A model generated the notes under the pieces. The model was given only the letters and a program-made list of their open reading frames with translations, had not been told where the DNA came from and did not search any database. Shown here piece by piece: positions 1 through 64,000 of a stretch of 64,000 bases of DNA (its first letter is position 1; the number at the start of each line of letters is the position of its first letter). The position numbers and the translations under genes are program-made. This DNA comes from Armatimonadota bacterium. Lineage in GTDB: Bacteria > Armatimonadota > Zipacnadia > Zipacnadales > JABUFB01. The stretch covers positions 62,001 to 126,000 of the forward strand of contig JABUFB010000012.1 in the NCBI GenBank assembly GCA_013314775.1, in the 5' to 3' direction.

Positions 1-1
1 G

Positions 2-241
2 TCCGCGGCTCCGCGAGGTATCACTCTTGTGGGGGCGAGCCCGGTTCCCGGCGGCGTGGATGTAATCATTGAGGCCGATGCGAACGTGGCGCGGTGTGGG
101 GATAGCGGCTACCTGATCCTCGAAGCGCGTCGGGGGGATCGGGGCCAAGGGGCAAGTGGGCAGAGGGCCGGGGTGGACCGTTACGTGTCCCTGGGGGTGC
201 TTCCGGCGATCCCCTGCGAGGTCGTGCGGCCGGAACTGTGA
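2..241 (+). CDS. C-terminal end of an unknown protein (cut by window edge)
   Basis: An open frame runs in from the left edge, from codon TCC at base 2, and stops with TGA at 239-241, giving about 79 residues. A GTG lies at base 29, but the frame stays open upstream of it with similar composition, so this is more likely the tail of a longer gene than a short one. The segment is rich in Gly, Val and Ala, has no transmembrane stretch and has no motif I recognise. It converges on the minus-strand baeRF gene with a 58-base gap. Function is unknown. Confidence 0.45.
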   Translation, partial: SAAPRGITLVGASPVPGGVDVIIEADANVARCGDSGYLILEARRGDRGQGASGQRAGVDRYVSLGVLPAIPCEVVRPEL

Positions 242-299
242 ACAGGGCCGCGGGCAGATGGGGTCTGCCACGCGGCCCCTATTGAGGTCATCAGCAACA

Positions 300-1439
300 T
301 CAGTACCGCAGAATCGCCGCTGCGGGCGCAGGGGCGGGCATGCGCTCCTGAGGCAGGATATGGATCGTCCCCTTGCTGATCAGGGTCCAAACCGCGGCCA
401 GGTCCAGAAGGTCATCATCTCCCGCCTGCCGCTCATCATGGACATCCAAGCGCTGTTCCATGGGGTCGAAGACGCCCCACTGGTTCGCCCCGTCCTGCAG
501 GAACAGTGTCATTATCCTGCCCTGGTGCGCTGCAGCGAGAATGTCGGCGAGAACGGATGTGGCCCGCTCCGTGCCTGCTACTTTCTGGTAGTTCGCGATG
601 GACTCTTCCTGCGGTCGTTTCAGCGCGGGTTCCACGATCGGCCAGGCCTTTTCCCGTAGCTCGTCGTCACTCAGGTGGTCAGGATTGCCGTCCAGTCCCT
701 GCGGCAGGATATTCGGATAGGCCGATACCTCCGAGTAAAGTGCTCTCGTGTGCTCCACCGCAGCGATGACGAGAGGAGAGCCGGAGGGCAGGAGCGCTCT
801 GGTGAGTGGCTCATCAATCAACTGCAGGTACCGACGCTCCTCATCAAGGCTGTCGTCCTTTCCCGCTCCATGTCCGTGGAAGATGCCCTCGCGCCGCGCT
901 CCGGCAGCGGATGGGTGAAGCTGCAGGTACTGGTCGGCCACCTCGCGCCCGAGCGCGTCCTCGATGCTTCCGGGCATGTCAGGGACCTCGACCGGGCGTG
1001 ACTCCCGGCGGGTGCAGGACAGCAGCCGCGTCTGCTTCCGACTCAGGGCGAGGATGTAGTAGTGCCCGTCGGCAGCCAGAGCCGGCAGAAGTGGGCGAAG
1101 GTGGAAACGCGGCCCGACTTCAACCGTCTGCGCGACATCGATCGGCTGGTGGTAGATCCGGAAGAAGCCGGGTGCTACAAAGACCGCAAGGCTGCCGCCT
1201 CGGTAGCGGTCCAAGTTTTCGCCGGACTGGAACTTCCGGGCCTGCTCGAGCAATTGGTCAATTGGTCGCTGCTTCCAACCCATCCCCTCAAGCCGGTCCG
1301 CCGCCTCCTGAAGGGCGCTCTTCAAGCGGATCGGGTTGCCGGCCGCTTCCGCGCCGGCCTTGGCAACAGGCACATAGATGGTTACGAACGGCCCCTCATG
1401 GTGGTTTGCAAGCTCCTCGATCTGTTCGCGCGAGATCAA
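300..1439 (-). CDS. baeRF family protein (bacterial archaeo-eukaryotic release factor-like)
   Basis: The protein of about 379 residues resembles the bacterial archaeo-eukaryotic release factor families, probably family 3. Members share the eRF1/Pelota-like domain layout and are thought to act on ribosomes, perhaps in rescue or stress. The N-terminus has the typical opening ISREQIEEL followed by FVTIYVP. The centre has YYILALSRKQTRLLSC, and further on is the Gly/His-rich HGHGAGKDD segment before a long helix. I see no GGQ peptide-release motif, as is common in baeRF proteins. The frame could extend to base 1637, which would overlap the next gene. I chose the TTG at 1439-1437 because GAGGGG sits 7 bases upstream and the family opening begins there; a GTG at 1460 is the alternative. 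Family assignment is from memory of motifs, without a profile search. Confidence 0.7.
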   Translation of the reverse strand: MISREQIEELANHHEGPFVTIYVPVAKAGAEAAGNPIRLKSALQEAADRLEGMGWKQRPIDQLLEQARKFQSGENLDRYRGGSLAVFVAPGFFRIYHQPIDVAQTVEVGPRFHLRPLLPALAADGHYYILALSRKQTRLLSCTRRESRPVEVPDMPGSIEDALGREVADQYLQLHPSAAGARREGIFHGHGAGKDDSLDEERRYLQLIDEPLTRALLPSGSPLVIAAVEHTRALYSEVSAYPNILPQGLDGNPDHLSDDELREKAWPIVEPALKRPQEESIANYQKVAGTERATSVLADILAAAHQGRIMTLFLQDGANQWGVFDPMEQRLDVHDERQAGDDDLLDLAAVWTLISKGTIHILPQERMPAPAPAAAILRY

Positions 1440-1617
1440 TGCAATTCCCCTCGCTTTCACCTGCGTGCTTGGAACCAGTTGCGCCTGAACTTCTGTAATG
1501 ACTATAACGCACCTGCCCCGGTGACAAGTTCGCCGTGGTGTTGCACCAGTCCTTGAATCAGGAAGGACAGCGCCTCGCGGCAGGGAACTGCCCGACATGA
1601 CCGAATCGGGAGGTAGC

Positions 1618-3102
1618 ATGCAGGACATGGCTTTCACAGATCATGCGTCGGATGCTGACGACGGTTTGCGTGCAGGGGTCGCGCGGGTGGACGTCACAGA
1701 CTATGAGGCCGGCCCTGTGAACGACCCGCTGTACGTAAAGGCCCTGGTGTTGGCCAAGTCCGGTCTGACTGTGGCGATCATCACCGTGGACGCCGTAGCG
1801 CTGGGCGAAATCGGACATATCGGGAACGACTACCTGCCCGCAGTGCGAGAGAGGCTGCGTGCGGAGCTGTGCATTGAGCCCCGGAACATCGTGGTCAATG
1901 CCAGCCACTGCCACGGTGTGGTGTGCGATGATGTGGCGGAGCGGACTGTGCAGGCCGTTGCCGGGGCGAAACAGAGCCTGGTCCCTGTCAGGGTGGGTGC
2001 CGGTACCGGGTATGAGCGAAGGATCACGCAGAACCGTCGCCTGCGGCTGAAGGACGGTCGGGAGGCTGACGTGCGCCACGCATACCCACTTCCGCCGGAT
2101 GATGAGGTGGCGGGGATCGGGCCGGTAGACCCGGAAATCGGCATCCTGCGCATCGACAGGCTGGACGGTCGCCCGCTGGCGGTGGTGTTCAACTTCGCCT
2201 GTCATCCCATTCAGGGCGTGCCCAGCGGTGGCAATACAGCGGACATCAGCGGGTTTGCGTGTCGGGCGATTGAGGCGGGGCTGGGGCAGGATGCTGTTGC
2301 CCTGTTCATACAGGGCTGCGCAGGTGACATCAATCCGGTCCTGTACAAGGACGTGGATCGCCCACGCGACGCCGAGCCACTGGGGAACCTGTTGGGGTTG
2401 AGTGTGCTGGATGCATTACGGGGCATCGAGACCCACGGCGACGGCGCATTGGCGATCGTGCACGACGTGCTGGAGCTACCGAGGGCCGATCTTGCACCAG
2501 CTATTGTTGCACTCGAGGAGGAACAGGAGCGGCTCTTGCGTTCCCTCCAGAACACGAGCATCAACTTGAAGACCTTCCTGCAACTGGTGATGTGCGGCGG
2601 CCTCGCTCCCGAGTTCCCGTCATACTACTCTCACGGGTACCTGCACGAAGCGGCCACGGGCGCCGAAAACCTCAAGCGCATGGATGCTCTGAACCGGGAG
2701 CAGGTCCAGCGCTACAGAGCCAACTGTCTCGTGATGGAGCAGTACCTGCGGGTGCGGGAAAACCTGAAACTGCTGCGCATGCATCAGGCCCAGAACGAAA
2801 AGGCAGGCTGGGCGCCGGTGGAGGCGGAACTGGTGGGGCTGAGGGTCGGGGACTTCGTGCTGGTGACGTCGCCGGGCGAACTGTCAGTTCAGATCGGGCT
2901 GAACATCAAGGCCGCATCGCCTCATGAAAACACCTTCGTGGCCGGGTGTACGAACGGGTACATCTATTACGCGCCCACGGCGGATCAACTCGAGAACCGC
3001 GGGTGGGCGCAGGAGGACAGCGACTGCATGCTGGCTCCCGAATGGCAAGCACTCTTCGAGGAACGCGCGCAGGCTGCGCTGGAGCTACTGCGGGACTGCT
3101 GA
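1618..3102 (+). CDS. Neutral/alkaline ceramidase-like protein (PF04734 type)
   Basis: A 494-residue protein of the neutral/alkaline non-lysosomal ceramidase N-terminal fold, a metal-dependent amidase fold. Family landmarks are visible: ASHCHG near residue 100 (metal-binding histidines), NFACHP near 200, QGCAGDINP near 235, and the C-terminal block FVAGCTNGYIYYAP. In true ceramidases the block GDVSPN carries the catalytic Ser; here it reads GDINPV, so the substrate is probably not ceramide, as is likely for many environmental members. No signal peptide is seen. ATG 1618 is chosen because GGAGG lies just upstream (1610-1614); an ATG at 1597 has no ribosome site. The start region is divergent from the baeRF gene. 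A second family member lies at 12176-13522. Confidence 0.75.
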   Translation: MQDMAFTDHASDADDGLRAGVARVDVTDYEAGPVNDPLYVKALVLAKSGLTVAIITVDAVALGEIGHIGNDYLPAVRERLRAELCIEPRNIVVNASHCHGVVCDDVAERTVQAVAGAKQSLVPVRVGAGTGYERRITQNRRLRLKDGREADVRHAYPLPPDDEVAGIGPVDPEIGILRIDRLDGRPLAVVFNFACHPIQGVPSGGNTADISGFACRAIEAGLGQDAVALFIQGCAGDINPVLYKDVDRPRDAEPLGNLLGLSVLDALRGIETHGDGALAIVHDVLELPRADLAPAIVALEEEQERLLRSLQNTSINLKTFLQLVMCGGLAPEFPSYYSHGYLHEAATGAENLKRMDALNREQVQRYRANCLVMEQYLRVRENLKLLRMHQAQNEKAGWAPVEAELVGLRVGDFVLVTSPGELSVQIGLNIKAASPHENTFVAGCTNGYIYYAPTADQLENRGWAQEDSDCMLAPEWQALFEERAQAALELLRDC

Positions 3103-3201
3103 GTCCCGGCCCCGTATGCCCTGATTGCAGGCGTCTTGAGCTCCGGCGATGAATTCGTGATACAGACGAGCGACGATGCAGCGCTGAAGGGAAGTGCAAA
3201 C

Positions 3202-6200
3202 ATGCCCAGGTCGCACCTGATTGCGCTCTGCCTTGCTGTGGTAGTCTTGCCGGCGGCATCGGTTCAGACCGCACTCGCTCAGAACCAGCCGATATACAAG
3301 GACCGGGCCGCCGACATTGAGGACCGGGTGAACGACCTGCTCCAGAGGCTCACGCTGGATGAGAAACTAGAGCTGCTGGGTGGTACAGGTTTTGCGACGA
3401 AGGCTCTTGAGCGCCTTGATCTGCCGCCCATGGCCATGTGTGATGGGCCAATTGGTGTGCGTGGTGGTGAAGGCGGCACCCAGGGACCGGCAACGGCCTT
3501 CCCGTGCGGAATCGCAATGGCGGCTACCTGGGACCCGGCCATCGTGCAGCGGATCGGAGAAGCAATTGGACGCGAGGTGCAGAACAAAGGCATCGGCGCC
3601 AGCGTGATCCTGGGCCCGTGTGTGAACATCCACCGCACACCCCTGGGTGGCCGCAACGGGGAGAGTTACAGCGAGGACCCGTATCTCGCGTCGCGCATGG
3701 CTGTCGCCTATGTTCGAGGTGTCCAGAGCACCGGCGCGGCGGCGTGCGTGAAGCACTACGCCTGCAATAACCAGGAGTGGGAGCGCGGGACCATCAATGT
3801 GCGCGTGGATGAGAGGGCTCTGCGCGAGATCTACCTGCCGGCATTCCAGGCAGCCGTCGAGGAAGCCGATGCCTGGTGCATCATGAACGCCTACAACAAG
3901 GTGAATGGTTCTTACTGTTCAGCCAACAGCTACTTGTTGAACGATGTGCTCAAAGGTGACTTCGGCTTTGACGGTTGCGTCATGACCGACTGGGGCGCGG
4001 CCCACAACCCTCTTGGCGTCGCCATCGGGGGAACGGATCTGGAGATGCCCACTGGCGCGCACATGAACCCGGCGCGCCTCCTGCCATTGATCGAGGCGGG
4101 CAAGGTCAGCCGTGAGCTCATCGACGACAAGGTGCGGCGCATCTTGCGGACCGTGATCCGAGTGGGCCTCCTGGACGGCCCGAAGAAACCTGACAACAGC
4201 ATCGTGAACTGCCCGGAGCACCGGAACCTTGTGCGCGAGGCGGGGGCACGGGCCATTGTGCTGCTCAAGAACGAGGGCAACGTGCTTCCGCTGGATGCGG
4301 AGGCGCTGCGGTCCATCGCGGTGATTGGGCCCAATGCGGCCGAGAACCGTCTGGGCATGGGCGGCAGCGGGTATGTGCACTCCACCAGCAATACCCACGC
4401 GCTGGACTGCATCAAAGCCCGGGTGGGCGAGAGTGTCACGGTCAACTACGCGCGGGGCGCTGGTTCGGGCGACGAGGCTCTCCCCGCGATCCCTTCGGAA
4501 TTCTTGAGCCCGGCGGGAGGCAATCCCGGCGAGCATGGCTTGAGAGCCGAGTATTTCGCCAACCAGAACCTGGAAGGCCAGCCGGCGCTGGTGCGGACCG
4601 ATGTCAGCGTGGACTTCGACTGGGGCGGCAATGGCCCGGGCGGCGGTCTGCCCACTGACCACTTCTCAGTACGCTGGACCGGGACGTTCACCCCGGCGGT
4701 GTCGGGCGAGTACTTCCTGGGGATCGCCAGCGACGACGGTTCCCGACTTTTCCTGGACGGAAAACGAATCGTTGAGACCTGGCGGGATCACGCGGTGGAG
4801 GCCGAGCGAGCGAAGGTGCAGCTTGAGGCCGGGCGAGCGTACGAGATCCGCCTGGAATACTACGAAAACAGCGGCCTGGCGAGTATGACGCTGGGAATGC
4901 TGGCACCAGGTGTCGATCCGGGCAAGGATCCGGCCATCGAAGCTGCGGTGCAGGCGGCAGCGAAGTCGGATGTGGCTGTCGTTGTGGCGGGGCTGTCGGC
5001 GAGCCACGAAAGCGAGGGCCGGGATCGCGAGAATCTAGAACTGCCCGGGAATCAGGCGGCGCTCATCAAGGCGGTTGCGGCCGCAAACCCGAAGACTGTG
5101 GTGGTGCTCAGTAACGGTACGCCGCTGATGATGGCCGACTGGATCCAGCAGGTTCCGGCGGTGCTGGAGGCGTGGTATCTGGGAGAAGGTGGCGGTCTCG
5201 CGATCACCGACGTGCTATTCGGCGACGTGAACCCCTCTGGAAAGCTCCCCGACACACTGGCGATGCGGCGTGAGGACTACCCCGACTTCGGCAACTACCC
5301 CGGCGGGCGGGGAGTGGTGGACTACGCGGAAGGCATCTACGTGGGCTACCGGCATTTCGACAAGAGCGGAGTGGAGCCCCTGTATCCCTTTGGGTTCGGC
5401 CTGTCATACACTACCTTCGAGTACAGCGACCTGGAGATCGCTCCCAGCAGGCTCCGGGCAGGTGAAAAGGCGGCGGTCAGCCTGACGGTTCGCAACACGG
5501 GTGGCCGTGCGGGCGAAGAGGTGGTGCAGGTCTATGTGCATGACCCGGCGCCGCAGATCGACAAGCCTGTGCGGGAGCTGAAGGGCTTTGCCCGAGTGGC
5601 TCTCGAGCCCGGCGAAGCGAAGCAGGTCACTCTCGAACTGGAGCCGCAGGCTTTCGCGTACTGCGACGTGCCGGGCAAGCAGTGGCGCGCTGACGCGGGG
5701 ACCTATGAGCTGCAGGTGGGGGCGTCGTCCCGAGACATCCGTCTACGCGGCAATGTGGTTCTCGGCGAGACGGTGACCTGGCCGGTGGCGAACATGGGCA
5801 AGTGGATTGCCGAGGCCGCGCCTGACTGGGGCCCGAATTTCGCGCTGAATCGGCCGGTGCAGGTGTCTTCGGTGGAGCGCGACGATACCCCGGCTGAAGC
5901 GGCCGTGGATGACAGCCTGTCTACCCGGTGGTCATCGGAGCACAAGGACCCCCAGTGGATCATGGTGGACCTGGGACAGGTGCGCAAGGTCAACCGGGTT
6001 GTCCTGCGCTGGGAGACGGCTTTCGGCAGCACATACGCGCTGGAGGTCTCCACCGACGGCGAGAACTGGAAGCAGGTCTATGCGACGCAGACGGGCATGG
6101 GCGACGAGGAGAGCATCCCCTTCGAGGCCGTCGATGCCCGTTACGTACGTCTCAGCGGGACGAAACGCGGAACGCCCTACGGGTATTCGCTGTATGATTT

Positions 6201-6222
6201 CGCTGTGTACGGGCCACGGTAG
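3202..6222 (+). CDS. Secreted GH3 beta-glycosidase with PA14 and F5/8-type domains
   Basis: A 1006-residue exo-acting beta-glycosidase of family GH3, probably releasing terminal beta-linked glucose or xylose from oligosaccharides outside the cytoplasm. A signal peptide covers residues 1-26 (cleavage after ALA). The GH3 N-terminal barrel spans about 35-330 and carries the nucleophile motif VMTDWG with Asp263. The GH3 C-terminal domain is interrupted at about 444-566 by a PA14 domain, as in KmBglI-type enzymes, and then shows the acid/base region ESEGRDR followed by LELPGNQ near 602-615. A fibronectin-III-like domain follows (about 745-830), then a C-terminal discoidin/F5-8 type C sugar-binding domain (about 883-1003). 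The frame opens at a TTG at 3136, but the signal peptide begins at ATG 3202. It lies 99 bases after the ceramidase-like gene and may be co-transcribed with it. Confidence 0.9.
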   Translation: MPRSHLIALCLAVVVLPAASVQTALAQNQPIYKDRAADIEDRVNDLLQRLTLDEKLELLGGTGFATKALERLDLPPMAMCDGPIGVRGGEGGTQGPATAFPCGIAMAATWDPAIVQRIGEAIGREVQNKGIGASVILGPCVNIHRTPLGGRNGESYSEDPYLASRMAVAYVRGVQSTGAAACVKHYACNNQEWERGTINVRVDERALREIYLPAFQAAVEEADAWCIMNAYNKVNGSYCSANSYLLNDVLKGDFGFDGCVMTDWGAAHNPLGVAIGGTDLEMPTGAHMNPARLLPLIEAGKVSRELIDDKVRRILRTVIRVGLLDGPKKPDNSIVNCPEHRNLVREAGARAIVLLKNEGNVLPLDAEALRSIAVIGPNAAENRLGMGGSGYVHSTSNTHALDCIKARVGESVTVNYARGAGSGDEALPAIPSEFLSPAGGNPGEHGLRAEYFANQNLEGQPALVRTDVSVDFDWGGNGPGGGLPTDHFSVRWTGTFTPAVSGEYFLGIASDDGSRLFLDGKRIVETWRDHAVEAERAKVQLEAGRAYEIRLEYYENSGLASMTLGMLAPGVDPGKDPAIEAAVQAAAKSDVAVVVAGLSASHESEGRDRENLELPGNQAALIKAVAAANPKTVVVLSNGTPLMMADWIQQVPAVLEAWYLGEGGGLAITDVLFGDVNPSGKLPDTLAMRREDYPDFGNYPGGRGVVDYAEGIYVGYRHFDKSGVEPLYPFGFGLSYTTFEYSDLEIAPSRLRAGEKAAVSLTVRNTGGRAGEEVVQVYVHDPAPQIDKPVRELKGFARVALEPGEAKQVTLELEPQAFAYCDVPGKQWRADAGTYELQVGASSRDIRLRGNVVLGETVTWPVANMGKWIAEAAPDWGPNFALNRPVQVSSVERDDTPAEAAVDDSLSTRWSSEHKDPQWIMVDLGQVRKVNRVVLRWETAFGSTYALEVSTDGENWKQVYATQTGMGDEESIPFEAVDARYVRLSGTKRGTPYGYSLYDFAVYGPR

Positions 6223-6257
6223 GCATTCCCGGCGTGGATCGGGCGAGGCCGTACTGC

Positions 6258-9200
6258 CTAACCGCCCTGAACCACCCGGTAATAGTCCACGCCGTCCGCG
6301 ACGGTAACTTTCATGCGCGCCCCGTCCGGTTCGGTAGCCGCCGGGCCGATGAGCCTGTCCTGCCTGTCGTATGCGTCCAGGCGGGACCCGGCGGGGAGGT
6401 CGACCGAGACCGCCGTCACATCCGCCAGGGGGATGAGGCGCAGGCCTTCGGGCTCATCCCGGACGAGCGCGACCGCGCCATCGGATGCGATGGGCCCGAA
6501 GTCCTCCCACTTGCCGCCACCGTCTGCGAAAAGATATGCCGGCGAGTCCACGAAGCCGATGCGCCGGCCGTTGATCACGGTGCATAACTCTTCAAAACCC
6601 GGCCCAGCGGCTGCCCAGGCGTAGCCCTGCAGATCGCGCGCCTTCCCACCGACTGTCACCCTCCACGGCTTGTCCGGGTTGTAATTGACCGCCACCTCCA
6701 GCCCATTCTCGTAGCGAATGAGAACCTGGTTCTCGGCGAGCGCATCGGCCTTGAGTGCGGCGGTGATGTCGCGCAGCGTCCCGTCCTGGTGATAGAGAAT
6801 CTCGGTGACAGGGACCATGGTGTACCGGTACTGGAGTTGCTGGATGAGATAGTAGTAACGCGCGGCAAGGGATAGATCGGCGAAGGGCTGGAAGCCGATG
6901 TGTCCGTAGGCGATGGCGGCGGCAAGGCACCCCCAGACCCCGCCAGGCCCCCAACTCCAGCCGGGAGTCATGGATATGTCGGCCTCCAGCGGGTGGATCT
7001 TGCGCAGGTCGAAGTCCAGCAGGAGCGGATATTCGGTGGCGTTTGGCATCCATATCTGCGCGTAGTTGCCGTCCACGAGGCCGGCGGAGAACCAGTGGTA
7101 GCCGCCTTCGCTGAAGATCGGGCCATTGTAGGCCTTGTGCCCGTCGAGTTGTAGGGCGCCCCAGGCCCGGAAGTTGGTTGCGAACTTCCCCGCGCCGGGG
7201 GTTCCGGCCTGGTAGTCCACCTGACCCCACGGCGGGTAAGCAGTGGTGCAGTCGCGATAGGCGGTGTTGGTGCCGAATTTCGCGGCTACGCGGCGCGGAT
7301 AGTCCAGGGCGTACTCCAGGGCCTTGAGCGGGCGCATTGCGTACGTGGGCGGCCACACGCGCATCATCTCGCCCCGGCTGTTGCGGCCTGCGTTGCGCTC
7401 GTCCCAGCTCTTGCCCAGCGGGTTGTAGTCCGTGAAGTTCTCGTACAGGCCGATGTAGTAGCCCATGTCGCGCATGGCCCTGCAATAGGCGATGAGCTTC
7501 TCGTCGCCCACTTCCGGCGCGGCCTCGATGCACATGGTGTATTCCTGGGGGCCCTGGCCCACGTCAGCTCCGTCGCTCCAGGCGTCCTCGTGATGGCTGA
7601 CTCGCACCTTGCGGATGCCCTTGCGGTGGTATTCCCGCCACATGTCCAGGTAGCCATCGAATCGGTCGGGCGCGGTGCCGCCGATATGGCAGTAGACAAA
7701 CTCGCGGGTCACGTCGGCCTGGGTGGACGGCGGGTTGGGGATATTGGGCAGGACCTCTTCGAAGCGCGAGGAGACATTGATGAACTGGCGCTCCCCAAGC
7801 GGGTTGCGGGAGCCGTCGGTGAGCGGGTTGTAGTGCGTTCCCCCGTTGATGACCGCGCCGGTGTCGCCATCAGCGCGGGTCTCGCACCAGAAGCCGGAAC
7901 TCTCAGTGTTGTACCAGTCCATGAGTACGCTGCAGAAGGTCTCGCCGCCCAGAAGCGCCACGCACGGGCCATTGTTCCAGATGTTCAGATAGGGCACGCG
8001 GATGATGCGCGGCGCGGAATCCGCGAGGACCTTGCCCACTTTCAGTGCTGTGACCTGTTGCCCCTCGGAACTCCAGTCCACCACAAGCGACTTGCCCCGG
8101 GCCCGGATTGTCAGGCCGTATTCGGTGGATTCATCGCCGAGGGTGGCTCGCCAGGTCGCCCGGACCATGTCTCCGTCGATCTCGGCGCTGATGAGCTCCC
8201 GGGTCACGGAGGGGTCTGTCGGCTCTCTCTCGGCACCCGCCATGAGCAGCACGGGCCCGGCGCCATTGCAGGGCTGGAATGTGGGCCTGCCGGCCACCTG
8301 CACCGTGAGGTCTGTCAACGTTCCCGTGGCCGGCGTGTAGCGCCAGACCACATTCTCATCCCCCCGCGAGGTGAACACGAACGCCTGGCCCTCGCGGGCA
8401 ACAGTGGTCTGTGACGGGGCGGCGAGTGTGGGCTGGATCGTGTCCTGGGTCGTTGGGAAGGGCAGGTTCTCGATGAGTTCAGGTCGGAAATCCGGCAGGG
8501 GCATGTCATCCTGCCACAGGGCCAGGGACTCGATGTAGATGGTACGCGGCATGGGCTGGGTGCCGCCGCGGATCTCGATGGCTTCCAGGGATGCGGGCAG
8601 GTGCACGCGGCCATCCAGCGGGCCGCCGAAGAAGATATGGCGCGGGTCGCCTTCCGGATCGTCCCACAGGCGCTTGGTAAGCATGCCGTAGAAGCGGAAG
8701 TCGATGTTCCCAAGGTCAATGCGGTGGGTCTGTCCGGCGGCGTCGAGGATTCGCAGCCAGATCCGCACCTGTGGGGTCGTCGGGTCGGGCACCCACGCCC
8801 AGTTGTTCCCGTAGACCCACATGCAGGCGGCATTGAACCGCTCGGTGATGGGAATAGGCTTCGGGGGCAGGAGTTCGAAATGTCCGCTGCCGTCGGTGGA
8901 CGAGTAGACCAGTTTGGCCTGGTAACGGAGGTCTTCGTAGCAGGGCTCTTCTTCGGAGCGCAGCATCCGGGCATTCGTGGTGCCGCTCTGCAGAACACGC
9001 CAGCCCGTCACATCCTCGAAGGTGACCAGCGCGGGGTGCTCCCGCTTGCGGCCCTTGAAGCCGCGCCAGATCTGGGTGACGTGGTCTGGGGTCGTCTCGA
9101 TCTCCGCGTCGCGGATGCGCATGGGCTGGGGCTGCACATGACTCGCCTCCACATCGTCGAGCGCGATCGTGTAGGGGGTTCGCGGGTCGTCAGGAGCGTC

Positions 9201-9737
9201 CTGCTGGGCCACCCAGAGAAGCGAGGTGATGCGGGCGGGGTCGAGACGGCCGTCAGCATCGGGCGCCCAGTCCGGGTTGTTGGCCTCTGATAGAGGCAGG
9301 GTAGTGATCTGGCGCCATTCGGGCTCGCGGTACATGGCGCCCTCGAAGCTCAGCATCCAGTGGGAGTCGCCGCTGCCCTTGCGGCCGCCGGATTCGACGA
9401 AGATGAGGCCGCCGTGGGGATTGCCCGCCAGAGAGCTGCCCTTGAACCAGAAGCGCAGGCGGCTTTCGGGCGACCACGCGAGGTCGGCCACATCGGTCTG
9501 CCAGGTCTGGCGAATCATGCGGCCACCGTCGATGAGCGCCATTGTGACCTGCAGGCCGCGTCGGCCCGAATGGGCGGCTGTGGAAGTGACGCGCACATTG
9601 TTCGATGCGCCGGATTCCGCCCGCCAACCCCGGTCGGTGGTGTCAAAATCGCAAATCAGGGTCCATTCGGTCTGCTTGCAGAGTGAGGCTGCGCAGAGTG
9701 CCAATACAGCGAAGGTTAGCATCGCACGTGACGGCAT
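6258..9737 (-). CDS. Large secreted glycosidase-like protein of unknown family
   Basis: A 1159-residue secreted protein. A signal peptide covers about residues 1-20. Residues 20-200 look like a beta-sandwich carbohydrate-binding domain, opening with CDFDTTDRGWRAE and rich in Trp and Asp. A long beta-rich region follows. At about 690-960 there is a segment resembling a TIM-barrel glycosidase, with GYYIGLYENFTDYNPLG, an AYRDCTTAYPPWG stretch and SEGGYHWFSAG; Asp and Glu in these are candidate catalytic residues. The C-terminal 200 residues form another beta-sandwich-like region. I cannot place it in a numbered GH family; it recalls DUF5696- or GH101-like barrels. The start at 9737 is supported by GGGAGG about 8 bases upstream. 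It lies 42 bases downstream of the next minus-strand gene, so the two probably form one transcript. Confidence 0.6.
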   Translation of the reverse strand: MPSRAMLTFAVLALCAASLCKQTEWTLICDFDTTDRGWRAESGASNNVRVTSTAAHSGRRGLQVTMALIDGGRMIRQTWQTDVADLAWSPESRLRFWFKGSSLAGNPHGGLIFVESGGRKGSGDSHWMLSFEGAMYREPEWRQITTLPLSEANNPDWAPDADGRLDPARITSLLWVAQQDAPDDPRTPYTIALDDVEASHVQPQPMRIRDAEIETTPDHVTQIWRGFKGRKREHPALVTFEDVTGWRVLQSGTTNARMLRSEEEPCYEDLRYQAKLVYSSTDGSGHFELLPPKPIPITERFNAACMWVYGNNWAWVPDPTTPQVRIWLRILDAAGQTHRIDLGNIDFRFYGMLTKRLWDDPEGDPRHIFFGGPLDGRVHLPASLEAIEIRGGTQPMPRTIYIESLALWQDDMPLPDFRPELIENLPFPTTQDTIQPTLAAPSQTTVAREGQAFVFTSRGDENVVWRYTPATGTLTDLTVQVAGRPTFQPCNGAGPVLLMAGAEREPTDPSVTRELISAEIDGDMVRATWRATLGDESTEYGLTIRARGKSLVVDWSSEGQQVTALKVGKVLADSAPRIIRVPYLNIWNNGPCVALLGGETFCSVLMDWYNTESSGFWCETRADGDTGAVINGGTHYNPLTDGSRNPLGERQFINVSSRFEEVLPNIPNPPSTQADVTREFVYCHIGGTAPDRFDGYLDMWREYHRKGIRKVRVSHHEDAWSDGADVGQGPQEYTMCIEAAPEVGDEKLIAYCRAMRDMGYYIGLYENFTDYNPLGKSWDERNAGRNSRGEMMRVWPPTYAMRPLKALEYALDYPRRVAAKFGTNTAYRDCTTAYPPWGQVDYQAGTPGAGKFATNFRAWGALQLDGHKAYNGPIFSEGGYHWFSAGLVDGNYAQIWMPNATEYPLLLDFDLRKIHPLEADISMTPGWSWGPGGVWGCLAAAIAYGHIGFQPFADLSLAARYYYLIQQLQYRYTMVPVTEILYHQDGTLRDITAALKADALAENQVLIRYENGLEVAVNYNPDKPWRVTVGGKARDLQGYAWAAAGPGFEELCTVINGRRIGFVDSPAYLFADGGGKWEDFGPIASDGAVALVRDEPEGLRLIPLADVTAVSVDLPAGSRLDAYDRQDRLIGPAATEPDGARMKVTVADGVDYYRVVQGG

Positions 9738-9779
9738 GGGCGTCGCCTCCCGGCGGGTGGGTTTCCATGGTGCCCCGGT

Positions 9780-11879
9780 TCATTCCTCCGGGGTCACCCG
9801 GAAGGAGTACAGGTCGGCATTGCGCAGCAGGAACCGGAGGCGCAGTCCCTTGGGGTTCGCGGGCAAGGCCAGTTGGCCGCCCCACGCAAGCGGGGCCGAG
9901 AGACTGTCTCCTGTGAACTGCAAGCATTCTTCGCGACTGTATCCCGGGAGCGGCTGACCGTCCTCGCCGAGGACTTCGGCGGCCACGTAACCATCGCCCT
10001 CAGTGCGAGCATTGATCAGCAGTTCGCCCGGCGCGCAGATCAGCGGACGTGTAACAAGAGTGCCGCCCTCATCGCCGGCGTGCATCGCGGCGAACCCGTC
10101 CACCCGCAGGGAGGCGCAGCCGATGTCGAACTTATGCTCCTTCACGTGCGGGTGGGGTGAGCCCGAGTAGATGAGAAGGATTCTGTCAGGAAGCACCACG
10201 AAGGACGATGCGGTGCGTATCTGACGGTGATCGAAGCTCCCGACAGGTCCGAGGGGCAGGAACGCTTCACCGGGAGCCACGCGGGTCCACTCGTAGCTGT
10301 CGCGGCTGACAACCAGTTCGGGCCAGGTCACCGGCGTGTCCGCGTCCCAGTCTCCCGAAGCTGGGACGGCGGGGAAGATCCAGACCAGGCCCACGTACAT
10401 GCCCTCATACGGCGTGACCGACATGCTGTAGAACTGCCAGTTGTTGCGGCGGTCAGCGGGTTCGGGGGAGTAGACCAGCTCGGGCGTGGACCACTCCTCG
10501 AAGTCCAGGCTCTCGGTGCGTCCCACGCAGCGCTCGCCGCTCCACATGCGCACATAAGCGACGTAACGCTCGAGGCGCGGGTCCCAGAAAGCGCATTGGC
10601 CGGTGTCGCTGATGAAGCCGGGGATGACCGGATTGTGCTCCGAGGGCGTCCAGTGGATGCCGTCCGGCGAGAAAGCCACATCGATGCCCGGCTCGCCATT
10701 GTTGCGCGGGGAGTCCAGAGGGATCGGGTAGTCCGCGGTGAACAGCTTGTACCTGCGTGCCGGGTCAGAGTCCTGCGGGTCCAGGAAGACGCTGGGACCG
10801 TGGGGCCAGTAGCGCCCGGGGTAAACGAAATTGGTGTCCTGGCCCTCAAAACTCATGATGCCCAGCTTCGGCTTGGTCCAGGTCCGGCCGAGATCATCGG
10901 ACTCGGCGTACGCCTGGTGGAGATCATAGGGCCGAACCATGGCAGAGTAGTAGAGCCGCAGCTTCTGGACGGTCGGATCCCAGAAGGCGCTGCCATAGAG
11001 CTCGGTGCGGGATGCCTCCCAGGGCTTGTCGCGCACCAGGACGGGATTGTTTGGATACTTCTCGGGCTTGCACTGGACCCGCGTCAGGTTGGAGGTGCTC
11101 TCGATCAGCCAGTCGTCAGCGAGAAGCTGGCGCTGCGGCCCGATGGTGCGCGGCCCGGTGTTCGCAACTGTGCCTGCGCAGGTCAAGCTGATCCTCTCCC
11201 ATTCGGCCTGCCCAAGCCCGCCACCCACGGGATGTCCGACCAACAGGCCGTAGTATGCGCTGATTGCCGAGCGTGCCAGTGATTCCCAGGGTACCGAGAG
11301 CGGCCCGGCGTCTCCTGCGACCAGGCGCAGAGAATCCCCTGTCCCGGGGTACGCTCTGTGCACTTCCAGCACGTAGTCGCGCATGACGTCAAGAGGCAGG
11401 GGTAGCTCCCCGAGAATCTGCCCCGCACCCCCGGCGGCGAAGTCGAGAAGCAAGACGCGGTCATCCCCGGGACCGGCCGCGCCCGGATCGAAACCCAGAC
11501 CGAAACGGCGGTCCTCCACGCACACCTGTACGCAGGTGGCCGCGAGACTACCGCTTGAGGACAACACCCGCATCCGCAGTTCCAGGCGAACCGGGACACC
11601 TGGGCCGACTTGCCGGCGTTTCAGGGCGAGAAAGTAGAAGCGACCGTCGGCCTGGGGGCTGTCGTCGGTGGTAAGCAGACGCGGTGGCGAGCCGGGGATG
11701 ATCTGCGCCGTCCCCAGGCGCGAGGATGCCCAGGGCGAGCCGGGGGTCTGGTCAGGCTCAAGGCCCTGGTCGGTTGTATAGACATACTCGGTCTGCACAT
11801 CTGATGCCAGTGACGTGGCTGTTGCGCACACCAGGAGGATGCACGCGGGAAAACGGGCCAACGCGTGTGTGCGGAGCAA
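9780..11879 (-). CDS. Secreted beta-propeller protein, GH32/GH43-like
   Basis: A 699-residue secreted protein. After a signal peptide there is an N-terminal jelly-roll-like region (to about 200). A block follows that resembles the five-bladed propeller of GH32/GH43 enzymes, starting QLLADDWLIE and with repeating Asp/Trp motifs such as SAFWDPTVQKLRLYYSA, FWDPRLERYVAYVRM and VAFSPDGIHW. The C-terminal 110 residues look like the beta-sandwich found in GH32-like proteins. The open frame extends upstream to 12167, but that part overlaps the divergent gene start and lacks a signal sequence. The start chosen is TTG at 11879-11877, preceded by GGAGG seven bases upstream and followed directly by a hydrophobic leader. 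Function is inferred as glycan hydrolysis or binding; catalytic acids are not assigned. Confidence 0.6.
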   Translation of the reverse strand: MLRTHALARFPACILLVCATATSLASDVQTEYVYTTDQGLEPDQTPGSPWASSRLGTAQIIPGSPPRLLTTDDSPQADGRFYFLALKRRQVGPGVPVRLELRMRVLSSSGSLAATCVQVCVEDRRFGLGFDPGAAGPGDDRVLLLDFAAGGAGQILGELPLPLDVMRDYVLEVHRAYPGTGDSLRLVAGDAGPLSVPWESLARSAISAYYGLLVGHPVGGGLGQAEWERISLTCAGTVANTGPRTIGPQRQLLADDWLIESTSNLTRVQCKPEKYPNNPVLVRDKPWEASRTELYGSAFWDPTVQKLRLYYSAMVRPYDLHQAYAESDDLGRTWTKPKLGIMSFEGQDTNFVYPGRYWPHGPSVFLDPQDSDPARRYKLFTADYPIPLDSPRNNGEPGIDVAFSPDGIHWTPSEHNPVIPGFISDTGQCAFWDPRLERYVAYVRMWSGERCVGRTESLDFEEWSTPELVYSPEPADRRNNWQFYSMSVTPYEGMYVGLVWIFPAVPASGDWDADTPVTWPELVVSRDSYEWTRVAPGEAFLPLGPVGSFDHRQIRTASSFVVLPDRILLIYSGSPHPHVKEHKFDIGCASLRVDGFAAMHAGDEGGTLVTRPLICAPGELLINARTEGDGYVAAEVLGEDGQPLPGYSREECLQFTGDSLSAPLAWGGQLALPANPKGLRLRFLLRNADLYSFRVTPEE

Positions 11880-12175
11880 GCGGGTTCCTCCAGTCGTGGC
11901 GAAGTCCTGGTGACACTTTTCTCCGCCGGCCGGGGCAATGCCTTCGGGTAGTTGGCTGAGCCATCGTCGAATGTAAAGCCCCATGGCAGCAGGGAGGTCG
12001 CGGACGGTGTCGGAGGAACCTCGAACGCACTGCGCAGAGCTCCACAACGTGCTGGGATGTTCATCAAGTATTGCCGGGCGGTCCTGCTGATCGCCTCGCC
12101 CGCGCGAACCTTCGAAGCTGTCGACGTGGCGGCTATGATCGGCAGCCATGCAGGCCAATTGCAGCAAGGAGATCG

Positions 12176-13522
12176 ATGGGAATGAAGATCGGATTCGGCA
12201 AGGTGGATATCACGCCCCGGGTGGGGGTGGAGCTTGCAGGTTTTGGGCCCTTCCTGAACCGGCACTCGATTGCGGTGCGCGATCGACTGTGGTCCCGGGC
12301 GATGGCGGTTGAGTGCGACGGGCAAGTGGCGGTGCTGGTGAGCAATGACATCATCTCGCTCTGTCGACAACAGGTGGCGCGTATTCGGGAACTGGTGCGT
12401 GAGGCGACGGGCCTGGCGCCCGAGCAGGTGATGGTGCACTGCACTCACACTCACAGCGGCCCGGTAACCGGCACCCTCAATGGCTGGGGCGACCCGGACT
12501 ACCCGTACCTGGAGCTTCTCCCCGGGCGGATTGCGCAGGCGGCGATCGAAGCGGTGGGAAACTTGCGCGATGCCCTGCTTTCCCACGCCGAGGTGCCCTG
12601 CGAGGGAATCGGCCTCAACCGCGAATGGGACCGGGACGCGCCGCCTCTGGAGGAAGTGCTGCGGGATGACTGGCGCCCGGCGATGCCGGAGTTGACCGAT
12701 ACCACCTGCCAGGTGCTCGCGGCGCGGGATACGGATGGCAGGCTACTCGGGTTTGCCAGTTACTTCGGCTGCCACCCGGTGGTGTGCTGCCAGACCACCA
12801 GGTATATCCACGGGGATTTCGTGGGCGTGGCGACGAACCTGATCGAACGCGAGCATCCCGGTTGCGTGGGCCTGTTCCTGCAGGGCGCTCAGGGCGACGT
12901 GAACTCGTGCGTGGTGCATAAGCCCGAACAGGAAGCATTGCTGGCGCTGGATGTGATCGCCGGGCGGTATGCGCGGTCGGTGCGGACGGGAATTGCCGAG
13001 GCGAAGCCGATCGAAGTCGACTGCGTGAAGTGGGCGTCCAACCCGGTGCGGTTCAGCAGGCGCCCGGTGGACCTGGCGTGGGTGCGGGAGAAGCTGACCG
13101 AACAGGAAACGATCCTCCACGCGCCGGGGGCCAGCGATGAAGACATCGCGGTGCGCATGGCGACCGTGTACGCTTTGGGGTTGAGGGGCTTCCTGGAAGC
13201 GATGGAGCAGGGGCGATCGCTGGATGAGCCCACGGAAATCCACGGGCTGCGCTTCGGACCGCTGGCGATCCTGGGTGGGCCCTTCGAGATCTTCCAGGCC
13301 ATCAAGAACGAGGTTCGCAGCCGGGCCCCGTTCCCATTGAGCATGGTGCTCGGACTGACCGACGACCAGCTTGGGTATGCAACCGATCGCAAGACCGCCG
13401 AGGCCAAGGCCGATGGATACACGATGTACGTTGTGCCGCTGATTCTTGGGCAGCTGCCTTTCGCGAATATCCATGAGGAATTGGTGAGTGCGTTCCTGGC
13501 GGTGGCCGGGGAACTGGAGTGA
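12176..13522 (+). CDS. Neutral/alkaline ceramidase-like protein, second copy
   Basis: A 448-residue member of the same ceramidase-like superfamily as the gene at 1618. It opens with IGFGKVDITP, the typical first strand of the fold, then shows the metal-site motif HCTHTHSGP near residue 90, FGCHPVV near 200, and QGAQGDVNS near 240. In functional ceramidases that last block has Ser at the position occupied here by Asn. No signal peptide is visible, so it is probably cytoplasmic. The start at 12176 has AAGGAG four bases before it; ATG 12182 is a possible alternative. The gene starts divergently from the propeller gene, with about 300 bases between the two starts. The natural substrate is unknown. 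Confidence 0.75.
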   Translation: MGMKIGFGKVDITPRVGVELAGFGPFLNRHSIAVRDRLWSRAMAVECDGQVAVLVSNDIISLCRQQVARIRELVREATGLAPEQVMVHCTHTHSGPVTGTLNGWGDPDYPYLELLPGRIAQAAIEAVGNLRDALLSHAEVPCEGIGLNREWDRDAPPLEEVLRDDWRPAMPELTDTTCQVLAARDTDGRLLGFASYFGCHPVVCCQTTRYIHGDFVGVATNLIEREHPGCVGLFLQGAQGDVNSCVVHKPEQEALLALDVIAGRYARSVRTGIAEAKPIEVDCVKWASNPVRFSRRPVDLAWVREKLTEQETILHAPGASDEDIAVRMATVYALGLRGFLEAMEQGRSLDEPTEIHGLRFGPLAILGGPFEIFQAIKNEVRSRAPFPLSMVLGLTDDQLGYATDRKTAEAKADGYTMYVVPLILGQLPFANIHEELVSAFLAVAGELE

Positions 13523-13596
13523 CGGAAGGACTGGTAAGATGCTAGGGCCGTGTGGCCAGACCGGGGCCTGGGACCTCCGAGCGACCCCAAGCGGCG

Positions 13597-13707
13597 TGGA
13601 ATGACGGTGGGCGCAACAGTGACGGGAACTTCCTGTACCCCGGCCCCGATAGTCTGCTGACCTCAACGCGGTTCGCGGTCATGCGCGATAGAGTGGAGGA
13701 CTACAAC
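13597..13707 (+). pseudogene. Relic of a DUF4091 (GH123-like) gene end
   Basis: The interval 13523-14053 has no intact gene. Within it, one plus-strand frame encodes a short block matching the C-terminal signature of DUF4091 proteins: WNDGGRNSDGNFLYPGP followed by STRFAVMRDRVEDYN. In intact members this reads like GDGFLxYPGxDGPxxSxRxxxxRDGIEDYE. The frame continues to 14031, but the residues beyond are not family-like, and no start codon with a ribosome site precedes the block. It is best read as the remnant of a lost glycosidase gene. The rest of the interval shows nothing I can support. Confidence 0.55.
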
Positions 13708-14053
13708 TGCCGGGGGATGCCCGAGGAACTCCTGCAGGTGGAGAATGCCTCACTTACGCCCATGCTCCGACGCGGGGGAGATGGCAAAGCGGCGGCGGTA
13801 AGTGGACGAGCTGATTGTGCGGACGAGAGGGCCACAGGCAAGTCGGGCGGCCGACCGAATGGGGGCCATAGCACGCCCGATGTGGTGTGCCTTTCAGCCC
13901 GATCTGCTTCGTTTTCGCTCGAAGCGGATGGACCGTTTCTGTGTTCGCAACGGATTCTGGCGCTGAAGGGGTTTTCCGGCAGGTGCGGAGTGGAGATAGC
14001 GAGAAACCCCGCGCCGTGCAGCGCTATGTGACCTGAAGCCATGGGAGTTGTCA

Positions 14054-14830
14054 ATGAAGATCGCAGTGTTCGGAAGCGCCGGGTGGCTCGGCAGGGCGAT
14101 CCTGTCGGGAGCCGGGGAGAGGGCGCAGATCCGCGCCTTCGACCGAAGCCCCGAAGCCTGGGATGAGTGGCGGGATGTCGATGGTGACTGGCCAGGGGAG
14201 ATTGTGCACGGGGATATCACCGACTTCCAGACGGTGAGGGACACTGTGGCCGGCATGGATGCAGTCATTCACGCTGCGGTCATGTACCCGCGGGGAGATG
14301 TGGACAATGATCCGGGTCCGTGGCTGGTGAATCTCAAAGGCCTGTGGAACGTGCTCGAAGCGGCGCGGCGCGAGGGCATCACTCGCGTGGTTCATGTGGG
14401 CTCCTGCATGACGAAACATCCGAAGGGCTTGTTCTTCGACTCCCAGACGCGCTCCACCGAAGGCGATGTGTACGGCATCTGCAAGCGACTACAGGAGGAG
14501 ATGTGCCGGCAGTTCCACGACGCCTTCGGCATGGGCACGGTGGTGCTGCGGCCCGATTACATCGTGGACAGCCGACTAGGCATCGGGCGATTTCGGGAGA
14601 GACTCGGTCCGGGTAGCCAGCCGTGGCGGATGGGCTGGGTCTGTCGCCACGATCTCGCGGAAGCCTGTCTGCTGGCGGCTATGAGCACAAGCATCGGCCA
14701 CGAGGTGCTCCACGTGGTGGGCACGGAGGAGGCCGAAGGATACTGCAATGTGGCGCGAACGAAGCAGGTGCTGGGGCTGGTGTTCCGAGGCGACCTGGAC
14801 CGTTTTCGAGCGTCTGCGCAGGAGAGTTGA
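14054..14830 (+). CDS. NAD(P)-dependent epimerase/dehydratase, extended SDR family
   Basis: A 258-residue extended short-chain dehydrogenase/reductase. The N-terminus has the dinucleotide-binding motif GSAGWLG after a KIAVF strand. VHGDITD and DAVIHAAV follow, as in UDP-sugar epimerases and related enzymes. The catalytic triad is visible as VGSC (Ser), then YGICK (Tyr and Lys). It probably acts on a sugar or sugar-nucleotide in the cytoplasm; the substrate cannot be read from sequence. ATG 14054 is chosen because GGGAG lies six bases upstream; a TTG two codons earlier is less likely. It heads a plus-strand run reaching 22682, with 42 bases to the next start. Confidence 0.85.
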   Translation: MKIAVFGSAGWLGRAILSGAGERAQIRAFDRSPEAWDEWRDVDGDWPGEIVHGDITDFQTVRDTVAGMDAVIHAAVMYPRGDVDNDPGPWLVNLKGLWNVLEAARREGITRVVHVGSCMTKHPKGLFFDSQTRSTEGDVYGICKRLQEEMCRQFHDAFGMGTVVLRPDYIVDSRLGIGRFRERLGPGSQPWRMGWVCRHDLAEACLLAAMSTSIGHEVLHVVGTEEAEGYCNVARTKQVLGLVFRGDLDRFRASAQES

Positions 14831-14872
14831 GGACTGTCAGACCAGCCCAATCCGCGCGAGCAGGTGAGACTG

Positions 14873-17269
14873 ATGCCCGATCTGTACGGCATGCACGACC
14901 CCGACGTGATCGACCCGCCGGGCAGACCCTTCAGCTACTTCGCCAACCCCAATGATGTGCTGGGCGCCTTCGGCGCCCCCGTTGCCAGCGAAGTCACGCC
15001 CGAAGGGTATATCTTCACGGGCTTTGGGGAATTGATGTTCTTCACCGGCAACCCGCCGCAGGCGATATGGCAGCGGATCCGGACGCTGCATCAAGGATAC
15101 CTGCCGGCGGTGGAGTATGACGTGGTGGATGATGGCGTCCGATATGACCTGCAGATGTTCGCGGCGGATCTCGGCGGTGGGCTGAAAGGATTGCCGGTGA
15201 ATTTCGCGAGGGTGACGGTGACGAACAACACCGCCGAACCGCGAGCCGCCTATTTCGCGACGGGATGGCGTTTCGCGGGACCGGTAAACACAGCGTACAC
15301 GTCGCTGGCCGACTACCGTTTCGGGCAGGCATTCGAGAACATGCCGCCGGAACTGGTGGCCGGGCAGGACCGGTTCAACCCCGAGTGGAGCTACCATTTC
15401 GCGGAGGACGGCCTGATCCGGGAAGGCAGGCTGGTCTACTGCTACCCGTCGGACCCCGAGCCCGCATGGACCTCGATTGCGCTGCGAGACAACGGCCTTC
15501 GGATGGTGCGGTTCTTCTCGGGCGAAATCTCCGGCAACCCGAACCCCACCTATCATTGCGACCCCCACACGCCGCTGGGGATCGTCACCTACTGCCTGCA
15601 GCTTGCTCCGGGAGAGAGCCGATCGCTGACATACAAGGTGCCGATAGTGCCCCTGCCCGAGGGTTCGCCTGAGGCCCGGCAGGTGCGGGAAGCCGACTAC
15701 GATACAGTGTTCGCGGAGACGATGGGCTTCTGGCGGAAGCTTGTTGCGGACAGGACGCCGCTTGTCTTCCCCGAGCAGAAGGTGCAGGAGTACCTGGTGG
15801 CCGGAACCATCGCAAACTTGCTAGCTATCGATCATATCGGCGGCGACACCATCACCAATGTCAACAAGTTCCACTACCACGACTGGTATGGCGGGTGTGA
15901 CCCGACAAATATGCTGCTGGCCATGGACTACATGGGCCTGGCGGAGATCACCCGCGACGGGTTCCTGTTCTGGCGGAAGATGCAGTTTCCCGACGGCGCT
16001 TTCCGCATGCACAAGCACATGGACCTGGATTACTGGGAGTTGTTCGGCTGGACTTTGTGGGGCTGGACACGGCATTACCAGCTTACCCGTGACCGGGAGT
16101 TTCTCGAGACGATCTACCCCGGCGTGGTGGAAGCCTGTGCGTGGCAGGACCGGATGACCTCGGATGACCCGCTGGGGCTTTGGCCAGTGGCGACAATTGG
16201 TGACGATGCATTCCTGAAGAACTGCCGCCAGACTGGGCAGCAGTTCTGGACGCTGGTGGGCCTGAAGTGCGCTGTCCTTCTGGCTGAAGAGATGGGCTGC
16301 CCGGAAGATGTGGAACGGTTTGGCGCACAGCGCGAAAGGTTCCGGCGGTCCTTCGAGGCGGTGCTGGATGCGGTGACGCAACAGACGGGGGGCTACATCC
16401 CGCCTGCGCTGGAACGCACCACCGACGGCAATGACTGGGACAACCTGCTCACCTTATACCCGGAGGTGCTCCTGGACCCCTTCGACCCGCGGGTGGAAGC
16501 CACACTGCGACACGTGCGGGCCGAGTACCAGGAAGGGATTCTGCAGTACATCTGGCCCTCGGCGGTGAAGCAGGAGGGCGAAACATTCATCTTCAACGAG
16601 CAGCCGATGCTGCACTACTGGCAGACGCCCAACAATACCCAGGTGTCGTTGGTGCGCGGTACGGCGTGGGACCAGGAGTGGGCGGTGAGGGAGCTGTATG
16701 CGCTGTTGTTGCACACCACATCCACCCACCTGCCCGGAGAGTTCGGCACCATCCCGTGGAGCAGCCGGGAGTGCAGCCACTGTTTCAACATCCTGCCTCA
16801 GGGCCTGACCATCGCCAAGACCATCGAGGTGCTGCGGAACATGCTGGTGCGAGAGCAGGACGAGGACCTGCATCTGCTCTCGGCAGTTTCGCCCGAATGG
16901 GTGCGGCCCGGCAAGAGGATTGAGGTTCGCGGAGAGCCCAGCAGCTTTGGGCCGCTGGACATGACCGTGACTGCGGCGGAAGATGGGCTCACGGTGGACC
17001 TGCCCACGGAATACCGCAATGCGCCGGCACGGGTGTGGGTGCGGGTCCCTTGGTTCTTCGCGCTGGAACGGGCCGAAGTGGACGGCGAGGCTGCTCTGCC
17101 GGAGAATGGGCGACTGCTCATTCCCCATGGAGCGAAGCGTCTCGTGTTGCGCGGCGCGATTCGGGACGATGCACCGACGCTGAATTACGAGCAGGCGGTG
17201 GCCGAGTACAAGGCGGAGTACCGGCGGCGGTGGGAGCATTTCAGACGGACGGGCGAGCGGCTTCCGTGA
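14873..17269 (+). CDS. Cytoplasmic six-hairpin glycosidase-like protein
   Basis: A 798-residue protein of the (alpha/alpha)6 six-hairpin glycosidase superfamily, the fold shared by GH78, GH116, GH94 and related families. An N-terminal beta-sandwich (about 1-280) is followed by the helical barrel (about 290-640) with motifs NKFHYHDWYGGCDPTN, WRKMQFPDGAFRMHKH and WELFGWTLWGW, then a C-terminal beta-sandwich. Acidic residues in these blocks are candidates for catalysis. No signal peptide is present, so it probably acts on imported oligosaccharides. The start is ATG 14873, with AGGTGAG just before it; a GTG at 14864 is in frame. It lies between an SDR epimerase and an EamA transporter, fitting an uptake-and-processing operon. 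Confidence 0.7.
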   Translation: MPDLYGMHDPDVIDPPGRPFSYFANPNDVLGAFGAPVASEVTPEGYIFTGFGELMFFTGNPPQAIWQRIRTLHQGYLPAVEYDVVDDGVRYDLQMFAADLGGGLKGLPVNFARVTVTNNTAEPRAAYFATGWRFAGPVNTAYTSLADYRFGQAFENMPPELVAGQDRFNPEWSYHFAEDGLIREGRLVYCYPSDPEPAWTSIALRDNGLRMVRFFSGEISGNPNPTYHCDPHTPLGIVTYCLQLAPGESRSLTYKVPIVPLPEGSPEARQVREADYDTVFAETMGFWRKLVADRTPLVFPEQKVQEYLVAGTIANLLAIDHIGGDTITNVNKFHYHDWYGGCDPTNMLLAMDYMGLAEITRDGFLFWRKMQFPDGAFRMHKHMDLDYWELFGWTLWGWTRHYQLTRDREFLETIYPGVVEACAWQDRMTSDDPLGLWPVATIGDDAFLKNCRQTGQQFWTLVGLKCAVLLAEEMGCPEDVERFGAQRERFRRSFEAVLDAVTQQTGGYIPPALERTTDGNDWDNLLTLYPEVLLDPFDPRVEATLRHVRAEYQEGILQYIWPSAVKQEGETFIFNEQPMLHYWQTPNNTQVSLVRGTAWDQEWAVRELYALLLHTTSTHLPGEFGTIPWSSRECSHCFNILPQGLTIAKTIEVLRNMLVREQDEDLHLLSAVSPEWVRPGKRIEVRGEPSSFGPLDMTVTAAEDGLTVDLPTEYRNAPARVWVRVPWFFALERAEVDGEAALPENGRLLIPHGAKRLVLRGAIRDDAPTLNYEQAVAEYKAEYRRRWEHFRRTGERLP

Positions 17270-17327
17270 CGACGGGGAATGACTGAGGGAGGTCTCGCGG
17301 CACCCGGCGGTCAATCCAACGCCGAAC

Positions 17328-18167
17328 ATGGGCTACCTGCTGCTGATCCCCGTCCTATATGCCTTCCAGAGCGTCGCCGCGCGCCATATCCAGCGCGCGA
17401 GACTGAACCTGTATGCCGTAGGTGGGTTCACGTACCTCTTCTCGGCCCTGATCTATGGGGCGATCGTGGGCCTGCAGCCTGCAAGCATGCCGCCCCTGTT
17501 CGTGTACGCAGGGGTGCTGCTGGGCGTACTTTACGTGGTCACCTATCTGCTTTTCGTGCCGACCCTTGCTGACCGCGGTGTGTCGGTGATGGCCGCGATG
17601 TGCCAGCTATCGGCGTTGGTCCCCATGCTGGCATCCCTCCTCATCTGGAATGAACATCCCACGGCGGTGCGTCTGGCCGGGGCGATCCTCTGCCTCATTG
17701 CCATGCCCATGCTCGCCCTGGACAAAGGCGTGACCGATACCGAGCTGACGCTTCGCAAGGTTCTGATATTCGCAGGGCTGGTGGTCTTCAATGGCGGCGT
17801 ACTGGTGGCCCTGAAATGGTTCGACGAACAGCATGCGCAGGAGCATTTCGCGGGGTTCATGCTGGCGACTTTTTCGTCGGCGGCAGTGGGGATGGGCTTC
17901 CTGTGGCCGCTGTACCGCGGACGGATCGACGGTCATGTGGTGTCCTGGGGCGCGGTGATGAGCCTGTGCTACGCGGGCGCAACGCCGGTGATTGTGATGG
18001 CGCTGAAGACCTATGAGGGTGCGGTGGTCTTCCCTTTCGGAGAGGCGATGGCGGTTGCGCTGACCGTGGCGTTCGCGGCGCTGGTTTGGCGCGAGGTGCC
18101 GGGGAAAATCGGCATGACGGGCATCGCGCTGGTAACGGCGGCAGCGGTGCTGATCAATCTGCGGTGA
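17328..18167 (+). CDS. EamA/DMT-family membrane transporter
   Basis: A 279-residue hydrophobic protein with about ten predicted membrane helices in two repeats of five, the pattern of the drug/metabolite transporter (EamA) superfamily. The first helix starts at the N-terminus. Polar loops such as RHIQRARLN and DKGVTDTELTLRK separate the helices, and the second repeat carries PVIVMALKTYEGA and an E-A pair typical of the family. It sits 58 bases after the six-hairpin glycosidase, so a sugar or related metabolite is a reasonable cargo, but the family transports many compounds. No clear ribosome site lies directly before ATG 17328; the nearest GGGAGG is about 38 bases upstream. Confidence 0.8.
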   Translation: MGYLLLIPVLYAFQSVAARHIQRARLNLYAVGGFTYLFSALIYGAIVGLQPASMPPLFVYAGVLLGVLYVVTYLLFVPTLADRGVSVMAAMCQLSALVPMLASLLIWNEHPTAVRLAGAILCLIAMPMLALDKGVTDTELTLRKVLIFAGLVVFNGGVLVALKWFDEQHAQEHFAGFMLATFSSAAVGMGFLWPLYRGRIDGHVVSWGAVMSLCYAGATPVIVMALKTYEGAVVFPFGEAMAVALTVAFAALVWREVPGKIGMTGIALVTAAAVLINLR

Positions 18168-18190
18168 CAGCGAGTGCCGGGACTGTATGA

Positions 18191-18767
18191 ATGAACCGGG
18201 CCGCGACGTGGGAGGAGACTGGTCTGAGCCTGTTCAACTTCAGTTGTGCCGATGGACCGTGGGACCGCGAAGTCCTCAGCGAACTGGCGGACGCTGAGGG
18301 CGTTGCGTCTGGAGACAAGCAGTATGTCTGGGCGATGTGGCCCTGGGACGCCCAGATTCACGGCAATGAAGGCTGGGAGAGCCGGTTTGCCCTGGCGCCA
18401 GGGCAGGCTGAGGGTGCGTTTCCGCTGATGCTGGCTGATGACGTGATTCAGCCGAGCTTCGGGAAGGCAAGTGTGACGCTTACGCTGGAGCTGAAGGGCC
18501 TCAACCGGCTGGAGGATGTGGCGATTCTGCTGAAGCAGGCCTCGCTGGAACGGGTACCACTATAATCACTACGATCACGGCTGCTGGAGCGACATCGTGG
18601 AGTTCACCGTGCCCGTCGCAGCTGTCAGCAATGGCGAAAATACGCTGACCCTGCGGCGCATTCAGGAAAGCCCGGGCTTTGAGGGCAAGCTGGAAGTGCG
18701 CAAGTGCGTGCTGGAAATCAGGTATCCCCACAGCTTCGCTCCGGGACGGATCAGCGGCAGGCGATGA
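18191..18767 (+). pseudogene. Frameshifted gene, beta-sandwich/sugar-binding-like
   Basis: Two adjoining frames read as one protein. The first runs from ATG 18191 and stops just after GTACCACTA at about 18563. The second, one base ahead, continues smoothly from about 18549 as NGYHYNHYDHGCWSD and ends with TGA at 18765-18767. The joined product of about 190 residues is beta-rich, with VTLTLELKGLN, DIVEFTVPV and ENTLTLRR strands like the C-terminal sugar-binding domain of a glycosidase. There is no signal peptide or catalytic motif. Either a one-base indel inactivated the gene or the base call is wrong. It lies between the EamA transporter and the C45 gene, co-directional with both. Confidence 0.6.
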
Positions 18768-18817
18768 GGCAATGGTCACGCACGGGATTCCTCGCCGAAT
18801 AACAGGGAAGTGAGAGC

Positions 18818-19870
18818 ATGATCATCGAGATCATCGATCTCCAGGGCACCCCGGAAGAGATGGGGCGCCAGCACGGGGAACTGCTCGCAGAGGGCGCACG
18901 AGCAATGTACGAGACCCGGATGGAACTGTGCCTGGCCGCTGCGGGGAACATGTCCCGGGGCGACCTGCTGGCTCTCGCAGGCCAGTCACTGCCGGCCTTT
19001 GCGGAGTATGCGCCCGACACATACGCCGAGTTCCGGGGCATCGCGGAGGGTGCGGGGCTATCGTGCGAGGAGCTGCTGATCGGGAACGGGTACACGGACT
19101 TCGTGGACCTTGTGCGGCGCGTGACAGGTCCGTCCGAGTGCACATCGTGCGCGGTCCTGCCGGAAGCTTCCGCCGAGGGGCATCTTTACGTGGGGCAGAC
19201 GTGGGATATGAACGCCGGGGCATTCCCCCACGTGGTGGCCTTCCGGCGCACTCCGGCTTCAGGCCCGGTCACGTTGACCCTTACTACTGCGGGTTGCCTG
19301 GCACTCATCGGACTGAACGAGCACGGAATCGCTGTGGGCAACACGAACCTCACCCCGGCGGATGCGCGGCACGGCGTCATGTACCTGGCGCTTCTGCACA
19401 ACGCGCTGGCGCAGGCGACCCACGAGGCTGCGGTACGCGCAATCACCGATGCCCCGCGCATGTCAGGGCATTACTACTATGTGGCCGGGCCGGACGGCGA
19501 ACTGGCGGCGATAGAGACAAGCGCTGAGAGGCACGCCCTTGTGCAGCCGGACGGTTCGGGTCTGCTGGCCCATGCCAACCACTACAACGATCCGGGCATG
19601 ATCGAGTACGTGGGTCAGACCACGCCGTCGGAGAACTCCCTGCAGCGCGAGGCCCGGATGTGGGAACTGCTGCGCGCCGATGAGAGACACGACATGGCCT
19701 CCCTGTGGAACATATTGGGGGATCACGAGACCCCGCTTTGTCGTCACGCCAGTGGGATCAGCGAAGTGCGCACCTGCGCGGCGGTGATGATGTCTCCCGG
19801 CGAGAGGCTGATCCGGATGACCAAAGGCAACCCGTGTGAGTGCGCGTTCGTGGAGGCGACAGTGACGTAG
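18818..19870 (+). CDS. C45-family acyltransferase/peptidase (Ntn-hydrolase)
   Basis: A 350-residue Ntn-hydrolase resembling the acyl-CoA:6-aminopenicillanic acid acyltransferase family (MEROPS C45). Such enzymes are made as precursors that self-cleave before an internal Cys and then cut or exchange amide bonds. The family features are GTPEEMGRQHGELL at the start, EFRGIAEGAGLSCEELL near 71-87, the likely nucleophile Cys108 in ECTSCAV, and VGQTWDMN just after it. Residue 107 before the Cys is Glu rather than the Gly seen in the fungal enzyme. The C-terminal part has the ...HANHY... block typical of the family. It is cytoplasmic as judged by the lack of a signal peptide. The physiological substrate is unknown. 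Confidence 0.8.
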   Translation: MIIEIIDLQGTPEEMGRQHGELLAEGARAMYETRMELCLAAAGNMSRGDLLALAGQSLPAFAEYAPDTYAEFRGIAEGAGLSCEELLIGNGYTDFVDLVRRVTGPSECTSCAVLPEASAEGHLYVGQTWDMNAGAFPHVVAFRRTPASGPVTLTLTTAGCLALIGLNEHGIAVGNTNLTPADARHGVMYLALLHNALAQATHEAAVRAITDAPRMSGHYYYVAGPDGELAAIETSAERHALVQPDGSGLLAHANHYNDPGMIEYVGQTTPSENSLQREARMWELLRADERHDMASLWNILGDHETPLCRHASGISEVRTCAAVMMSPGERLIRMTKGNPCECAFVEATVT

Positions 19871-19979
19871 CAGGCCCAGAAAGCCGGGCCGATGTTCCCC
19901 CTGCAGCCGGTCTTCTTCACGGACAGCGATACCTGCGAAGGCGCGCCGGAATGCGCCACGCGTCTGAAGGTGATCATGG

Positions 19980-22682
19980 ATGACGCCACTTGTCCGACTT
20001 ACGCTCGGAGTACTCGCGCTGGCCAACTACCTTGCTTTCGCAGAGCCCATGGTGTTCCACGTCGCGGTTGATGGGGATGACGCTGCGTCGGGAAGCGCGG
20101 ATGCGCCGTTCCGCACATTGACTCGGGCGCGGGATGCGATCCGCGATCTGAAGCACGGAACCGGGCTGCCTGAGGGCGGAATTCGGATCGCAGTTCACGA
20201 AGGTACTCACCGCCTTGCTGAACCGTTGGCATTGGGGCCCGAGGATTCGGGGACTGAAAGCGCGCCGATCGTCTACGCGGCAGCGGAGGGTGAATCGCCT
20301 GTCATCTCTGGCGGGCGCGTGATCACCGGGTTGCGCCGGAACGAGGACGGCTCCTGGTCGGCGACCATCCCGCAGGCCGCGAATCACGGCTGGGTCTTCC
20401 GCCAGTTGTTTGTCAACGGCAGGCGGTACATCCCGGCGCGTTCCCCCAATGAGGGCCAGTATTCCATCATGCGTGGCGTGCCTCCCGAAGGCGGGTCGGG
20501 AGCCTCCCGTGACCGGTTCATGTTCCGCGCGGGAGACATCCAGGCCTGGCCAAACTTGTCGGACGTGGAGATTCGCGTCACCTTCAGCTGGAATACCGGC
20601 ACATTCCCCCTCAAGGCCGTGGACCCGGAAAACCGCATCGTGACCCTCGCGGGCCCTGCGGTCTGGGAGCTGCCGAAGCCGGGCATGGCAACGTGCCCGT
20701 ATATTGTGATGAATCATCCGGGTTCCTGCGACGCGCCGGGCGAGTGGCAGCTTGACCGCGAGACCGGAGAGCTGCGGATCATCCCCTTCGCCGGTGATGA
20801 CTTGGGTGCGGCGGAAGTGGTGGCCCCGATGTTCGAGTGCCTGATCGCCGCGCGGGGAGACGCAGAGGAGAACAGATGGGTCGAGCACGTGCGCTTCGAG
20901 GGGCTGTCCTTCCAGCACGCTGAGTGGCATCTGCCGCCCACCGGCTTTTCGACGCCGCAGGCCGCCAGCGGATTGGGCGCGGCGCTGGAGTTCTCTGCCG
21001 CGAGACACTGCGCGGTCACCGGGTGTGAAGTTGCCCACGTGGGACGCTACGGCATCTCCTTCGATCGGGACAGTTCCTACAATACGGTTCAGCGCAACCA
21101 CCTGCACGATCTCGGCGGCGGGGGAGTGCGCATAGGCACCACGGACCGGCCGCAACCCGTGACCCGGCTGGCCCACCATAATCTTGTGGATAACAACTAC
21201 ATCCACGATGGTGGGCATACGAACCCCGGCGCGGTGGGGATCTTCATGGGCTACGGGGCGAACAACACCTTCTCGCACAACGAGGTCTGCGACCTGCGCT
21301 ATACCGGGATTTCGCTGGGCTGGACCTGGGACATCGTGTACTCGGGTACCCGCGAGAACATCGTGGAGTACAACCACGTACACCACGTGATGCGAACGCT
21401 GGAGGATGGCGGCGGCATCTACAGCCTGGGCCTCACGCCGGGCTCGGTGATCCGCAATAACCTGGTGCATCACATCGGCACGCCGCCGGACCCTATCGGG
21501 CACGGCATCTACATCGACGGTGGAAGCTCCGGTCTGCTATGCGAGAACAACGTGTGCCACGACTGCGGGCACGGCGGCATCCGCATCCAGCATGGGACCT
21601 CGTGCATCACGGTGCTCAACAACATCTCCGCCTTCTGCGGGTTCGGACTGGGGATCGACTCCGAGCGCACCAATATCTTTCAGTATAACATCGTGGTCCT
21701 GGAGGGGCAGGGCACGCCCTTTCGGTACGTCCCCCAATGGCAGAGCTACAATAAGATCATCGACTATAACCTCTACTGGCGGCCCGACGGCCGGCCCATA
21801 AAGTTCCTGGACTTCACCTGGGATGAGTGGCGCAAGAAGGAGGGGATCAACGACATCTGGTACACGCCGCGAATGGACGCCCACTCGCGCATCGCCGACC
21901 CGAAGTTTGTGGATGCCGAGAATCGTGATTTCCGGCTTCAGCCTGATTCTCCTGCGCTGGCTATGGGGTTCCGGCCCATCGATACGAGCACTGTCGGCCT
22001 TTACGGAGATGATGCGTGGACGTCGCTGCCCTCGAAGTTCGCGTTGAACCCCCTCCTGCCCAATGAGAGGCACCTGCGGTCAATGTTGCCGGAGGACGAT
22101 TTCGACGACGGCCTGCCGGGGCAGAAGCCTGCGCTCGCAGCAGTGGTGGAAGATGTGAAAGGCGGGGCCTACGTGGAGATCAGCGACCTGCGGGCCGCCT
22201 CTGCGCCGCACAGCCTGCGGTTCGTGGACGCGCCGAACCTGACATACCACCTGCCGCATATCTACTACAGTCCGCACCTGTCGGGGGACATACTGCTGCG
22301 GTTGGACTTCGACTTGTACCGCGAACCCGGCGCAATGCTTTGGACCGAATGGCGCAACACCGCGTCGTATGCCAAGGTCGGCCCATGCATCTACATTGAG
22401 AAGAACGGGCGTCTGCTGCTCAATGAGAAGCGACCCACCGAGACCATTCTCCCCGATAGCGAGTGGCTGCATTTCACCATCACCGACGGCCTGGGCGCGC
22501 TGGCCGATGCGAAGTGGGATCTGACTATCACTGGCGCGGACGGACGGGTGCTGTTCGAAGGCAAAGAATTGCCCTGCGGCCCGGAGTTCAACAAAATCGA
22601 GTGGTTGGGGTTCGTAAGTAACGGCACCGAGCCGGCCGAGATGTACCTCGATAATGTCGTCATGCGTCAGATCGGGCCGTAG
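19980..22682 (+). CDS. Secreted right-handed beta-helix protein (GH141-like)
   Basis: A 900-residue secreted protein. A signal peptide spans residues 1-21. The mature part opens with FHVAVDGDDAASGSADAPF followed by TLTRARDAIR, the standard entry to a right-handed parallel beta-helix of the pectate lyase-like/GH141 type. Repeating coil motifs with Asn and His follow through about residue 640, such as NTVQRNHLHDL, HHNLVDNNYIHDGG, ENIVEYNHVHHV and SVIRNNLVHHIG. A carboxyl-terminal domain of about 200 residues resembles a concanavalin-like beta-sandwich. GH141 members act on fucose- or xylose-containing glycans; the exact activity here is not determined. ATG 19980 has AAGGTGA a few bases upstream. 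Confidence 0.8.
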   Translation: MTPLVRLTLGVLALANYLAFAEPMVFHVAVDGDDAASGSADAPFRTLTRARDAIRDLKHGTGLPEGGIRIAVHEGTHRLAEPLALGPEDSGTESAPIVYAAAEGESPVISGGRVITGLRRNEDGSWSATIPQAANHGWVFRQLFVNGRRYIPARSPNEGQYSIMRGVPPEGGSGASRDRFMFRAGDIQAWPNLSDVEIRVTFSWNTGTFPLKAVDPENRIVTLAGPAVWELPKPGMATCPYIVMNHPGSCDAPGEWQLDRETGELRIIPFAGDDLGAAEVVAPMFECLIAARGDAEENRWVEHVRFEGLSFQHAEWHLPPTGFSTPQAASGLGAALEFSAARHCAVTGCEVAHVGRYGISFDRDSSYNTVQRNHLHDLGGGGVRIGTTDRPQPVTRLAHHNLVDNNYIHDGGHTNPGAVGIFMGYGANNTFSHNEVCDLRYTGISLGWTWDIVYSGTRENIVEYNHVHHVMRTLEDGGGIYSLGLTPGSVIRNNLVHHIGTPPDPIGHGIYIDGGSSGLLCENNVCHDCGHGGIRIQHGTSCITVLNNISAFCGFGLGIDSERTNIFQYNIVVLEGQGTPFRYVPQWQSYNKIIDYNLYWRPDGRPIKFLDFTWDEWRKKEGINDIWYTPRMDAHSRIADPKFVDAENRDFRLQPDSPALAMGFRPIDTSTVGLYGDDAWTSLPSKFALNPLLPNERHLRSMLPEDDFDDGLPGQKPALAAVVEDVKGGAYVEISDLRAASAPHSLRFVDAPNLTYHLPHIYYSPHLSGDILLRLDFDLYREPGAMLWTEWRNTASYAKVGPCIYIEKNGRLLLNEKRPTETILPDSEWLHFTITDGLGALADAKWDLTITGADGRVLFEGKELPCGPEFNKIEWLGFVSNGTEPAEMYLDNVVMRQIGP

Positions 22683-22749
22683 AGCGCCAGAAATTGCGCG
22701 GCGCGCAAGGAACAGCGGCGCAGGATGGAACCGTTGCCCGGGCTGTTGG

Positions 22750-23370
22750 GCGATGGGGAGAAAGCCTGCCCTGTGCCATCTGCCCGGGCACGATCTCGGC
22801 TTCGAACCGGAGGGAGATTTCGGCAAGAAGCCGCTTCCCTTCTCGGTGAGCGCTGTCTGCTCCACACACCTGGTCAAGGGTGTCCGGCGCTCGATCCGGC
22901 TGTTTCTGGACAACCCGGCCAATGCACGGGCAATTCCGGCGGATGGACGGGTCGCGGACGGGCGCCATGCTCAGACCATTCGATGAGGGGCGAGCGGTTG
23001 GAGCAGCAGTACCGAGACATCCGGTTCGGACCGCAGACGGGATGGAGCAAGGACGAGCTTACGGCCCAGTTGCAGCGTTATGGCGCCGAGAACCCTGACG
23101 ACGCGTGCATCATGACCCGCGCCTTGCTCTTCCACCTGCTGTGCGCGCCTGCGCTCTTCGTGGTTGGTCCAGATGCCATTTCGCGGGCGCTTCCCGAGCG
23201 GCCTCGCCAAACATCACGGGCGTGCGCCTGCTGCCCTCATCCGGCGCGGTTCAGTTATGAGCCAATGGGACGGCCCGACAACATGCCCGACGTGGGGCCG
23301 CCGGGCCCTGATGCAATGGCTGTGGCGGCGAGTGTGCTCCGACGCTGTGGGGTGCCGGTCATCGACCGAC
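22750..23370 (+). pseudogene. Decayed interval with two coupled gene fragments
   Basis: The 698 bases between 22683 and 23380 hold no intact gene, but two plus-strand frames look protein-like. One ends at 22986 and contains GHDLGFEPEGDFGKKPLPF and GVRRSIRLFLDNPANAR. The second begins at ATG 22983, overlapping the first stop as ATGA, and reads LEQQYRDIRFGPQTGWSKDE and ENPDDACIMTRALLFHLL. After about 60 residues family-like sequence jumps between frames (for example RFPSGLAKHHGR in another frame). The ATGA overlap is typical of an operon junction, so these may be the tail of one gene and the head of another, both decayed. I recognise neither family. Confidence 0.35.
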
Positions 23371-23380
23371 GGCGCCGCAT

Positions 23381-25192
23381 TCAGCGCTTCACAAAGTCCA
23401 GCTGGCCGTCCTCTCTGACCACCAACTCGCCTACGGTGACGCGACGATCCTGGTCGCCATCATCGGGGATCATGCGCTCGTCGGGCCTGCCTATGCGCTC
23501 GGGCACCCACAGTCCCAGTCGGACCTGGTACACCCCGGGCTGTGCACCCTCGGGCAGGCGGAAGCGCAGCGGTAGTTCATACGTTCCGGGCTGCTCCAGC
23601 GCGGAGCAGTCGGTATTCTCCGCCGGGCCGCCCTGGAATACGATGCGTCCATCGCGCTCGAAATGCATGAAGGGCCGCACCCCGACGGGAAGCGGAAGCT
23701 CGATCGTCCAGGCCGCTGGCAGTGCGAGCCCGCCTCCGGTTTGTTCAAGCTCTCCCACCTCAACCGCGTAGTCTCCCGTCACCTTGAGGCGCCCTAGGTG
23801 GTAGCGCGGTCCGCTTGCGTGCGAATCGTCCCGCCCAGACAGGGGAAGAGCGATCTGCGGCGTGCCGGTGCGGCTGCCCACTGAGATCAGTAGTTCATAG
23901 TCGCCCGGCGCGAGGTTGTACGGGAGCGCGAATGTGACCTCCTGGGACCGTGTTTCGGCTTCGCCCGGCGGCCCCACAGGAAGTGAGCGCATATCCAGGG
24001 TCTCGTCCACGAAGACGCCGGCAATGCCTCCCTTGTCATCGCGCAGGGTAATCGCCGGGAATCCGCCCGGGTAACACGGGGCCACCCCGGCATTCCGCCA
24101 GACGGTGTGCAACCGCCACGACTCTCCGACGCGCACGGTGCGGGGCCAGGTGGCCTCGATGAGCTGAAGCCGGTAGCCCAGGCGCAGGTTGATGCGGTCG
24201 ATGAGTGGCCGCATCTCCGACAGAAACTCCCGGGGCCACCAGTGGATCGACGCATAGGCGGCATGATAGCGCTCCACTGCTTCCAGGTATTTGCTGCCAT
24301 CCTGCCAGTTGCCGCGGTCGCGCGAGCCGCCGTAGTGTTCGGATTCCAGGATAACGGGAACATGGGGCCAGAAGGGCTGGGCCATATCGGCGCTGAGGTA
24401 GGCGCGTTCGCCGCCCTGAACGAGAATGCTATCGTCACGCAACGCAAGGCCGCGATCGCGCGCGTAGTCGATAACCTCCTGCCCGCGGCCCTGCATGTGG
24501 TGGTCGTCGTTGATGACCAGCAGCGTTCGTTTGAAATGCTTCAGGTGCAGATCGATGTGAGTGCGCACGGTGTCGGCGGAATACCCCAGACCCGTGCTGG
24601 ACCAGGTATGGCCCTCGCCCCAGACGCCGAAGGAGCCGATGTCAAAGAAGGCGATGTTGGGGTCGCCGTCATAGCGCGCGGCGGCGGCTGCCAGAAAGTG
24701 GTCGAGCTTCTCCAGGAAGACCGGGTCGTCGTAGTCAGGCTCCCAGTACGGCCCATTCTCGTCCAGCCGTCCCGGGGTGAAGTTGTTGCCCTTCGCACCG
24801 GCCTTTGCAACCCACTCCGGCGTGGCCCAGCGAGTCCATGACTCGCACACGGAGAACCGGAAGGCAACCCGCTTGCGTTTCGCGATCCACCTCTGCGCCG
24901 GAGTGTCTACTACCGACCAGTTGAACCTGCCTTCTTCGGGTTCGATGTAGGACCACGGGATACGCAGGTATACCACGGTCAGGCCGGGGTAGTCGTCCAC
25001 GGTGTCGGAAGGTTCCAGACGGGAGCCGTAGTTCTGCGGAATGTTGTCGTAGAAATGAAGCACCCAGCCCATTCCCGGATTGCAGAGGGCTTCTCCGTTA
25101 TCTTGCGGACGCACGGTTACATTTTCATCCGCAGCGAATGAAAGAGTGGCGAGGAATGCGAGGAGAATGAAGGCGAGGAAGACGTCGCTCAT
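23381..25192 (-). CDS. Secreted DUF4832-domain protein, glycosidase-like
   Basis: A 603-residue secreted protein. A signal peptide covers about residues 1-20. The mature N-terminus (about 25-320) is a TIM-barrel-like region with NPGMGWVLHFYDN, VVYLRIPWSYIEPEEGRFNW, and AFFDIGSFGVWGEGHTW, the layout of DUF4874/DUF4832 proteins, which are related to GH42-type barrels. The EGHTW Glu is a candidate acid/base and the ESEHYGG Glu a candidate nucleophile. The C-terminal part (about 340-600) contains DUF4832 beta-sandwich repeats, including HTVWRNAGVAPCY. The ATG at 25192 is preceded by GGAGG about nine bases upstream. It is transcribed divergently from the creatininase-like gene. Confidence 0.75.
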   Translation of the reverse strand: MSDVFLAFILLAFLATLSFAADENVTVRPQDNGEALCNPGMGWVLHFYDNIPQNYGSRLEPSDTVDDYPGLTVVYLRIPWSYIEPEEGRFNWSVVDTPAQRWIAKRKRVAFRFSVCESWTRWATPEWVAKAGAKGNNFTPGRLDENGPYWEPDYDDPVFLEKLDHFLAAAAARYDGDPNIAFFDIGSFGVWGEGHTWSSTGLGYSADTVRTHIDLHLKHFKRTLLVINDDHHMQGRGQEVIDYARDRGLALRDDSILVQGGERAYLSADMAQPFWPHVPVILESEHYGGSRDRGNWQDGSKYLEAVERYHAAYASIHWWPREFLSEMRPLIDRINLRLGYRLQLIEATWPRTVRVGESWRLHTVWRNAGVAPCYPGGFPAITLRDDKGGIAGVFVDETLDMRSLPVGPPGEAETRSQEVTFALPYNLAPGDYELLISVGSRTGTPQIALPLSGRDDSHASGPRYHLGRLKVTGDYAVEVGELEQTGGGLALPAAWTIELPLPVGVRPFMHFERDGRIVFQGGPAENTDCSALEQPGTYELPLRFRLPEGAQPGVYQVRLGLWVPERIGRPDERMIPDDGDQDRRVTVGELVVREDGQLDFVKR

Positions 25193-25372
25193 GGTCCGCT
25201 GCCTCCACGTACTGCCGGGATGTTGCGATTTGAGCCACGTTTCTTCCGCAGGACACCGGTGACCTGCTCATTGGGCGCGGTCGGAGGTCACAGGGGACGC
25301 TTCGAGAAATGCTGAGGTTGACTTGCTTGCCGCCCGCTACATTCGATGGTTTCACAAAGGAAGGCGCATAGT

Positions 25373-26119
25373 ATGAGATCACACCGGTGGGAGGATCTCC
25401 TGCCCGAAGAGTTCTACGATGAGTTCGGCCGCGCTCCGCTGGCGTACATGGCGGCGGCTGCACCGGAGGAGCACGGCCTGCACTGCCCGCTTGGAATGGA
25501 CATGTGGCCGCCGTACGAGGTCTGCCTGCGCGCAGCGGAGATCACCGGCGGGATCGTGTTCCCACTGATTCCCTTCGCGCCCGCTTACTTCCCCGGACTG
25601 TCGCGGGAGGAAATGCGCTCCGGTGAGAGGGAGCTGTACCCGCCCAGCCTGTTCGTGAGCCGAGAGCTATGCGAACTCGCCTACACCGAGGTTCTCGAGA
25701 GCATGGCGGACATGGGCTTCAGAGCGTGCATCGCGCTGGCCGGTCACGCGCCCGCAGACCAACTTATGCAGGACATGACCCAGGCTCACGGTGGGGTGAT
25801 CCGGGGAATGCGGTTCTTCGGCGCGGGCACTTACAGCCTGCTTAGTGACTTCCTGGCCGAACTGGCCCGGCAGACACCGGGGTCCACGGGCCATGGGACT
25901 CTCTGGGAGACCTCGATGATGATGGCCACCGCGCCGGGGATGGTCGAACTGGAGCGAGCGAAGCGCATCCTGTCCGATCCGCGCCCTTCGCAGCTTCAGG
26001 CGAACAGCCCCGAAGTGATCGAGACCATCCAACAGGCCAACGTCGAGCTCGGCGAAGAGAGTCTGCGGCGGCTGGTGGACATCGTGGTGCAGAAGGCCGC
26101 AGAGTTGCTGGAGCGGTAG
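25373..26119 (+). CDS. Creatininase-family amidohydrolase
   Basis: A 248-residue cytoplasmic metal-dependent amidohydrolase of the creatininase family, whose members open cyclic or linear amides. The N-terminal metal site is EEHGLHCPLGMDMW, equivalent to the family motif ExHGxHLPxxTD. A second site, GHAPAD, takes the place of the usual NGHGGN, and HGTLWETSMMM provides the downstream acidic ligand. The replacement of the NGHGGN loop suggests a substrate other than creatinine. ATG 25373 is chosen over 25346 because AAGGAAGG lies about eight bases upstream. It is convergent with the heparinase-like gene, with an 86-base gap in which I see no strong hairpin. Confidence 0.75.
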   Translation: MRSHRWEDLLPEEFYDEFGRAPLAYMAAAAPEEHGLHCPLGMDMWPPYEVCLRAAEITGGIVFPLIPFAPAYFPGLSREEMRSGERELYPPSLFVSRELCELAYTEVLESMADMGFRACIALAGHAPADQLMQDMTQAHGGVIRGMRFFGAGTYSLLSDFLAELARQTPGSTGHGTLWETSMMMATAPGMVELERAKRILSDPRPSQLQANSPEVIETIQQANVELGEESLRRLVDIVVQKAAELLER

Positions 26120-26205
26120 GTTTCTCCTGTTTCAGCATCCACGGTCGGCGCGCGAGACGCATGCGCGAATGCAGGCAAGTAGACATCCGTTCGCAACGGG
26201 CTCAC

Positions 26206-28269
26206 CTACTCTACCGTTATCTCCAGATCCCGCGACACATCCGCGGGGACGTGGATGCGCAGAGTGCGCCCGTCGGTGAGGGCGACCTGCCAGGTCTCGG
26301 GGTCAATGCGCTGTACCGAGACCTGCCCGCATTCCTGCCCGGCGCGCAGGGGCAGCAGGAGCGTGACGAACTGCACCGTGCCATTGCCGCTGCGGATATG
26401 GCGCAGAGTCGTGGCCGGTTCCGGCTTCTCGTAAAACTTCCAGCCGAGGATCTCCGGCTCCATCTGGGCGGAGGCGGTTGCGACCTCCAGGCCTTCGGTT
26501 TCCAGCGGGATGACCGCGAGGTTCGGCAGGTTCGCATCCGCGGTGGCCACTATCGGGCTGCCCTCGACGCCCCGGCACTGGGTGGAGTTGATCTGCCAGC
26601 GCAGATCGTACTCGTGGGCTTCGCCGTCCCGAGAGACCAGCGTGTCGGCCACCACGAACAGGTCCGGCAGGCGGAAGACGATGCGTCGGTGATGGGTTGC
26701 GGGCCGCGCCCAGCCCTCGTAGAAGTTGCTGCCCTCCCAGTACGGATAAGGCTTGGACGGTCCCGGCATCCCGTAATCCGCATTGAAGACACCGTAGGCG
26801 TAGTCTGCCTCCGGCGTGGTGCGCCAGCGAACGTCGGAGACTGGTTTGTAGGGCATCTGGGACGGATCGGGGGTGCTCCACTTCCGGCGCTGCGGGCGGT
26901 TGTCCACTATCACCGTGCTGTGGCCGAAAGTGTCCATGCAGTAGTTCCCGAGCGGCGTGTCATCATAGTTCCCGCGGCCCGGGTCGAACAAGACCAGGCG
27001 GCCGTAAGCCCACATCACAACGTTCAGCTTGTCCTCGTGGCAGTGCTTCCAGCCGATGGGTCCTGCGTCGAAAGCAAGATGATTGGCGTCCGTCTCCCAG
27101 CCGGACCGCATGGCGAAGTAGCCCGCGTACGGCAGCATGGTAGAGCGGAACGCGGGTTCTGCGCCCTCCTTCCCGCCGCCGGCAAGCCACCTGAAATCCG
27201 AACGGTGCGGATAACGCTGGACCGCATCGGCCAGGCGTTCAGGGACATTCACCAACGCGCCATCCTGATATTTCGGCAGCGTGCGGTCCGGCGCGCAGAG
27301 CGCCACGTAGGGCTCGAAGAGCCGCTCGCACTGGGCCGCGAGCGCCTGCACGGAGGGGTCATCTCCCCGGTCCGCATAGAGCGCGAGATCATGCATGCGC
27401 AGGTAATTGTAGAAGAGATTGTGGTAGCCGGGGGAGAGTTCCACGCCCATGCCGTCGGGCAGGTATCCGCGATCCAGGTCGGCCAGGGCGGTTTTCAGGG
27501 CATACTCGCGCCACTCGGAGGCTTCCTTGAGCTCCGGGAAGATCACGCCTGATGTATAGAGACCGATCATCGCGAAAGTCAGCCAGTTCCCGGTGACACG
27601 ATGCTTCTCCCGCAGCAGGCGGGTCTGTTCGATGGTGGAGCGCAAGTACAGGATGATGTCCTCATCGGTGAAGTTGGGCGATGTCAGAAAATGGAAGAAG
27701 GCATTAGGCCAACTGCTGCGCATTCGGATGCCGGTGACGAGGGTGTTCCAGTAGTCGGAATTGCCACCGCTCTGCGGGACCTGGCGCAGCCAGCTTCGCA
27801 GTAAGCTGACCCACAACTTCGCGATGTCTTCATCGCAGCCGGACGCCCAGTATGCCCGCCCCAACGCCTCGAGGAAGTAGGCGCGGCTCATGTTGCCGTG
27901 GTTGGGGTTCTTGAGCCAGTTCAACTCACCACCTTCGAGCCACCACTCTTCGGGAAAAGTGCCGCGCCGGGCCAGCATGTCCCTGGTCGCTGCGAGGCTG
28001 GCTTCAGCGTTGGGCACATTCCTGTGCGGCTTGAGTGGGTCGAAGGACCAGACTTTGATGGTGCGGGTGCGCAGATAGTTGGCCAGTTCGGTCTTGGCGG
28101 CCCGGATGTCGCCGGCGCGCCAGGCCCGGATCGTCGGTTCCAGGCCGGGGAAATCAGGATTGAGGGCTTCGAAAAGGTCAGTCTCGCTGACGCTGATGTC
28201 ATAGTCACCCTGTGCACGGGCGCAGACTGGCAAACAGAAAATCGGACAGAGAATAAGCCACCACGGCAT
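26206..28269 (-). CDS. Secreted heparinase II/III-like polysaccharide lyase
   Basis: A 687-residue secreted lyase-like protein. A signal peptide of about 20 residues begins at ATG 28269, which has AAAGGA about nine bases upstream; the frame is open further to 28428 but that part is not leader-like. The N-terminal (alpha/alpha) toroid (about 40-370) has NWLKNPNHGN, GNWLTFAMIGLY (catalytic-region Asn) and GVELSPGYHNLFYNYL (Tyr). The heparinase II/III domain follows, with GWKHCHEDKLN and LVLFDPGRGNY, the usual His-x-Glu-Asp metal and structural block. Family enzymes cleave uronic-acid-containing glycans by beta-elimination. Which polysaccharide is cut here cannot be read from sequence. It is a single gene, divergent from the following plus-strand series. 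Confidence 0.8.
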   Translation of the reverse strand: MPWWLILCPIFCLPVCARAQGDYDISVSETDLFEALNPDFPGLEPTIRAWRAGDIRAAKTELANYLRTRTIKVWSFDPLKPHRNVPNAEASLAATRDMLARRGTFPEEWWLEGGELNWLKNPNHGNMSRAYFLEALGRAYWASGCDEDIAKLWVSLLRSWLRQVPQSGGNSDYWNTLVTGIRMRSSWPNAFFHFLTSPNFTDEDIILYLRSTIEQTRLLREKHRVTGNWLTFAMIGLYTSGVIFPELKEASEWREYALKTALADLDRGYLPDGMGVELSPGYHNLFYNYLRMHDLALYADRGDDPSVQALAAQCERLFEPYVALCAPDRTLPKYQDGALVNVPERLADAVQRYPHRSDFRWLAGGGKEGAEPAFRSTMLPYAGYFAMRSGWETDANHLAFDAGPIGWKHCHEDKLNVVMWAYGRLVLFDPGRGNYDDTPLGNYCMDTFGHSTVIVDNRPQRRKWSTPDPSQMPYKPVSDVRWRTTPEADYAYGVFNADYGMPGPSKPYPYWEGSNFYEGWARPATHHRRIVFRLPDLFVVADTLVSRDGEAHEYDLRWQINSTQCRGVEGSPIVATADANLPNLAVIPLETEGLEVATASAQMEPEILGWKFYEKPEPATTLRHIRSGNGTVQFVTLLLPLRAGQECGQVSVQRIDPETWQVALTDGRTLRIHVPADVSRDLEITVE

Positions 28270-28284
28270 GGTCTGGTTTCCTTT

Positions 28285-28400
28285 CTGTCGCCCCCTTCGG
28301 GGGCTCAAGCGATTCGGGGGGCGAGTCCACGGGTTCCGTTCCGCTTCGCTCCAATTCACCCGTGGCTGTAGGCTGCCGCCCCCTTCGTGGGCTGTGAGGC
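28285..28400. repeat. REP-like compound palindrome
   Basis: This intergenic block has three nested stem-loops. The first is GCCCCC-TTC-GGGGGC at 28290-28304. The central one pairs CCACGGGT (28327-28334) with ACCCGTGG (28358-28365). The third is a weaker GCCC/GGGC stem at 28378-28392. The sequence CGCCCCCTTCG recurs directly at 28289-28299 and 28377-28387. The layout resembles REP/BIME-type intergenic palindromes. The rest of the 456 bases between the two divergent genes shows only the promoter-like site described separately. Confidence 0.5.
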
Positions 28401-28674
28401 AGAAGGCCCACCAGCGAGATTTCAACACCCTCGGCCAGTGGAACTGGGAACGAACAGGGAGCGCGCCGGGCTTCGGCAGGTTCCGACATGCTCGGACCAG
28501 CGATAGATGACGCGCAGATGCCTGCAGAACTGAAACGCGCTCTCATTTGGATAAAGTTGAGTGTTTGTGGATGTTCCCGCCAGATAACGGGATGGCAGTT
28601 GGGCACGCGATGCACAGGCTCCTGCCCGTTCCGGAAGCTCAGTGGTGGGCAGGAAAACGGCCCTGCTTTGTCGT

Positions 28675-28702
28675 ATACTGAGATGGGGCCGCCTGCGGCC
28701 CC
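28675..28702 (+). promoter_or_regulatory. Possible -10 box with 5' stem-loop before the glycosidase gene
   Basis: TATACT at 28675-28680 resembles a -10 hexamer; no convincing -35 is seen. Six bases on, GGGGCCG (28685-28691) and CGGCCCC (28696-28702) form a perfect stem with a CCTG loop, ending 12 bases before the GGAGG ribosome site (28715). A transcript starting here would open with this hairpin. Confidence 0.3.
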
Positions 28703-28725
28703 GCAAACCTTCATGGAGGTTTCTC

Positions 28726-29538
28726 ATGCGTCGCGCCGTTTCCTGCTCTCTCGCGCTTCTTGCCATCATCGCGCTCTATCTCGCATCGCGGGCTCTGCAG
28801 GCTCCCTCGGAGGCCACCGCCGGCATTCCCGATCCCGAAGCCGCTCCACAGGTCGTACCCGGCCCGCCGGTCGAGACAGTCGAATACGAGGGGCACCGCT
28901 ACACGGTCTGCACCGTGGACTTGCGCAAGTTCGACATTGAGCTCTTCTGGCGTGACGAGAAAAAGCGACCTTTCAAGGGTTTTGCGGCGCTGGAGACGTG
29001 GCTGAACCGCAAGGGCCGGCGCCTGCTGTTCGCTATGAACGCGGGCATGTACACGGAGGACTTTGCGCCGGTGGGCTTGTACGTGGAGAACGCCACAGAG
29101 CTTCGTCCACTCAACCTCGCGAATGGCAGCAGCAACTTTTGCCTGAAGCCCAATGGCGTGTTCGCCATTACCGAGGACGGCGCGAAGATCGTGGAGTCCT
29201 CGAAGTACCCGTCGATCAAGGGGAAAACGCGCCTGGCAACCCAATCGGGGCCGATGCTGGTGATCGACGGTAAGCTGCACCCCAAGTTCGGGCGGAACTC
29301 GCCGTCGCGGCTGTTTCGGGATGGCGTGGGGGTCATCTCGCCGGATGAGGTGGTGTTCGCGATCACCGAAGACCCCGTGAACTTCTACGAGTTCGCCACG
29401 TTCTTCCGAGACGGTCTTGGCTGCGACAACGCGCTTTTCCTGGACGGCAGCATCTGCAGCGTCTACTCCACGGCACTCAACCGGTGCGACAGCATGGCCG
29501 AACTCGGCCCGATCCTCGCGGTAACAGGTAAGCTGTAG
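28726..29538 (+). CDS. Phosphodiester glycosidase-family protein (NAGPA domain)
   Basis: A 270-residue protein with an N-terminal hydrophobic segment (about 5-25) that is either a signal peptide or a membrane anchor, then a short Pro-rich linker. The main domain (about 60-270) matches the phosphodiester glycosidase/NAGPA fold. Typical blocks are FAMNAGMYTEDFAPVGLYV, SNFCLKPNGVFAI, ATQSGPMLVIDGK, SRLFRDGVGV and the C-terminal CDNALFLDGSICSVY. Family members remove sugars linked through phosphodiesters, and bacterial ones act on cell-surface or secreted glycoconjugates. ATG 28726 is preceded by GGAGG at 28715-28719. The next gene begins 86 bases downstream, so the two may share a transcript. 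Confidence 0.85.
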   Translation: MRRAVSCSLALLAIIALYLASRALQAPSEATAGIPDPEAAPQVVPGPPVETVEYEGHRYTVCTVDLRKFDIELFWRDEKKRPFKGFAALETWLNRKGRRLLFAMNAGMYTEDFAPVGLYVENATELRPLNLANGSSNFCLKPNGVFAITEDGAKIVESSKYPSIKGKTRLATQSGPMLVIDGKLHPKFGRNSPSRLFRDGVGVISPDEVVFAITEDPVNFYEFATFFRDGLGCDNALFLDGSICSVYSTALNRCDSMAELGPILAVTGKL

Positions 29539-29624
29539 CGCACCGTCACGGTGCATGCTCGAAGGTGCCTCGTCCCCTTCCCCCGAAACATCACCCAATC
29601 GCCATCCAGTCCACGGAGGTTGCC

Positions 29625-32168
29625 ATGGTTCAGTTCGCACTTGCGCTGAGCTGCCTCACCCTCGCTCTCGTCCCCGCGAGCGCTCTCACGGTTCGCGTCC
29701 AGCCCACCCCGGGCGGGCCGCAGATTCATGTGAACGGTGAGCCTGTGCCGCCACGGTTCTTCTGGGGCTCCATGAACTCAGGTCGAACCCCCACCACCGC
29801 CCAGTGGACCGACTACTCCTTCGAGTTCATGCCCGGTGAGGTGAAAGGCGGGGGGACGCTGCACTTTCGTTTCTCCCAGGTGCCGGGGGATGTCTGGCTG
29901 GCCGACGTGCGGATTCAGGATGCCGAGACGGGCGAGGACGTTCTGCCGCAGGGAAGCTTCGCGACGGAAGAGGGCTTCGCAAAGGTCTGGCTGCATTGGC
30001 CGGTAGGTGAGGAGAATACCGTGGGGAAAATGGCGGTGGAGAACGGTGCGGTGCGCGTGACGCTCAATGCCCCTCCCTCCGGCAAGTGGCCGGACTTCCA
30101 TCTGTACAGCCGCACCGGAATGAGCTTCGCACCGGAGCGCCTTTACCGCTGCAGCTTCCGGGCGCGTTCGGAGCCTGACCAGGAGCTTCGCGTCGCGCTG
30201 TACAATGTAACCGGGGGTGTGTGGAACTATGTGGGCGGGCCCCCGGGCTCATTCCTGAGCCAGGTCGCCCTCGCCAGGGACGCCGGGGTGGACCTGCTTT
30301 CTTTCAGCGCACCCAACTGCTGGCTGCCGCCCGAAGAACCCCAGACCTGGACGGCGCTGGACGACCTGTGCCGGCGCATTATCGCCGTAAACCCCAACGC
30401 CCTCCTTGTCCCCCGTGTCAGCGCCAATGCGCCGGATTGGTGGCTGGACCGCAACCCGGATGCGCGGATGGTGTACGACGGCGATCAGGTGAAGAACGTC
30501 TCCTGCGTCTCCCACCGTGGGTACCGGGAAGCGGTCTGCGCTCATCTTGAGAAGCTTTGCAGGCATCTCGCGGAAGCCTTCCCGGACCACTTCGCGGGCA
30601 TCCACCCGTGCGGCCAGAACACCGGCGAGTGGTTCTACCAGGACACCTGGGGCAGGCCTTTGAGCGGGTATGACCCGGCCACGCGAGCCGCTTTTCGCGA
30701 ATGGCTGGCGGCGCGTGGGGAACCGGATGCAGCCACTGCTGAACCTCCCAGTGCGGATGACCGGCGCGCTCATCCGTACGGTCTGCTGCGCGATCCGGCG
30801 CGGGAAAAGCGGCTCATCGATTTCGCGCGGTTCCAGCAGCAGGAGATGGCCGATCACGTGGCGGCGATGGCGGCGGCGTGTCGCCGTGGAACCAATGGCG
30901 AGCGGCTTGTGGTCTTCTTCTTCGGCTATCTCTTCGAATTCGCGCCCGCCCAGTGCGGTGCGCCCACCTGCGGTCATTACGCACTCTCGACTCTCCTGAA
31001 GAGCAGGGATATCGACATCCTCTGCTCGCCGATCTCCTACACCGATCGGGATTGGATGGGCACGGCGCCCTCCATGACCGTGGCCGAGAGCGTCACCGCC
31101 GCGGGGATCATGTGGCTCAATGAAGACGACTCGCGCACATTCCTGGATCCCCGCACCGCCGAGCATGTGCAGGAGGGCGGGCTGGTGGACCTCGAGCAGA
31201 CGCGGCAAGTGATGTTGCGCAACACCGCGCAGGCGGCGCTTCGCGGGTTCGGGACCTGGTGGATGGACCTGCCGGCGCAAGGATGGTTCAACGACGCCCG
31301 CATCTGGGACGAAATCGAGCGCCTGCGCCCGGTGGACGAAGCAATGACCCGGCGCGCGCAGCCCTTCAGACCGGACATCGCGGCGATCATTGACGAGGAC
31401 AGTATGTGCCACTTGCCGGGCGGGTCAGCGGCATTCGCGCGCCCGCTCATTTACGAGAGCCGGGCGGCGCTGGGACGGTCGGGGACGGGTTACGGGCAGT
31501 ACCTGCTGGACGACGCTATCGCGGGAAATGTGCCTGCGAAGCTCCAGGTGTACCTCGCCGCCTGGGCGCTCACGCCCGAAGAGCGGCAGGCTCTTGCTGC
31601 CGGCCGCCGCCCGGGGACAACGCGGGTCTGGTGCTATGCGCCGGGGTACATCTACCCGGACCGGCAGGACATCGGGGGCATTGAGGAGATCACCGGTTTC
31701 CCGGCGAAGGCCGTCGCGCTGGAGTCTGCGGAGGTCACCCCAACCGCAGCCGGCCGCGCGCTTGGTCTGACTGAGCCGTGGGGGCCGAAGGCAGCGATCC
31801 GTCCGCTGTTCGCGGTGGAATGTGCGCCGGACGAGGCCCTTGCCACGTATTCGGATGGCTCGGCGGCGGTTGCGGTGCGGCGTACCGACGCCGGCGTCGA
31901 TGTGTTCGTGGGCGTCCCGAAGCTCACACCGGAACTGGTGCGCGCGCTCGCCGACATCGCCGGCGTACACCTGTTCACCCGGGGCAATGCAACGGTCTGG
32001 GCCGCGGAGGGGTTCATTTCCTTCCAGGCCCACGAGAGCGGGCCGCTCACCTTCGACACGGGCAGGGAAGGCCCGGTGTTCGACGCACTGGACGGCGCCC
32101 TGCTGGGCCAGGGCCCGCAGGTGACGCTGGACGTCAAGCAGGGCGAGGTCCGGGTGCTCAGGTACTGA
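29625..32168 (+). CDS. Secreted GH42-like beta-galactosidase-type protein
   Basis: An 847-residue secreted protein. A signal peptide covers about residues 1-20, followed by GGPQIHVNGEPVPPRFFWG, the usual entrance to GH42-like or GH5-like barrels. A carbohydrate-binding insertion (about 55-205) precedes the barrel (about 205-590). The barrel has WTALDDLCRRIIAVNPNA, VSCVSHRGYREAV, and GIHPCGQNTGEWFYQD with Glu335 as candidate acid/base, then MWLNEDDSRTFLD with Glu500 as candidate nucleophile. A C-terminal region contains the Rossmann-like and beta domains often seen after GH42 barrels. The start ATG 29625 follows ACGGAGG. It belongs to the plus-strand series 28726-34386. Exact specificity is not known. 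Confidence 0.7.
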   Translation: MVQFALALSCLTLALVPASALTVRVQPTPGGPQIHVNGEPVPPRFFWGSMNSGRTPTTAQWTDYSFEFMPGEVKGGGTLHFRFSQVPGDVWLADVRIQDAETGEDVLPQGSFATEEGFAKVWLHWPVGEENTVGKMAVENGAVRVTLNAPPSGKWPDFHLYSRTGMSFAPERLYRCSFRARSEPDQELRVALYNVTGGVWNYVGGPPGSFLSQVALARDAGVDLLSFSAPNCWLPPEEPQTWTALDDLCRRIIAVNPNALLVPRVSANAPDWWLDRNPDARMVYDGDQVKNVSCVSHRGYREAVCAHLEKLCRHLAEAFPDHFAGIHPCGQNTGEWFYQDTWGRPLSGYDPATRAAFREWLAARGEPDAATAEPPSADDRRAHPYGLLRDPAREKRLIDFARFQQQEMADHVAAMAAACRRGTNGERLVVFFFGYLFEFAPAQCGAPTCGHYALSTLLKSRDIDILCSPISYTDRDWMGTAPSMTVAESVTAAGIMWLNEDDSRTFLDPRTAEHVQEGGLVDLEQTRQVMLRNTAQAALRGFGTWWMDLPAQGWFNDARIWDEIERLRPVDEAMTRRAQPFRPDIAAIIDEDSMCHLPGGSAAFARPLIYESRAALGRSGTGYGQYLLDDAIAGNVPAKLQVYLAAWALTPEERQALAAGRRPGTTRVWCYAPGYIYPDRQDIGGIEEITGFPAKAVALESAEVTPTAAGRALGLTEPWGPKAAIRPLFAVECAPDEALATYSDGSAAVAVRRTDAGVDVFVGVPKLTPELVRALADIAGVHLFTRGNATVWAAEGFISFQAHESGPLTFDTGREGPVFDALDGALLGQGPQVTLDVKQGEVRVLRY

Positions 32169-32196
32169 GAACACTCTCGGCGAGGTAACCCAAGTC

Positions 32197-34386
32197 ATGC
32201 GAACCGGAATAGCCGTGGTTAGCATCTGCGTCTCGCTGGCGGCGTCGGGTTTCTGCGAAGCCCTGCCGACTGTGCGGATCGAGGGGAACGCAAGAACAAT
32301 CGGCATGGGCCGAAGCGTCATCATCTCCGCGACGGCGACCTTGCCGGATGGTCAGCCTGCCGCCGGCTGGCAGTTGCTGCCCTACGTGAACGACACGCGC
32401 TGGGGTTCCCACGAGTTCACCGATGAAAACGGGCAGGCGCGTTTCATCCTGCCGCTGCCCACGCCCGGGGTGAAGCACATTCAGGTGCTGGCGCGGAAGA
32501 TCGAGAGGAAGCCTCTCGAACACTGGATCTGGGACACGCGGCAGGGGGTGCCCGGGCCGGTCTACCTGCAACGCTCTTTCACGCTCCCTGCCGAGCCCGA
32601 GAGCGCCACGCTCTGGGTGGCGGTGGATGACGTTGCCACCGTGTTCCTCAACGGGACGAAAGTGACTGACAAGGGAGGCTGGCAGGACAACAAGGCGGTG
32701 GCGGTGCCGCTAGATCTGCTGCGCGCGGGAGAGAACGTGCTCTCGGCGCGCGCGGAGAACGGCACGGGACCTTGCGGGCTCCTGGTGCGGCTCGAAGTGA
32801 AGACAGCGCAGGGAGAATTGCGCGTCTCTAGTGACACGTCCTGGCGCGCATTTGCTGAGGAGCCCGCGGGCTGGCCGGGCTCGATGGCGAACGGCGGGGA
32901 CGCCGCCGTGACCTACGGCGATGCCAACACCGGCGTGGTGGTTCCCGAGCCCTGGCCGGGACTTGACCGCACCGCGATCATGGCCGGTTCGCCCAGGATC
33001 GAGGGTGCAGCGGAGTCCAACACCGTCACCGTCCAGGTGCGCGCTCGGAAACTGGAGACGCCTCCGGCTGACCCGCGGACGGTTATTATCGCCCAGTGGG
33101 AACCGTGGTTCACGCCGCGAAACGCCACCTGGACCACCGGGCCCGGCGTGCCGCTCATGGGCCTGTACTGGTCGAGCAACCCGGAGGTGGCTCGTCAGCA
33201 TCTCATCTGGTTCATGGAGTCCGGCGTGGACGCATTGCTCGCGGACTGGTCCAATCACATCTGGTTCTCGAAGAGCTGGAAAGAGATCGGTCCCGGGTCC
33301 TGGGAGATTATCAACAACACCACGCTGATGATGGATGTCATGGCACAGATGCGCCAAGAGGGACATCCGGTGCCGAAGATGACGCTGCTCAGCGGCATTA
33401 GCCACGTGCGACCGGAAGGCCCCACAGCAGTACGCGAACAGCTTGCCTTCATCTGGGACACCTACATCGCGAACCCGAAGTACCAGGGGCTTTGGGTCGA
33501 ATTGGACGGCAAGCCCCTGGTTGAGATCCTCGATCTGGGCGCTTCGTATGTGCGGGAGAACATCCAGTTGGACGATCGGTTTGCGATCCGATTCGTGGGC
33601 GTGAGCCAGGATGTGAACGGCACCGACAAGTATGGCCTGTGGACCTGGATGGATTGGAAGCGCCCCGTGCCCACTATGCGCGACGGGATCGCTGAAGCGA
33701 TGACGGTGTCCATCGGGAGTTTCGGCGGCGAGGGTTGGATGGGTCGGGAATCGCGGGGGCACAGGTGGGGCGCGACCCTGGCGGAAGACTGGTTGCATGC
33801 ATTGCGGGAGCGACCGCGCTTTCTGCATCTGCACCAGTTCAACGAGTTCGCCGGGCAGCCCGAAGGCCAGGGCCATGGACCCAACAAGGACCACTACTAC
33901 GACAGCTACAGCGCCGAGTTCAGCGACGACTTCGAGCCCACCTCGCTTAGCGCGCCCGCGTATAGATGTGACAGCGGCTGGGGTTTCTACTATCTGAACC
34001 TCGTCCGGGCGCTCGTAGACCTGTACCGGCGTCCGGAGCCTGACACCACGGTGGTCGTGCTCACCTCGCCCACTGCGGAGCGCCCCGGGCACAGCATGAT
34101 CCCGGTGGTGCGTGACGATGACCTGCGGCTGAAGTGGATGACCGTGGGGCGACCGGCGAAGGGTTTCACGATCCTGGTGAATGACCGGGTGGTGGCCCGT
34201 AATGTGAAACGCGACCGGGAGAAGGTCAACCTGCGCGGCATCCCGGACGGCCTGGTGCGGGTGAAAGTGGTCGCCGAGGGCACGCGGTCTCGGTACCGGC
34301 TGTCGTACACCGAGGACTCGCTGCCCCTGGAGAACCTGGAGCCTGCATGGATGGAGGCGACATTCCGGATAGAGCGCGGGCAATGA
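32197..34386 (+). CDS. Secreted GH99/GH71-like protein with sugar-binding domain
   Basis: A 729-residue secreted protein with a signal peptide (about 1-22). Residues 25-110 look like an immunoglobulin-like domain, and 115-205 resemble the GH2-type galactose-binding jelly roll (YLQRSFTLPAEPESATLWVA, VFLNGTKV). The catalytic-like part (about 285-610) has IIAQWEPWFTPRNATW, GLYWSSNPEVARQHL and GVDALLADWSNHIW, which recall GH99/GH71-related barrels where a water-mediated neighbouring acid does the chemistry. HLHQFNEFAGQPEGQGHGPN closes the barrel and supplies a Glu. The C-terminal 110 residues are beta-rich. It lies 28 bases after the GH42-like gene, with GAGG upstream of its ATG. Confidence 0.65.
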   Translation: MRTGIAVVSICVSLAASGFCEALPTVRIEGNARTIGMGRSVIISATATLPDGQPAAGWQLLPYVNDTRWGSHEFTDENGQARFILPLPTPGVKHIQVLARKIERKPLEHWIWDTRQGVPGPVYLQRSFTLPAEPESATLWVAVDDVATVFLNGTKVTDKGGWQDNKAVAVPLDLLRAGENVLSARAENGTGPCGLLVRLEVKTAQGELRVSSDTSWRAFAEEPAGWPGSMANGGDAAVTYGDANTGVVVPEPWPGLDRTAIMAGSPRIEGAAESNTVTVQVRARKLETPPADPRTVIIAQWEPWFTPRNATWTTGPGVPLMGLYWSSNPEVARQHLIWFMESGVDALLADWSNHIWFSKSWKEIGPGSWEIINNTTLMMDVMAQMRQEGHPVPKMTLLSGISHVRPEGPTAVREQLAFIWDTYIANPKYQGLWVELDGKPLVEILDLGASYVRENIQLDDRFAIRFVGVSQDVNGTDKYGLWTWMDWKRPVPTMRDGIAEAMTVSIGSFGGEGWMGRESRGHRWGATLAEDWLHALRERPRFLHLHQFNEFAGQPEGQGHGPNKDHYYDSYSAEFSDDFEPTSLSAPAYRCDSGWGFYYLNLVRALVDLYRRPEPDTTVVVLTSPTAERPGHSMIPVVRDDDLRLKWMTVGRPAKGFTILVNDRVVARNVKRDREKVNLRGIPDGLVRVKVVAEGTRSRYRLSYTEDSLPLENLEPAWMEATFRIERGQ

Positions 34387-34396
34387 GGCGAACTGC

Positions 34397-34415
34397 GGCC
34401 GGCGAGACGCCGGCC
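34397..34415. terminator. Hairpin between convergent genes
   Basis: GGCCGGCG (34397-34404) and CGCCGGCC (34408-34415) form a perfect 8-bp stem with an AGA loop, 10 bases after the GH99-like stop and just beyond the end of the minus-strand pseudogene. No T-run follows. It is probably a shared transcription end or RNA-stabilising hairpin. Confidence 0.5.
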
Positions 34416-34437
34416 CCACGCGGGCGAGACACAGGGC

Positions 34438-34806
34438 CTACTCCGGCAGAAGTACATACACCGGGTCAGGTGTGAGCCTGACCCGGCCCTCAGTCAGTGC
34501 AAACTGGCGGCCCATCATGTCCCAGGCTTGCGTCGCACCGGGGAATGCGTGGCCCGTGCGCTTGGTGGAGATGTAACCGATCTGTGTGCACGTCATGCGC
34601 TGGCAGGCTTAGCCCGCACGGACGTTCTCGGTCTCCCGGGCGTAGGTGATCCCCAGCGGCCCCTTGGATGAGCACGAGTTGTCCTTCCAACCGGGTGCGA
34701 CGCCATCTGCGCCGTACTCTCCCTCGAAGCCACCGTTCTCCAGGAGGTTCCCCGCGCAGGCAACGGACAGGACGGCGATCGCGAGTACGATCGCGCAGGC
34801 TCTCAT
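34438..34806 (-). pseudogene. Internally deleted secreted glycosidase gene
   Basis: A gene start is intact at ATG 34806, with GGGAGGAG directly upstream, a signal peptide, and the opening of a CBM4-like domain (NLLENGGFEGEYGADGVAPGW). After YARETENVRAG the frame meets TAA at 34609-34611. The same frame then continues as ACQRMTCTQIGYIS, the normal next strand of such CBMs, and jumps at once to KRTGHAFPGATQAWDMMGR and RVRLTPDPVYV, a typical C-terminus of a glycosidase, ending in TAG at 34438. So the first ~85 residues and last ~40 residues of a large protein are joined with the middle missing, plus one in-frame stop. This is a clear gene relic. Confidence 0.7.
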
Positions 34807-34983
34807 GGCGTCTCCTCCCGGACTGTGCGGCATCCGACTGGCAGAGGTTCCCCCGATGGGCAGCGCTGGCCTTCGCGGAGGGGGATGGAAGGGGCTGCAG
34901 GGAGCCGAGGCGAACACTTCTGCGCCAGGTTGCTGTCTCCCCTCCCTGCGCGAGATGTCGTCACCCACAGGAGGATTCGTCAC

Positions 34984-37900
34984 ATGCCCCGCACACCGGT
35001 CCTGGTGATTGCCGCACTGCTGGCAACCCTCGCCGCACTGCCCTCTCTCGCGGCGGATTTCGTCTGGATCGAAGGCGAGGCCACGACCTCCGCCAACCTG
35101 AATGTCAATGTCTCCGGCTGGGGGCGTACCGAGTTCCTGTCCGAAGGCAAGTGGCTCCATATCAGCGTGGACGCGGATAAGGTGGAGAAGGAGGTCCCCG
35201 AAGAGGGCGGTCTGCTGCGGTATGAGTTCACCGCCCCCGCCGAGGGCAAGTACGAGGTGTGGGACCGCATCGGTTTCGAGTTCGTGCGGTCACCTTTCGA
35301 GTGGCGGATCGACCAGGGCGAGTGGGAGACCATCGCCCCGGACAGGCTCACTACCGACCTGATGGAGCTTGATGTCTGGTGCGAGGTGGCCTGGCTCAAA
35401 CTGGGGGAGAGGCAATTGGCCCCAGGCCCACACACGCTGGAGATCCGCCTGCCCCGCATCAAGGACGACAAGGGCAAGTTCGCCAGGATCCTGTACGCTT
35501 CCGATGTTGTCTGCCTGAGCGCCGAACCCTTCCATCCCTATTCACATTACAAGCCGGGCGAGGATTGGCGCACTGACGAGGATCGTGCCGCGGCTGAGCA
35601 CGTGTTCTCGCTACCGGAGCCTGATGCCGCCGCGGGACGGTCCTCGGTGAAGCTGGACGGAACCTGGGAAGTCTGCCGCAATGACGAGCAATTGCCGGGC
35701 CCGGTCGCCGCGCCGATACAGGACTTCCCCGCACTGCCGCGCTGGACGGCGATCAAGGTTCCCGGCGACAAGAACACGTTGCGCCCCGACTTGATCTTCT
35801 GCCACCGGCTGTGGTACCGCACGCGGGTGAATGTGCCCGAGTCCTTGGCAGGGCGCGGGTTCTTCCTGGTCTTCCCCCAGAACAATCTAAACACAACCGT
35901 CTTCGTGAACGGGACCTACTGCGGGTTCGACAAGAACCCCTTCGCCCGGGTCCAGATTGACGTAACGCCGGGGATGAAGCCCGGGGTGAACGAGATCTGG
36001 GTGGGTATACGCGACGCGTGGTATGGCCGGTCGGCGAACCCCAACAACCCCATGAAACTGCGCAAGACATTCAACATCCCCGCGCGGTTTTTCGATAATG
36101 GCTGGCAGGACCTGGCCTACCCTATCTGGCACCACGGGGAGTCCGGAATCCTCAACACGCCTGAGCTGGTGGCCGCCGGGCCGGTGTACGTGGCGGACGT
36201 TTTCTGCAAGCCCTCGGTGACTCGCAAGCGGCTGGAAGCGGAGGTGACGCTGACGAACCCGGGCGCGCAACTGCAGGCAGGGGAGTTGCGCTGGGAAGCG
36301 GTCAATGAGAAGACGGGCGAAGTTGAGAAGACCTTCGAACCCACGCCCTTTGCAGTTGCGGCCGGGGAGATGCTCACGCTGGCACTCCAGGAAGCTTGGG
36401 AGAATCCGAAGCTCTGGTGGCCGGATGAGCCCAATCTCTACCGGCTGCGCACCAGCCTTGTCATCGGCGGACAGACAGTCGACGTCGCCGAGACCCGCTT
36501 CGGCTTCCGGGAATGGGCCTGGGACGGCCGGGACTTCAAGCTGAACGGGCTGGTTTGGCACGGGTGGGCCGACTGTTTCACGGCGTCGGGCAGGGAGGAG
36601 TGGCTACGGCTATACCACGAGTTCAACCAGAAGATGATGCGTTTCTGGGGCACGACCTGGCAGGGGATGCCGCCCGGCGAAGCGCTGGACTGGTTTGACG
36701 AGAAGGGAATCATCGTGCGCCGTAGCGGCATGCTGGACGGCCAGGCTATCGGTTACTACGCGGTGGAGCGCGATGAGGATCTGAAGAAGCTGTTCGGCAC
36801 CGAGATCAAGATGGAGTTGCTCAATAACTGGAAGGACCAGGTGCTGGCGTGGGTCAAGGGCGAGCGCAACCACCCGTCGGTCATGATCTGGTCGCTGGAG
36901 AACGAATGGTTGTACATCAACTGCATCAATCTCTACGGGCACCTGATGGATCAGTTCGAGGCGGTTGTCACCGACGTGTCCAATGCCGTGCTCGACCTCG
37001 ACCCGACGCGCCCGACCATGGTGGATGGCGGCGGCGCGACCAAGGCGCAGACCCTCCCGGTACACGGGGACCATTACGTGGTTGGCAAGCCCCAGGAGTA
37101 CCCGGATCTCGCTTACAAGGCCAACCCGAAAGGCGGCGGACGGGGACGCTGGGAGTGGGATCAGCAGCGCCCGCGCTTCCTGGGCGAGGACTTCTATATG
37201 ACCGGCAATCACCCGGAGGTCGCTTACTTCGAGGGTGAGGGTGCTTTCGCGGGCAAACCGGTGCGCGGCGTTGCGATTTGGGAGCGCATTCTGCACGAGG
37301 GCTACCGCTGGGCCGGTTACGGGGCGTGGCATTTCTGGCTGGGCCAGAACGATACGGACAGGAGCCAGTATATCGCCATGAGCCCTCGGGCGGTGTTCTG
37401 CCGCCAATGGGATTGGACCTTCGAATCGGGACAGCAAGCGCAGCGCACCTTTGGCATCTTCAACGACAGCCGCTTCGCGGACCCGATCACCTTCAGATGG
37501 GCGCTGAGCTTCGACGGAAAGCAGGTTGCCGGGCGTGAGCAGGAATACGCAATTGCGCCCGGAGAGAGCGTGAAGTTCGACGAGACCATCCCGATGCCGG
37601 CGATCACCGGGCATCGGGAGGAGGGCGAGCTTACGCTGGCCCTGTATGTGAGGGGTGAGGAAGTGTTCCGGGACGTGAAAGCGGTCTCGGTACTCAAGCC
37701 GGGCGCCCCGGAAGGCATCACAACCCTGAATACCGACACACTTGCCGTCTACGACCCGCAAGGCGCAGTGTCGCGCTTCCTGAGGGAGCAGGGCATCCCA
37801 TTCGCCGCCGTGGGGTCTCTGGATACGGTGCCGCAGGGGACGAAGGTGCTTCTGGTGGGCAAGGACGCGTTGGATGCGCGGGAGGCCAGTTCCAGCCGGC

Positions 37901-39999
37901 TGGCGGCGCTTGCAGCGGGAGGCATGCGCGTGGTGGTGTTGGAACAGGAGCACCCGCTCCGGTACCAAGGACTGCCGGCGGAGATGGCATCCGCGATCAA
38001 TGAGGGACGCACGGCTTTCGGGGAAGACCTGGAGCACCCCGCATTGCGCGGCCTGCAGCAGAAGGACTTCTTCACCTGGGGAGCGGACCGGCTTGTTTAT
38101 CGCAATGCCTACGCCAAGCCCGGCCGGGGTGCGCGTTCTCTCGTGCAGTGCGACGACCACCTGCGCTTCACTGCGCTGGCCGAGGTCCCGGTGAACGAGG
38201 GCCTCATGCTGCTGTGCCAGTTGCAGGTGTGCGACCAGATCGCCACCAACCCGGTGGCAAAGCAGCTTGCGCTCAATCTGCTGGGCTACGCCGCGACCTA
38301 CACGCTGGAGTTCAGCCCGGTTACAGTGGCGCTGGAGGAAGGCTCGCAAGTCGCGAAGGCGCTGGACGCCATGGGGCTGGAGTACACGCGGGCGGCGGGC
38401 CCGCTGGAAGCCCTGGCGGACGGCGCGGCGAAGATCGCGGTGGTGTCGGCCTCCCCAGAAAACCTGAAGCTGCTGGCGGCGAACTTGGACGCGGTGCGGC
38501 AGTTCAACGCACGCGGTGGAAGCCTGATCCTGTGCGGCCTCACGCCCGAAGGCCTTGCGGACTACAACACCATCGTGGGCGTGGACCACATGATCCGGCC
38601 CGGCAAACGGGAGCGTGTGGTGTTCCCGCCGGTGCGCGATCGACTGATGTCCGGGCTGACAACCGGCGACGTGGTGCTCTTTTCCTCGGAACGCATCTTC
38701 TCGTGGACCCAGGGCAACTATGTGGTCAGCGACATGTTCACCCATGTGGTGGACTACGACGAGGTCGCGTCCTTCGGCAGCTCGCCTTTCTGGGCCTATG
38801 ACAACATCACCAACGGGTTCTTCTCGGCCGACGGTTGGCCGCTGATCATCAATTTCCCAATCAACAAGGACAACTCGCCCTACGACGTGACCATCACGCT
38901 GCAGAAGCCCCAGACCATCCGGGAGTTCACCTGGGTCGGCAACACCTTCTACTACCCGCAGAACCGCGTGAACCTGATTTTCGATGGCAAGCGCGATGAA
39001 GCGCTGTCTTTCGCGGTGGAGCCCAATGCTGAGCCGCAGACCTTCGCCGTGGACCCACCGCGCGAGGCGAGGGAGGTCACGCTGCAGATCGCCGAATGGA
39101 CTCCGGTGCAGGGCAAGGCACCGAACATCGGCATCGACAACGTGTACCTGAAAGCCGTGCGTCCGGCCGAGTTCTATCGCGATGTGAAACAGATGCTCAA
39201 TGTGGGCGGGCTGATGCGCTACGTAAAGGGCCCGGGGAATATCGTCCTGTGCAATATCAACTTCAAGGACGCCGAAGACGTGCCCGAGAATGCGGTGAAG
39301 AAGCGAAATATCCTGGCGACGATCTTGCGCAATCTCAAGGCGCCTTTTGCGGGTGGCAAGACGGTAGTGGCAGGGGCGGACCTGCAGTACACGCCGGTGG
39401 ATCTGTCGAAGTACGCCAATCAGTACCGCAACGAGCGCGGATGGTTCGGGGACCCGAAGTTCACCCTCAAGGACCTGCCAAACGGCCCCCACATCTTCGC
39501 AGGTGTGCCATACAACGTGTATGAGTTCGCGACCTCCCCGGTGTTCAACTGCATCATGCTTGGCGGTGACGGGGTACCTAACGACCCGCCGCGCGAAGTG
39601 AAGGGAATCGCGGTGAACCAGAAAGCCGACGCCCTGTTCTTCCTGCATACCGCGCGGTTGGATGTCCGACGCAACGACCGGGAGATTCGCGAAGGCAAGC
39701 AGTATGAGACGTTGCGCTATGTGGTCAACTACGCGGACGGGCAGAGCGTGAACGTGCCGGTGTTCGCGGAGATTGACATCGAACATTACCGGCAGAAGTC
39801 GCCGGTGGCAATTCCGGGTGCGCAGATCGCCTGGACGCGCGAGTACGAGGGGACCGAGTTCTCCGCGGTCCTGTACTCGATGCAGTGGAACAACCCGCGC
39901 CCGGATACCGAGATTGCGTCCGTGGACATGATGTATGGCGACCAGCCGCGCGGTATCCCCGCGCTGCTCGCACTGACCGCAGCAAAGACGGGGGAGTAG
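34984..39999 (+). CDS. Giant secreted GH2-like multidomain protein
   Basis: A 1671-residue secreted protein with a signal peptide (about 1-23). An N-terminal carbohydrate-binding domain (about 25-190) precedes a GH2-type core: sugar-binding jelly roll (about 220-400), immunoglobulin-like domain (about 400-510), and TIM barrel (about 510-790). The barrel has FKLNGLVWHGWAD, NQKMMRFWGTTWQG and HPSVMIWSLENEW with Glu641 as acid/base, then RFLGEDFYMTG with Glu735 as probable nucleophile. The long remainder has a glutamine-amidotransferase-like (trimerisation) domain around 900-1200 and a discoidin-like region (PYDVTITLQKPQTIREFTW) near 1300. It ends with a beta-rich domain seen in related large proteins. 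ATG 34984 follows AGGAGG; upstream frame is not leader-like. It is four bases before the GH38 gene, so both form one transcript. Confidence 0.75.
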   Translation: MPRTPVLVIAALLATLAALPSLAADFVWIEGEATTSANLNVNVSGWGRTEFLSEGKWLHISVDADKVEKEVPEEGGLLRYEFTAPAEGKYEVWDRIGFEFVRSPFEWRIDQGEWETIAPDRLTTDLMELDVWCEVAWLKLGERQLAPGPHTLEIRLPRIKDDKGKFARILYASDVVCLSAEPFHPYSHYKPGEDWRTDEDRAAAEHVFSLPEPDAAAGRSSVKLDGTWEVCRNDEQLPGPVAAPIQDFPALPRWTAIKVPGDKNTLRPDLIFCHRLWYRTRVNVPESLAGRGFFLVFPQNNLNTTVFVNGTYCGFDKNPFARVQIDVTPGMKPGVNEIWVGIRDAWYGRSANPNNPMKLRKTFNIPARFFDNGWQDLAYPIWHHGESGILNTPELVAAGPVYVADVFCKPSVTRKRLEAEVTLTNPGAQLQAGELRWEAVNEKTGEVEKTFEPTPFAVAAGEMLTLALQEAWENPKLWWPDEPNLYRLRTSLVIGGQTVDVAETRFGFREWAWDGRDFKLNGLVWHGWADCFTASGREEWLRLYHEFNQKMMRFWGTTWQGMPPGEALDWFDEKGIIVRRSGMLDGQAIGYYAVERDEDLKKLFGTEIKMELLNNWKDQVLAWVKGERNHPSVMIWSLENEWLYINCINLYGHLMDQFEAVVTDVSNAVLDLDPTRPTMVDGGGATKAQTLPVHGDHYVVGKPQEYPDLAYKANPKGGGRGRWEWDQQRPRFLGEDFYMTGNHPEVAYFEGEGAFAGKPVRGVAIWERILHEGYRWAGYGAWHFWLGQNDTDRSQYIAMSPRAVFCRQWDWTFESGQQAQRTFGIFNDSRFADPITFRWALSFDGKQVAGREQEYAIAPGESVKFDETIPMPAITGHREEGELTLALYVRGEEVFRDVKAVSVLKPGAPEGITTLNTDTLAVYDPQGAVSRFLREQGIPFAAVGSLDTVPQGTKVLLVGKDALDAREASSSRLAALAAGGMRVVVLEQEHPLRYQGLPAEMASAINEGRTAFGEDLEHPALRGLQQKDFFTWGADRLVYRNAYAKPGRGARSLVQCDDHLRFTALAEVPVNEGLMLLCQLQVCDQIATNPVAKQLALNLLGYAATYTLEFSPVTVALEEGSQVAKALDAMGLEYTRAAGPLEALADGAAKIAVVSASPENLKLLAANLDAVRQFNARGGSLILCGLTPEGLADYNTIVGVDHMIRPGKRERVVFPPVRDRLMSGLTTGDVVLFSSERIFSWTQGNYVVSDMFTHVVDYDEVASFGSSPFWAYDNITNGFFSADGWPLIINFPINKDNSPYDVTITLQKPQTIREFTWVGNTFYYPQNRVNLIFDGKRDEALSFAVEPNAEPQTFAVDPPREAREVTLQIAEWTPVQGKAPNIGIDNVYLKAVRPAEFYRDVKQMLNVGGLMRYVKGPGNIVLCNINFKDAEDVPENAVKKRNILATILRNLKAPFAGGKTVVAGADLQYTPVDLSKYANQYRNERGWFGDPKFTLKDLPNGPHIFAGVPYNVYEFATSPVFNCIMLGGDGVPNDPPREVKGIAVNQKADALFFLHTARLDVRRNDREIREGKQYETLRYVVNYADGQSVNVPVFAEIDIEHYRQKSPVAIPGAQIAWTREYEGTEFSAVLYSMQWNNPRPDTEIASVDMMYGDQPRGIPALLALTAAKTGE

Positions 40000-40003
40000 A
40001 CAC

Positions 40004-42532
40004 ATGATCGGGAACGAAAACCGCGGCACGTTCTACCTGATCCCCCATACGCACTGGGAAGGCGCGGTCTTCCAGACCCGCGAGGCGTACCTGGAGATGG
40101 GGCTGCCCAACATCCTGCGGGCGCTGGCCCTGCTCAAAGCCGATCCGGACTACCGGTTCACGCTGGACCAGGTCTGCTATGTGAAGCCCTTTCTCGAACG
40201 CTACCCTCATGAGGCTCCGGCGTTTCGGCGGTTCGTGAACGAGGGGCGGCTGGCCATCGTCGGTGGCACCGACTCGATGCTGGACGTGAACATGCCGGGC
40301 GGCGAATCGTGGGTGCGCCAGGTGCTGTACGGCAAAGGTTACTTCCGGCGCGAACTGGGGGTGGATGTGACCGTGGGCTGGCAACTGGACACCTTCGGCC
40401 ACCACGCCCAAATGCCCCAGTTGCTCAGGCTGTCGGGCCTGCACTCCTTCTGGTTTTTCCGCGGAGTGCCGGACTGGGACACGCCGGGCGAGTTTCTCTG
40501 GCAGGGCATCGACGGCACGCGCATCCCCGCCTTTTGGCTCCCGGAAAGCTATGCGGTGAGTTACGGGTCGCCGAAAACGCTGCCGGAGTTCAGCGCGTTC
40601 ATGCAAGCCCGATATGACGCTCTCGGGCGCTATTCACCCGGACCGTTGCGAGCCGGGCCGGGTGGGGCGGATGTTTGCGCTCCCGAGGAGCACCTGCCCG
40701 GATTGGTGCGCGAGCACAACGCCAGTTCCCAGCGCGGCGTGCAACTTCGGCTCGCGACCCCGCTGGACTTCGAGGCTGACGTGAAGCTCGGGCCCAACGC
40801 GCCGGTAGTCTCGGGCGAACTCAACCCCATCTTCCAGGGCATCTACAGCAGCCGCATTGAGCTGAAACAGCAGACCCGCCGGCTCGAAACCTTGCTCACA
40901 ACCGCCGAGAAGCTCGGGGTTCTCCTGTGCGCGCTGGGAGAGCCCGTTTGCGACGACCAAGTGTGGGAGGCGTGGGAGCGCGTACTGTTCAACCAGGCCC
41001 ACGACCTCATGTCCGGCGTGATGACCGACCGGGTCTATGAGGACACGCTGCAGAGCTTTGATTTCGCCCGGCGGATTGCCGAGCAGGAAGTCGAGACGCG
41101 CCTGCGCCGGTATTCGGAACGCCTGAACACGCAGGGCGATGGGCAGGCGCTGGTAGTGTTCAACCCGCTGGGGTCTTCACGGACAGATGCGGTCCTCGCG
41201 ACGGTGGGGTTCGCGGATGTCGGTGTGCGGGCGCTGCGCGTGCTGGACCCCGACGGTGAGCCGGTCTGCGCCCAGATCATAAGTGAACAGCGCCTTGAGG
41301 GTGGCGGGCTGGTGGAAGCGCGCATCGCTTTCATCGCACGGGATGTCCCGGCGCTTGGCCACCACGTCTACCGCATACTGCCCGCCGAGCCGGATGATCC
41401 AGATGCTGCGAAGCTGGGTGAAGTGGGAAGTACCGGCGTGTTGGAGAGCGACCTGTACCGGGTGGAAGTCGACCCGCAGACCGGAGCAATCAGCAGCATC
41501 ATGTGCAAGGCGGATGGCCGGGAGGTCCTGCGCGCTCCGGGGAACATTGTGGTGCGCGAGGAGGACCATGGAGACCTGTGGGAACTCTATCGGCCGCTGG
41601 ACGGCGGCAGCCGAATCGCCATGAATGAGCCGCACCCCGTCCCGCCGCGAGGACAGGCGCTGTACAGCGATGAGCAACGCGGCGAGACCGGCCACGGCGT
41701 CAGCGGTCCGGTATTCTCGGAGTTCACCGTGGCGCACCCCCTCGGTAACGAGGGACGCTTCCGCACCACGGTGCGTGTCTACAATTCGCTGCCACGGATT
41801 GAGGTCCGCACAGACATACTGAATGACGAGAAGTTCGTGCGCTACCGGGTCATTTTCCCGACCACCATCGCGAGCGGCGAGAACGTGCACGAGATCCCCT
41901 TCGGGGCAATCACGCGGCCTGAAGGCATCGAGTTCCCGGCACAAAACTGGGTGGACTGGAGCGATGGACAGATTGGTCTCGCATTGCTCAATCGCGGCCT
42001 GCCCGGGAACGCGGTCATTGATGGCACGCTGGTGCTGTCACTCCTGCGAAGCACGTGCATCGTCGCCTATGGGTTCGGCGGTGGGTACGGGCCGGGGATG
42101 TCTTCGGATACCGGGTTCGAACTGGGGAAGGAGCTGACTCTCGACTACGCGCTGGTACCCCATTCAGGCGACTGGCGGCAGGCCGGGCTGGCCCAGGAGG
42201 GACAAGCGTTCAACTGCCCGCTCATGGCCTGTTCAGCGGCGAACCACCCGGGCGGACTGGGGCTGTGTCATGGCTTCGTACAGGTCGCGCCGCAGAATGT
42301 GGTAGTTTCCACGCTGAAGGTGTCCCACAGCGGTTGCGCAGTGGTGCGAGTATACGAGTCCCACGGGGAGGCAACGGACGACGTGCGGATCCGCTTACCC
42401 GAGGGAGTGGAGAGAGCCGAGGAAGTGAACCTGTTGGAGGATCCACTGGGCGATGTTGAGGTTGCGGACGGTGAGGCCCGGTTCAGCCTGCGGCCCTTCG
42501 AGATCAAGACGCTGAGGTTCGCCTTGCCCTGA
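40004..42532 (+). CDS. GH38 alpha-mannosidase-like protein
   Basis: An 842-residue cytoplasmic protein (no signal peptide) of family GH38, zinc-dependent retaining alpha-mannosidases. The N-terminal barrel starts with IPHTHWEGAVF; in most members this zinc site reads HTHWDREW, so here Glu19 replaces the Asp ligand. The nucleophile block WQLDTFGHHAQMPQ gives Asp129. The middle helical domain carries the third zinc residue in QAHDLMSGVMTD near residue 337, and the C-terminal part is the usual large beta-sandwich (about 420-840), ending RPFEIKTLRF. It starts four bases after the GH2-like stop, with GGGGAG as ribosome site. Inferred role is trimming mannosides after import. Confidence 0.85.
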   Translation: MIGNENRGTFYLIPHTHWEGAVFQTREAYLEMGLPNILRALALLKADPDYRFTLDQVCYVKPFLERYPHEAPAFRRFVNEGRLAIVGGTDSMLDVNMPGGESWVRQVLYGKGYFRRELGVDVTVGWQLDTFGHHAQMPQLLRLSGLHSFWFFRGVPDWDTPGEFLWQGIDGTRIPAFWLPESYAVSYGSPKTLPEFSAFMQARYDALGRYSPGPLRAGPGGADVCAPEEHLPGLVREHNASSQRGVQLRLATPLDFEADVKLGPNAPVVSGELNPIFQGIYSSRIELKQQTRRLETLLTTAEKLGVLLCALGEPVCDDQVWEAWERVLFNQAHDLMSGVMTDRVYEDTLQSFDFARRIAEQEVETRLRRYSERLNTQGDGQALVVFNPLGSSRTDAVLATVGFADVGVRALRVLDPDGEPVCAQIISEQRLEGGGLVEARIAFIARDVPALGHHVYRILPAEPDDPDAAKLGEVGSTGVLESDLYRVEVDPQTGAISSIMCKADGREVLRAPGNIVVREEDHGDLWELYRPLDGGSRIAMNEPHPVPPRGQALYSDEQRGETGHGVSGPVFSEFTVAHPLGNEGRFRTTVRVYNSLPRIEVRTDILNDEKFVRYRVIFPTTIASGENVHEIPFGAITRPEGIEFPAQNWVDWSDGQIGLALLNRGLPGNAVIDGTLVLSLLRSTCIVAYGFGGGYGPGMSSDTGFELGKELTLDYALVPHSGDWRQAGLAQEGQAFNCPLMACSAANHPGGLGLCHGFVQVAPQNVVVSTLKVSHSGCAVVRVYESHGEATDDVRIRLPEGVERAEEVNLLEDPLGDVEVADGEARFSLRPFEIKTLRFALP

Positions 42533-42686
42533 CCGGGTTACGGCACCGGTCCCTCCGCTTCGTCCGCTTCGCGCAATGCATCTATCTTCGCCAGTGCTTC
42601 CGCGCGTCCGGGTTGGCCCTCGGCGGGGATTGCGCCGAACGCGAGCAAGCGCGAGAACACGCACACCGCCTCCGAAGAAGCAGCGA

Positions 42687-43379
42687 TCACCGCGTAGCCG
42701 CGTATCGCTGGGCAACCTCGTCCTGAGTCAGCGCGCGGTTGTAGATGCGGACCTCGTCGATTAGCCCACCGAAGCTCCCGCCGTGGCAACTGGGGTACTC
42801 GAAATTGCCGATCATCACGGGGTACGGATTGGGGTTCGGGAATCCCACTCGAGCGCGTTCGTCCTGGAGTGCGCCGTCGATGTACATGCGCAGGCTGGCT
42901 CCGTCCCAGGTGGCCACAACATGGGTCCACTTGCCGGGCTCGGGCGGGGTCTTGCTGGATACCCTCGGCTCCCAGTTTACCGCGGGTGTGCCCACGTGCA
43001 CGAAGAAGGAGATACGCCCACCTTCGGGCTGCTTGTCCAGGCGCAGGAGGTACTCGTCGTTCTTCGCGATGATGATGTGCGACCGGTCATCGGGAGCACC
43101 GGGGCAGATCCAGGCTTCCAGGGTGAGCTGCTGGTCAAGGTTGAGCCACGCGCGGCGGCCCAGTCGCACAGCGGAATCCTCGGCAGTGAAGGACAACGCG
43201 GTCCCGATCTTGCCGGGCACCCATTGCGGCGCGGTTATGCGAGCGCGGTGCCCGAAGGGTGATGAAGCCAGGGCAATGCGCCCCTGGCCCTCGTCGAAAG
43301 ACAAGGCTGCTACCGGCGGCTGCGCGGCGCAGGAGATGGTGATGCCCAACAGCGTCACAACAGGGAGCAATGCTTTCAT
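42687..43379 (-). CDS. Secreted LamG-domain (concanavalin A-like) protein
   Basis: A 231-residue secreted protein consisting of a signal peptide (about 1-20) and one LamG-like jelly roll. Diagnostic pieces are ALSFDEGQGRIALASS, GKIGTALSFTAEDSAVRLG, LTLEAWICPG, GKWTHVVATWDGASLRMYIDG and GLIDEVRIYNRALTQDEV. It contains no catalytic motif, so a glycan-binding or adhesion role is likely. ATG 43379 is chosen because GGGGTGA lies upstream and the leader begins there; another ATG at 43397 is in frame. It converges on the GH38 gene, with 154 bases between stops. That gap has one minus-strand frame ending at 42538 that looks weakly protein-like. Confidence 0.8.
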   Translation of the reverse strand: MKALLPVVTLLGITISCAAQPPVAALSFDEGQGRIALASSPFGHRARITAPQWVPGKIGTALSFTAEDSAVRLGRRAWLNLDQQLTLEAWICPGAPDDRSHIIIAKNDEYLLRLDKQPEGGRISFFVHVGTPAVNWEPRVSSKTPPEPGKWTHVVATWDGASLRMYIDGALQDERARVGFPNPNPYPVMIGNFEYPSCHGGSFGGLIDEVRIYNRALTQDEVAQRYAATR

Positions 43380-43419
43380 GCAGGTCACCCCGAACAAAGC
43401 GGAGGCTCATTGCGCGCGA

Positions 43420-43440
43420 ACGTCGAAGATTCTTCGACGT
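43420..43440. repeat. Perfect palindrome upstream of the LamG gene
   Basis: ACGTCGAA (43420-43427) and TTCGACGT (43433-43440) are exact reverse complements around GATTC. It lies 41 bases upstream of the LamG start and could be an operator or a stem-loop in the leader. Confidence 0.35.
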
Positions 43441-43504
43441 GGGAGCGCAGGCGACCTGTATGGTTGGCGCTCGGGACGAACGCGGGGAGGGCCGCTGGAA
43501 GGGC

Positions 43505-43624
43505 GGCCAATCCGGGTATCCGCGCAGCCTGGTTCACGAGGGGCACCTGTATGCCACCGTGTCGCGGCAGGAAGAGGGCGCGGAGGTGCTCCGGGGGACG
43601 TTGGGTGAGTTGGGGCAATGCTGA
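43505..43624 (+). pseudogene. Relic of a sialidase/BNR-like gene end
   Basis: The interval 43380-43736 has no intact gene. One plus-strand frame ending at 43624 encodes SGYPRSLVHEGHLYATVSRQ followed by GAEVLRGTLGEL. It resembles the last propeller strand of sialidase/BNR-type proteins, where a block like YPxxxVHDGxLYVxVSRxKExxEVL closes the domain. Nothing family-like lies upstream and no start is present, so it looks like the tail of a lost gene. Confidence is limited by its length. Confidence 0.4.
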
Positions 43625-43736
43625 GTCTGTAAGGAACGGCTGCCAGTCAGCATTGTCTTTTCCACGAACGGCGAACCGCAGGTAAGGAAGGCCGGCGTCG
43701 GGCGGATCTGAGCCCGCCACACAGAGGGAGCCACCG

Positions 43737-45443
43737 ATGACCAACTTCGCCCGGGACTGCCGCATTCTGCGCAACGTATTGGTGCCCATGCGGGATGGCG
43801 TCAGTCTCGCCACCACCGTATACCTGCCCACTGAAGCCGGGACATACCCCACGGTTCTCGTGCGCACTGCGTACAACCGGGTGCCCATGCAGGGAGTGGA
43901 CTTCGCCCGGCGTGGGGTCGCCTTCGTGGTCCAGGATGTGCGTGGGAGATACGGTTCCGGCGGCGAGTGGTATCCCTTCGTCAATGAGACCGCGGACGGC
44001 GAAGACACTCTGAACTGGCTGGTGGCCCAGGACTGGTGCAACGGGCGCGTGGGGATGTTCGGCGACTCATATCTCGCCGCCACTCAGTTCTACGCGGCGC
44101 TCTCAGGACACCCGGCCCTGTGCGCGCTGGTGCCGCGGTTTATGGCCGGCGATTGCTGGAAACGCGCGTATTACTGCGATGGGGTTTTCAGCCTTGGCCT
44201 GACCTGGAGCTGGCTGTGCTTCGAGTGTTCCGCGCCCACATCCCAGGCCGCGCTGATGCCGCTTTTCGACGTGCGGTCGCTGCTGTCGTCACTCCCGGTT
44301 GCGGAAATGGATGTGGCAAGCGGTGCGGGCATCGTGCCCTGGTATCGCGACTATGCCCTGAGCAACCGGTACGGGCCCCAGTGGGAAGTCACTAACGTCC
44401 GCAAGGACTTCGCCCGCGTACGCGCACCGATGCTGCTCATCGGGGGCTGGTATGACTACTACGCGGGCGAGACCTTCCGCAACTATCAGGCCTTACGAGA
44501 ACTGGCTCCCAGCGCCGAACTGCGGGACAGCCACCGGGTGATCATTGGCCCGTGGACCCACGGCATCAGCGGCAACAGTGTCCTCGGCGAACTGGATTTC
44601 GGGCCTGCCGCGAATGACGAGAATGGGGCCACTGACCGCTGGCTATCCACGCTGCTGAGCGGCGGTTCGCCGGCGGATGTGCAGGAGGCGCCGGTGCGGA
44701 TCTTCGTGATGGGCCGCAACCAGTGGCGCGACGAGTGGGAATGGCCCCTGGCGCGTACGCGCTATGAGGATTGGTTCCTGCATGCCCACGGGGCCCTCAA
44801 CCCTGAACTGCCCGGCGATGAGCCGCCGGATGAGTATGACTATGACCCCGCGGATCCCGTGCCCACTCGAGGTGGGAACCACTCTATCGGCCCGTATAAC
44901 CCGGGGCTGTACGAGCTGGCCCAACCGGGACCCTTCGACCAGCGCGAGATTGAGCAACGCCCGGACGTGCTCACGTACACTTCCGATGCCCTTGGCGAGG
45001 ACCTGGAGATCACGGGGCCGGTAACCGTGACCCTGTTTGCGAGTTCGTCGGCGCCGGACACTGATTTCGTGGCGCGGCTCACGGATGTGCACCCCGACGG
45101 CCGCTCGATGAACATCACCGAGGGCGTGATCCGGGCGCGGTTTCGCGATGGCGTCTGTGGGCCGCCGAAGCTCATGCAGCCCGGCACGGTGTACGAACTC
45201 ACCATCGATCTCGACGTGACCAGCAATGTGTTCCTGGCGGGGCATCGGCTGCGACTGGACATCACCAGCAGTAACTTCCCGCTCTGGGACCGGAACCTGA
45301 ACACCGGTGGAGACCCAGCGACGGATACCACCTGGCAGGTGGCGCGGCAGACCATTCATCACAGCGCCCGATATCCGTCGCGGGTGCGACTGCCCCTGAT
45401 CCCGCCGGAAACCAAGCGAAAGGCGGCAGGCAATGACTGCTGA
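43737..45443 (+). CDS. CocE/NonD-family serine hydrolase
   Basis: A 568-residue alpha/beta hydrolase of the X-Pro dipeptidyl-peptidase/CocE family. The N-terminal part (about 10-340) has VPMRDGVSLATTVYLP, VVQDVRGRYGSGGEW, and the nucleophile elbow FGDSYLAAT with Ser111. IGGWYDYYAGE supplies the acid and IGPWTHGISG the His. The C-terminal jelly roll (about 390-560) contains ITGPVTVTLFASSSAPDTDF and GHRLRLDITSSNFP. Family members hydrolyse esters or amides, including acyl decorations. No signal peptide is present. ATG 43737 has GAGGGAG upstream. Its last codons overlap the start of the next gene by 11 bases, so translation is probably coupled. Confidence 0.85.
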   Translation: MTNFARDCRILRNVLVPMRDGVSLATTVYLPTEAGTYPTVLVRTAYNRVPMQGVDFARRGVAFVVQDVRGRYGSGGEWYPFVNETADGEDTLNWLVAQDWCNGRVGMFGDSYLAATQFYAALSGHPALCALVPRFMAGDCWKRAYYCDGVFSLGLTWSWLCFECSAPTSQAALMPLFDVRSLLSSLPVAEMDVASGAGIVPWYRDYALSNRYGPQWEVTNVRKDFARVRAPMLLIGGWYDYYAGETFRNYQALRELAPSAELRDSHRVIIGPWTHGISGNSVLGELDFGPAANDENGATDRWLSTLLSGGSPADVQEAPVRIFVMGRNQWRDEWEWPLARTRYEDWFLHAHGALNPELPGDEPPDEYDYDPADPVPTRGGNHSIGPYNPGLYELAQPGPFDQREIEQRPDVLTYTSDALGEDLEITGPVTVTLFASSSAPDTDFVARLTDVHPDGRSMNITEGVIRARFRDGVCGPPKLMQPGTVYELTIDLDVTSNVFLAGHRLRLDITSSNFPLWDRNLNTGGDPATDTTWQVARQTIHHSARYPSRVRLPLIPPETKRKAAGNDC

Positions 45444-46500
45444 CAGGCTGCCCCAGTGGCTGAAGTGGCCCGGCGATGACTGGGAGCGAATCACCCCAAA
45501 GCAGGCCGGGCTTGATGAGGCCGGTTTCGCGGCGGCGCTTGCCGCGACCCCGGTTGAAGCTGCCGGCTGGGGCGGCACGGCTCCCGCGCCCCATGAATAC
45601 GGGGCGGCTCTGACCCGAGGCGGATATCTCGTCCACACCTGGGGCGACCCAGAGTTCAAGACGCCCTCGGCGTCCCTGGGCAAGTGCATGACTCGGGCAC
45701 TGGTGGGGATCACCGCTGAGGCCGGCCTGGTGGACCCAGACGCACCGGTACGAGAAGTCTGGACCGGACGCGGGCAGCTTTCGCATGAGCACAAGTGCAT
45801 GGACGAGGGTTTGCACCGCGAGATCACCTGGCGGCAACTGCTCAATCACGAGGCGGGGTTCGTAATTGAGAGCGGCTATCACTGGCGCACCCGGACGGGC
45901 TTCCACGAGGAGTTGCCCGAAGGCGTGCAATGGACCGGCGACCCGGTTTTCGACAACTACGCACATACGCCACCGGGCGCCACAGTGCGGTACTCCAGCG
46001 CAGGGTACTGGCGGCTCGGTCAGGCGCTTACGGCCCTGTGGCAGCGGGACCTGAAAGATGTGCTCGACGAGCGGCTTTTCTCGAAGCTTGGCATTCCGGC
46101 GGAGCGCTGGGACTGGACCCCCGGAAGAGTGCTGTTCGAGACCCGCAACTGGTACCCTGATTTCCCCGGATACGGCGAATACGTGGACGGTCCGTGGGAG
46201 ATCGAAGGAATTGTGGTGCGCGGGGGCCCGGGCTGGGTGGTCATGTCGCCCCTCGACCTGGCGCGCTTCGGGCTGCTGGTTGCGACGCACGGTATCTGGC
46301 GTGGCGAACGCATCGTGGGCGGGGAGTGGCTCCAGGGCCACGGAGGGGTGGACATCCACGTGGTCGGCGGCGACCCCGAGACGCTGGTGTCTGTCGCGAA
46401 GACCAATATCCGGGCATTCCCCTTCGGCAACGAGATCGGCTGGCTCGGCAAGTTCCGGTTTCCGCCGGACCTGGTTGTCGGGCCCGTAAAGGTCGGCTGA
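45433..46500 (+). CDS. Beta-lactamase-fold serine hydrolase (class C-like)
   Basis: A 355-residue protein of the serine beta-lactamase/penicillin-binding-protein-like esterase family. The SxxK motif is SLGK with Ser81 and Lys84, the second motif is YSS (Tyr187) within RYSSAGYWRLG, and the region around QGHGGVDIHVVGGD near the C-terminus occupies the KTG-like position. No signal peptide is visible, so a cytoplasmic esterase or amidase role is more likely than antibiotic resistance. The ATG lies inside the end of the CocE gene (overlap 45433-45443). Together they form a two-hydrolase cassette. Confidence 0.8.
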   Translation: MTADRLPQWLKWPGDDWERITPKQAGLDEAGFAAALAATPVEAAGWGGTAPAPHEYGAALTRGGYLVHTWGDPEFKTPSASLGKCMTRALVGITAEAGLVDPDAPVREVWTGRGQLSHEHKCMDEGLHREITWRQLLNHEAGFVIESGYHWRTRTGFHEELPEGVQWTGDPVFDNYAHTPPGATVRYSSAGYWRLGQALTALWQRDLKDVLDERLFSKLGIPAERWDWTPGRVLFETRNWYPDFPGYGEYVDGPWEIEGIVVRGGPGWVVMSPLDLARFGLLVATHGIWRGERIVGGEWLQGHGGVDIHVVGGDPETLVSVAKTNIRAFPFGNEIGWLGKFRFPPDLVVGPVKVG

Positions 46501-46569
46501 TCGCCCGAGGTCCCCTTGCTTGCTGCGCCGAAATGTGTACCACTCTCCGCCCTGGAAGGTGGTGCGCCC

Positions 46570-49500
46570 GTGTCTGCCCTTTCGCTGTTCGCGCTCCTGC
46601 TCGCCGCGCTGTCCCCTTGTTTCGCGCAGTCCCCGGGCAGTCCTCTGCAGCCCCTGGAACCGGATGAAAACACCTGCGTCCTTTACCACTTCGACGAGGG
46701 CGAAGGCGCGGTCCTGCACGATGCCAGCCCGCATGGGAACCACGCCGAGTTGCGCGGGCCCCAGTGGTCGCCGGGGAAGTTCGGCAGCGCGCTGTGGTTC
46801 GACGGCGAGGATGACTGCGTGTTCCGCGAGGTGCCGGAGTCGATCCGAGATCTGAGGCAAATTACTGTGGAGTGCTGGGCGAACCAGGAGCACACGTCGG
46901 GACGGCGGTTCATGGCGGGGCAGGACGTGGGCTTCCACTTCGAACTGGACGACGGTTCAGGCGCCTCGATCTCCCTGTACAACAAGGGCGGCGGAGTGCC
47001 CAATGCGGAGGGCAAACCCCACCAGCAGGTAGCCTCGCAGGTGGGCAGTCTACGGCCCGGGCGCTGGCACCATGTGGCGATTACCTACGATGGGAAGATG
47101 GTGAGCTTCTTCATCAACGGGGTGCTCAAAGCCCGGCATCCCGGCCCGTCGGACTTCTCGCTGGGCGCTCCCTCGCGGGGCCTGTGGCTTGGATGCTATG
47201 TGGGGATGGATTACTGGTTCAGCGGCCTGCTGGACGAGTTCCGGGTCTCCAACTGCGTGCGCTATGACCCCGATAACAAGCTTACAATCGGTGAGAAGGT
47301 GTTTGAGATGCCGGAAGCCGCCGTGCAACTGGTTCGTCCTGCGGCCGCTTTGCGGGAGCCGAAACGCACCGGAGAGGCCACCCTCCGCATGACTCTGCGG
47401 AAGCGCTATGGGGGAAATGCTTCCGGGTGGGTCTACCTAAAGCCGCCGGCGAAGCCCGCGGTGGTTGTGGGCGAGTATGCGCTGAAGAACCTCGCAGACG
47501 GCGCTGAGACTTCGTTGGACATCGACGTGACTGACGAGTTCGCGGGCGATGGCCGATACATCCTTGGACTTGAGCAGGTGGACACCGGGGGGTACTTCGC
47601 ACTAAAGCAAGCAACTCTCAGCGCCAAGGGCGCACCAGTTGCATCCTGGGAGGGCGAGGTGCAGTCACGCCGCACCTTCGGTCCGCCGGTGCTAGCGATT
47701 CTCGGTGTGGGCGCGGATCGCGCGCCGAACTCGGGACGCATCGTGCTTCTGCCCGGCAACGTGGACCGCGTGCAGGGCGCACCGGAGATCGATGCATCTC
47801 GTGCCGACCAGCCGCCCTGCATCGTGGGCGAGGGGCACGTGGAGTGGTGGTTCGACGTGCCAGCGCGGTCGGCATACCGCGTCTATATGCGCTACGCCAG
47901 CTCGGGGTTCCGCCCGTGTGACATCGTGGTGGATGGCGTCGATGTGCACCCCTACCACATGGGCGCGCGCAACAGCACAGGACGCACCATGGCGCAGGAT
48001 GCCTTCTGGGAATACCAGGGAACGGTCACCCTTGATCCGGGCCCACATTGGCTGCGGGTCCAGAATTTCCTGCCGGACATGGTGGCGCTGCGGCTTGATC
48101 CCGTGGCGCAAGTCGGTCCGGCGCGGGTGCCGTGGAACAGGTTCCCGGTGCCCGCGGGAGACTTCCTTTGCAGGGCTTCGGACTGGGACGCACGGGCTGA
48201 TTTCGGAAAGCCGGAGGAACCGTCGGCGAGGCTGGGTCAATCAGGAGATACTTGTGAGTTGCGCTTCGCGACGCGGTTCACCAACACGAATGAAGAAGAT
48301 CTCTTCGCAGGGGACGCCGTGCGCTTCGTTCATGACTGCGCATGGGATCTGGAACCCTTCGGCAGGGTGAGTTTCGAGTTTCGCGGGCAGGGCAGAGGGC
48401 ACGTGGTCTCCCTGTGGCTGATAGACGCCAAGGGCGACGAAAAGCTGTTGTGGCGCAGGCGCGACAACTCAGCCGCCCCACAACAGGTGAACGTCCCCCT
48501 GTCCTTCGAGGGCAACACGGTGTTCGACCCCGGCCGCGTGTCGGCGGTCTGCGTAGTGCTGGACGAGGGCAATATGCGGGCGGAAGAGGTGAACGATTTC
48601 GCGTGCGCGATCATTGCTCCGAAGTTCGAGCGTCGAGATATCATCGCCACACCCGAAGGCTATGCGGCGGCTGTTCTGGCGGCGCGGGAGATGCTGCCTG
48701 ACGTGCCCGCGAGGGGCGCCACGCTGCTTGCTCCGGGATTCCACCCCTGGACGCAGCCTGTTGTGCCCGAAGAGCACCCGCTGTTTGCGATCACCGAGCC
48801 GAAGCCGGTAACACGGGGTGTCCTGGGTTACGATCTGCATTTCACCGGGGCACGTGATATCTCTGCCCCAGCGCTCGACGATTTTCACACCCACTATGAC
48901 TTCGGCGACATCTGCTGGCCGCACATCGGCATATTACCTCAACGCCGGAATTACGCGGACGACGCGGCGTACGCGAAGGCGCTCGGGGACATGGAAGAGC
49001 GGCTGCGCGAGGTGAACCGCCGAAATCTGATCCTGTGGGACATCTGGGGCTATGTGCCCTTCGGCGAAGCAGGCCCGACGCCGCGAGTTGAGCCCGAGCA
49101 CCACCAGGCCCTGCTGCGGGTGTTCGGCGACCGCTTCCTGGGGTACGACAATGGGGAGCAGGACGGACGGTACATCGGGGCCTACGCGGACCGTGGCCCG
49201 CACACCAACCGAAAGGAAGGCTGGGAGGATTTCGTGCGGTGGGACGAGGGCATCTGCAATGACAGCATGAACTTCATGAACGCCACCGGGTCCCTCAACT
49301 TTTCCCATTACTACGGGGAACGCGGCGCGCGCACCCTGGGCCTTGAGACCGCGCAAGGACTCCCCAGCGACACTCTTATGTTCGCGTTCCTGCGCGGCGC
49401 CGGCAAGCAGTACGGTCGGCTTCTGACCCAGGCCACCTCGATCTGGAACCGCTACGGCTACAACATGTACCACGACCGACGCAATGAGAACCCCGGCGGG

Positions 49501-50382
49501 TATGGGCTCGGCCCCAACAAGGGCTGTTCCCTCAGCCTGCACCGGCGCCTGTTCTTCCAGAGCTACTCCGGCGGCGACAGCATCGTGGGCACCGAGACCT
49601 CCCAGTTCACCGCCGACCGCCTGGAAAGCGGGGCGCCGGAACTCAGCCCCCTGGGTGCCCAGCACCTGGCCATCAAGCGATGGGTCGAGGAACACCCGGA
49701 CCGGGGCGTCATGTACACTCCGGTGGCCTTCATGCTGGACTTCTACAACGGCTGGAACATGCCGCGCCACCTCTACCGGGGCGACAAGTACAAGATCTGG
49801 GGCAAGCTGCCGTACGAAAAGGGCGACTACCTTATCGACGGCATGTTCCGGATGGTCTGGCCCGGTTACGAGGACTGCAGTTATCTGCGCAGTGAGCGCG
49901 GCTTCATCACCCCCACACCCTTCGGCGACATCTTTGACGTGCTGAACAACCGCTGCCATCAGGACATCATCCAGCAGTATCAGGCGATCATGCTCCTGGG
50001 TGACGTGGAACTGACGCCTGAGATCACCGCGAAGCTCCGGGCCTTCGTGGAGGCCGGCGGGGACCTGATCACCGACGCGAAGCACGCGCGGCAGTTGCCC
50101 GAGGAACTCACCGGGGTGACTTGCGGCGACGAGCGTAGAGGGGTTCTGTCCAGGCGCACGGACACCGGCGAGGTGTTCGACGAGCACCCCTATACCTACA
50201 GCGTCTTGACGCTCAACGGTGCACAGGCGCTGCTGGTGAATGAGCGGGGGCACGGGTTGGTGACGGTGAACGCGGCAGGTCAGGGCCGGGTGATTGTGGG
50301 CGCGGCGGACTACTGGATGACCGACAGGCTGAATTATGCCGCGCCGGAACTGGTGAACATGGAGCACCTTACACGCTGCTGA
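46570..50382 (+). CDS. Very large secreted LamG-containing protein, interrupted by a frameshift
   Basis: A secreted protein of about 1270 residues before a stop at 50380-50382. GTG 46570 is chosen because GGAAGGTGG lies just upstream and a signal peptide begins there (SALSLFALLLAALSPCFAQ); a TTG at 46516 is in frame. Residues 40-235 form a LamG domain (VLYHFDEGEG, LRPGRWHHVAITYDGKMVSF, GLLDEFRVSN). Beta-sandwich domains follow to about 720. The region from about 770 to 1200 is a barrel-like module with RRNLILWDIWGYVPFGE, CNDSMNFMNATGSLNFSHYY, MYTPVAFMLDFYNGWN and a terminal glutamine-amidotransferase-like segment with LRAFVEAGGDLI. I cannot name its GH family. The stop comes from one missing base near 50367 (see the following entry). 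It lies 69 bases after the beta-lactamase-fold gene. Confidence 0.65.
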   Translation: MSALSLFALLLAALSPCFAQSPGSPLQPLEPDENTCVLYHFDEGEGAVLHDASPHGNHAELRGPQWSPGKFGSALWFDGEDDCVFREVPESIRDLRQITVECWANQEHTSGRRFMAGQDVGFHFELDDGSGASISLYNKGGGVPNAEGKPHQQVASQVGSLRPGRWHHVAITYDGKMVSFFINGVLKARHPGPSDFSLGAPSRGLWLGCYVGMDYWFSGLLDEFRVSNCVRYDPDNKLTIGEKVFEMPEAAVQLVRPAAALREPKRTGEATLRMTLRKRYGGNASGWVYLKPPAKPAVVVGEYALKNLADGAETSLDIDVTDEFAGDGRYILGLEQVDTGGYFALKQATLSAKGAPVASWEGEVQSRRTFGPPVLAILGVGADRAPNSGRIVLLPGNVDRVQGAPEIDASRADQPPCIVGEGHVEWWFDVPARSAYRVYMRYASSGFRPCDIVVDGVDVHPYHMGARNSTGRTMAQDAFWEYQGTVTLDPGPHWLRVQNFLPDMVALRLDPVAQVGPARVPWNRFPVPAGDFLCRASDWDARADFGKPEEPSARLGQSGDTCELRFATRFTNTNEEDLFAGDAVRFVHDCAWDLEPFGRVSFEFRGQGRGHVVSLWLIDAKGDEKLLWRRRDNSAAPQQVNVPLSFEGNTVFDPGRVSAVCVVLDEGNMRAEEVNDFACAIIAPKFERRDIIATPEGYAAAVLAAREMLPDVPARGATLLAPGFHPWTQPVVPEEHPLFAITEPKPVTRGVLGYDLHFTGARDISAPALDDFHTHYDFGDICWPHIGILPQRRNYADDAAYAKALGDMEERLREVNRRNLILWDIWGYVPFGEAGPTPRVEPEHHQALLRVFGDRFLGYDNGEQDGRYIGAYADRGPHTNRKEGWEDFVRWDEGICNDSMNFMNATGSLNFSHYYGERGARTLGLETAQGLPSDTLMFAFLRGAGKQYGRLLTQATSIWNRYGYNMYHDRRNENPGGYGLGPNKGCSLSLHRRLFFQSYSGGDSIVGTETSQFTADRLESGAPELSPLGAQHLAIKRWVEEHPDRGVMYTPVAFMLDFYNGWNMPRHLYRGDKYKIWGKLPYEKGDYLIDGMFRMVWPGYEDCSYLRSERGFITPTPFGDIFDVLNNRCHQDIIQQYQAIMLLGDVELTPEITAKLRAFVEAGGDLITDAKHARQLPEELTGVTCGDERRGVLSRRTDTGEVFDEHPYTYSVLTLNGAQALLVNERGHGLVTVNAAGQGRVIVGAADYWMTDRLNYAAPELVNMEHLTRC

Positions 50383-50396
50383 AAGGTGTACGGGCG

Positions 50397-50678
50397 GTGC
50401 TTGGCGAGTACTTCGGGAGCTTCAGCCCGGTGTCCTGTGAGCCCGGTGGGCTGAATGTGCGGGTAAACTGTTTCGCGAATGACCCGAAGCGGCTGCTGGT
50501 GACCTTGACCAACAATGAGCTGTTCGCGGACTGGGAGGGAACGGTCACGGTGCGTCTCGGTGAAGTGGCGCAGGCCAGAGAACTCTGGCTGAACGAGCCG
50601 GTTGAGGTGAGTGAGAGGAATCTGAGCCTGAGTGTGCCGGCGGGGGATGTGGCGGTGGTTGATGTGAGGCTGAAGTAG
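50397..50678 (+). pseudogene. C-terminal continuation of the LamG protein in another frame
   Basis: This frame encodes GSFSPVSCEPGGLNVRVNCF, TLTNNELFADWEGTVTV and VPAGDVAVVDVRLK, a normal beta-sandwich ending. Reading it back from 50397 shows uninterrupted coding to about 50368 as YTLLKGVRAV. Adding one C within GAGCACCTTACACG would give MEHPYTLLKGV and join it to the preceding protein. It has no start or ribosome site of its own, so it belongs to the gene at 46570. Confidence 0.7.
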
Positions 50679-50736
50679 GGCTGAGGCAGCGGTGCAGCTT
50701 CAGCAGATCCTGGGTGAAGACGCGTTGGGTACAGGC

Positions 50737-50767
50737 GCCCGAGTTCGGAAAAGGTCCAAACTCGGGC
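50737..50767. terminator. Hairpin between convergent genes
   Basis: GCCCGAGTT (50737-50745) pairs perfectly with AACTCGGGC (50759-50767) across a 13-base loop. It lies between the plus-strand LamG gene end and the minus-strand ABC permease end, as expected for a shared terminator. No strong T-run follows on either strand. Confidence 0.5.
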
Positions 50768-50814
50768 ACCGGTCCCCAATGTGCTAAGATGACAGGGTGA
50801 TTCTTGGCTCCCGC

Positions 50815-52773
50815 CTACTTCATCTGCGGCAGGATGATCCCGCGCAGAATGATCTTCTGGCAGAACAGGAAGACCAGTAGCACCGGGATTGAGTTCACGA
50901 TGAAGGAGGCCATCACCACGTATGGCGCTCCTGCAAGCGTCTGCGAGAACTGGTAGGTCCACACTGCGATGGTCCAGATCTTCGGGTCCTGGGCCACGAT
51001 GATCGCCCACTCCCACCCATTGTACGCCGCGATGAAGGCGTTCAGCATCCCCACCGCCAGGATCGGTTTGACCAGCGGCAATGAGACCCGGATGAAGATG
51101 AGCCATTCGGGCGCACCGTCGATAGTCGCCGCCTCGTACAGCTCCTGGGGCAGCGAGTCGAAAAACCCCTTGAGCAGAAAGATAGTCATGCCGTTTGCTG
51201 CACCGGGGAGCACCAGGGCGGCGAAGGTGTTGAGCAAGCCGAGGTCGCGCAGAAGCAGGAAGCCGGGGATCGCTGCGACCGCTGCCGGGAAGGCCATGGT
51301 TGCAAGGCAGAAGATGATGATCTTATCTGACCCACGCAGGCGGAACCGGCTCAGGGCATACGCCGCAAGCGGGTTGACGGTAAGCGCGATGAAGACCGCC
51401 AGGCAGACCAGAATCACCGTGTTGCGCACCGCGAGGCCACGGTGGATAAGGTAGTCGATGACCGCCATGTAGTTACCGAAAAGGTTGTCGAGCAGGAAGG
51501 ACCTTTGCTTGTTGTCGAAGGTGACCAGCAGGGCTTGTCCGAAGGGAATGCCGAGCTGCTCAATTGAGGTGAGGTTCAGCCCGTAGGCGGCGTTGATCGC
51601 CGCCAAGCTGCCGTGGCGCTTGAGTGCGAATTTCTGGAAGGCTTGCTCGGGCAGGGTGTCGCGGATGCGCCACTGCTCCACGGGGATGTTGGTGCGCAGG
51701 AAGTCCATCCAGACCCGGCCCAGGGGGCCGTTGGGGACGGTTGGCGTGAGCTTGATGTCCTCCCACTTCGAGACCGGGTCCCAGGTCTGCCCGGTCCCGG
51801 CCAGGACGCGGTTCAGGTAGTCAATGCTGGGGAACCGGTCCTGCAAGAACTTCTGGAACTTCGCCTGTCTGCCGGCAACGCTAATCTCAACGTGACGCAG
51901 AGGGAAGTCGGTCATCAGGAACTGCCGCCACATCGCCACTTGCTCCGCCGGCGCGTCATCAGGCACCGGGAACGGCAAGGCGGCCAGTTGCTCGGGCGTA
52001 AGCGTTTCGTCCTGTTTCGCGACGTAGTCCTCCCAGATGAACCGCAGCGCTGCCGGCCTCAGGTAACCCGCGTATGCGCCTTCACCCTTGAGATATGGGG
52101 TGAAGCGGTTGTCGCGGTAGGCTTTGCGGAACTCCAGCAGGTCCTCGTAGCGCACGTCGAGTTCCGGCGTGTAACTGGCCTGGTCGATGGGCTCGCCGCT
52201 CCATTCGCTGGCGTTCACCTTGGCAAAGTCGTCGATGGACATCTGCCAGGCCTTGTTCAGGTTCTCCAGGGTCTTGTAGCGCGCGCGCAGGAAAGGCGCG
52301 ACATACCGGTTGTCATAGGCCAGGATCGTCTCGCGCAGGTCCCACGTCTCCATGAACTCCGCGTAGTCTCGCGCCGCTGCCTCAAGTTGCTCGCGCTGCT
52401 CAGGATCCTTGAGACGGACAAGCTGCTTCGCGGCCCACGCGTCACTGTTCTCGTGGTCATCGCCGATCTGGCTCCATATGGTCCAGTCCGCGGGCAGGTC
52501 CGGAAAATACGCGCGTACCTGGCGCAATGATGCCCTGTGGGCCGGTGGGAAGTAGGCGCACAGCATGTGCATGAAGCGGTCTTCGACCGACCACAGGTAC
52601 CGGGGCATGGGGTCGCGGCGGTCGTAGTCGAAGCCATTGCTGACCGACCCTGTGAGCATGACCATGAAGGGGTAGACCATGGTTATGCCGCCGATGATCA
52701 AGGCGATGTAAATGCCCATGATCACTGCGCGACCCTTGGGTGTCTTGCGGTCGATATCGTTGATAATTGGCAC
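50815..52773 (-). CDS. MalG-type sugar ABC permease with a large repeat-bearing insertion
   Basis: A 652-residue inner-membrane permease, against about 280 in ordinary MalG-type subunits. TM1 is residues 18-41. The remaining helices start near 447 and carry the EAA loop EAATIDGAPEWLIFIRVSLP (547-566), which docks the ATPase. Between them, about 44-430 is an added, mainly helical region that should face outward. It holds three related units: 138-187 (YAEFMETWDL, FLRARYKTLENLNKAW), 282-337 (WRQFLMTDFP, FLQDRFPSIDYLNRV), and 355-407 (WMDFLRTNIP, FALKRHGSLAAINAAYG). The FLxxRYxSLxxLNxAW pattern is also common in GH42-like glycosidase barrels. It lies three bases after the fused binding-protein/permease gene, so the two form one operon. 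No ATPase gene is in the window; a shared one elsewhere, MsmX-like, is inferred. Confidence 0.85.
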   Translation of the reverse strand: MPIINDIDRKTPKGRAVIMGIYIALIIGGITMVYPFMVMLTGSVSNGFDYDRRDPMPRYLWSVEDRFMHMLCAYFPPAHRASLRQVRAYFPDLPADWTIWSQIGDDHENSDAWAAKQLVRLKDPEQREQLEAAARDYAEFMETWDLRETILAYDNRYVAPFLRARYKTLENLNKAWQMSIDDFAKVNASEWSGEPIDQASYTPELDVRYEDLLEFRKAYRDNRFTPYLKGEGAYAGYLRPAALRFIWEDYVAKQDETLTPEQLAALPFPVPDDAPAEQVAMWRQFLMTDFPLRHVEISVAGRQAKFQKFLQDRFPSIDYLNRVLAGTGQTWDPVSKWEDIKLTPTVPNGPLGRVWMDFLRTNIPVEQWRIRDTLPEQAFQKFALKRHGSLAAINAAYGLNLTSIEQLGIPFGQALLVTFDNKQRSFLLDNLFGNYMAVIDYLIHRGLAVRNTVILVCLAVFIALTVNPLAAYALSRFRLRGSDKIIIFCLATMAFPAAVAAIPGFLLLRDLGLLNTFAALVLPGAANGMTIFLLKGFFDSLPQELYEAATIDGAPEWLIFIRVSLPLVKPILAVGMLNAFIAAYNGWEWAIIVAQDPKIWTIAVWTYQFSQTLAGAPYVVMASFIVNSIPVLLVFLFCQKIILRGIILPQMK

Positions 52774-52776
52774 TCG

Positions 52777-55452
52777 TCAGTCGTCTCCCCTCGCCTGGCG
52801 GAAGTCCACCCGGCGCAGGATGCGAAGCTGCATGTAGGTGAAACCGATAAGGATGCTGCCGAGAATCCAGGCGTACGAGGTGGCCAGCGAAAAACGCATG
52901 TTCACGTACGCCTCCTGCCAGATCGCCATCCCCATGACCATGGTCTCCTTGCCCGGCCCGCCGAAGGTGAGCAGGAAGATGGAGCCCATGGACTGGAACG
53001 TGGCGATGAAAGCCCCCACGAAATTGATGAGCACCAGCGGGGAGATGGTCGGGATGGTGATATGTCGGATGCGGCCGAGGATTGTGGCGCCGTCGAGACT
53101 GGACGCCTCGTAGAGCTCCTCTGGCACGGACTTGAGCGCCGCCAGGTAGATCAGACTGCTGATGCCAGCCGACGCCCAGACGCTGGGGATGATGACGCAG
53201 GCCATGACCGTGTGCGGGTTGCCCAGCCAGTCCACCGGAGGCAGGTCCCACAGGCCGAGTATCGGCGCGAGGACTCGGTTGATCGTGCCCTGCGCAGTCC
53301 CGGCGTACATTTCCTTCCACATAAGAGTGACGACCAGACCCGAGGTCATCTGCGGCAGAAAGAACAGTGTACGGAAGAAGACCTTGAACCGCGGCACCTC
53401 AGTCAGCAGGAACGCCAGGATGATCGGGGTGCAGAACGCCAGGCCAAGGTTCCACAGGACGAAACGGAACGTGGTCAGCAGGTAGTGGTAGAAGTTGGGG
53501 TCAAGCGCGATACTGATGAAATTGCTCAGTCCAACGAACGGCGAATGCCCGACCACCTTGTAGTCCTGGAAAGCCATGACAAGACCACGGGCCAGGGGGT
53601 AGTAGCCCCACAACGCAATGGACGCCAGCGCGGGCAGGAGCATCAACCACGGCAACCAACCCGTATACACGCCCGCCCTGCTCTCCGTCTTGCGTAACTG
53701 GTCGCGCACGATGAGCACGGTGAAAAACGCGAAGAACAGGGCAATGAACCCGGCGATGATCCGCGCCTTCGGGCGGTACTTATCAAGCACTTCGCGAGGG
53801 CGCTCGAACATGATCCCTGTATTCGCGTCGCGCTCCAGGTTTTTCAGGGCGGTCTTGTAGTCGAAGTCCTTCCCGCTTGGGCGCAGGACCAGATCAATGA
53901 TCTCGCGCTGGTAGAAGTCCCGGAATTGAAGCCACTTGCCCATGAAGGGCTCCACGACCTCCAGGATTTCGCCGTTCTCGATCTGCTTCCACATCCGCAG
54001 GTTCTCGGGTGGAATCTCCCGCAGGTAATCCTGAAAGCCGAGACGCTCCAGGTCGCGGGGGTTGAGAAACTTGGCCTGCCCGGCAGCCACCTTGCGGCGG
54101 ATCTCCTCGTCGGAGCCCTCGGGACTGCAGATGCGCCGCATCATCTCCCAGACCAGGTCGCGGTAGGCCTTCCTGTCCTTCTCGGAATGACCGCCGCGGC
54201 GCAGGACGTCCTTGCCGATCATGAAAAAGCTATTGGATGCCTGCAGCACCGGGCGCAACTTGTCGTTCATCGCGGGGAAGGGCATCATGCCCAGGTCATC
54301 CGGCGGGATGCCCAGGTTCTGGAACTCCGTCATGTCCCCCGCCCAGAGCGGGTACATGGCAAGGTCTCGGCCCAGTCGCTTGAGGGTTTCCAGCAGGTTG
54401 GTGGTAGTGACGCCGATGCATCCTTCGATCACGTCGTCTTTCGCGAAGGTCACCCGGCGGCCCTGGAACATGACGAAACCGTTGTCCACATCCTGCTGTG
54501 TCAACTCCACGGGCTCCCCGGATGCCTTGTCCAGAATCCACGGAGCCCAGCGCAGGCGGTGGTAGAAAGCCACGGCGGCGGTGCATTCGGGGCTGGCCAC
54601 ATTGCAGCGCCATTTGGGCTTGGCGGTGGATACATCGTGTCCCTTACTGCAGGTCAGGTCGGTCTCCTGCTCATTGAGGGTAACTATCTCTCCGCAGGTG
54701 GGGCACTTGCGGTCCTGGACGACGATGCTCGAGCCTGTCGTGGCCACCCACGGCGCGAACGCCCAGCTCTGCGAGGTTAGCTCCAGGCCGAAGGTTTTCT
54801 TGACCGGGTCATACAGGAGTCGCACCCAGCGAATGAACTCGTCATAGGTCTTTGGCGGGTTCATCGGATCGAGACCGGCCTTGCGAAGGAGGGTCTTGCT
54901 GTAGAGAATGCCCACGTATGTTCCGCCGCGATTGGGCAAGGCATAGGGCTTGCCGTCCACCGTGACAACCTGGCGGTACAAGGGCTTGATGTTCGCCCAT
55001 TCCGGCCACTTGCTCTCGTCCAAGTCGATAAGGCCGTTGAGATCGGGCTTGCCGTCCTTACCGAGCTTTGGCTTTCCGTTGGCGAGAACCCCGTCTTCGC
55101 CGATCCATTCTACGAGCGGGTATGCAAGACGCTGCTCAACGGCCTGACGTATGTCGGTTTCGAAGATATCCGGACCGATGTTCGCGGCCATAGCCATGGC
55201 CAGGCTTGCCCGGGCGCCCTCGGCGGGCATGCGGATGCCGTCCCACTGCACCAGACGCACATTGGGGTGCTCCGCGAGGAAGTCCCGGATGATCTTGGGC
55301 TGGCGATTCTGGGCGTTGTACCGGGAGGTGACGGAGATTGGGAAGACAGTGTCCTGCGGGCCGGGTTCGCATGACGCGGGACGCAAGGCGCAGAAATTGG
55401 AGATAAGAAGCGCGAGTACGGGCAGACAGCGTCGCAGGCCCAACCTGATCAT
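52777..55452 (-). CDS. Solute-binding protein fused to a MalF-type ABC permease, with zinc-ribbon-like insert
   Basis: An 891-residue two-part protein. A signal sequence (about 1-28) is followed by a family 1 extracellular solute-binding domain (about 35-555) with QPKIIRDFLAEHPNVRLV, PYALPNRGGTYVGILYSK and NPPKTYDEFIRWVR. A linking helix at 565-583 crosses the membrane. It leads into a MalF-type permease core (about 598-875) with the EAA loop ELYEASSLDGATILGRIRHI near 779-798. The binding domain carries an insertion with Cys250, Cys253, Cys268 and His272 (CPTCG and CSKGH knuckles), and also Cys283 and Cys290, a zinc-ribbon-like arrangement. It is the first gene of a two-gene operon. The fusion tethers the binding protein to its channel. 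The ATG at 55452 has only a tightly spaced AAAGG, so a downstream TTG remains possible. Confidence 0.85.
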   Translation of the reverse strand: MIRLGLRRCLPVLALLISNFCALRPASCEPGPQDTVFPISVTSRYNAQNRQPKIIRDFLAEHPNVRLVQWDGIRMPAEGARASLAMAMAANIGPDIFETDIRQAVEQRLAYPLVEWIGEDGVLANGKPKLGKDGKPDLNGLIDLDESKWPEWANIKPLYRQVVTVDGKPYALPNRGGTYVGILYSKTLLRKAGLDPMNPPKTYDEFIRWVRLLYDPVKKTFGLELTSQSWAFAPWVATTGSSIVVQDRKCPTCGEIVTLNEQETDLTCSKGHDVSTAKPKWRCNVASPECTAAVAFYHRLRWAPWILDKASGEPVELTQQDVDNGFVMFQGRRVTFAKDDVIEGCIGVTTTNLLETLKRLGRDLAMYPLWAGDMTEFQNLGIPPDDLGMMPFPAMNDKLRPVLQASNSFFMIGKDVLRRGGHSEKDRKAYRDLVWEMMRRICSPEGSDEEIRRKVAAGQAKFLNPRDLERLGFQDYLREIPPENLRMWKQIENGEILEVVEPFMGKWLQFRDFYQREIIDLVLRPSGKDFDYKTALKNLERDANTGIMFERPREVLDKYRPKARIIAGFIALFFAFFTVLIVRDQLRKTESRAGVYTGWLPWLMLLPALASIALWGYYPLARGLVMAFQDYKVVGHSPFVGLSNFISIALDPNFYHYLLTTFRFVLWNLGLAFCTPIILAFLLTEVPRFKVFFRTLFFLPQMTSGLVVTLMWKEMYAGTAQGTINRVLAPILGLWDLPPVDWLGNPHTVMACVIIPSVWASAGISSLIYLAALKSVPEELYEASSLDGATILGRIRHITIPTISPLVLINFVGAFIATFQSMGSIFLLTFGGPGKETMVMGMAIWQEAYVNMRFSLATSYAWILGSILIGFTYMQLRILRRVDFRQARGDD

Positions 55453-55657
55453 CCTTTGCGGGAAGATGTGAACACGGTCCAGGGCGTTGGTAGTTATCGG
55501 GAGTCCCGGATTCGGTGGCGGAACGAACGCGTCAGGTGTGTTGAGTAGAATATCACACGGCGCGGTCTTTGAAAAGCGCGAGGCAGTCGCAGGTCGGGGG
55601 CCTACTGGCGGTGAATCAGCGCTGTGTGACGCCGAACCCCATCAGTGGAGAGGACCA

Positions 55658-56572
55658 ATGGACTACCCGAGAATCGACGAAGCTTTGCGCCTGAAGAGGC
55701 TCGCCCCTCCGACCGGCCCCGTATCCATGGTGCTGGATACCGACACATACAATGAAGTGGATGACCAGTTCGCCGTCGCCTACGCTCTCCTCGCCCCCGA
55801 GAAGCTGAAAGTTGAGGCGCTTTACGCCGCACCTTTTCACAACAATCGCTCCAGCGGCCCCGAAGACGGGATGGAGAAAAGCTACGATGAGATCATTCGC
55901 ATTCTGGAACGTCTAGGCCGTTCACCGGAAGGGTTCGTATTCCGTGGTTCCCGCAGTTACCTGCCGGGCGCGGATTTGCCCGTGGAAAGTGAGGCCGCAC
56001 GAGACCTGGTAGCGAAAGCGATGGCTTCTGGCGATGAGCCTTTGTATGTACTGGCCATCGGCGCCATCACCAACGTGGCCTCCGCGATCTTGATGGAGCC
56101 CGAGATCATCCAGCATATCGTGGTGGTCTGGCTGGGCGGGCAGCCCCACACGTGGTTCACTGCGAGGGAGTTCAACCTGCAGCAGGATGTGCCCGCTGCA
56201 CGGGTTGTTCTCGATAGCGGGGTCCCCTTCGTGCATATCCCGTGCAAGAATGTGGCCGAACACCTCACCACAACTATAGCGGAGCTTGAGGCCCATGTGG
56301 CCGGACACGGCGCACTTGCGGACTACCTCGTGGACATCGTGCGCGGCTACCACCACGATCATTTCGCGTGGGCAAAGGTGATCTGGGACATCTCCACTGT
56401 GGCGTGGCTCATCGACAGCGCCTGGGTGCCCACGGTGCTCACCCACGCGCCGATTCTCACGGACCAAGTGACCTATTCACTGGATCGCAGCCGGCACCTT
56501 ATGCGTGAGGCGATCCACTGCGACAGGAACGCTATCTTCGGCGATGTGTTTCGGCGACTGCGGCAGGGGTAG
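55658..56572 (+). CDS. Nucleoside hydrolase-family protein
   Basis: A 304-residue cytoplasmic protein of the inosine-uridine nucleoside hydrolase family, which cleaves N-glycosidic bonds of nucleosides. The calcium-site opening DTDTYNEVDDQFAVAYAL is a variant of DTDPGxDDxxAxxxAL. Further matches are YVLAIGAITNVASAI near 125 and the closing YSLDRSRHLM region. Many environmental members with this DTDxxxExDD form have unknown ribosides as substrates. ATG 55658 follows GGAGAGG. It is divergent from the ABC operon, with 205 bases between starts, which must hold both promoters. A hairpin lies after its stop. Confidence 0.8.
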   Translation: MDYPRIDEALRLKRLAPPTGPVSMVLDTDTYNEVDDQFAVAYALLAPEKLKVEALYAAPFHNNRSSGPEDGMEKSYDEIIRILERLGRSPEGFVFRGSRSYLPGADLPVESEAARDLVAKAMASGDEPLYVLAIGAITNVASAILMEPEIIQHIVVVWLGGQPHTWFTAREFNLQQDVPAARVVLDSGVPFVHIPCKNVAEHLTTTIAELEAHVAGHGALADYLVDIVRGYHHDHFAWAKVIWDISTVAWLIDSAWVPTVLTHAPILTDQVTYSLDRSRHLMREAIHCDRNAIFGDVFRRLRQG

Positions 56573-56625
56573 GGCGTGATAGACAACGGCCGGCGGGTTC
56601 CAAGCCGCCGCCCTGCAAGACGGCG

Positions 56626-56658
56626 GACGGCCGGGCTCACAAGGCAGGCCCGGCCGTC
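56626..56658. terminator. Long perfect hairpin between convergent genes
   Basis: GACGGCCGGGC (56626-56636) pairs base for base with GCCCGGCCGTC (56648-56658) around an 11-base loop. A smaller CCGCCG/CGGCGG stem lies just upstream (56605-56626). It sits between the nucleoside hydrolase stop and the sulfatase-like stop, so it is a likely bidirectional terminator. Confidence 0.6.
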
Positions 56659-56684
56659 GCAGTAGTCGTTGTGTTCGCGCCCGG

Positions 56685-58085
56685 CTACTTCCTCGACTCG
56701 GCCTGCAATCGCGCGGCCTGCCCTGGGTCGCCAATGTGCAAGGTGTCGTAGGCCTGCTGCGAGGTCTTGAAGGCCCCCACGCCCTCATGTCCATGCCAGT
56801 CGCCCTGGTGGTGCATGGGGTTGGGCATGCCCGTCTCCTTCTCCCGTTTGGCGATCCACGCTTCCATCCGGCCCTTCAGATGCTCAACCACGTCGGGCAA
56901 CTGGTCAGCGAGATTGCAATTCTCGTCCGGGTCAGTGACCAGATTGTACAGCTCGACCGGCGGTTTGAAGTGGAAGTCCGGCTCGAGAGCCACTATGAGC
57001 TTCCATTCCGGCGTGCGCCAGCCGTGCTTGCGCATCCAGGTGCATTCGGTAATATAGAACTCCGGGTCGTGCGAAGGTACCTCCCCCCGGGCCATGGGCA
57101 GGAGACTCTCGCCGTCGAAGCTGTAATCCGGGACCTCAATGTCGGCCAGGTCCAATATGGTCGGGGTGAGGTCCTTGTGCTGGGCGAAGCCGCTCAATCG
57201 CTGTCCGGCCGGGACCTTGCACGGGTAACGTATCACCAACGGCACGTGCAGTACCGTGTCATAGATACCGTGGTGGTCGAACCAGCACTCGTGGTCATAA
57301 AGCGTCTCGCCGTGGTCGGATGTGATGACCACGATGGTGTTGTCCAGGATGCCCAGGGTCTCCACCGCGGTGAAGATCGTCTGGATCGCCGCATCCATGT
57401 AGGCCACCGCGCCGTCATACTGGGCGATGACGTAGTCCTTGTCCGTGATGCCGGGGGGCATCCAGCTTGCGAAGAAGTCGCAGAAGGGTTTGAAGCTCAT
57501 CACCGGTTCCATGGACTTGTTGGCCGGATCGCACTCGTCGCCATGGTAGAACATGCGCTCATACGGCTCGGGCGGCAGGTACGGGGCATGAGGGTCCATG
57601 TGGCGCAGGAACAGCAGGAAAGGCTCGTCCTGCGCGGCGAGGCGCTTGAGTTCGGGGATGGCCACCTTGTTCAGGTTTTCGGCCTTCGGGCTGCGTCCCT
57701 CGTTCCAGCTTCCCCAGCCGGAGAAGCCGATGTATTTATCGAATCCGCGCGAGGCCGGATTTCCTTCGAACCCCACGGAGGTGGTGTTGTAACCTGCCTC
57801 CTTGCAGATCTCCGCGAGGGTGCGGACTTCCGAACGCATCGGCCCTTTATGGCGCAGGGCCACCACCTGGGTGCTGAAACAGTCCATGCCGGTGAGCATG
57901 GAGCCGTAGCCGCTGGTGGTGGGGATATGCGGGCTGAAGTAGTTCTCCCACAGCGTGCCACCCTCAGCGAAGCGGTCCATGTAGGGGGTGGTCAGGCGCG
58001 GGTAGTTGTAGCAACTCATGTGATCGGCGCGCAGCGAATCAATGCCGATCAGCAGGATATTGGGCTTTCGGCAGCAGCATGACAT
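56685..58085 (-). CDS. Sulfatase-fold hydrolase lacking the formylglycine motif
   Basis: A 466-residue cytoplasmic member of the alkaline phosphatase/sulfatase superfamily. The metal site is visible as NILLIGIDSLRADHMSCY (Asp16) and VVITSDHGETLYDH (Asp/His). In sulfatases the catalytic Cys or Ser lies in C/S-x-P-S-R followed four residues later by TG. Here that place reads TTSGYGSMLTG, residues 56-66, so Thr56 occupies the Cys position and both the Pro and Arg are gone. No formylglycine could form. Thr is the nucleophile in related phosphodiesterases and phosphoethanolamine transferases, so this may be a phosphohydrolase or transferase. ATG 58085 follows AGGAGAG; an upstream ATG at 58142 is less likely. 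It lies 53 bases after the restriction enzyme gene. Confidence 0.8.
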   Translation of the reverse strand: MSCCCRKPNILLIGIDSLRADHMSCYNYPRLTTPYMDRFAEGGTLWENYFSPHIPTTSGYGSMLTGMDCFSTQVVALRHKGPMRSEVRTLAEICKEAGYNTTSVGFEGNPASRGFDKYIGFSGWGSWNEGRSPKAENLNKVAIPELKRLAAQDEPFLLFLRHMDPHAPYLPPEPYERMFYHGDECDPANKSMEPVMSFKPFCDFFASWMPPGITDKDYVIAQYDGAVAYMDAAIQTIFTAVETLGILDNTIVVITSDHGETLYDHECWFDHHGIYDTVLHVPLVIRYPCKVPAGQRLSGFAQHKDLTPTILDLADIEVPDYSFDGESLLPMARGEVPSHDPEFYITECTWMRKHGWRTPEWKLIVALEPDFHFKPPVELYNLVTDPDENCNLADQLPDVVEHLKGRMEAWIAKREKETGMPNPMHHQGDWHGHEGVGAFKTSQQAYDTLHIGDPGQAARLQAESRK

Positions 58086-58138
58086 GTTGTGGTCTCTCCT
58101 ATTGGTGAGCCAGGGCGCAGGGCTCCGCAGGCATAGGT

Positions 58139-58714
58139 TCAACCGTCCGCATCGTGGGCGAACTCCTGGGACGCGTTTGCGACGATCCCTCCGTTCACGC
58201 CCACAACCCAGACGGGGATGGTGACCGCCATCTTCGCGTGTGGCAACTCGCGGACCACTCGCTCAAAGTACACGACGTTTTCATCGATCTGACGTGCGCT
58301 GCACTGCATGGGAACGATTAGCACACCTATCTCAATGTCGTCGGCTGCGTACGAGAGAAGGAACTTGAAGATATCCGTGTACCACCGTGCCATGTTGCCG
58401 AACTGGACCTCGATCTGGATCGGACCCTTCTTGAAGTCCGCGACCAGTCGCGATTCAGACTGTGACACTATGCGTGGATGCCGCTCCCAGCCTCTCTGCT
58501 CAAACTCTCGGTCGAACTCGCGGTTAGTGGCAGCCTGGTTGATGCTAAGCATGGCGACCTGTCTACCGTCACGAACGCGCGGAGTGGGGCCTTTTGGGGA
58601 TGCTTGCCACTGGACGGTGGCGATGACGTCAGTTATCTCCTGCATCTCCTGCGCGAACTCGTGCAGAAGGATCGCTTCGGCGTGCCTGTAGCTATAGGTG
58701 GCGGCAACCTTCAT
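58139..58714 (-). CDS. Type II restriction endonuclease, BglII/BstYI family
   Basis: A 191-residue endonuclease. The active site shows Asp93, then eight residues, then Glu102-Val-Gln104 in IEVQFGN, the same D-x8-E-x-Q spacing as in BglII (Asp84, Glu93, Gln95). MARWYTDIFKFLLSY after it matches the family's dimer and DNA-contact helix. BstYI/BglII enzymes cut RGATCY or AGATCT; the exact site here is not readable from the sequence. Its ATG overlaps the methylase stop as ATGA (58711-58714), so translation is coupled and the methylase comes first, as expected for safe establishment. The pair stands out from the sugar genes on both sides and was probably acquired by transfer. Confidence 0.85.
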   Translation of the reverse strand: MKVAATYSYRHAEAILLHEFAQEMQEITDVIATVQWQASPKGPTPRVRDGRQVAMLSINQAATNREFDREFEQRGWERHPRIVSQSESRLVADFKKGPIQIEVQFGNMARWYTDIFKFLLSYAADDIEIGVLIVPMQCSARQIDENVVYFERVVRELPHAKMAVTIPVWVVGVNGGIVANASQEFAHDADG

Positions 58715-59610
58715 CGGTCGTGCCCCCCGTTGGGCAGAGACGGGTTGTACACCGGCATGTCGAGTGGGCGGTACGGGACTGTGCCCGCAATCGCCTCCGC
58801 TATTCGCTGCCGCGCAATCTCCAAGTACTCCGCGACTGTATCGGCGCCAGCTGCTCTCCGCCCACGCATTACGGCGGCAACTGCGGACGTACCAGCACCG
58901 AGATAGGGGTCCACCACGAGATCACCCGGCCTTGTCAGGCTCAGAACCAGACGCTCAACAAGCGCAATCGGATACTGGCACGGGTGTGCGGTCTTCTCGC
59001 GATGGTTCGCCTTGACGTTAGGGATGATCCAGAGATCGCCAGGGTTCTTACCTTTGGGGTTGCAGGAGAGGGCCCCGGCTTTCGGGCCCTTGAAGTGCTT
59101 CTTCGACTGGTATTTCTGGGGAACGCGCACGGCATCCAAATCGAAGTAGTAGGCGTCTGACTTCGTGAACCAAAGGATGACCTCGTACCTGCCCGAGAAG
59201 CGCTTCGTGCAATGAAGACCGTGCTCGAAATGCCAGACCACGCGGTTCCGCAGCTTCAGCCCATGCTGCACAAACGTTGGGTACAGCAGAATGTCGAGTG
59301 GCGCGATCTCGCCGTTCTCAACGTAGTTGCCAACTTGCCAGCAGATGCTCCCGTCTTCCGCGCAGATGCGGACCGCTTCCGCGATAGTCCGAGACTGCAT
59401 CTCAATGTACGCGTCGACTGAGTTTTTCCGTTCGTACTCCTTGCCAAGGTTGTAAGGCGGGGACGTGACAATGAGGGAAGCCGCCCCATCGGGTATCTGT
59501 CCAAGTAGCGCCAGGCAGTCACCATGGTATAGCGTCACCGTAGCGTCGTGACGGTACTCCGATGAGACCTGCAGTTCGTGCGCTGCCAGTCGCAGCGTCT
59601 CAGACGGCAT
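58711..59610 (-). CDS. Type II DNA methyltransferase paired with the BglII-like enzyme
   Basis: A 299-residue amino-methyltransferase. Motif IV is TSPPYNLG (residues 49-56) and motif I is VVDPYLGAGTSAVAAVM near 240, so the order is IV before I, as in beta-class enzymes. The middle carries target-recognition candidates such as HCTKRFSGRYEVILWFTK. The likely product is N4-methylcytosine, since M.BglII-type partners use that base, but N6-adenine cannot be excluded. ATG 59610 follows a GGAGGGGG ribosome site; an in-frame ATG at 59679 is weaker. It precedes and overlaps the endonuclease gene by four bases. Confidence 0.85.
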   Translation of the reverse strand: MPSETLRLAAHELQVSSEYRHDATVTLYHGDCLALLGQIPDGAASLIVTSPPYNLGKEYERKNSVDAYIEMQSRTIAEAVRICAEDGSICWQVGNYVENGEIAPLDILLYPTFVQHGLKLRNRVVWHFEHGLHCTKRFSGRYEVILWFTKSDAYYFDLDAVRVPQKYQSKKHFKGPKAGALSCNPKGKNPGDLWIIPNVKANHREKTAHPCQYPIALVERLVLSLTRPGDLVVDPYLGAGTSAVAAVMRGRRAAGADTVAEYLEIARQRIAEAIAGTVPYRPLDMPVYNPSLPNGGHDR

Positions 59611-59721
59611 TGGGCTTCCCCCTCCTTCTTCGTGCGTCTCGTGGCCCAGAAGGTACCATGGGCCGCGACGTCTTGTCAAACAGGCGTTCCACAGGTTCTG
59701 TGCGCCAATGCACGGGCGGGA

Positions 59722-60519
59722 TTACCTCGCGCCGCAGGCCTGGAGACATGCCTGCATGTGCCCGCGGGCCTCCGCGGCGATTACTGCGCACCAGTCCGCC
59801 GGGTAATCCTTCGCGCCGATGACCTCCAGATTCAGCGGCCCGTTGTAGCCGTTCTCATGCAGCACGCGGATATATCCCACCAGATCGATGTCGCCACGAC
59901 CGTTGGCCTGCAGTTCCGCCGGTCCGGGGCCCTGCTGGCGGCCCTTGCAGTCGCGGATGTGCACATGCTTGACCCGGGAGATCACTGCCGCGATGGCTTC
60001 CACCGGGTTTTCGCCCGACCGGTAGATGTGGGATGGGTCCATGTCGATGCCGAAATGCGGCGAGGAAATCGCCTCCATCGCGCGCAGAGTGGTGGGAGTG
60101 TTGTAGATGCAGGCACCCACGTGGGCTTTGACGCAGAGAGTGAGTCCGTAGGTGCCGGCGCGGTCCGCGAGGGTCCCCAGGGAATCGATGGTCTCCTGCA
60201 AGCTCTCCTCATCATCGGTCTTCCCGCCGGGACCGCAATTGACGATGGGGATGCCGATCTCTGCTGCGGCCTGGAAAGCGGTCTCCATGATCGCCGGATC
60301 GCGGGATGGCTGCTCCATGGCCAAGAGCTCAAGACCATACTCGGCGGACAGCCGCTTCACCTCCGGCGCGATCTCCTGCCAGCGGCTCAGAACCAGGTGC
60401 TCACTCATACCGTCGATCGCTGACAATTCGATGCCATCGTAGCCGGCCATTGCGATGTACTTGAAGGCCGTCTCCATGGAATGGCCGCCGAACAAGACTG
60501 AATTGGCGCCAAGCTTCAT
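59722..60519 (-). CDS. Sugar phosphate isomerase/epimerase (AP endonuclease 2-like TIM barrel)
   Basis: A 265-residue cytoplasmic TIM-barrel protein of the xylose isomerase-like family. The landmarks are GYDGIELSAI near 27-36, GLELLAMEQPS, KAHVGACIYNTP with metal-binding His, FGIDMDPSHI (Asp/His pair) and HVHIRDCKGR, followed by GPLNLEVIG supplying the final Glu. Members isomerise or epimerise keto- and aldose-sugars or related polyols. The substrate is not specified by sequence. It is flanked on the minus strand by the restriction system and a six-hairpin protein. The gap of 267 bases upstream contains nothing I can support. Confidence 0.85.
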   Translation of the reverse strand: MKLGANSVLFGGHSMETAFKYIAMAGYDGIELSAIDGMSEHLVLSRWQEIAPEVKRLSAEYGLELLAMEQPSRDPAIMETAFQAAAEIGIPIVNCGPGGKTDDEESLQETIDSLGTLADRAGTYGLTLCVKAHVGACIYNTPTTLRAMEAISSPHFGIDMDPSHIYRSGENPVEAIAAVISRVKHVHIRDCKGRQQGPGPAELQANGRGDIDLVGYIRVLHENGYNGPLNLEVIGAKDYPADWCAVIAAEARGHMQACLQACGAR

Positions 60520-60786
60520 GTGTGCCCAATCTCCCTTCGCACCGTGTGCGTTCGTGAATGTGATTTCGAGACGCGCGGCACAATCAGACGTGAACCCTGG
60601 CGTCCGCGCGGGCTCTCATGTGAGTATATGCGCCGCGGGGTGGAAGAACACCTTCCGGCATGCGGAGAAGTCCCGCGAAAACACTCGGGCAGATGGCCAC
60701 GAGCCGGGGGGCTGCATTGGGCTAACTACCATCCAGCGCCCGAGCAGGTGTGTTGAAGCCACGGCGGGGAATGGGCCGCTGCTGCC

Positions 60787-62568
60787 TCAGACAATTTCGG
60801 CCTGCCACTCGATGCGCGGCCCCTCGACCTCGAAGATGGCGACACGATGCACCCCGTTGCGGTTCGGGGCCAGCCAGGGCTCGAACCGTGGCGGCTCAAT
60901 GCAGCCGGGCACTCGCAGACGGTACACGCACCCCAGATACCGGACCTCGAGGCCGTCTGCGTCCAGTGCGACCTCGGAACGCTCCGTGCCGTCTGTCTCG
61001 ATAACCGGCGCCTGAAGGCGGAGACGGGACAAACCGGGGACCTCGCAGGCAACCCGCAGGCCCTCCCCGGAAAGAGTGTAATGCTCGTTCACGCGCGCGG
61101 TGCCCAGCGCTCCCTCACGGTCCAGATACGAGACTGTGAACTCCACCCCCGAAGCCTCCTCGCGCTCCACACATACCTCGACATCGTGGGTGTCGCGGCC
61201 GGACTGCGCCAGGGTACGCCAGTCATCCCCCACCGGCCACCCGACACCCAACGCAACTGCGCGGGGCGAATTCGGCAACGGCATCTGGTAGTGGGGGGCG
61301 GGAACGATGCTGGAGTTCATGGCAATGTCGATGGGAGCGTCGCGTCTGTGGATGCGCCCGAGCCCGGTGGCGTCGTATCCTGCCTGCCCGCGGGTGTCGA
61401 TCTGGATGTGGTAGCCGCCCGCGGTGGCAAAGATGCGGTGGAAAGCGTCGGGCAGATGGAGCACATATCCGCCAGTATCCGCGGGGGACGCTCCGGGAGC
61501 GATCCTTTCGTCCGCCACGTGCCAGGCTCCGGCGAAAAGGTTCGCGGCCAGCAGACCGTAGCCGCTGTGCGCGTTCTGGTCGGCAGCGAAGCCATCCTGC
61601 CCGAAGAACGGCTGATCTGCGAACTGGTTCTTCTGGCAGAAGTAAGGGTCCCGGAGCAGCCAGCGAGACACTGACGCGGCCGCGAGCAAGGCCATCCGTC
61701 GCAGGGCTGCGGCCAGGCTGAGATTCCCCGCGCGCATTTCCTGCTTCGCCTGCCATTCGGCGAAGTACGCGATCATCCCCTCCATCATGTGGTACTGGTT
61801 GCTGCGGCCGCCGTAAGGCGCCACACCCGTGGGACTGACGAACAGCAGCGTTGTAAGGGCGCCCGTGCGCAGGGCCTCCCGGGCCCAGTCGGCGTAACGC
61901 CCTGCATACCCGTACTCAAGCATCAGCGCGAGGCTCTGGCGAACCGTGAGATCATAGGTCACCGGGTCGCCCGGGTCGAGGTACATGCCGAAGTCGGTCC
62001 ACCACTGCAGTTCGCTCTCGAGGATCCGGTCGATGTAGTCCACGCGGTCCGACAGGCCATGATAGATGCGCAGGCCTTCTGCCGCGGCGCCGTAGAAGGC
62101 CCAGTTGCGCTCGCCAAAGTAGACCCTCTCGGGCTCCGGTTCGCGCAGAGCTTCGGTCCAGCGCGCCAGTTGGTGCAACGGTGCCAGGGGCTTGAGGGCA
62201 CCGTACAGGATCATCATGTCTTTGAGATTGAAGACTGAGCAGGGCCATTGCTTGCCCGCGCGGTAGTGCGAGATCATCTGGCCGCAACACCAGTCAAACG
62301 CCGACATTGCAGTGGTTAGCAGGTCGTGGCAGCGCCCGGCGTTGAACAGGTGTCCGACTGCTGCACAGTACCGGGCCGTGGCGGTGGCCGACTCACCCCC
62401 CGGCGCATTGTGAGGGTCGCCGATCATTCCCTGCGGTGTCTGCCACCGGGCTGCCTGACGCACGACGTTCTCGGCGAGGTCCAGGTACAGGTGGGCAGGA
62501 GGCGAGTCGACCTGCATCTCGCCGGCCTGCCGCAACACCTCCATCACCTTCGCCTCCAGCTCCGCCAT
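60787..62568 (-). CDS. Cytoplasmic six-hairpin protein, uncharacterised
   Basis: A protein of 593 residues without a signal peptide. The helical part (about 1-340) resembles (alpha/alpha)6 toroids of unsaturated-uronyl or alginate-lyase-type enzymes, with NVVRQAARWQTPQGMIG, HLFNAGRCHDLLTTAMSAFDW and PYGGRSNQYHMMEGM. The remaining 250 residues form beta-sandwiches (GGYHIQIDTRGQAGYDATGLG). I cannot assign a family; it could remove a sugar or lyase product inside the cell. The stop of the preceding URO-D-like gene and the ATG at 62568 overlap as TGATG, indicating coupled translation; an ATG at 62586 inside that gene is the alternative start. Confidence 0.65.
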   Translation of the reverse strand: MAELEAKVMEVLRQAGEMQVDSPPAHLYLDLAENVVRQAARWQTPQGMIGDPHNAPGGESATATARYCAAVGHLFNAGRCHDLLTTAMSAFDWCCGQMISHYRAGKQWPCSVFNLKDMMILYGALKPLAPLHQLARWTEALREPEPERVYFGERNWAFYGAAAEGLRIYHGLSDRVDYIDRILESELQWWTDFGMYLDPGDPVTYDLTVRQSLALMLEYGYAGRYADWAREALRTGALTTLLFVSPTGVAPYGGRSNQYHMMEGMIAYFAEWQAKQEMRAGNLSLAAALRRMALLAAASVSRWLLRDPYFCQKNQFADQPFFGQDGFAADQNAHSGYGLLAANLFAGAWHVADERIAPGASPADTGGYVLHLPDAFHRIFATAGGYHIQIDTRGQAGYDATGLGRIHRRDAPIDIAMNSSIVPAPHYQMPLPNSPRAVALGVGWPVGDDWRTLAQSGRDTHDVEVCVEREEASGVEFTVSYLDREGALGTARVNEHYTLSGEGLRVACEVPGLSRLRLQAPVIETDGTERSEVALDADGLEVRYLGCVYRLRVPGCIEPPRFEPWLAPNRNGVHRVAIFEVEGPRIEWQAEIV

Positions 62569-63722
62569 CACCGCAGTTTCTTCCATTCATCGATCATCGC
62601 GAGGGTGCTCTCCCAGGGCATGATGCTGTGAGACGAGACGCACTGCGACAGAATCAGTCCGGTCTTGCCGAAGCAGTCGAAGGCAAGGCGCACGGCCTCG
62701 CGGGTTGCGTCGGGGCCCTTCCAGATATGGAACGTGCTGCTGGGGCCAGTCCAGAAGGCCTTGGTGGGCGCCAGCCGGTCGCGTATCACGTATGGGTCGA
62801 CCCCGTGGAAGGCGAGATCAATGCCCACCAGTGAGTCCAGTTCCAGCCCGGCGAGGTGATCCAAAATGGGCATCACACCCGTGTGCACGGTGTAGGTGGT
62901 GAGCATCCCGCGGCTGTGGGCTGTCCGAGCTTCGGTGTTGAGGCGCGTCGTGAGGAACCGGCCCAGTGTCGAGGGACCGTAGAAGTCGGCGGTCTCGTAG
63001 AATCCATTCCGGGTGACGATGTCCACCCCAAGTTCGCCGTACAGGTCGAGGGTGCGCAGGATTCGCTGGTGGTCGAACTCGAGGTAGTCATCCACCAGTT
63101 CCGGGTTCTCGATGGTCATCATGCACAATTCGCGCACCCCGAACAGGTGTTGCGCGCCGGTGAGCCCCATGCCGCCGATGCCCATCACCGCGAGGCCGAA
63201 GCGGTCGGCGAGAGCCCGCTGCTGTGCGTAGTATGAGCGCGCGGAATCCAACGCCTCGTCCATATCCAGCGGCTCGAAGATGAAGCGCAGACAGTCCAGG
63301 TCCTCGCGGGTCTGGAGCCAGGGCTGGATGTAATGCCCCACATTGTGGTCGCTATAGAAAGGGATGTCTTCGCCGTGGGGCCACATCTCATTGTAGCGCA
63401 CGGCAGCGGACAGGTCCCCCAACGGGGTGTGGTAGACCTTACGCAGGACGTCGCCCTCGATGTGGACTTCGGATGTGACATCCGGGTGCCGGCGTGTCAC
63501 GGACGCGCTGAAGTATACCACTTGGTCGAGGCCGAGTTCCTCGACCTGGTACCGGATCTGCTCTTCATACGGCGTCCCGTCCGGCCAGGGGAAGTTCCAC
63601 GTATGCCCCACGCGCTGTTGGGGCGTCAGCGGGTTGAAGAACCCGCAGCAGGGCACGCGGTCCACCGGTTCGCGACAGATCGCAGCGAGAATGCGTTCGC
63701 GGGAAGACATGGATTGTGGCAT
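62568..63722 (-). CDS. URO-D superfamily protein (decarboxylase/methyltransferase-like)
   Basis: A 384-residue protein of the uroporphyrinogen decarboxylase superfamily. It opens with SSRERILAAICREPVDRVPCCGF, typical of catabolic URO-D-like proteins rather than HemE. GIGGMGLTGAQHLFG, NPELVDDYLEFDHQRILRTL, and GVDIVTRNGFYETADFYGP follow along the barrel, and HSRGMLTTYTVHTG near 290 provides the His region. The porphyrin-binding Arg/Asp pattern of HemE is not evident. In carbohydrate loci these paralogs are often next to sugar genes and may be corrinoid-type methyl transferases. ATG 63722 follows AGGGGG. It is translationally coupled to the six-hairpin gene. Confidence 0.8.
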   Translation of the reverse strand: MPQSMSSRERILAAICREPVDRVPCCGFFNPLTPQQRVGHTWNFPWPDGTPYEEQIRYQVEELGLDQVVYFSASVTRRHPDVTSEVHIEGDVLRKVYHTPLGDLSAAVRYNEMWPHGEDIPFYSDHNVGHYIQPWLQTREDLDCLRFIFEPLDMDEALDSARSYYAQQRALADRFGLAVMGIGGMGLTGAQHLFGVRELCMMTIENPELVDDYLEFDHQRILRTLDLYGELGVDIVTRNGFYETADFYGPSTLGRFLTTRLNTEARTAHSRGMLTTYTVHTGVMPILDHLAGLELDSLVGIDLAFHGVDPYVIRDRLAPTKAFWTGPSSTFHIWKGPDATREAVRLAFDCFGKTGLILSQCVSSHSIMPWESTLAMIDEWKKLR

Positions 63723-63823
63723 GGAAGCCCCCTGACGTTTTCTATTTGGCCAAAGCTGAGGCAAAGTCTAGGCAAGTCCATGCAAGGGGGCAAGAAGCGC
63801 TGAGCAGAAAATACACTCACGGG

Positions 63824-64000
63824 TTACCAATTCGGATCATTTCGGTGCGTGTTGCGGAAAGTGCCGGGAGCCATGTCCGTAGCTTGGCGGAAGGACCGTG
63901 TAAAATGGGCCGGATATGCAAAGCCGACAAGCCTGGCGACCTCGGAGACGGGCAGATCGGTGCATGCCAGGAGTTGCCGGGCCTGTTCCATGCGCCGGGC
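63824..64000 (-). CDS. C-terminal end of an AraC-family regulator (cut by window edge)
   Basis: The minus strand is open from the right edge to TAA at 63824-63826, giving 58 residues without a start. The residues RRMEQARQLLACTDLPVSEV, then ARLVGFAYPAHFTRSFRQ are the paired helix-turn-helix of AraC regulators, ending shortly after APGTFR. It lies upstream of the URO-D-like operon on the same strand, about 100 bases away, and may control it in response to a sugar. The sensing domain lies outside the window. Confidence 0.85.
   Translation of the reverse strand, partial: ARRMEQARQLLACTDLPVSEVARLVGFAYPAHFTRSFRQATDMAPGTFRNTHRNDPNW

Follow-up and report, generated by a model that had tools for sequence, protein, structure and literature searches.

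In the textbook type I sugar importer, the binding protein comes and goes. OpuA and GlnPQ belong to other importer families than the CUT1-type importer considered here. Both are described as having a binding domain that is joined covalently to the membrane domain (PMC8025302, PMC11065425). In Escherichia coli, free MalE meets MalFGK2, with the P2 loop of MalF around MalE and the scoop loop of MalG directed towards maltose (PMC8134467). The locus that we analyzed lies in a window of 64,000 nucleotides from an Armatimonadota genome (contig JABUFB010000012.1 of assembly GCA_013314775.1) and shares with the E. coli system a MalG-type membrane domain with an EAA loop. However, residue 459 of its permease aligns with residue 95 of E. 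coli MalG, leaving ~364 extra residues in the permease that E. coli MalG does not have. In addition, MalE is free in the periplasm of E. coli, and the large periplasmic element there is the P2 loop of MalF, while here it is the first periplasmic loop (P1) of MalG. Like OpuA and GlnPQ, the partner of this permease carries its binding and membrane domains in one chain, but here the fusion is to MalF by way of an extra transmembrane helix and stands alongside a repeat array in MalG. The ingredients, a binding-domain fusion and a sub-element of GH42 enzymes, are known, and their combination is a variant of the type I sugar importer that we have not found described. The literature search, with most subscription journals outside its reach, returned no published account of a MalG with such a loop or of the pair. 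The permease and its parts are as follows.

50815-52773, minus strand: MalG-type permease with an expanded first periplasmic loop (P0001), 652 aa, GTG start, PF00528, nearest NCBIfam models UgpE/MalG
52651-52722, minus strand: permease TM1, residues 18-41 (14-44 by hydropathy; AlphaFold2 helix 12-43)
51484-52644, minus strand: extracytoplasmic insert, permease residues 44-430, with no transmembrane segment and pLDDT mostly 85-97
50818-51435, minus strand: MalG-type transmembrane domain, residues 447-652, PF00528, best PDB matches AlgM2, SugB and MalG
51076-51135, minus strand: EAA coupling loop (EAATIDGA...), residues ~547-566, which contacts the ATPase in this family and contains invariant residues

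An ABC importer membrane domain makes up the C-terminal 200 residues. PF00528 (BPD_transp_1) matches residues 486-645 with an E-value of 4.7e-15 and 56.2 bits, against a cut-off of 26.4, and residues E547, D552, G553, and A554 of the EAA coupling loop are invariant among 60 relatives of the permease. AlgM2, MalG, and SugB are its closest solved relatives both by sequence and by fold, and a fold search with the full model gave matches dominated by ABC permeases. The equivalog models for MalG and UgpE in NCBIfam score 78 and 79.2 bits, below their cut-offs of 261 and 297, and by these profile scores the permease is a member of the superfamily but neither a MalG nor a UgpE equivalog.

The position given in the earlier note for the insert of ~390 residues, residues 44-430 at 51484-52644, was confirmed. 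The insert follows TM1 (14-44) and precedes the next hydrophobic helix (445-475), and with MalG topology it faces outward. Within the insert the best 19-residue Kyte-Doolittle value is 1.09, and no stretch resembles a transmembrane segment. Structure prediction of the permease alone with AlphaFold2 and 60 aligned sequences gave a mean pLDDT of 89 and a pTM of 0.84. The closest named relative is from an Armatimonadota metagenome-assembled genome (MAG), with 94% identity, and most of the relatives come from MAGs. Comparison with this relative at 94% identity gave a dN/dS of 0.073 for the insert and 0.009 for the membrane domain. Judged by these substitution rates, the insert is a functional part of the protein under purifying selection that evolves faster than the membrane domain. 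Its GC3 is like that of the membrane part (0.850 and 0.845, respectively). An origin as a frameshift, assembly, or composition artefact is ruled out by GC3, the dN/dS of 0.07, and ~100 intact relatives.

The insert is built from repeats. The earlier note recognized three of them, all of which are real, but the count was too low, and the insert comprises five units of ~60-90 aa.

52360-52602, minus strand: repeat unit R1, residues 58-138, degenerate in the orthologue group of the window's protein
52078-52359, minus strand: repeat unit R2, residues 139-232, with a sub-threshold Pfam GH42 match at 161-180
51886-52077, minus strand: repeat unit R3, residues 233-296, hhalign probability 98% with R4
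51670-51885, minus strand: repeat unit R4, residues 297-368, the most typical, matched by the repeat HMM at 303-370 (4.5e-18)
51478-51669, minus strand: repeat unit R5, residues 369-432, matched by the repeat HMM at 376-422 (6.8e-13)

In the window's protein alone, unit pairs 1-2, 1-3, and 2-3 score 31, 37, and 54, compared to shuffle means of ~21, and these scores were reached by 24, 2, and 0 of 1000 shuffles, respectively. Profile comparisons were made with slices of an alignment with 26 phylum-mates (A1) and with an alignment weighted to the orthologue group of the window's protein (A2). In A1, hhalign gave probabilities of 77-99% for all ten unit pairs, and in 60 column shuffles of each pair the observed score was never reached. 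Units 2-5 match one another at 95-99% in profile-profile comparison, and R3-R5 still do so at 96-98% in A2, while the matches of R1 to the other units fall from 77-96% in A1 to 0-19% in A2. An iterated repeat HMM, with the consensus EAAYQKFLRKRYGSLEALNRAYGTDYASFEEVPLPAPEPADPPLRALWREFVRTALPLRLLRI, detected three to five units per protein in all of 103 family members. In the AlphaFold2 model each unit has a helix-helix-loop-helix fold that ends in a short strand, and the final helix of R5 (411-443) runs towards TM2. The aromatic-xx-F-x3-T motif that had been read as the opener of each unit is in fact the dWxxF helix that closes it, and its threonine is not conserved. The Armatimonadota family f21 has a shorter insert in which one to three units are detectable. 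This variation, together with the near loss of R1 in the window's orthologue group, indicates that the exact geometry of the array is not strictly constrained. Units that occupy the same position resemble one another more closely across proteins than the units of a single protein do among themselves, which shows that the array is old and rules out recent tandem duplication.

The earlier suggestion that the units are reminiscent of GH42-like barrels was right, and can be refined to the helical excursion after β4, known as subdomain H, of GH42 and related barrels. In a search of all PDB chains, a profile built from 61 units matched residues 156-218 of 1KWG, the Thermus A4 GH42 β-galactosidase, with an E-value of 1e-8, followed by other GH42 enzymes, β-1,2-glucosyltransferase, GH14 β-amylases, and GH50 agarases. 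The reversed profile, from 30 of the units, matched nothing in the PDB below an E-value of 0.6. Against the GH42 proteins of the window's own genome, the unit profile gave an hhalign probability of 98.1% and an E-value of 8.9e-14, versus 0.1% for the reversed control, and the homologous segment in these proteins begins ~14 residues past a conserved glutamate. From this position, the unit appears to overlap subdomain H, which follows β4 and the catalytic glutamate. Profile search found single units in ~30 other long reading frames of the genome. Ten of these were scanned, of which nine are GH42 or GH14 proteins; several units per protein occur in the three long MalG paralogues only. One single-unit protein of 730 aa (L126:973-3162) matches no Pfam family at an E-value of 0.001 and is possibly an undescribed GH-A-like barrel.

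Pfam gives only sub-threshold or fragmentary GH42 and GH14 matches to the insert, the GH42 match covering just 20 residues with 20.1 bits against a threshold of 21, and fragmentary 'GH42' calls made in permeases by automatic annotation need correcting. The only PDB sequence match of the insert alone, to an endosialidase (E 0.13), was rejected because its alignment does not contain the unit motif. AlphaFold2 modelling of the insert alone with a four-sequence alignment gave a pLDDT of 52.8 and was confident in R3-R5 only. A fold search with this model placed GH14, GH42, and GH50 enzymes in the top ranks with no significant E-value, the GH14 matches having an rmsd of 0.4-0.6 over ~30 residues. 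These ranks are consistent with the sequence result and are not independent proof of it.

The units of the permease share with subdomain H of 1KWG the helix-helix-loop-helix segment. However, 1KWG has one copy inside a catalytic (β/α)8 barrel, whereas the permease has about five tandem copies, no barrel, and no acid/base glutamate. The insert is predicted to consist of helical repeats with very short strands, with no (β/α)8 barrel; the acid/base glutamate at the end of β4 is absent from the matched segment, and the β7 region that holds the nucleophile glutamate is unmatched. With no catalytic part, the insert is ruled out as a glycosidase. In BiBga42A, Trp-200 and Phe-221 from the neighbouring subunit touch the sugar (PMC10688820). 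By count, W182 of 1KWG corresponds to W200 of BiBga42A and falls within the five-residue tip 'afwsq', which is an insertion relative to the permease unit profile and is missing from the permease units. Therefore, the permease has retained the scaffold of the element without its sugar-contacting tip or the catalytic barrel. The GH148 split-barrel glucanase EngU likewise elaborates a GH-A barrel at the β4/α4 position (PMC5725463), but in EngU a carbohydrate-binding module is inserted into an enzyme, whereas here an element of an enzyme is inserted into a transporter.

The gene that ends 3 bases upstream of the permease start encodes the partner.

52777-55452, minus strand: binding-protein-MalF fusion (P0002), 891 aa, SBP_bac_1 at 54-240 and PF00528 at 678-878
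53773-55350, minus strand: binding-protein part of the fusion, residues ~35-560, from Pfam
53695-53772, minus strand: extra transmembrane helix of the fusion, residues 561-586, before MalF TM1, with a hydropathy peak of 2.52

Through the extra helix the chain recrosses the membrane ahead of TM1 of MalF. The ~300 residues that follow it in the MalF part leave no room for a P2-like domain. Within the binding protein, residues 250-272 form a zinc-ribbon-like hairpin (CPTC...CSKGH), the sequence of which is kept with loss of the cysteines in most orthologues of the fusion (SPTTG...APDTGED), while a few distant ones have four cysteines. Two paralogous fusions from the same genome (L009:1-2770 and L010:1-2790) have extra hydrophobic, transmembrane-like stretches of ~100-200 residues inserted in the MalF part, and at two other loci (L058 and L093) the fusion is seemingly split near the boundary of binding protein and permease, possibly by gene fission or a frameshift.

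A search for the same insertion in other genomes showed that it is widespread among Armatimonadota and reaches into several PVC lineages. The architecture also occurs in Lentisphaeria/Victivallales, Kiritimatiellae, other Verrucomicrobiota, Planctomycetota, and one Firestonebacteria record, and Oligosphaera ethanolica DSM 24202 (Lentisphaeria/Victivallales) is a cultured carrier. We counted as a long MalG any reading frame of at least 480 aa, and as a fusion any matching MalF-type frame of at least 760 aa. Pfam domain content was determined for the window's partner, and other fusions were called by their similarity to it and by frame length. Frame lengths take in untranslated upstream codons. 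The window's genome has three long MalGs and, to match them, three long partners with frames of 954, 1004, and 1093 aa; the other permeases of the family detected in this genome have 282-435 aa.

The pairing of the expanded MalG with the fused binding protein, which the earlier note had raised as a possibility, is strongly supported by co-occurrence and is near-obligate. Both genes are present in 84 and neither in 105 of 201 genomes from the phylum, compared to 12 with one alone (seven with the long MalG and five with the fusion; Fisher p 2e-41, with phylogeny not corrected for). In four of the five fusion-only genomes, and in several of the seven MalG-only genomes, a copy is truncated by the end of a contig. 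The fusion is present in all 12 named genomes with the expanded MalG that were tested, Kiritimatiellae included. It is directly upstream of the long MalG in 36 of 80 named loci. In Kiritimatiellae the long MalG stands alone, with the fusion elsewhere in each genome tested, and many f21 genomes also carry the pair at distant sites. That the two genes co-occur even where they are unlinked speaks for functional dependence and not just for common descent of an operon. A tethered binding protein and a large repeat domain in MalG are two linked departures from the textbook plan that travel together across phyla and have gone unrecognized by domain databases.

On balance, we lean towards the interpretation that the MalG array docks the tethered binding protein in a distinct CUT1-type sugar importer. 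Together, the two genes specify the core membrane subunits of a predicted MalFG-like sugar ABC importer of the CUT1 type. In it the binding protein is attached covalently to MalF through the added transmembrane helix, and the first periplasmic loop of MalG has grown into about five helical units homologous to GH42 subdomain H. The array would most likely be an extracytoplasmic cradle in which the tethered binding protein docks and is positioned or restrained above the translocation pore, a role like that of the MalF P2 loop around maltose-binding protein in E. coli. The anatomy, the homology of the unit, its conservation, and the partnership are established by the analysis, while the docking role, the sugar, and the ATPase are inferred. 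No ATPase gene was found among the scanned neighbours of the permease gene, and ATP hydrolysis would be supplied by a MalK/MsmX-type ATPase encoded elsewhere. In a mirror-tree analysis, evolutionary rates of the binding protein correlated with those of the insert (partial r 0.33) and with those of the MalG membrane domain (0.45). The correlation of the insert is no stronger than that of the membrane domain, so this test is positive but does not single out the insert. The loosely constrained geometry of the array and the seemingly split partner at L058 and L093 also weigh against docking. As a tentative history, a fragment of a glycoside hydrolase barrel may have entered the permease loop, been amplified in tandem, and become a dedicated receptor for the tethered binding protein.

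Should docking of the binding protein prove to be its function, the array would offer a natural experiment on the contribution of docking to transport, as well as a clear instance of part of an enzyme being put to new use as an interaction repeat. The receptor interpretation, if true, would also define a subfamily of type I importers across Armatimonadota and several PVC lineages that couples substrate capture to the pore in its own way.

Of the docking or glycan-handling module proposed earlier, the repeat-built extracytoplasmic module stands and docking is the probable function, while glycan handling has little support with no barrel, glutamate, or tryptophan tip. The array could nevertheless be a carbohydrate-binding module whose units bind oligo- or polysaccharide in the periplasm and feed the binding protein, as suggested by the derivation of the unit from glycoside hydrolases, the richness of the insert in aromatic residues (13 Trp, 17 Tyr, and 22 Phe in 387 residues), and the sulfatase, LamG-domain protein, and xylose-isomerase-like protein that adjoin the transporter. 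We consider this unlikely, as the substrate-contacting tip of GH42 and the catalytic apparatus are both missing from the permease units and the conserved dWxxF, LNxaxG, and xP positions look fold-keeping. That the array docks another envelope protein, such as a glycosidase, an outer-membrane porin complex, or a cell-wall structure, and so holds the importer beside polysaccharide-degrading machinery, seems quite improbable: many GH42-type proteins of the same genome bear the unit, and since such units contribute to trimer contacts in GH42 enzymes (PMC5725463) a hetero-association between like units is conceivable, but the genomic correlate that was found is the binding-protein-MalF fusion, and no consistent neighbouring enzyme was seen. 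A passive spacer or stability element with no specific partner would fit the differing number of units among lineages and the faster divergence of the insert (mean distance 2.09, compared to 0.48 for the membrane part), but is very doubtful given its low dN/dS, its retention across several phyla, and its near-strict co-occurrence with the fusion.

Around the transporter genes are a nucleoside-hydrolase-like protein (55487-56572, plus strand), a sulfatase (56685-58142, minus strand), and a xylose-isomerase-like protein (59722-60519, minus strand), neighbours that suggest a region for polysaccharide use. Convergent with the transporter gene, 46516-50382 on the plus strand encodes a protein of 1288 aa in which an N-terminal LamG domain is the only confident Pfam match. 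A compact restriction-modification pair, comprising a BglII-type endonuclease (PF09195) and an N4/N6 DNA methylase (PF01555), occupies 58139-59679 on the minus strand.

Follow-up and report, generated by a model that had tools for sequence, protein, structure and literature searches.

Mostly ligand-less zinc-ribbon modules in a tethered CUT1-like receptor/permease subunit and a probable regain of ligands in one clade

The window analysed here is a stretch of 64,000 nucleotides of contig JABUFB010000012.1 from an Armatimonadota bacterium, and the features discussed below are listed in Table 1. The fused protein showed in a single chain of 891 residues both a SBP_bac_1 match (PF01547, residues 54-240, E 6.7e-12, 46.4 bits for a gathering score of 26) and a BPD_transp_1 match (PF00528, residues 678-878, E 2.5e-12, 47.4 bits). 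PF01547 above its gathering score places it among the family 1 solute-binding proteins. The BPD_transp_1 match, the similarity to MalF/UgpA (UgpA match E 4.5e-27, below the equivalog cut-off) and the motif ELYEASSLDGA...ITIPTISP, which from established knowledge of ABC importers we take to be the EAA loop, make its permease a CUT1-type one. With an export signal, a binding domain, an anchor helix and a permease in one chain, the protein falls among the tethered-receptor ABC importers. This architecture was already described in the original prediction, made from the sequence of the window, and Pfam, the open reading frame and the sequence agree on it; the numbering given there for C250, C253, C268, H272 and C283 was also found correct when checked with the codons.

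Table 1 Features of the fused protein and of its partner permease in the window.
Feature	Positions	Strand	Description	Basis
Fused solute-binding protein and MalF/UgpA-type permease	52777..55452	-	891 aa, ATG start	ORF and Pfam
N-terminal signal peptide	55369..55452	-	residues 1-28	basic n-region and hydrophobic core in sequence; AF2 helix 2-22
Family 1 solute-binding domain	53773..55344	-	residues ~37-560	Pfam PF01547; Foldseek on low-confidence model
Site A ribbon insert	54610..54714	-	residues 247-281, CPTCG...CSKGH (C250, C253, C268, H272)	alignment, profile comparison
Site B, degenerate second ribbon	54418..54543	-	residues 304-345 (DKASGEPVEL...QGRRVTF)	aligned to complete L068/L117 ribbons
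Anchor helix, binding domain to permease	53707..53763	-	residues 564-582	hydrophobic stretch; AF2 helix 560-585
MalF/UgpA-type permease domain	52789..53661	-	residues 598-888	Pfam and UgpA similarity
EAA coupling loop (ELYEASSLDGA...ITIPTISP)	53038..53118	-	residues 779-805	read in sequence
Partner permease, MalG/UgpE type	50815..52773	-	652 aa, GTG start; 3 bases downstream of fusion	own EAA loop
Partner insert between first and second membrane helices	51454..52647	-	~400 residues (43-440)	predicted mostly helical

The anchor helix is directly followed by RDQLRK and, by the topology predicted from the sequence, the binding domain, site A included, is extracytoplasmic. The AF2 model of the full protein, obtained from an input of 14 sequences, had a mean pLDDT of 48 overall and of about 63-75 across site A. 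The best Foldseek matches of this model were family 1 sugar-binding proteins, with low TM-scores.

The partner permease is a regular companion of the fusion, a homologue following it at 13 of the 14 loci checked on genome contigs (L037 being the unmatched one). No other conserved neighbour was found at the compared loci, and no ATPase was found among the neighbouring genes examined. The insert of the partner, modelled as mostly helical with a pLDDT mostly of 65-94, aligns also in ribbon-free relatives, and Foldseek on the partner permease matched nothing below E 0.001. Recurring F..ry.sle.LN.aW-like stretches were seen in this insert, together with a weak GH42 match (PF02449, E 0.00046, under the cut-off). 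Elsewhere in the window, Laminin_G_3 is the only Pfam family matched in a 1288-aa protein beside the transporter genes (46516-50382, plus strand), and a BglII-like restriction endonuclease lies beside an N6/N4 DNA methylase at 58139-59679 (minus strand), likely as a restriction-modification pair.

Matches to the fusion with E <= 1e-70 were found in 133 of 291 Armatimonadota genomes and, in a sample of 387 genomes of the phylum to which a Victivallales locus belongs (G292; Lentisphaerota group), in 59. The fusion and its insert are more than a chance event, since the fusion occurs uninterrupted, with 66-86% identity, in many genomes of the Armatimonadota and Lentisphaerota and since two of its homologs, L068 and L117, bear complete four-cysteine ribbons at the position of the insert. 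The genome of the window itself (6.1 Mb) codes for two further fusions, one each on C4 and C12. The fused paralogs L003 and L004 of this genome have long extra inserts, partly hydrophobic, in the permease domain at about residue 730 of P0001. Two other loci, L118 and L125, have binding-domain frames of 535 and 519 aa that are related to the fusion and have no permease in the same frame, and may be unfused, broken or cut.

We then consider the cysteines of site A. The ribbon-like pattern CPxCG...CxxGH is present as had been noted, with a spacing of C-x2-C-x14-C-x3-H in the window clade and an aspartate for the third cysteine in one species; in place of the standard CxxC...CxxC set, the window protein has CxxC...CxxxH. 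In the close ortholog clade, C283, which the original prediction had counted in the pattern, persists in 17 of 18 proteins whatever the state of the ribbon and is part of a conserved WRCN motif; on this alignment it is therefore not a ribbon ligand. A C283-C290 disulfide was considered and is unsupported, some orthologs keeping only one of the two cysteines. A survey of homologs had been set beforehand as a refuting check on the conservation of the ligands, and here the claim failed: in the same clade C250 is kept in 4/18, C253 in 3/18, C268 in 2/18 and H272 in 3/18, and C250, C253 and H272 occur jointly in three proteins only, those of the window, of L006 (with Asp at 268) and of L035. Most close orthologs have SPTTGKxYTFNEQxTxxxAPDTGEDL at site A, in which the cysteines are replaced by Ser, Thr, Asp or Ala and the Pro/Gly turns are kept; L049 has one of the two cysteines of the first knuckle (CPTTG). 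A metal-dependent function thus cannot, on this survey, be general for the fused family, because so few members of the clade keep the CxxC and the histidine. The zinc-ribbon models of Pfam gave weak matches on this segment of the window protein, none reaching its cut-off; the best curated one was PF01599, with 15.6 bits for a cut-off of 22.3 (E 0.015).

Homologs from other branches showed what the module looks like when complete. L068 (Lentisphaerae) carries CASCN...CPTC at site A and, at a second place called site B, CAHCGEPVEL...CPFC. L117, 61% identical over the binding domain, has CPRCG...CKQC and CPKCGEP...CPRC, with all eight cysteines kept. Inside the inserts the identity of L068 and L117 is as low as 42% at site A and 41% at site B, and the persistence of eight cysteines despite this divergence suggests selection. 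Site B had been overlooked in the window protein, which retains no knuckle cysteine there. The L018 group has CPYDG or CPVDG...C.CRKC at site A and several CxxC pairs at site B, and L003, L111, L112, L030 and L102 have cysteine knuckles at site B only. In L018, L019, L021, L022, L023 and L054, several CxxC-rich stretches extend over both sites, with up to about 12 extracytoplasmic knuckle cysteines.

The cysteine-less forms were compared with the ligand-bearing ones by profile-profile alignment, the ligand-bearing set for site A being L068, L117 and the L018 group. Site A gave a score of 32.5, as against a mean of 7.2 and a maximum of 14.6 in 200 column shuffles, and site B a score of 31.2 (shuffles: mean 8.2, maximum 14.2). 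The compared segments extend by a few residues into the flanking binding domain, which raises the scores somewhat. Homology of both sites to zinc ribbons with intact knuckles is well supported by these sequence comparisons, for site A because complete ribbons stand in the same place in L068 and L117 and because the profile score is far above the shuffles. Solute-binding domains were expected to be normally free of such a module; the fused family is an exception, with inserts of this kind at two sites. Both positions are plain loops in solved sugar-binding proteins such as 5ci5, site A being the hairpin turn after a conserved GG strand and site B the loop after the following helix. Judging from this connectivity, the modules at A and B may be neighbours at the same edge of the domain.

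How the window clade came to its ligands was examined on trees. In the tree built without the insert columns, L001, L006 and L035 (the window clade) formed a clade with support 100/100, nested in ligand-less relatives, and parsimony on that tree gave two changes at residue 253 and one at 272. When unfused permeases served as the root of a larger tree, the window clade again fell deep within the ligand-less group, many deep branches of that tree being long and uncertain. In the window clade the second knuckle is one residue shorter, and the histidine stands one position on from the fourth cysteine of the complete ribbons. The nesting of the clade and this shifted fourth ligand after a one-residue deletion favour regain over retention, and the ligand set CC(C/D)H was probably regained, as judged from three distinct sequences, one of them with Asp at 268.

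The cysteines and the histidine might instead have arisen by drift in a relaxed loop that is functionless and metal-free in the window clade. Site A identity within this clade is 46-74%, as against 87-89% for the binding domain outside site A, and its pairs are mostly lower than the ligand-less pairs (69-78%), which fits relaxed constraint as well; that 15 of the 18 close-clade proteins have no ligand set and that no zinc-ribbon Pfam match on the segment is significant point in the same direction. Drift, however, would have had to return C250 and C253 at the exact ribbon positions jointly with a histidine on the knuckle side, and to let them persist in three species; L035 has all four ligands, yet shares only 54% identity with the window protein over site A. 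We regard this explanation as doubtful. A second possibility is that the ligands are ancestral, kept in the window clade and lost independently in many sister lineages. The true ribbons of other branches (L068/L117, the L018 group and the L003 group) and the single first-knuckle cysteine retained by L049 agree with it. The earliest ribbon of the family may have been metal-bearing, the order of the deep branches being unsure. Retention down to the window clade, however, needs many parallel losses that all end in the same SPTTG...PDTGED, and it leaves the window protein with a displaced histidine where a CxxC would be expected. Retention seems to us unlikely for these reasons.

CxxC pairs can be redox-active, and the CPTC of the window, lying by topology outside the membrane, might be a disulfide or a redox pair and not a metal site. 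This has little probability, as the homologous positions are CxxC...CxxC ribbons in relatives and as DsbA, DsbB, VKOR and Thioredoxin_4 gave no match in the genome of the window, each search being positive in control genomes. With no match to these four, reduced extracytoplasmic cysteines are plausible. The window protein might plausibly bind zinc. A metal-sensing switch, in which docking or transport would be gated by whether site A is occupied by metal, is suggested by the place of the site on the receptor part of a tethered importer. It is very improbable, since close orthologs have the full architecture without the ligands, so that the importer needs no such switch.

The reading that we prefer, to which we give a probability of about two in three, is that of a tethered CUT1-like receptor/permease subunit whose mostly ligand-less ribbon modules have a structural or docking role, the site A ligands having been regained in the window clade. 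The binding protein would be tethered by one anchor helix to the MalF-type half of a carbohydrate-type (CUT1-like) ABC importer; short loops A and B of its binding domain each bear a module homologous to zinc ribbons. The ribbons probably stiffen an outer edge of this domain and favour its docking onto the permease pair, whose MalG half has the large, predicted helical extracytoplasmic insert. In most of the family this role would be independent of metal; in the window clade, metal ligands reappear at site A, most likely by regain. That the ribbon has there become a working metal site again, in a new CCCH arrangement outside a tethered importer, with the metal holding or regulating docking, is a tentative extension that we hold to be rather improbable. 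In this family one module occurs, always at one place of one protein, with four, three or no metal ligands, a probable regain included, and this natural series makes it possible to test directly how a metal site is lost and regained. A widespread tethered importer of the sugar type, whose MalG partner is enlarged, is described here as well.

Our literature searches, which were not exhaustive, found no zinc ribbon in a solute-binding protein and no earlier description of a tethered importer with an enlarged MalG partner, of its combination with ribbons or of the probable regain. The system shares with the MalFGK2 and UgpABCE (CUT1) importers the homology of its permeases to MalF/UgpA and MalG/UgpE, the EAA loops and the family 1 binding domain. 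It differs from them in the fusion of the binding protein to the MalF half, in the ribbon inserts and in the insert of about 400 residues in the MalG half. Covalent linkage of binding domain and membrane domain is also found, according to the parts of the reports consulted, in GlnPQ, which has tandem tethered binding domains (PMC8025302), and in OpuA, in which the receptor is tethered through an anchoring helix and a short linker (PMC11065425). These two are importers of amino acids or compatible solutes, and zinc-ribbon inserts are not mentioned for them in those parts (PMC8025302, PMC11065425). A precedent for the loss of ligands on a kept scaffold is given by Cren7/Sul7, zinc ribbons that have lost the chelating cysteines and retained the scaffold, with relatives that have the ligands (PMC5906684). 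Cren7 and Sul7 are archaeal chromatin proteins, whereas the ribbons described here are inserts of a receptor that is exported, with an apparent regain of ligands in one clade.
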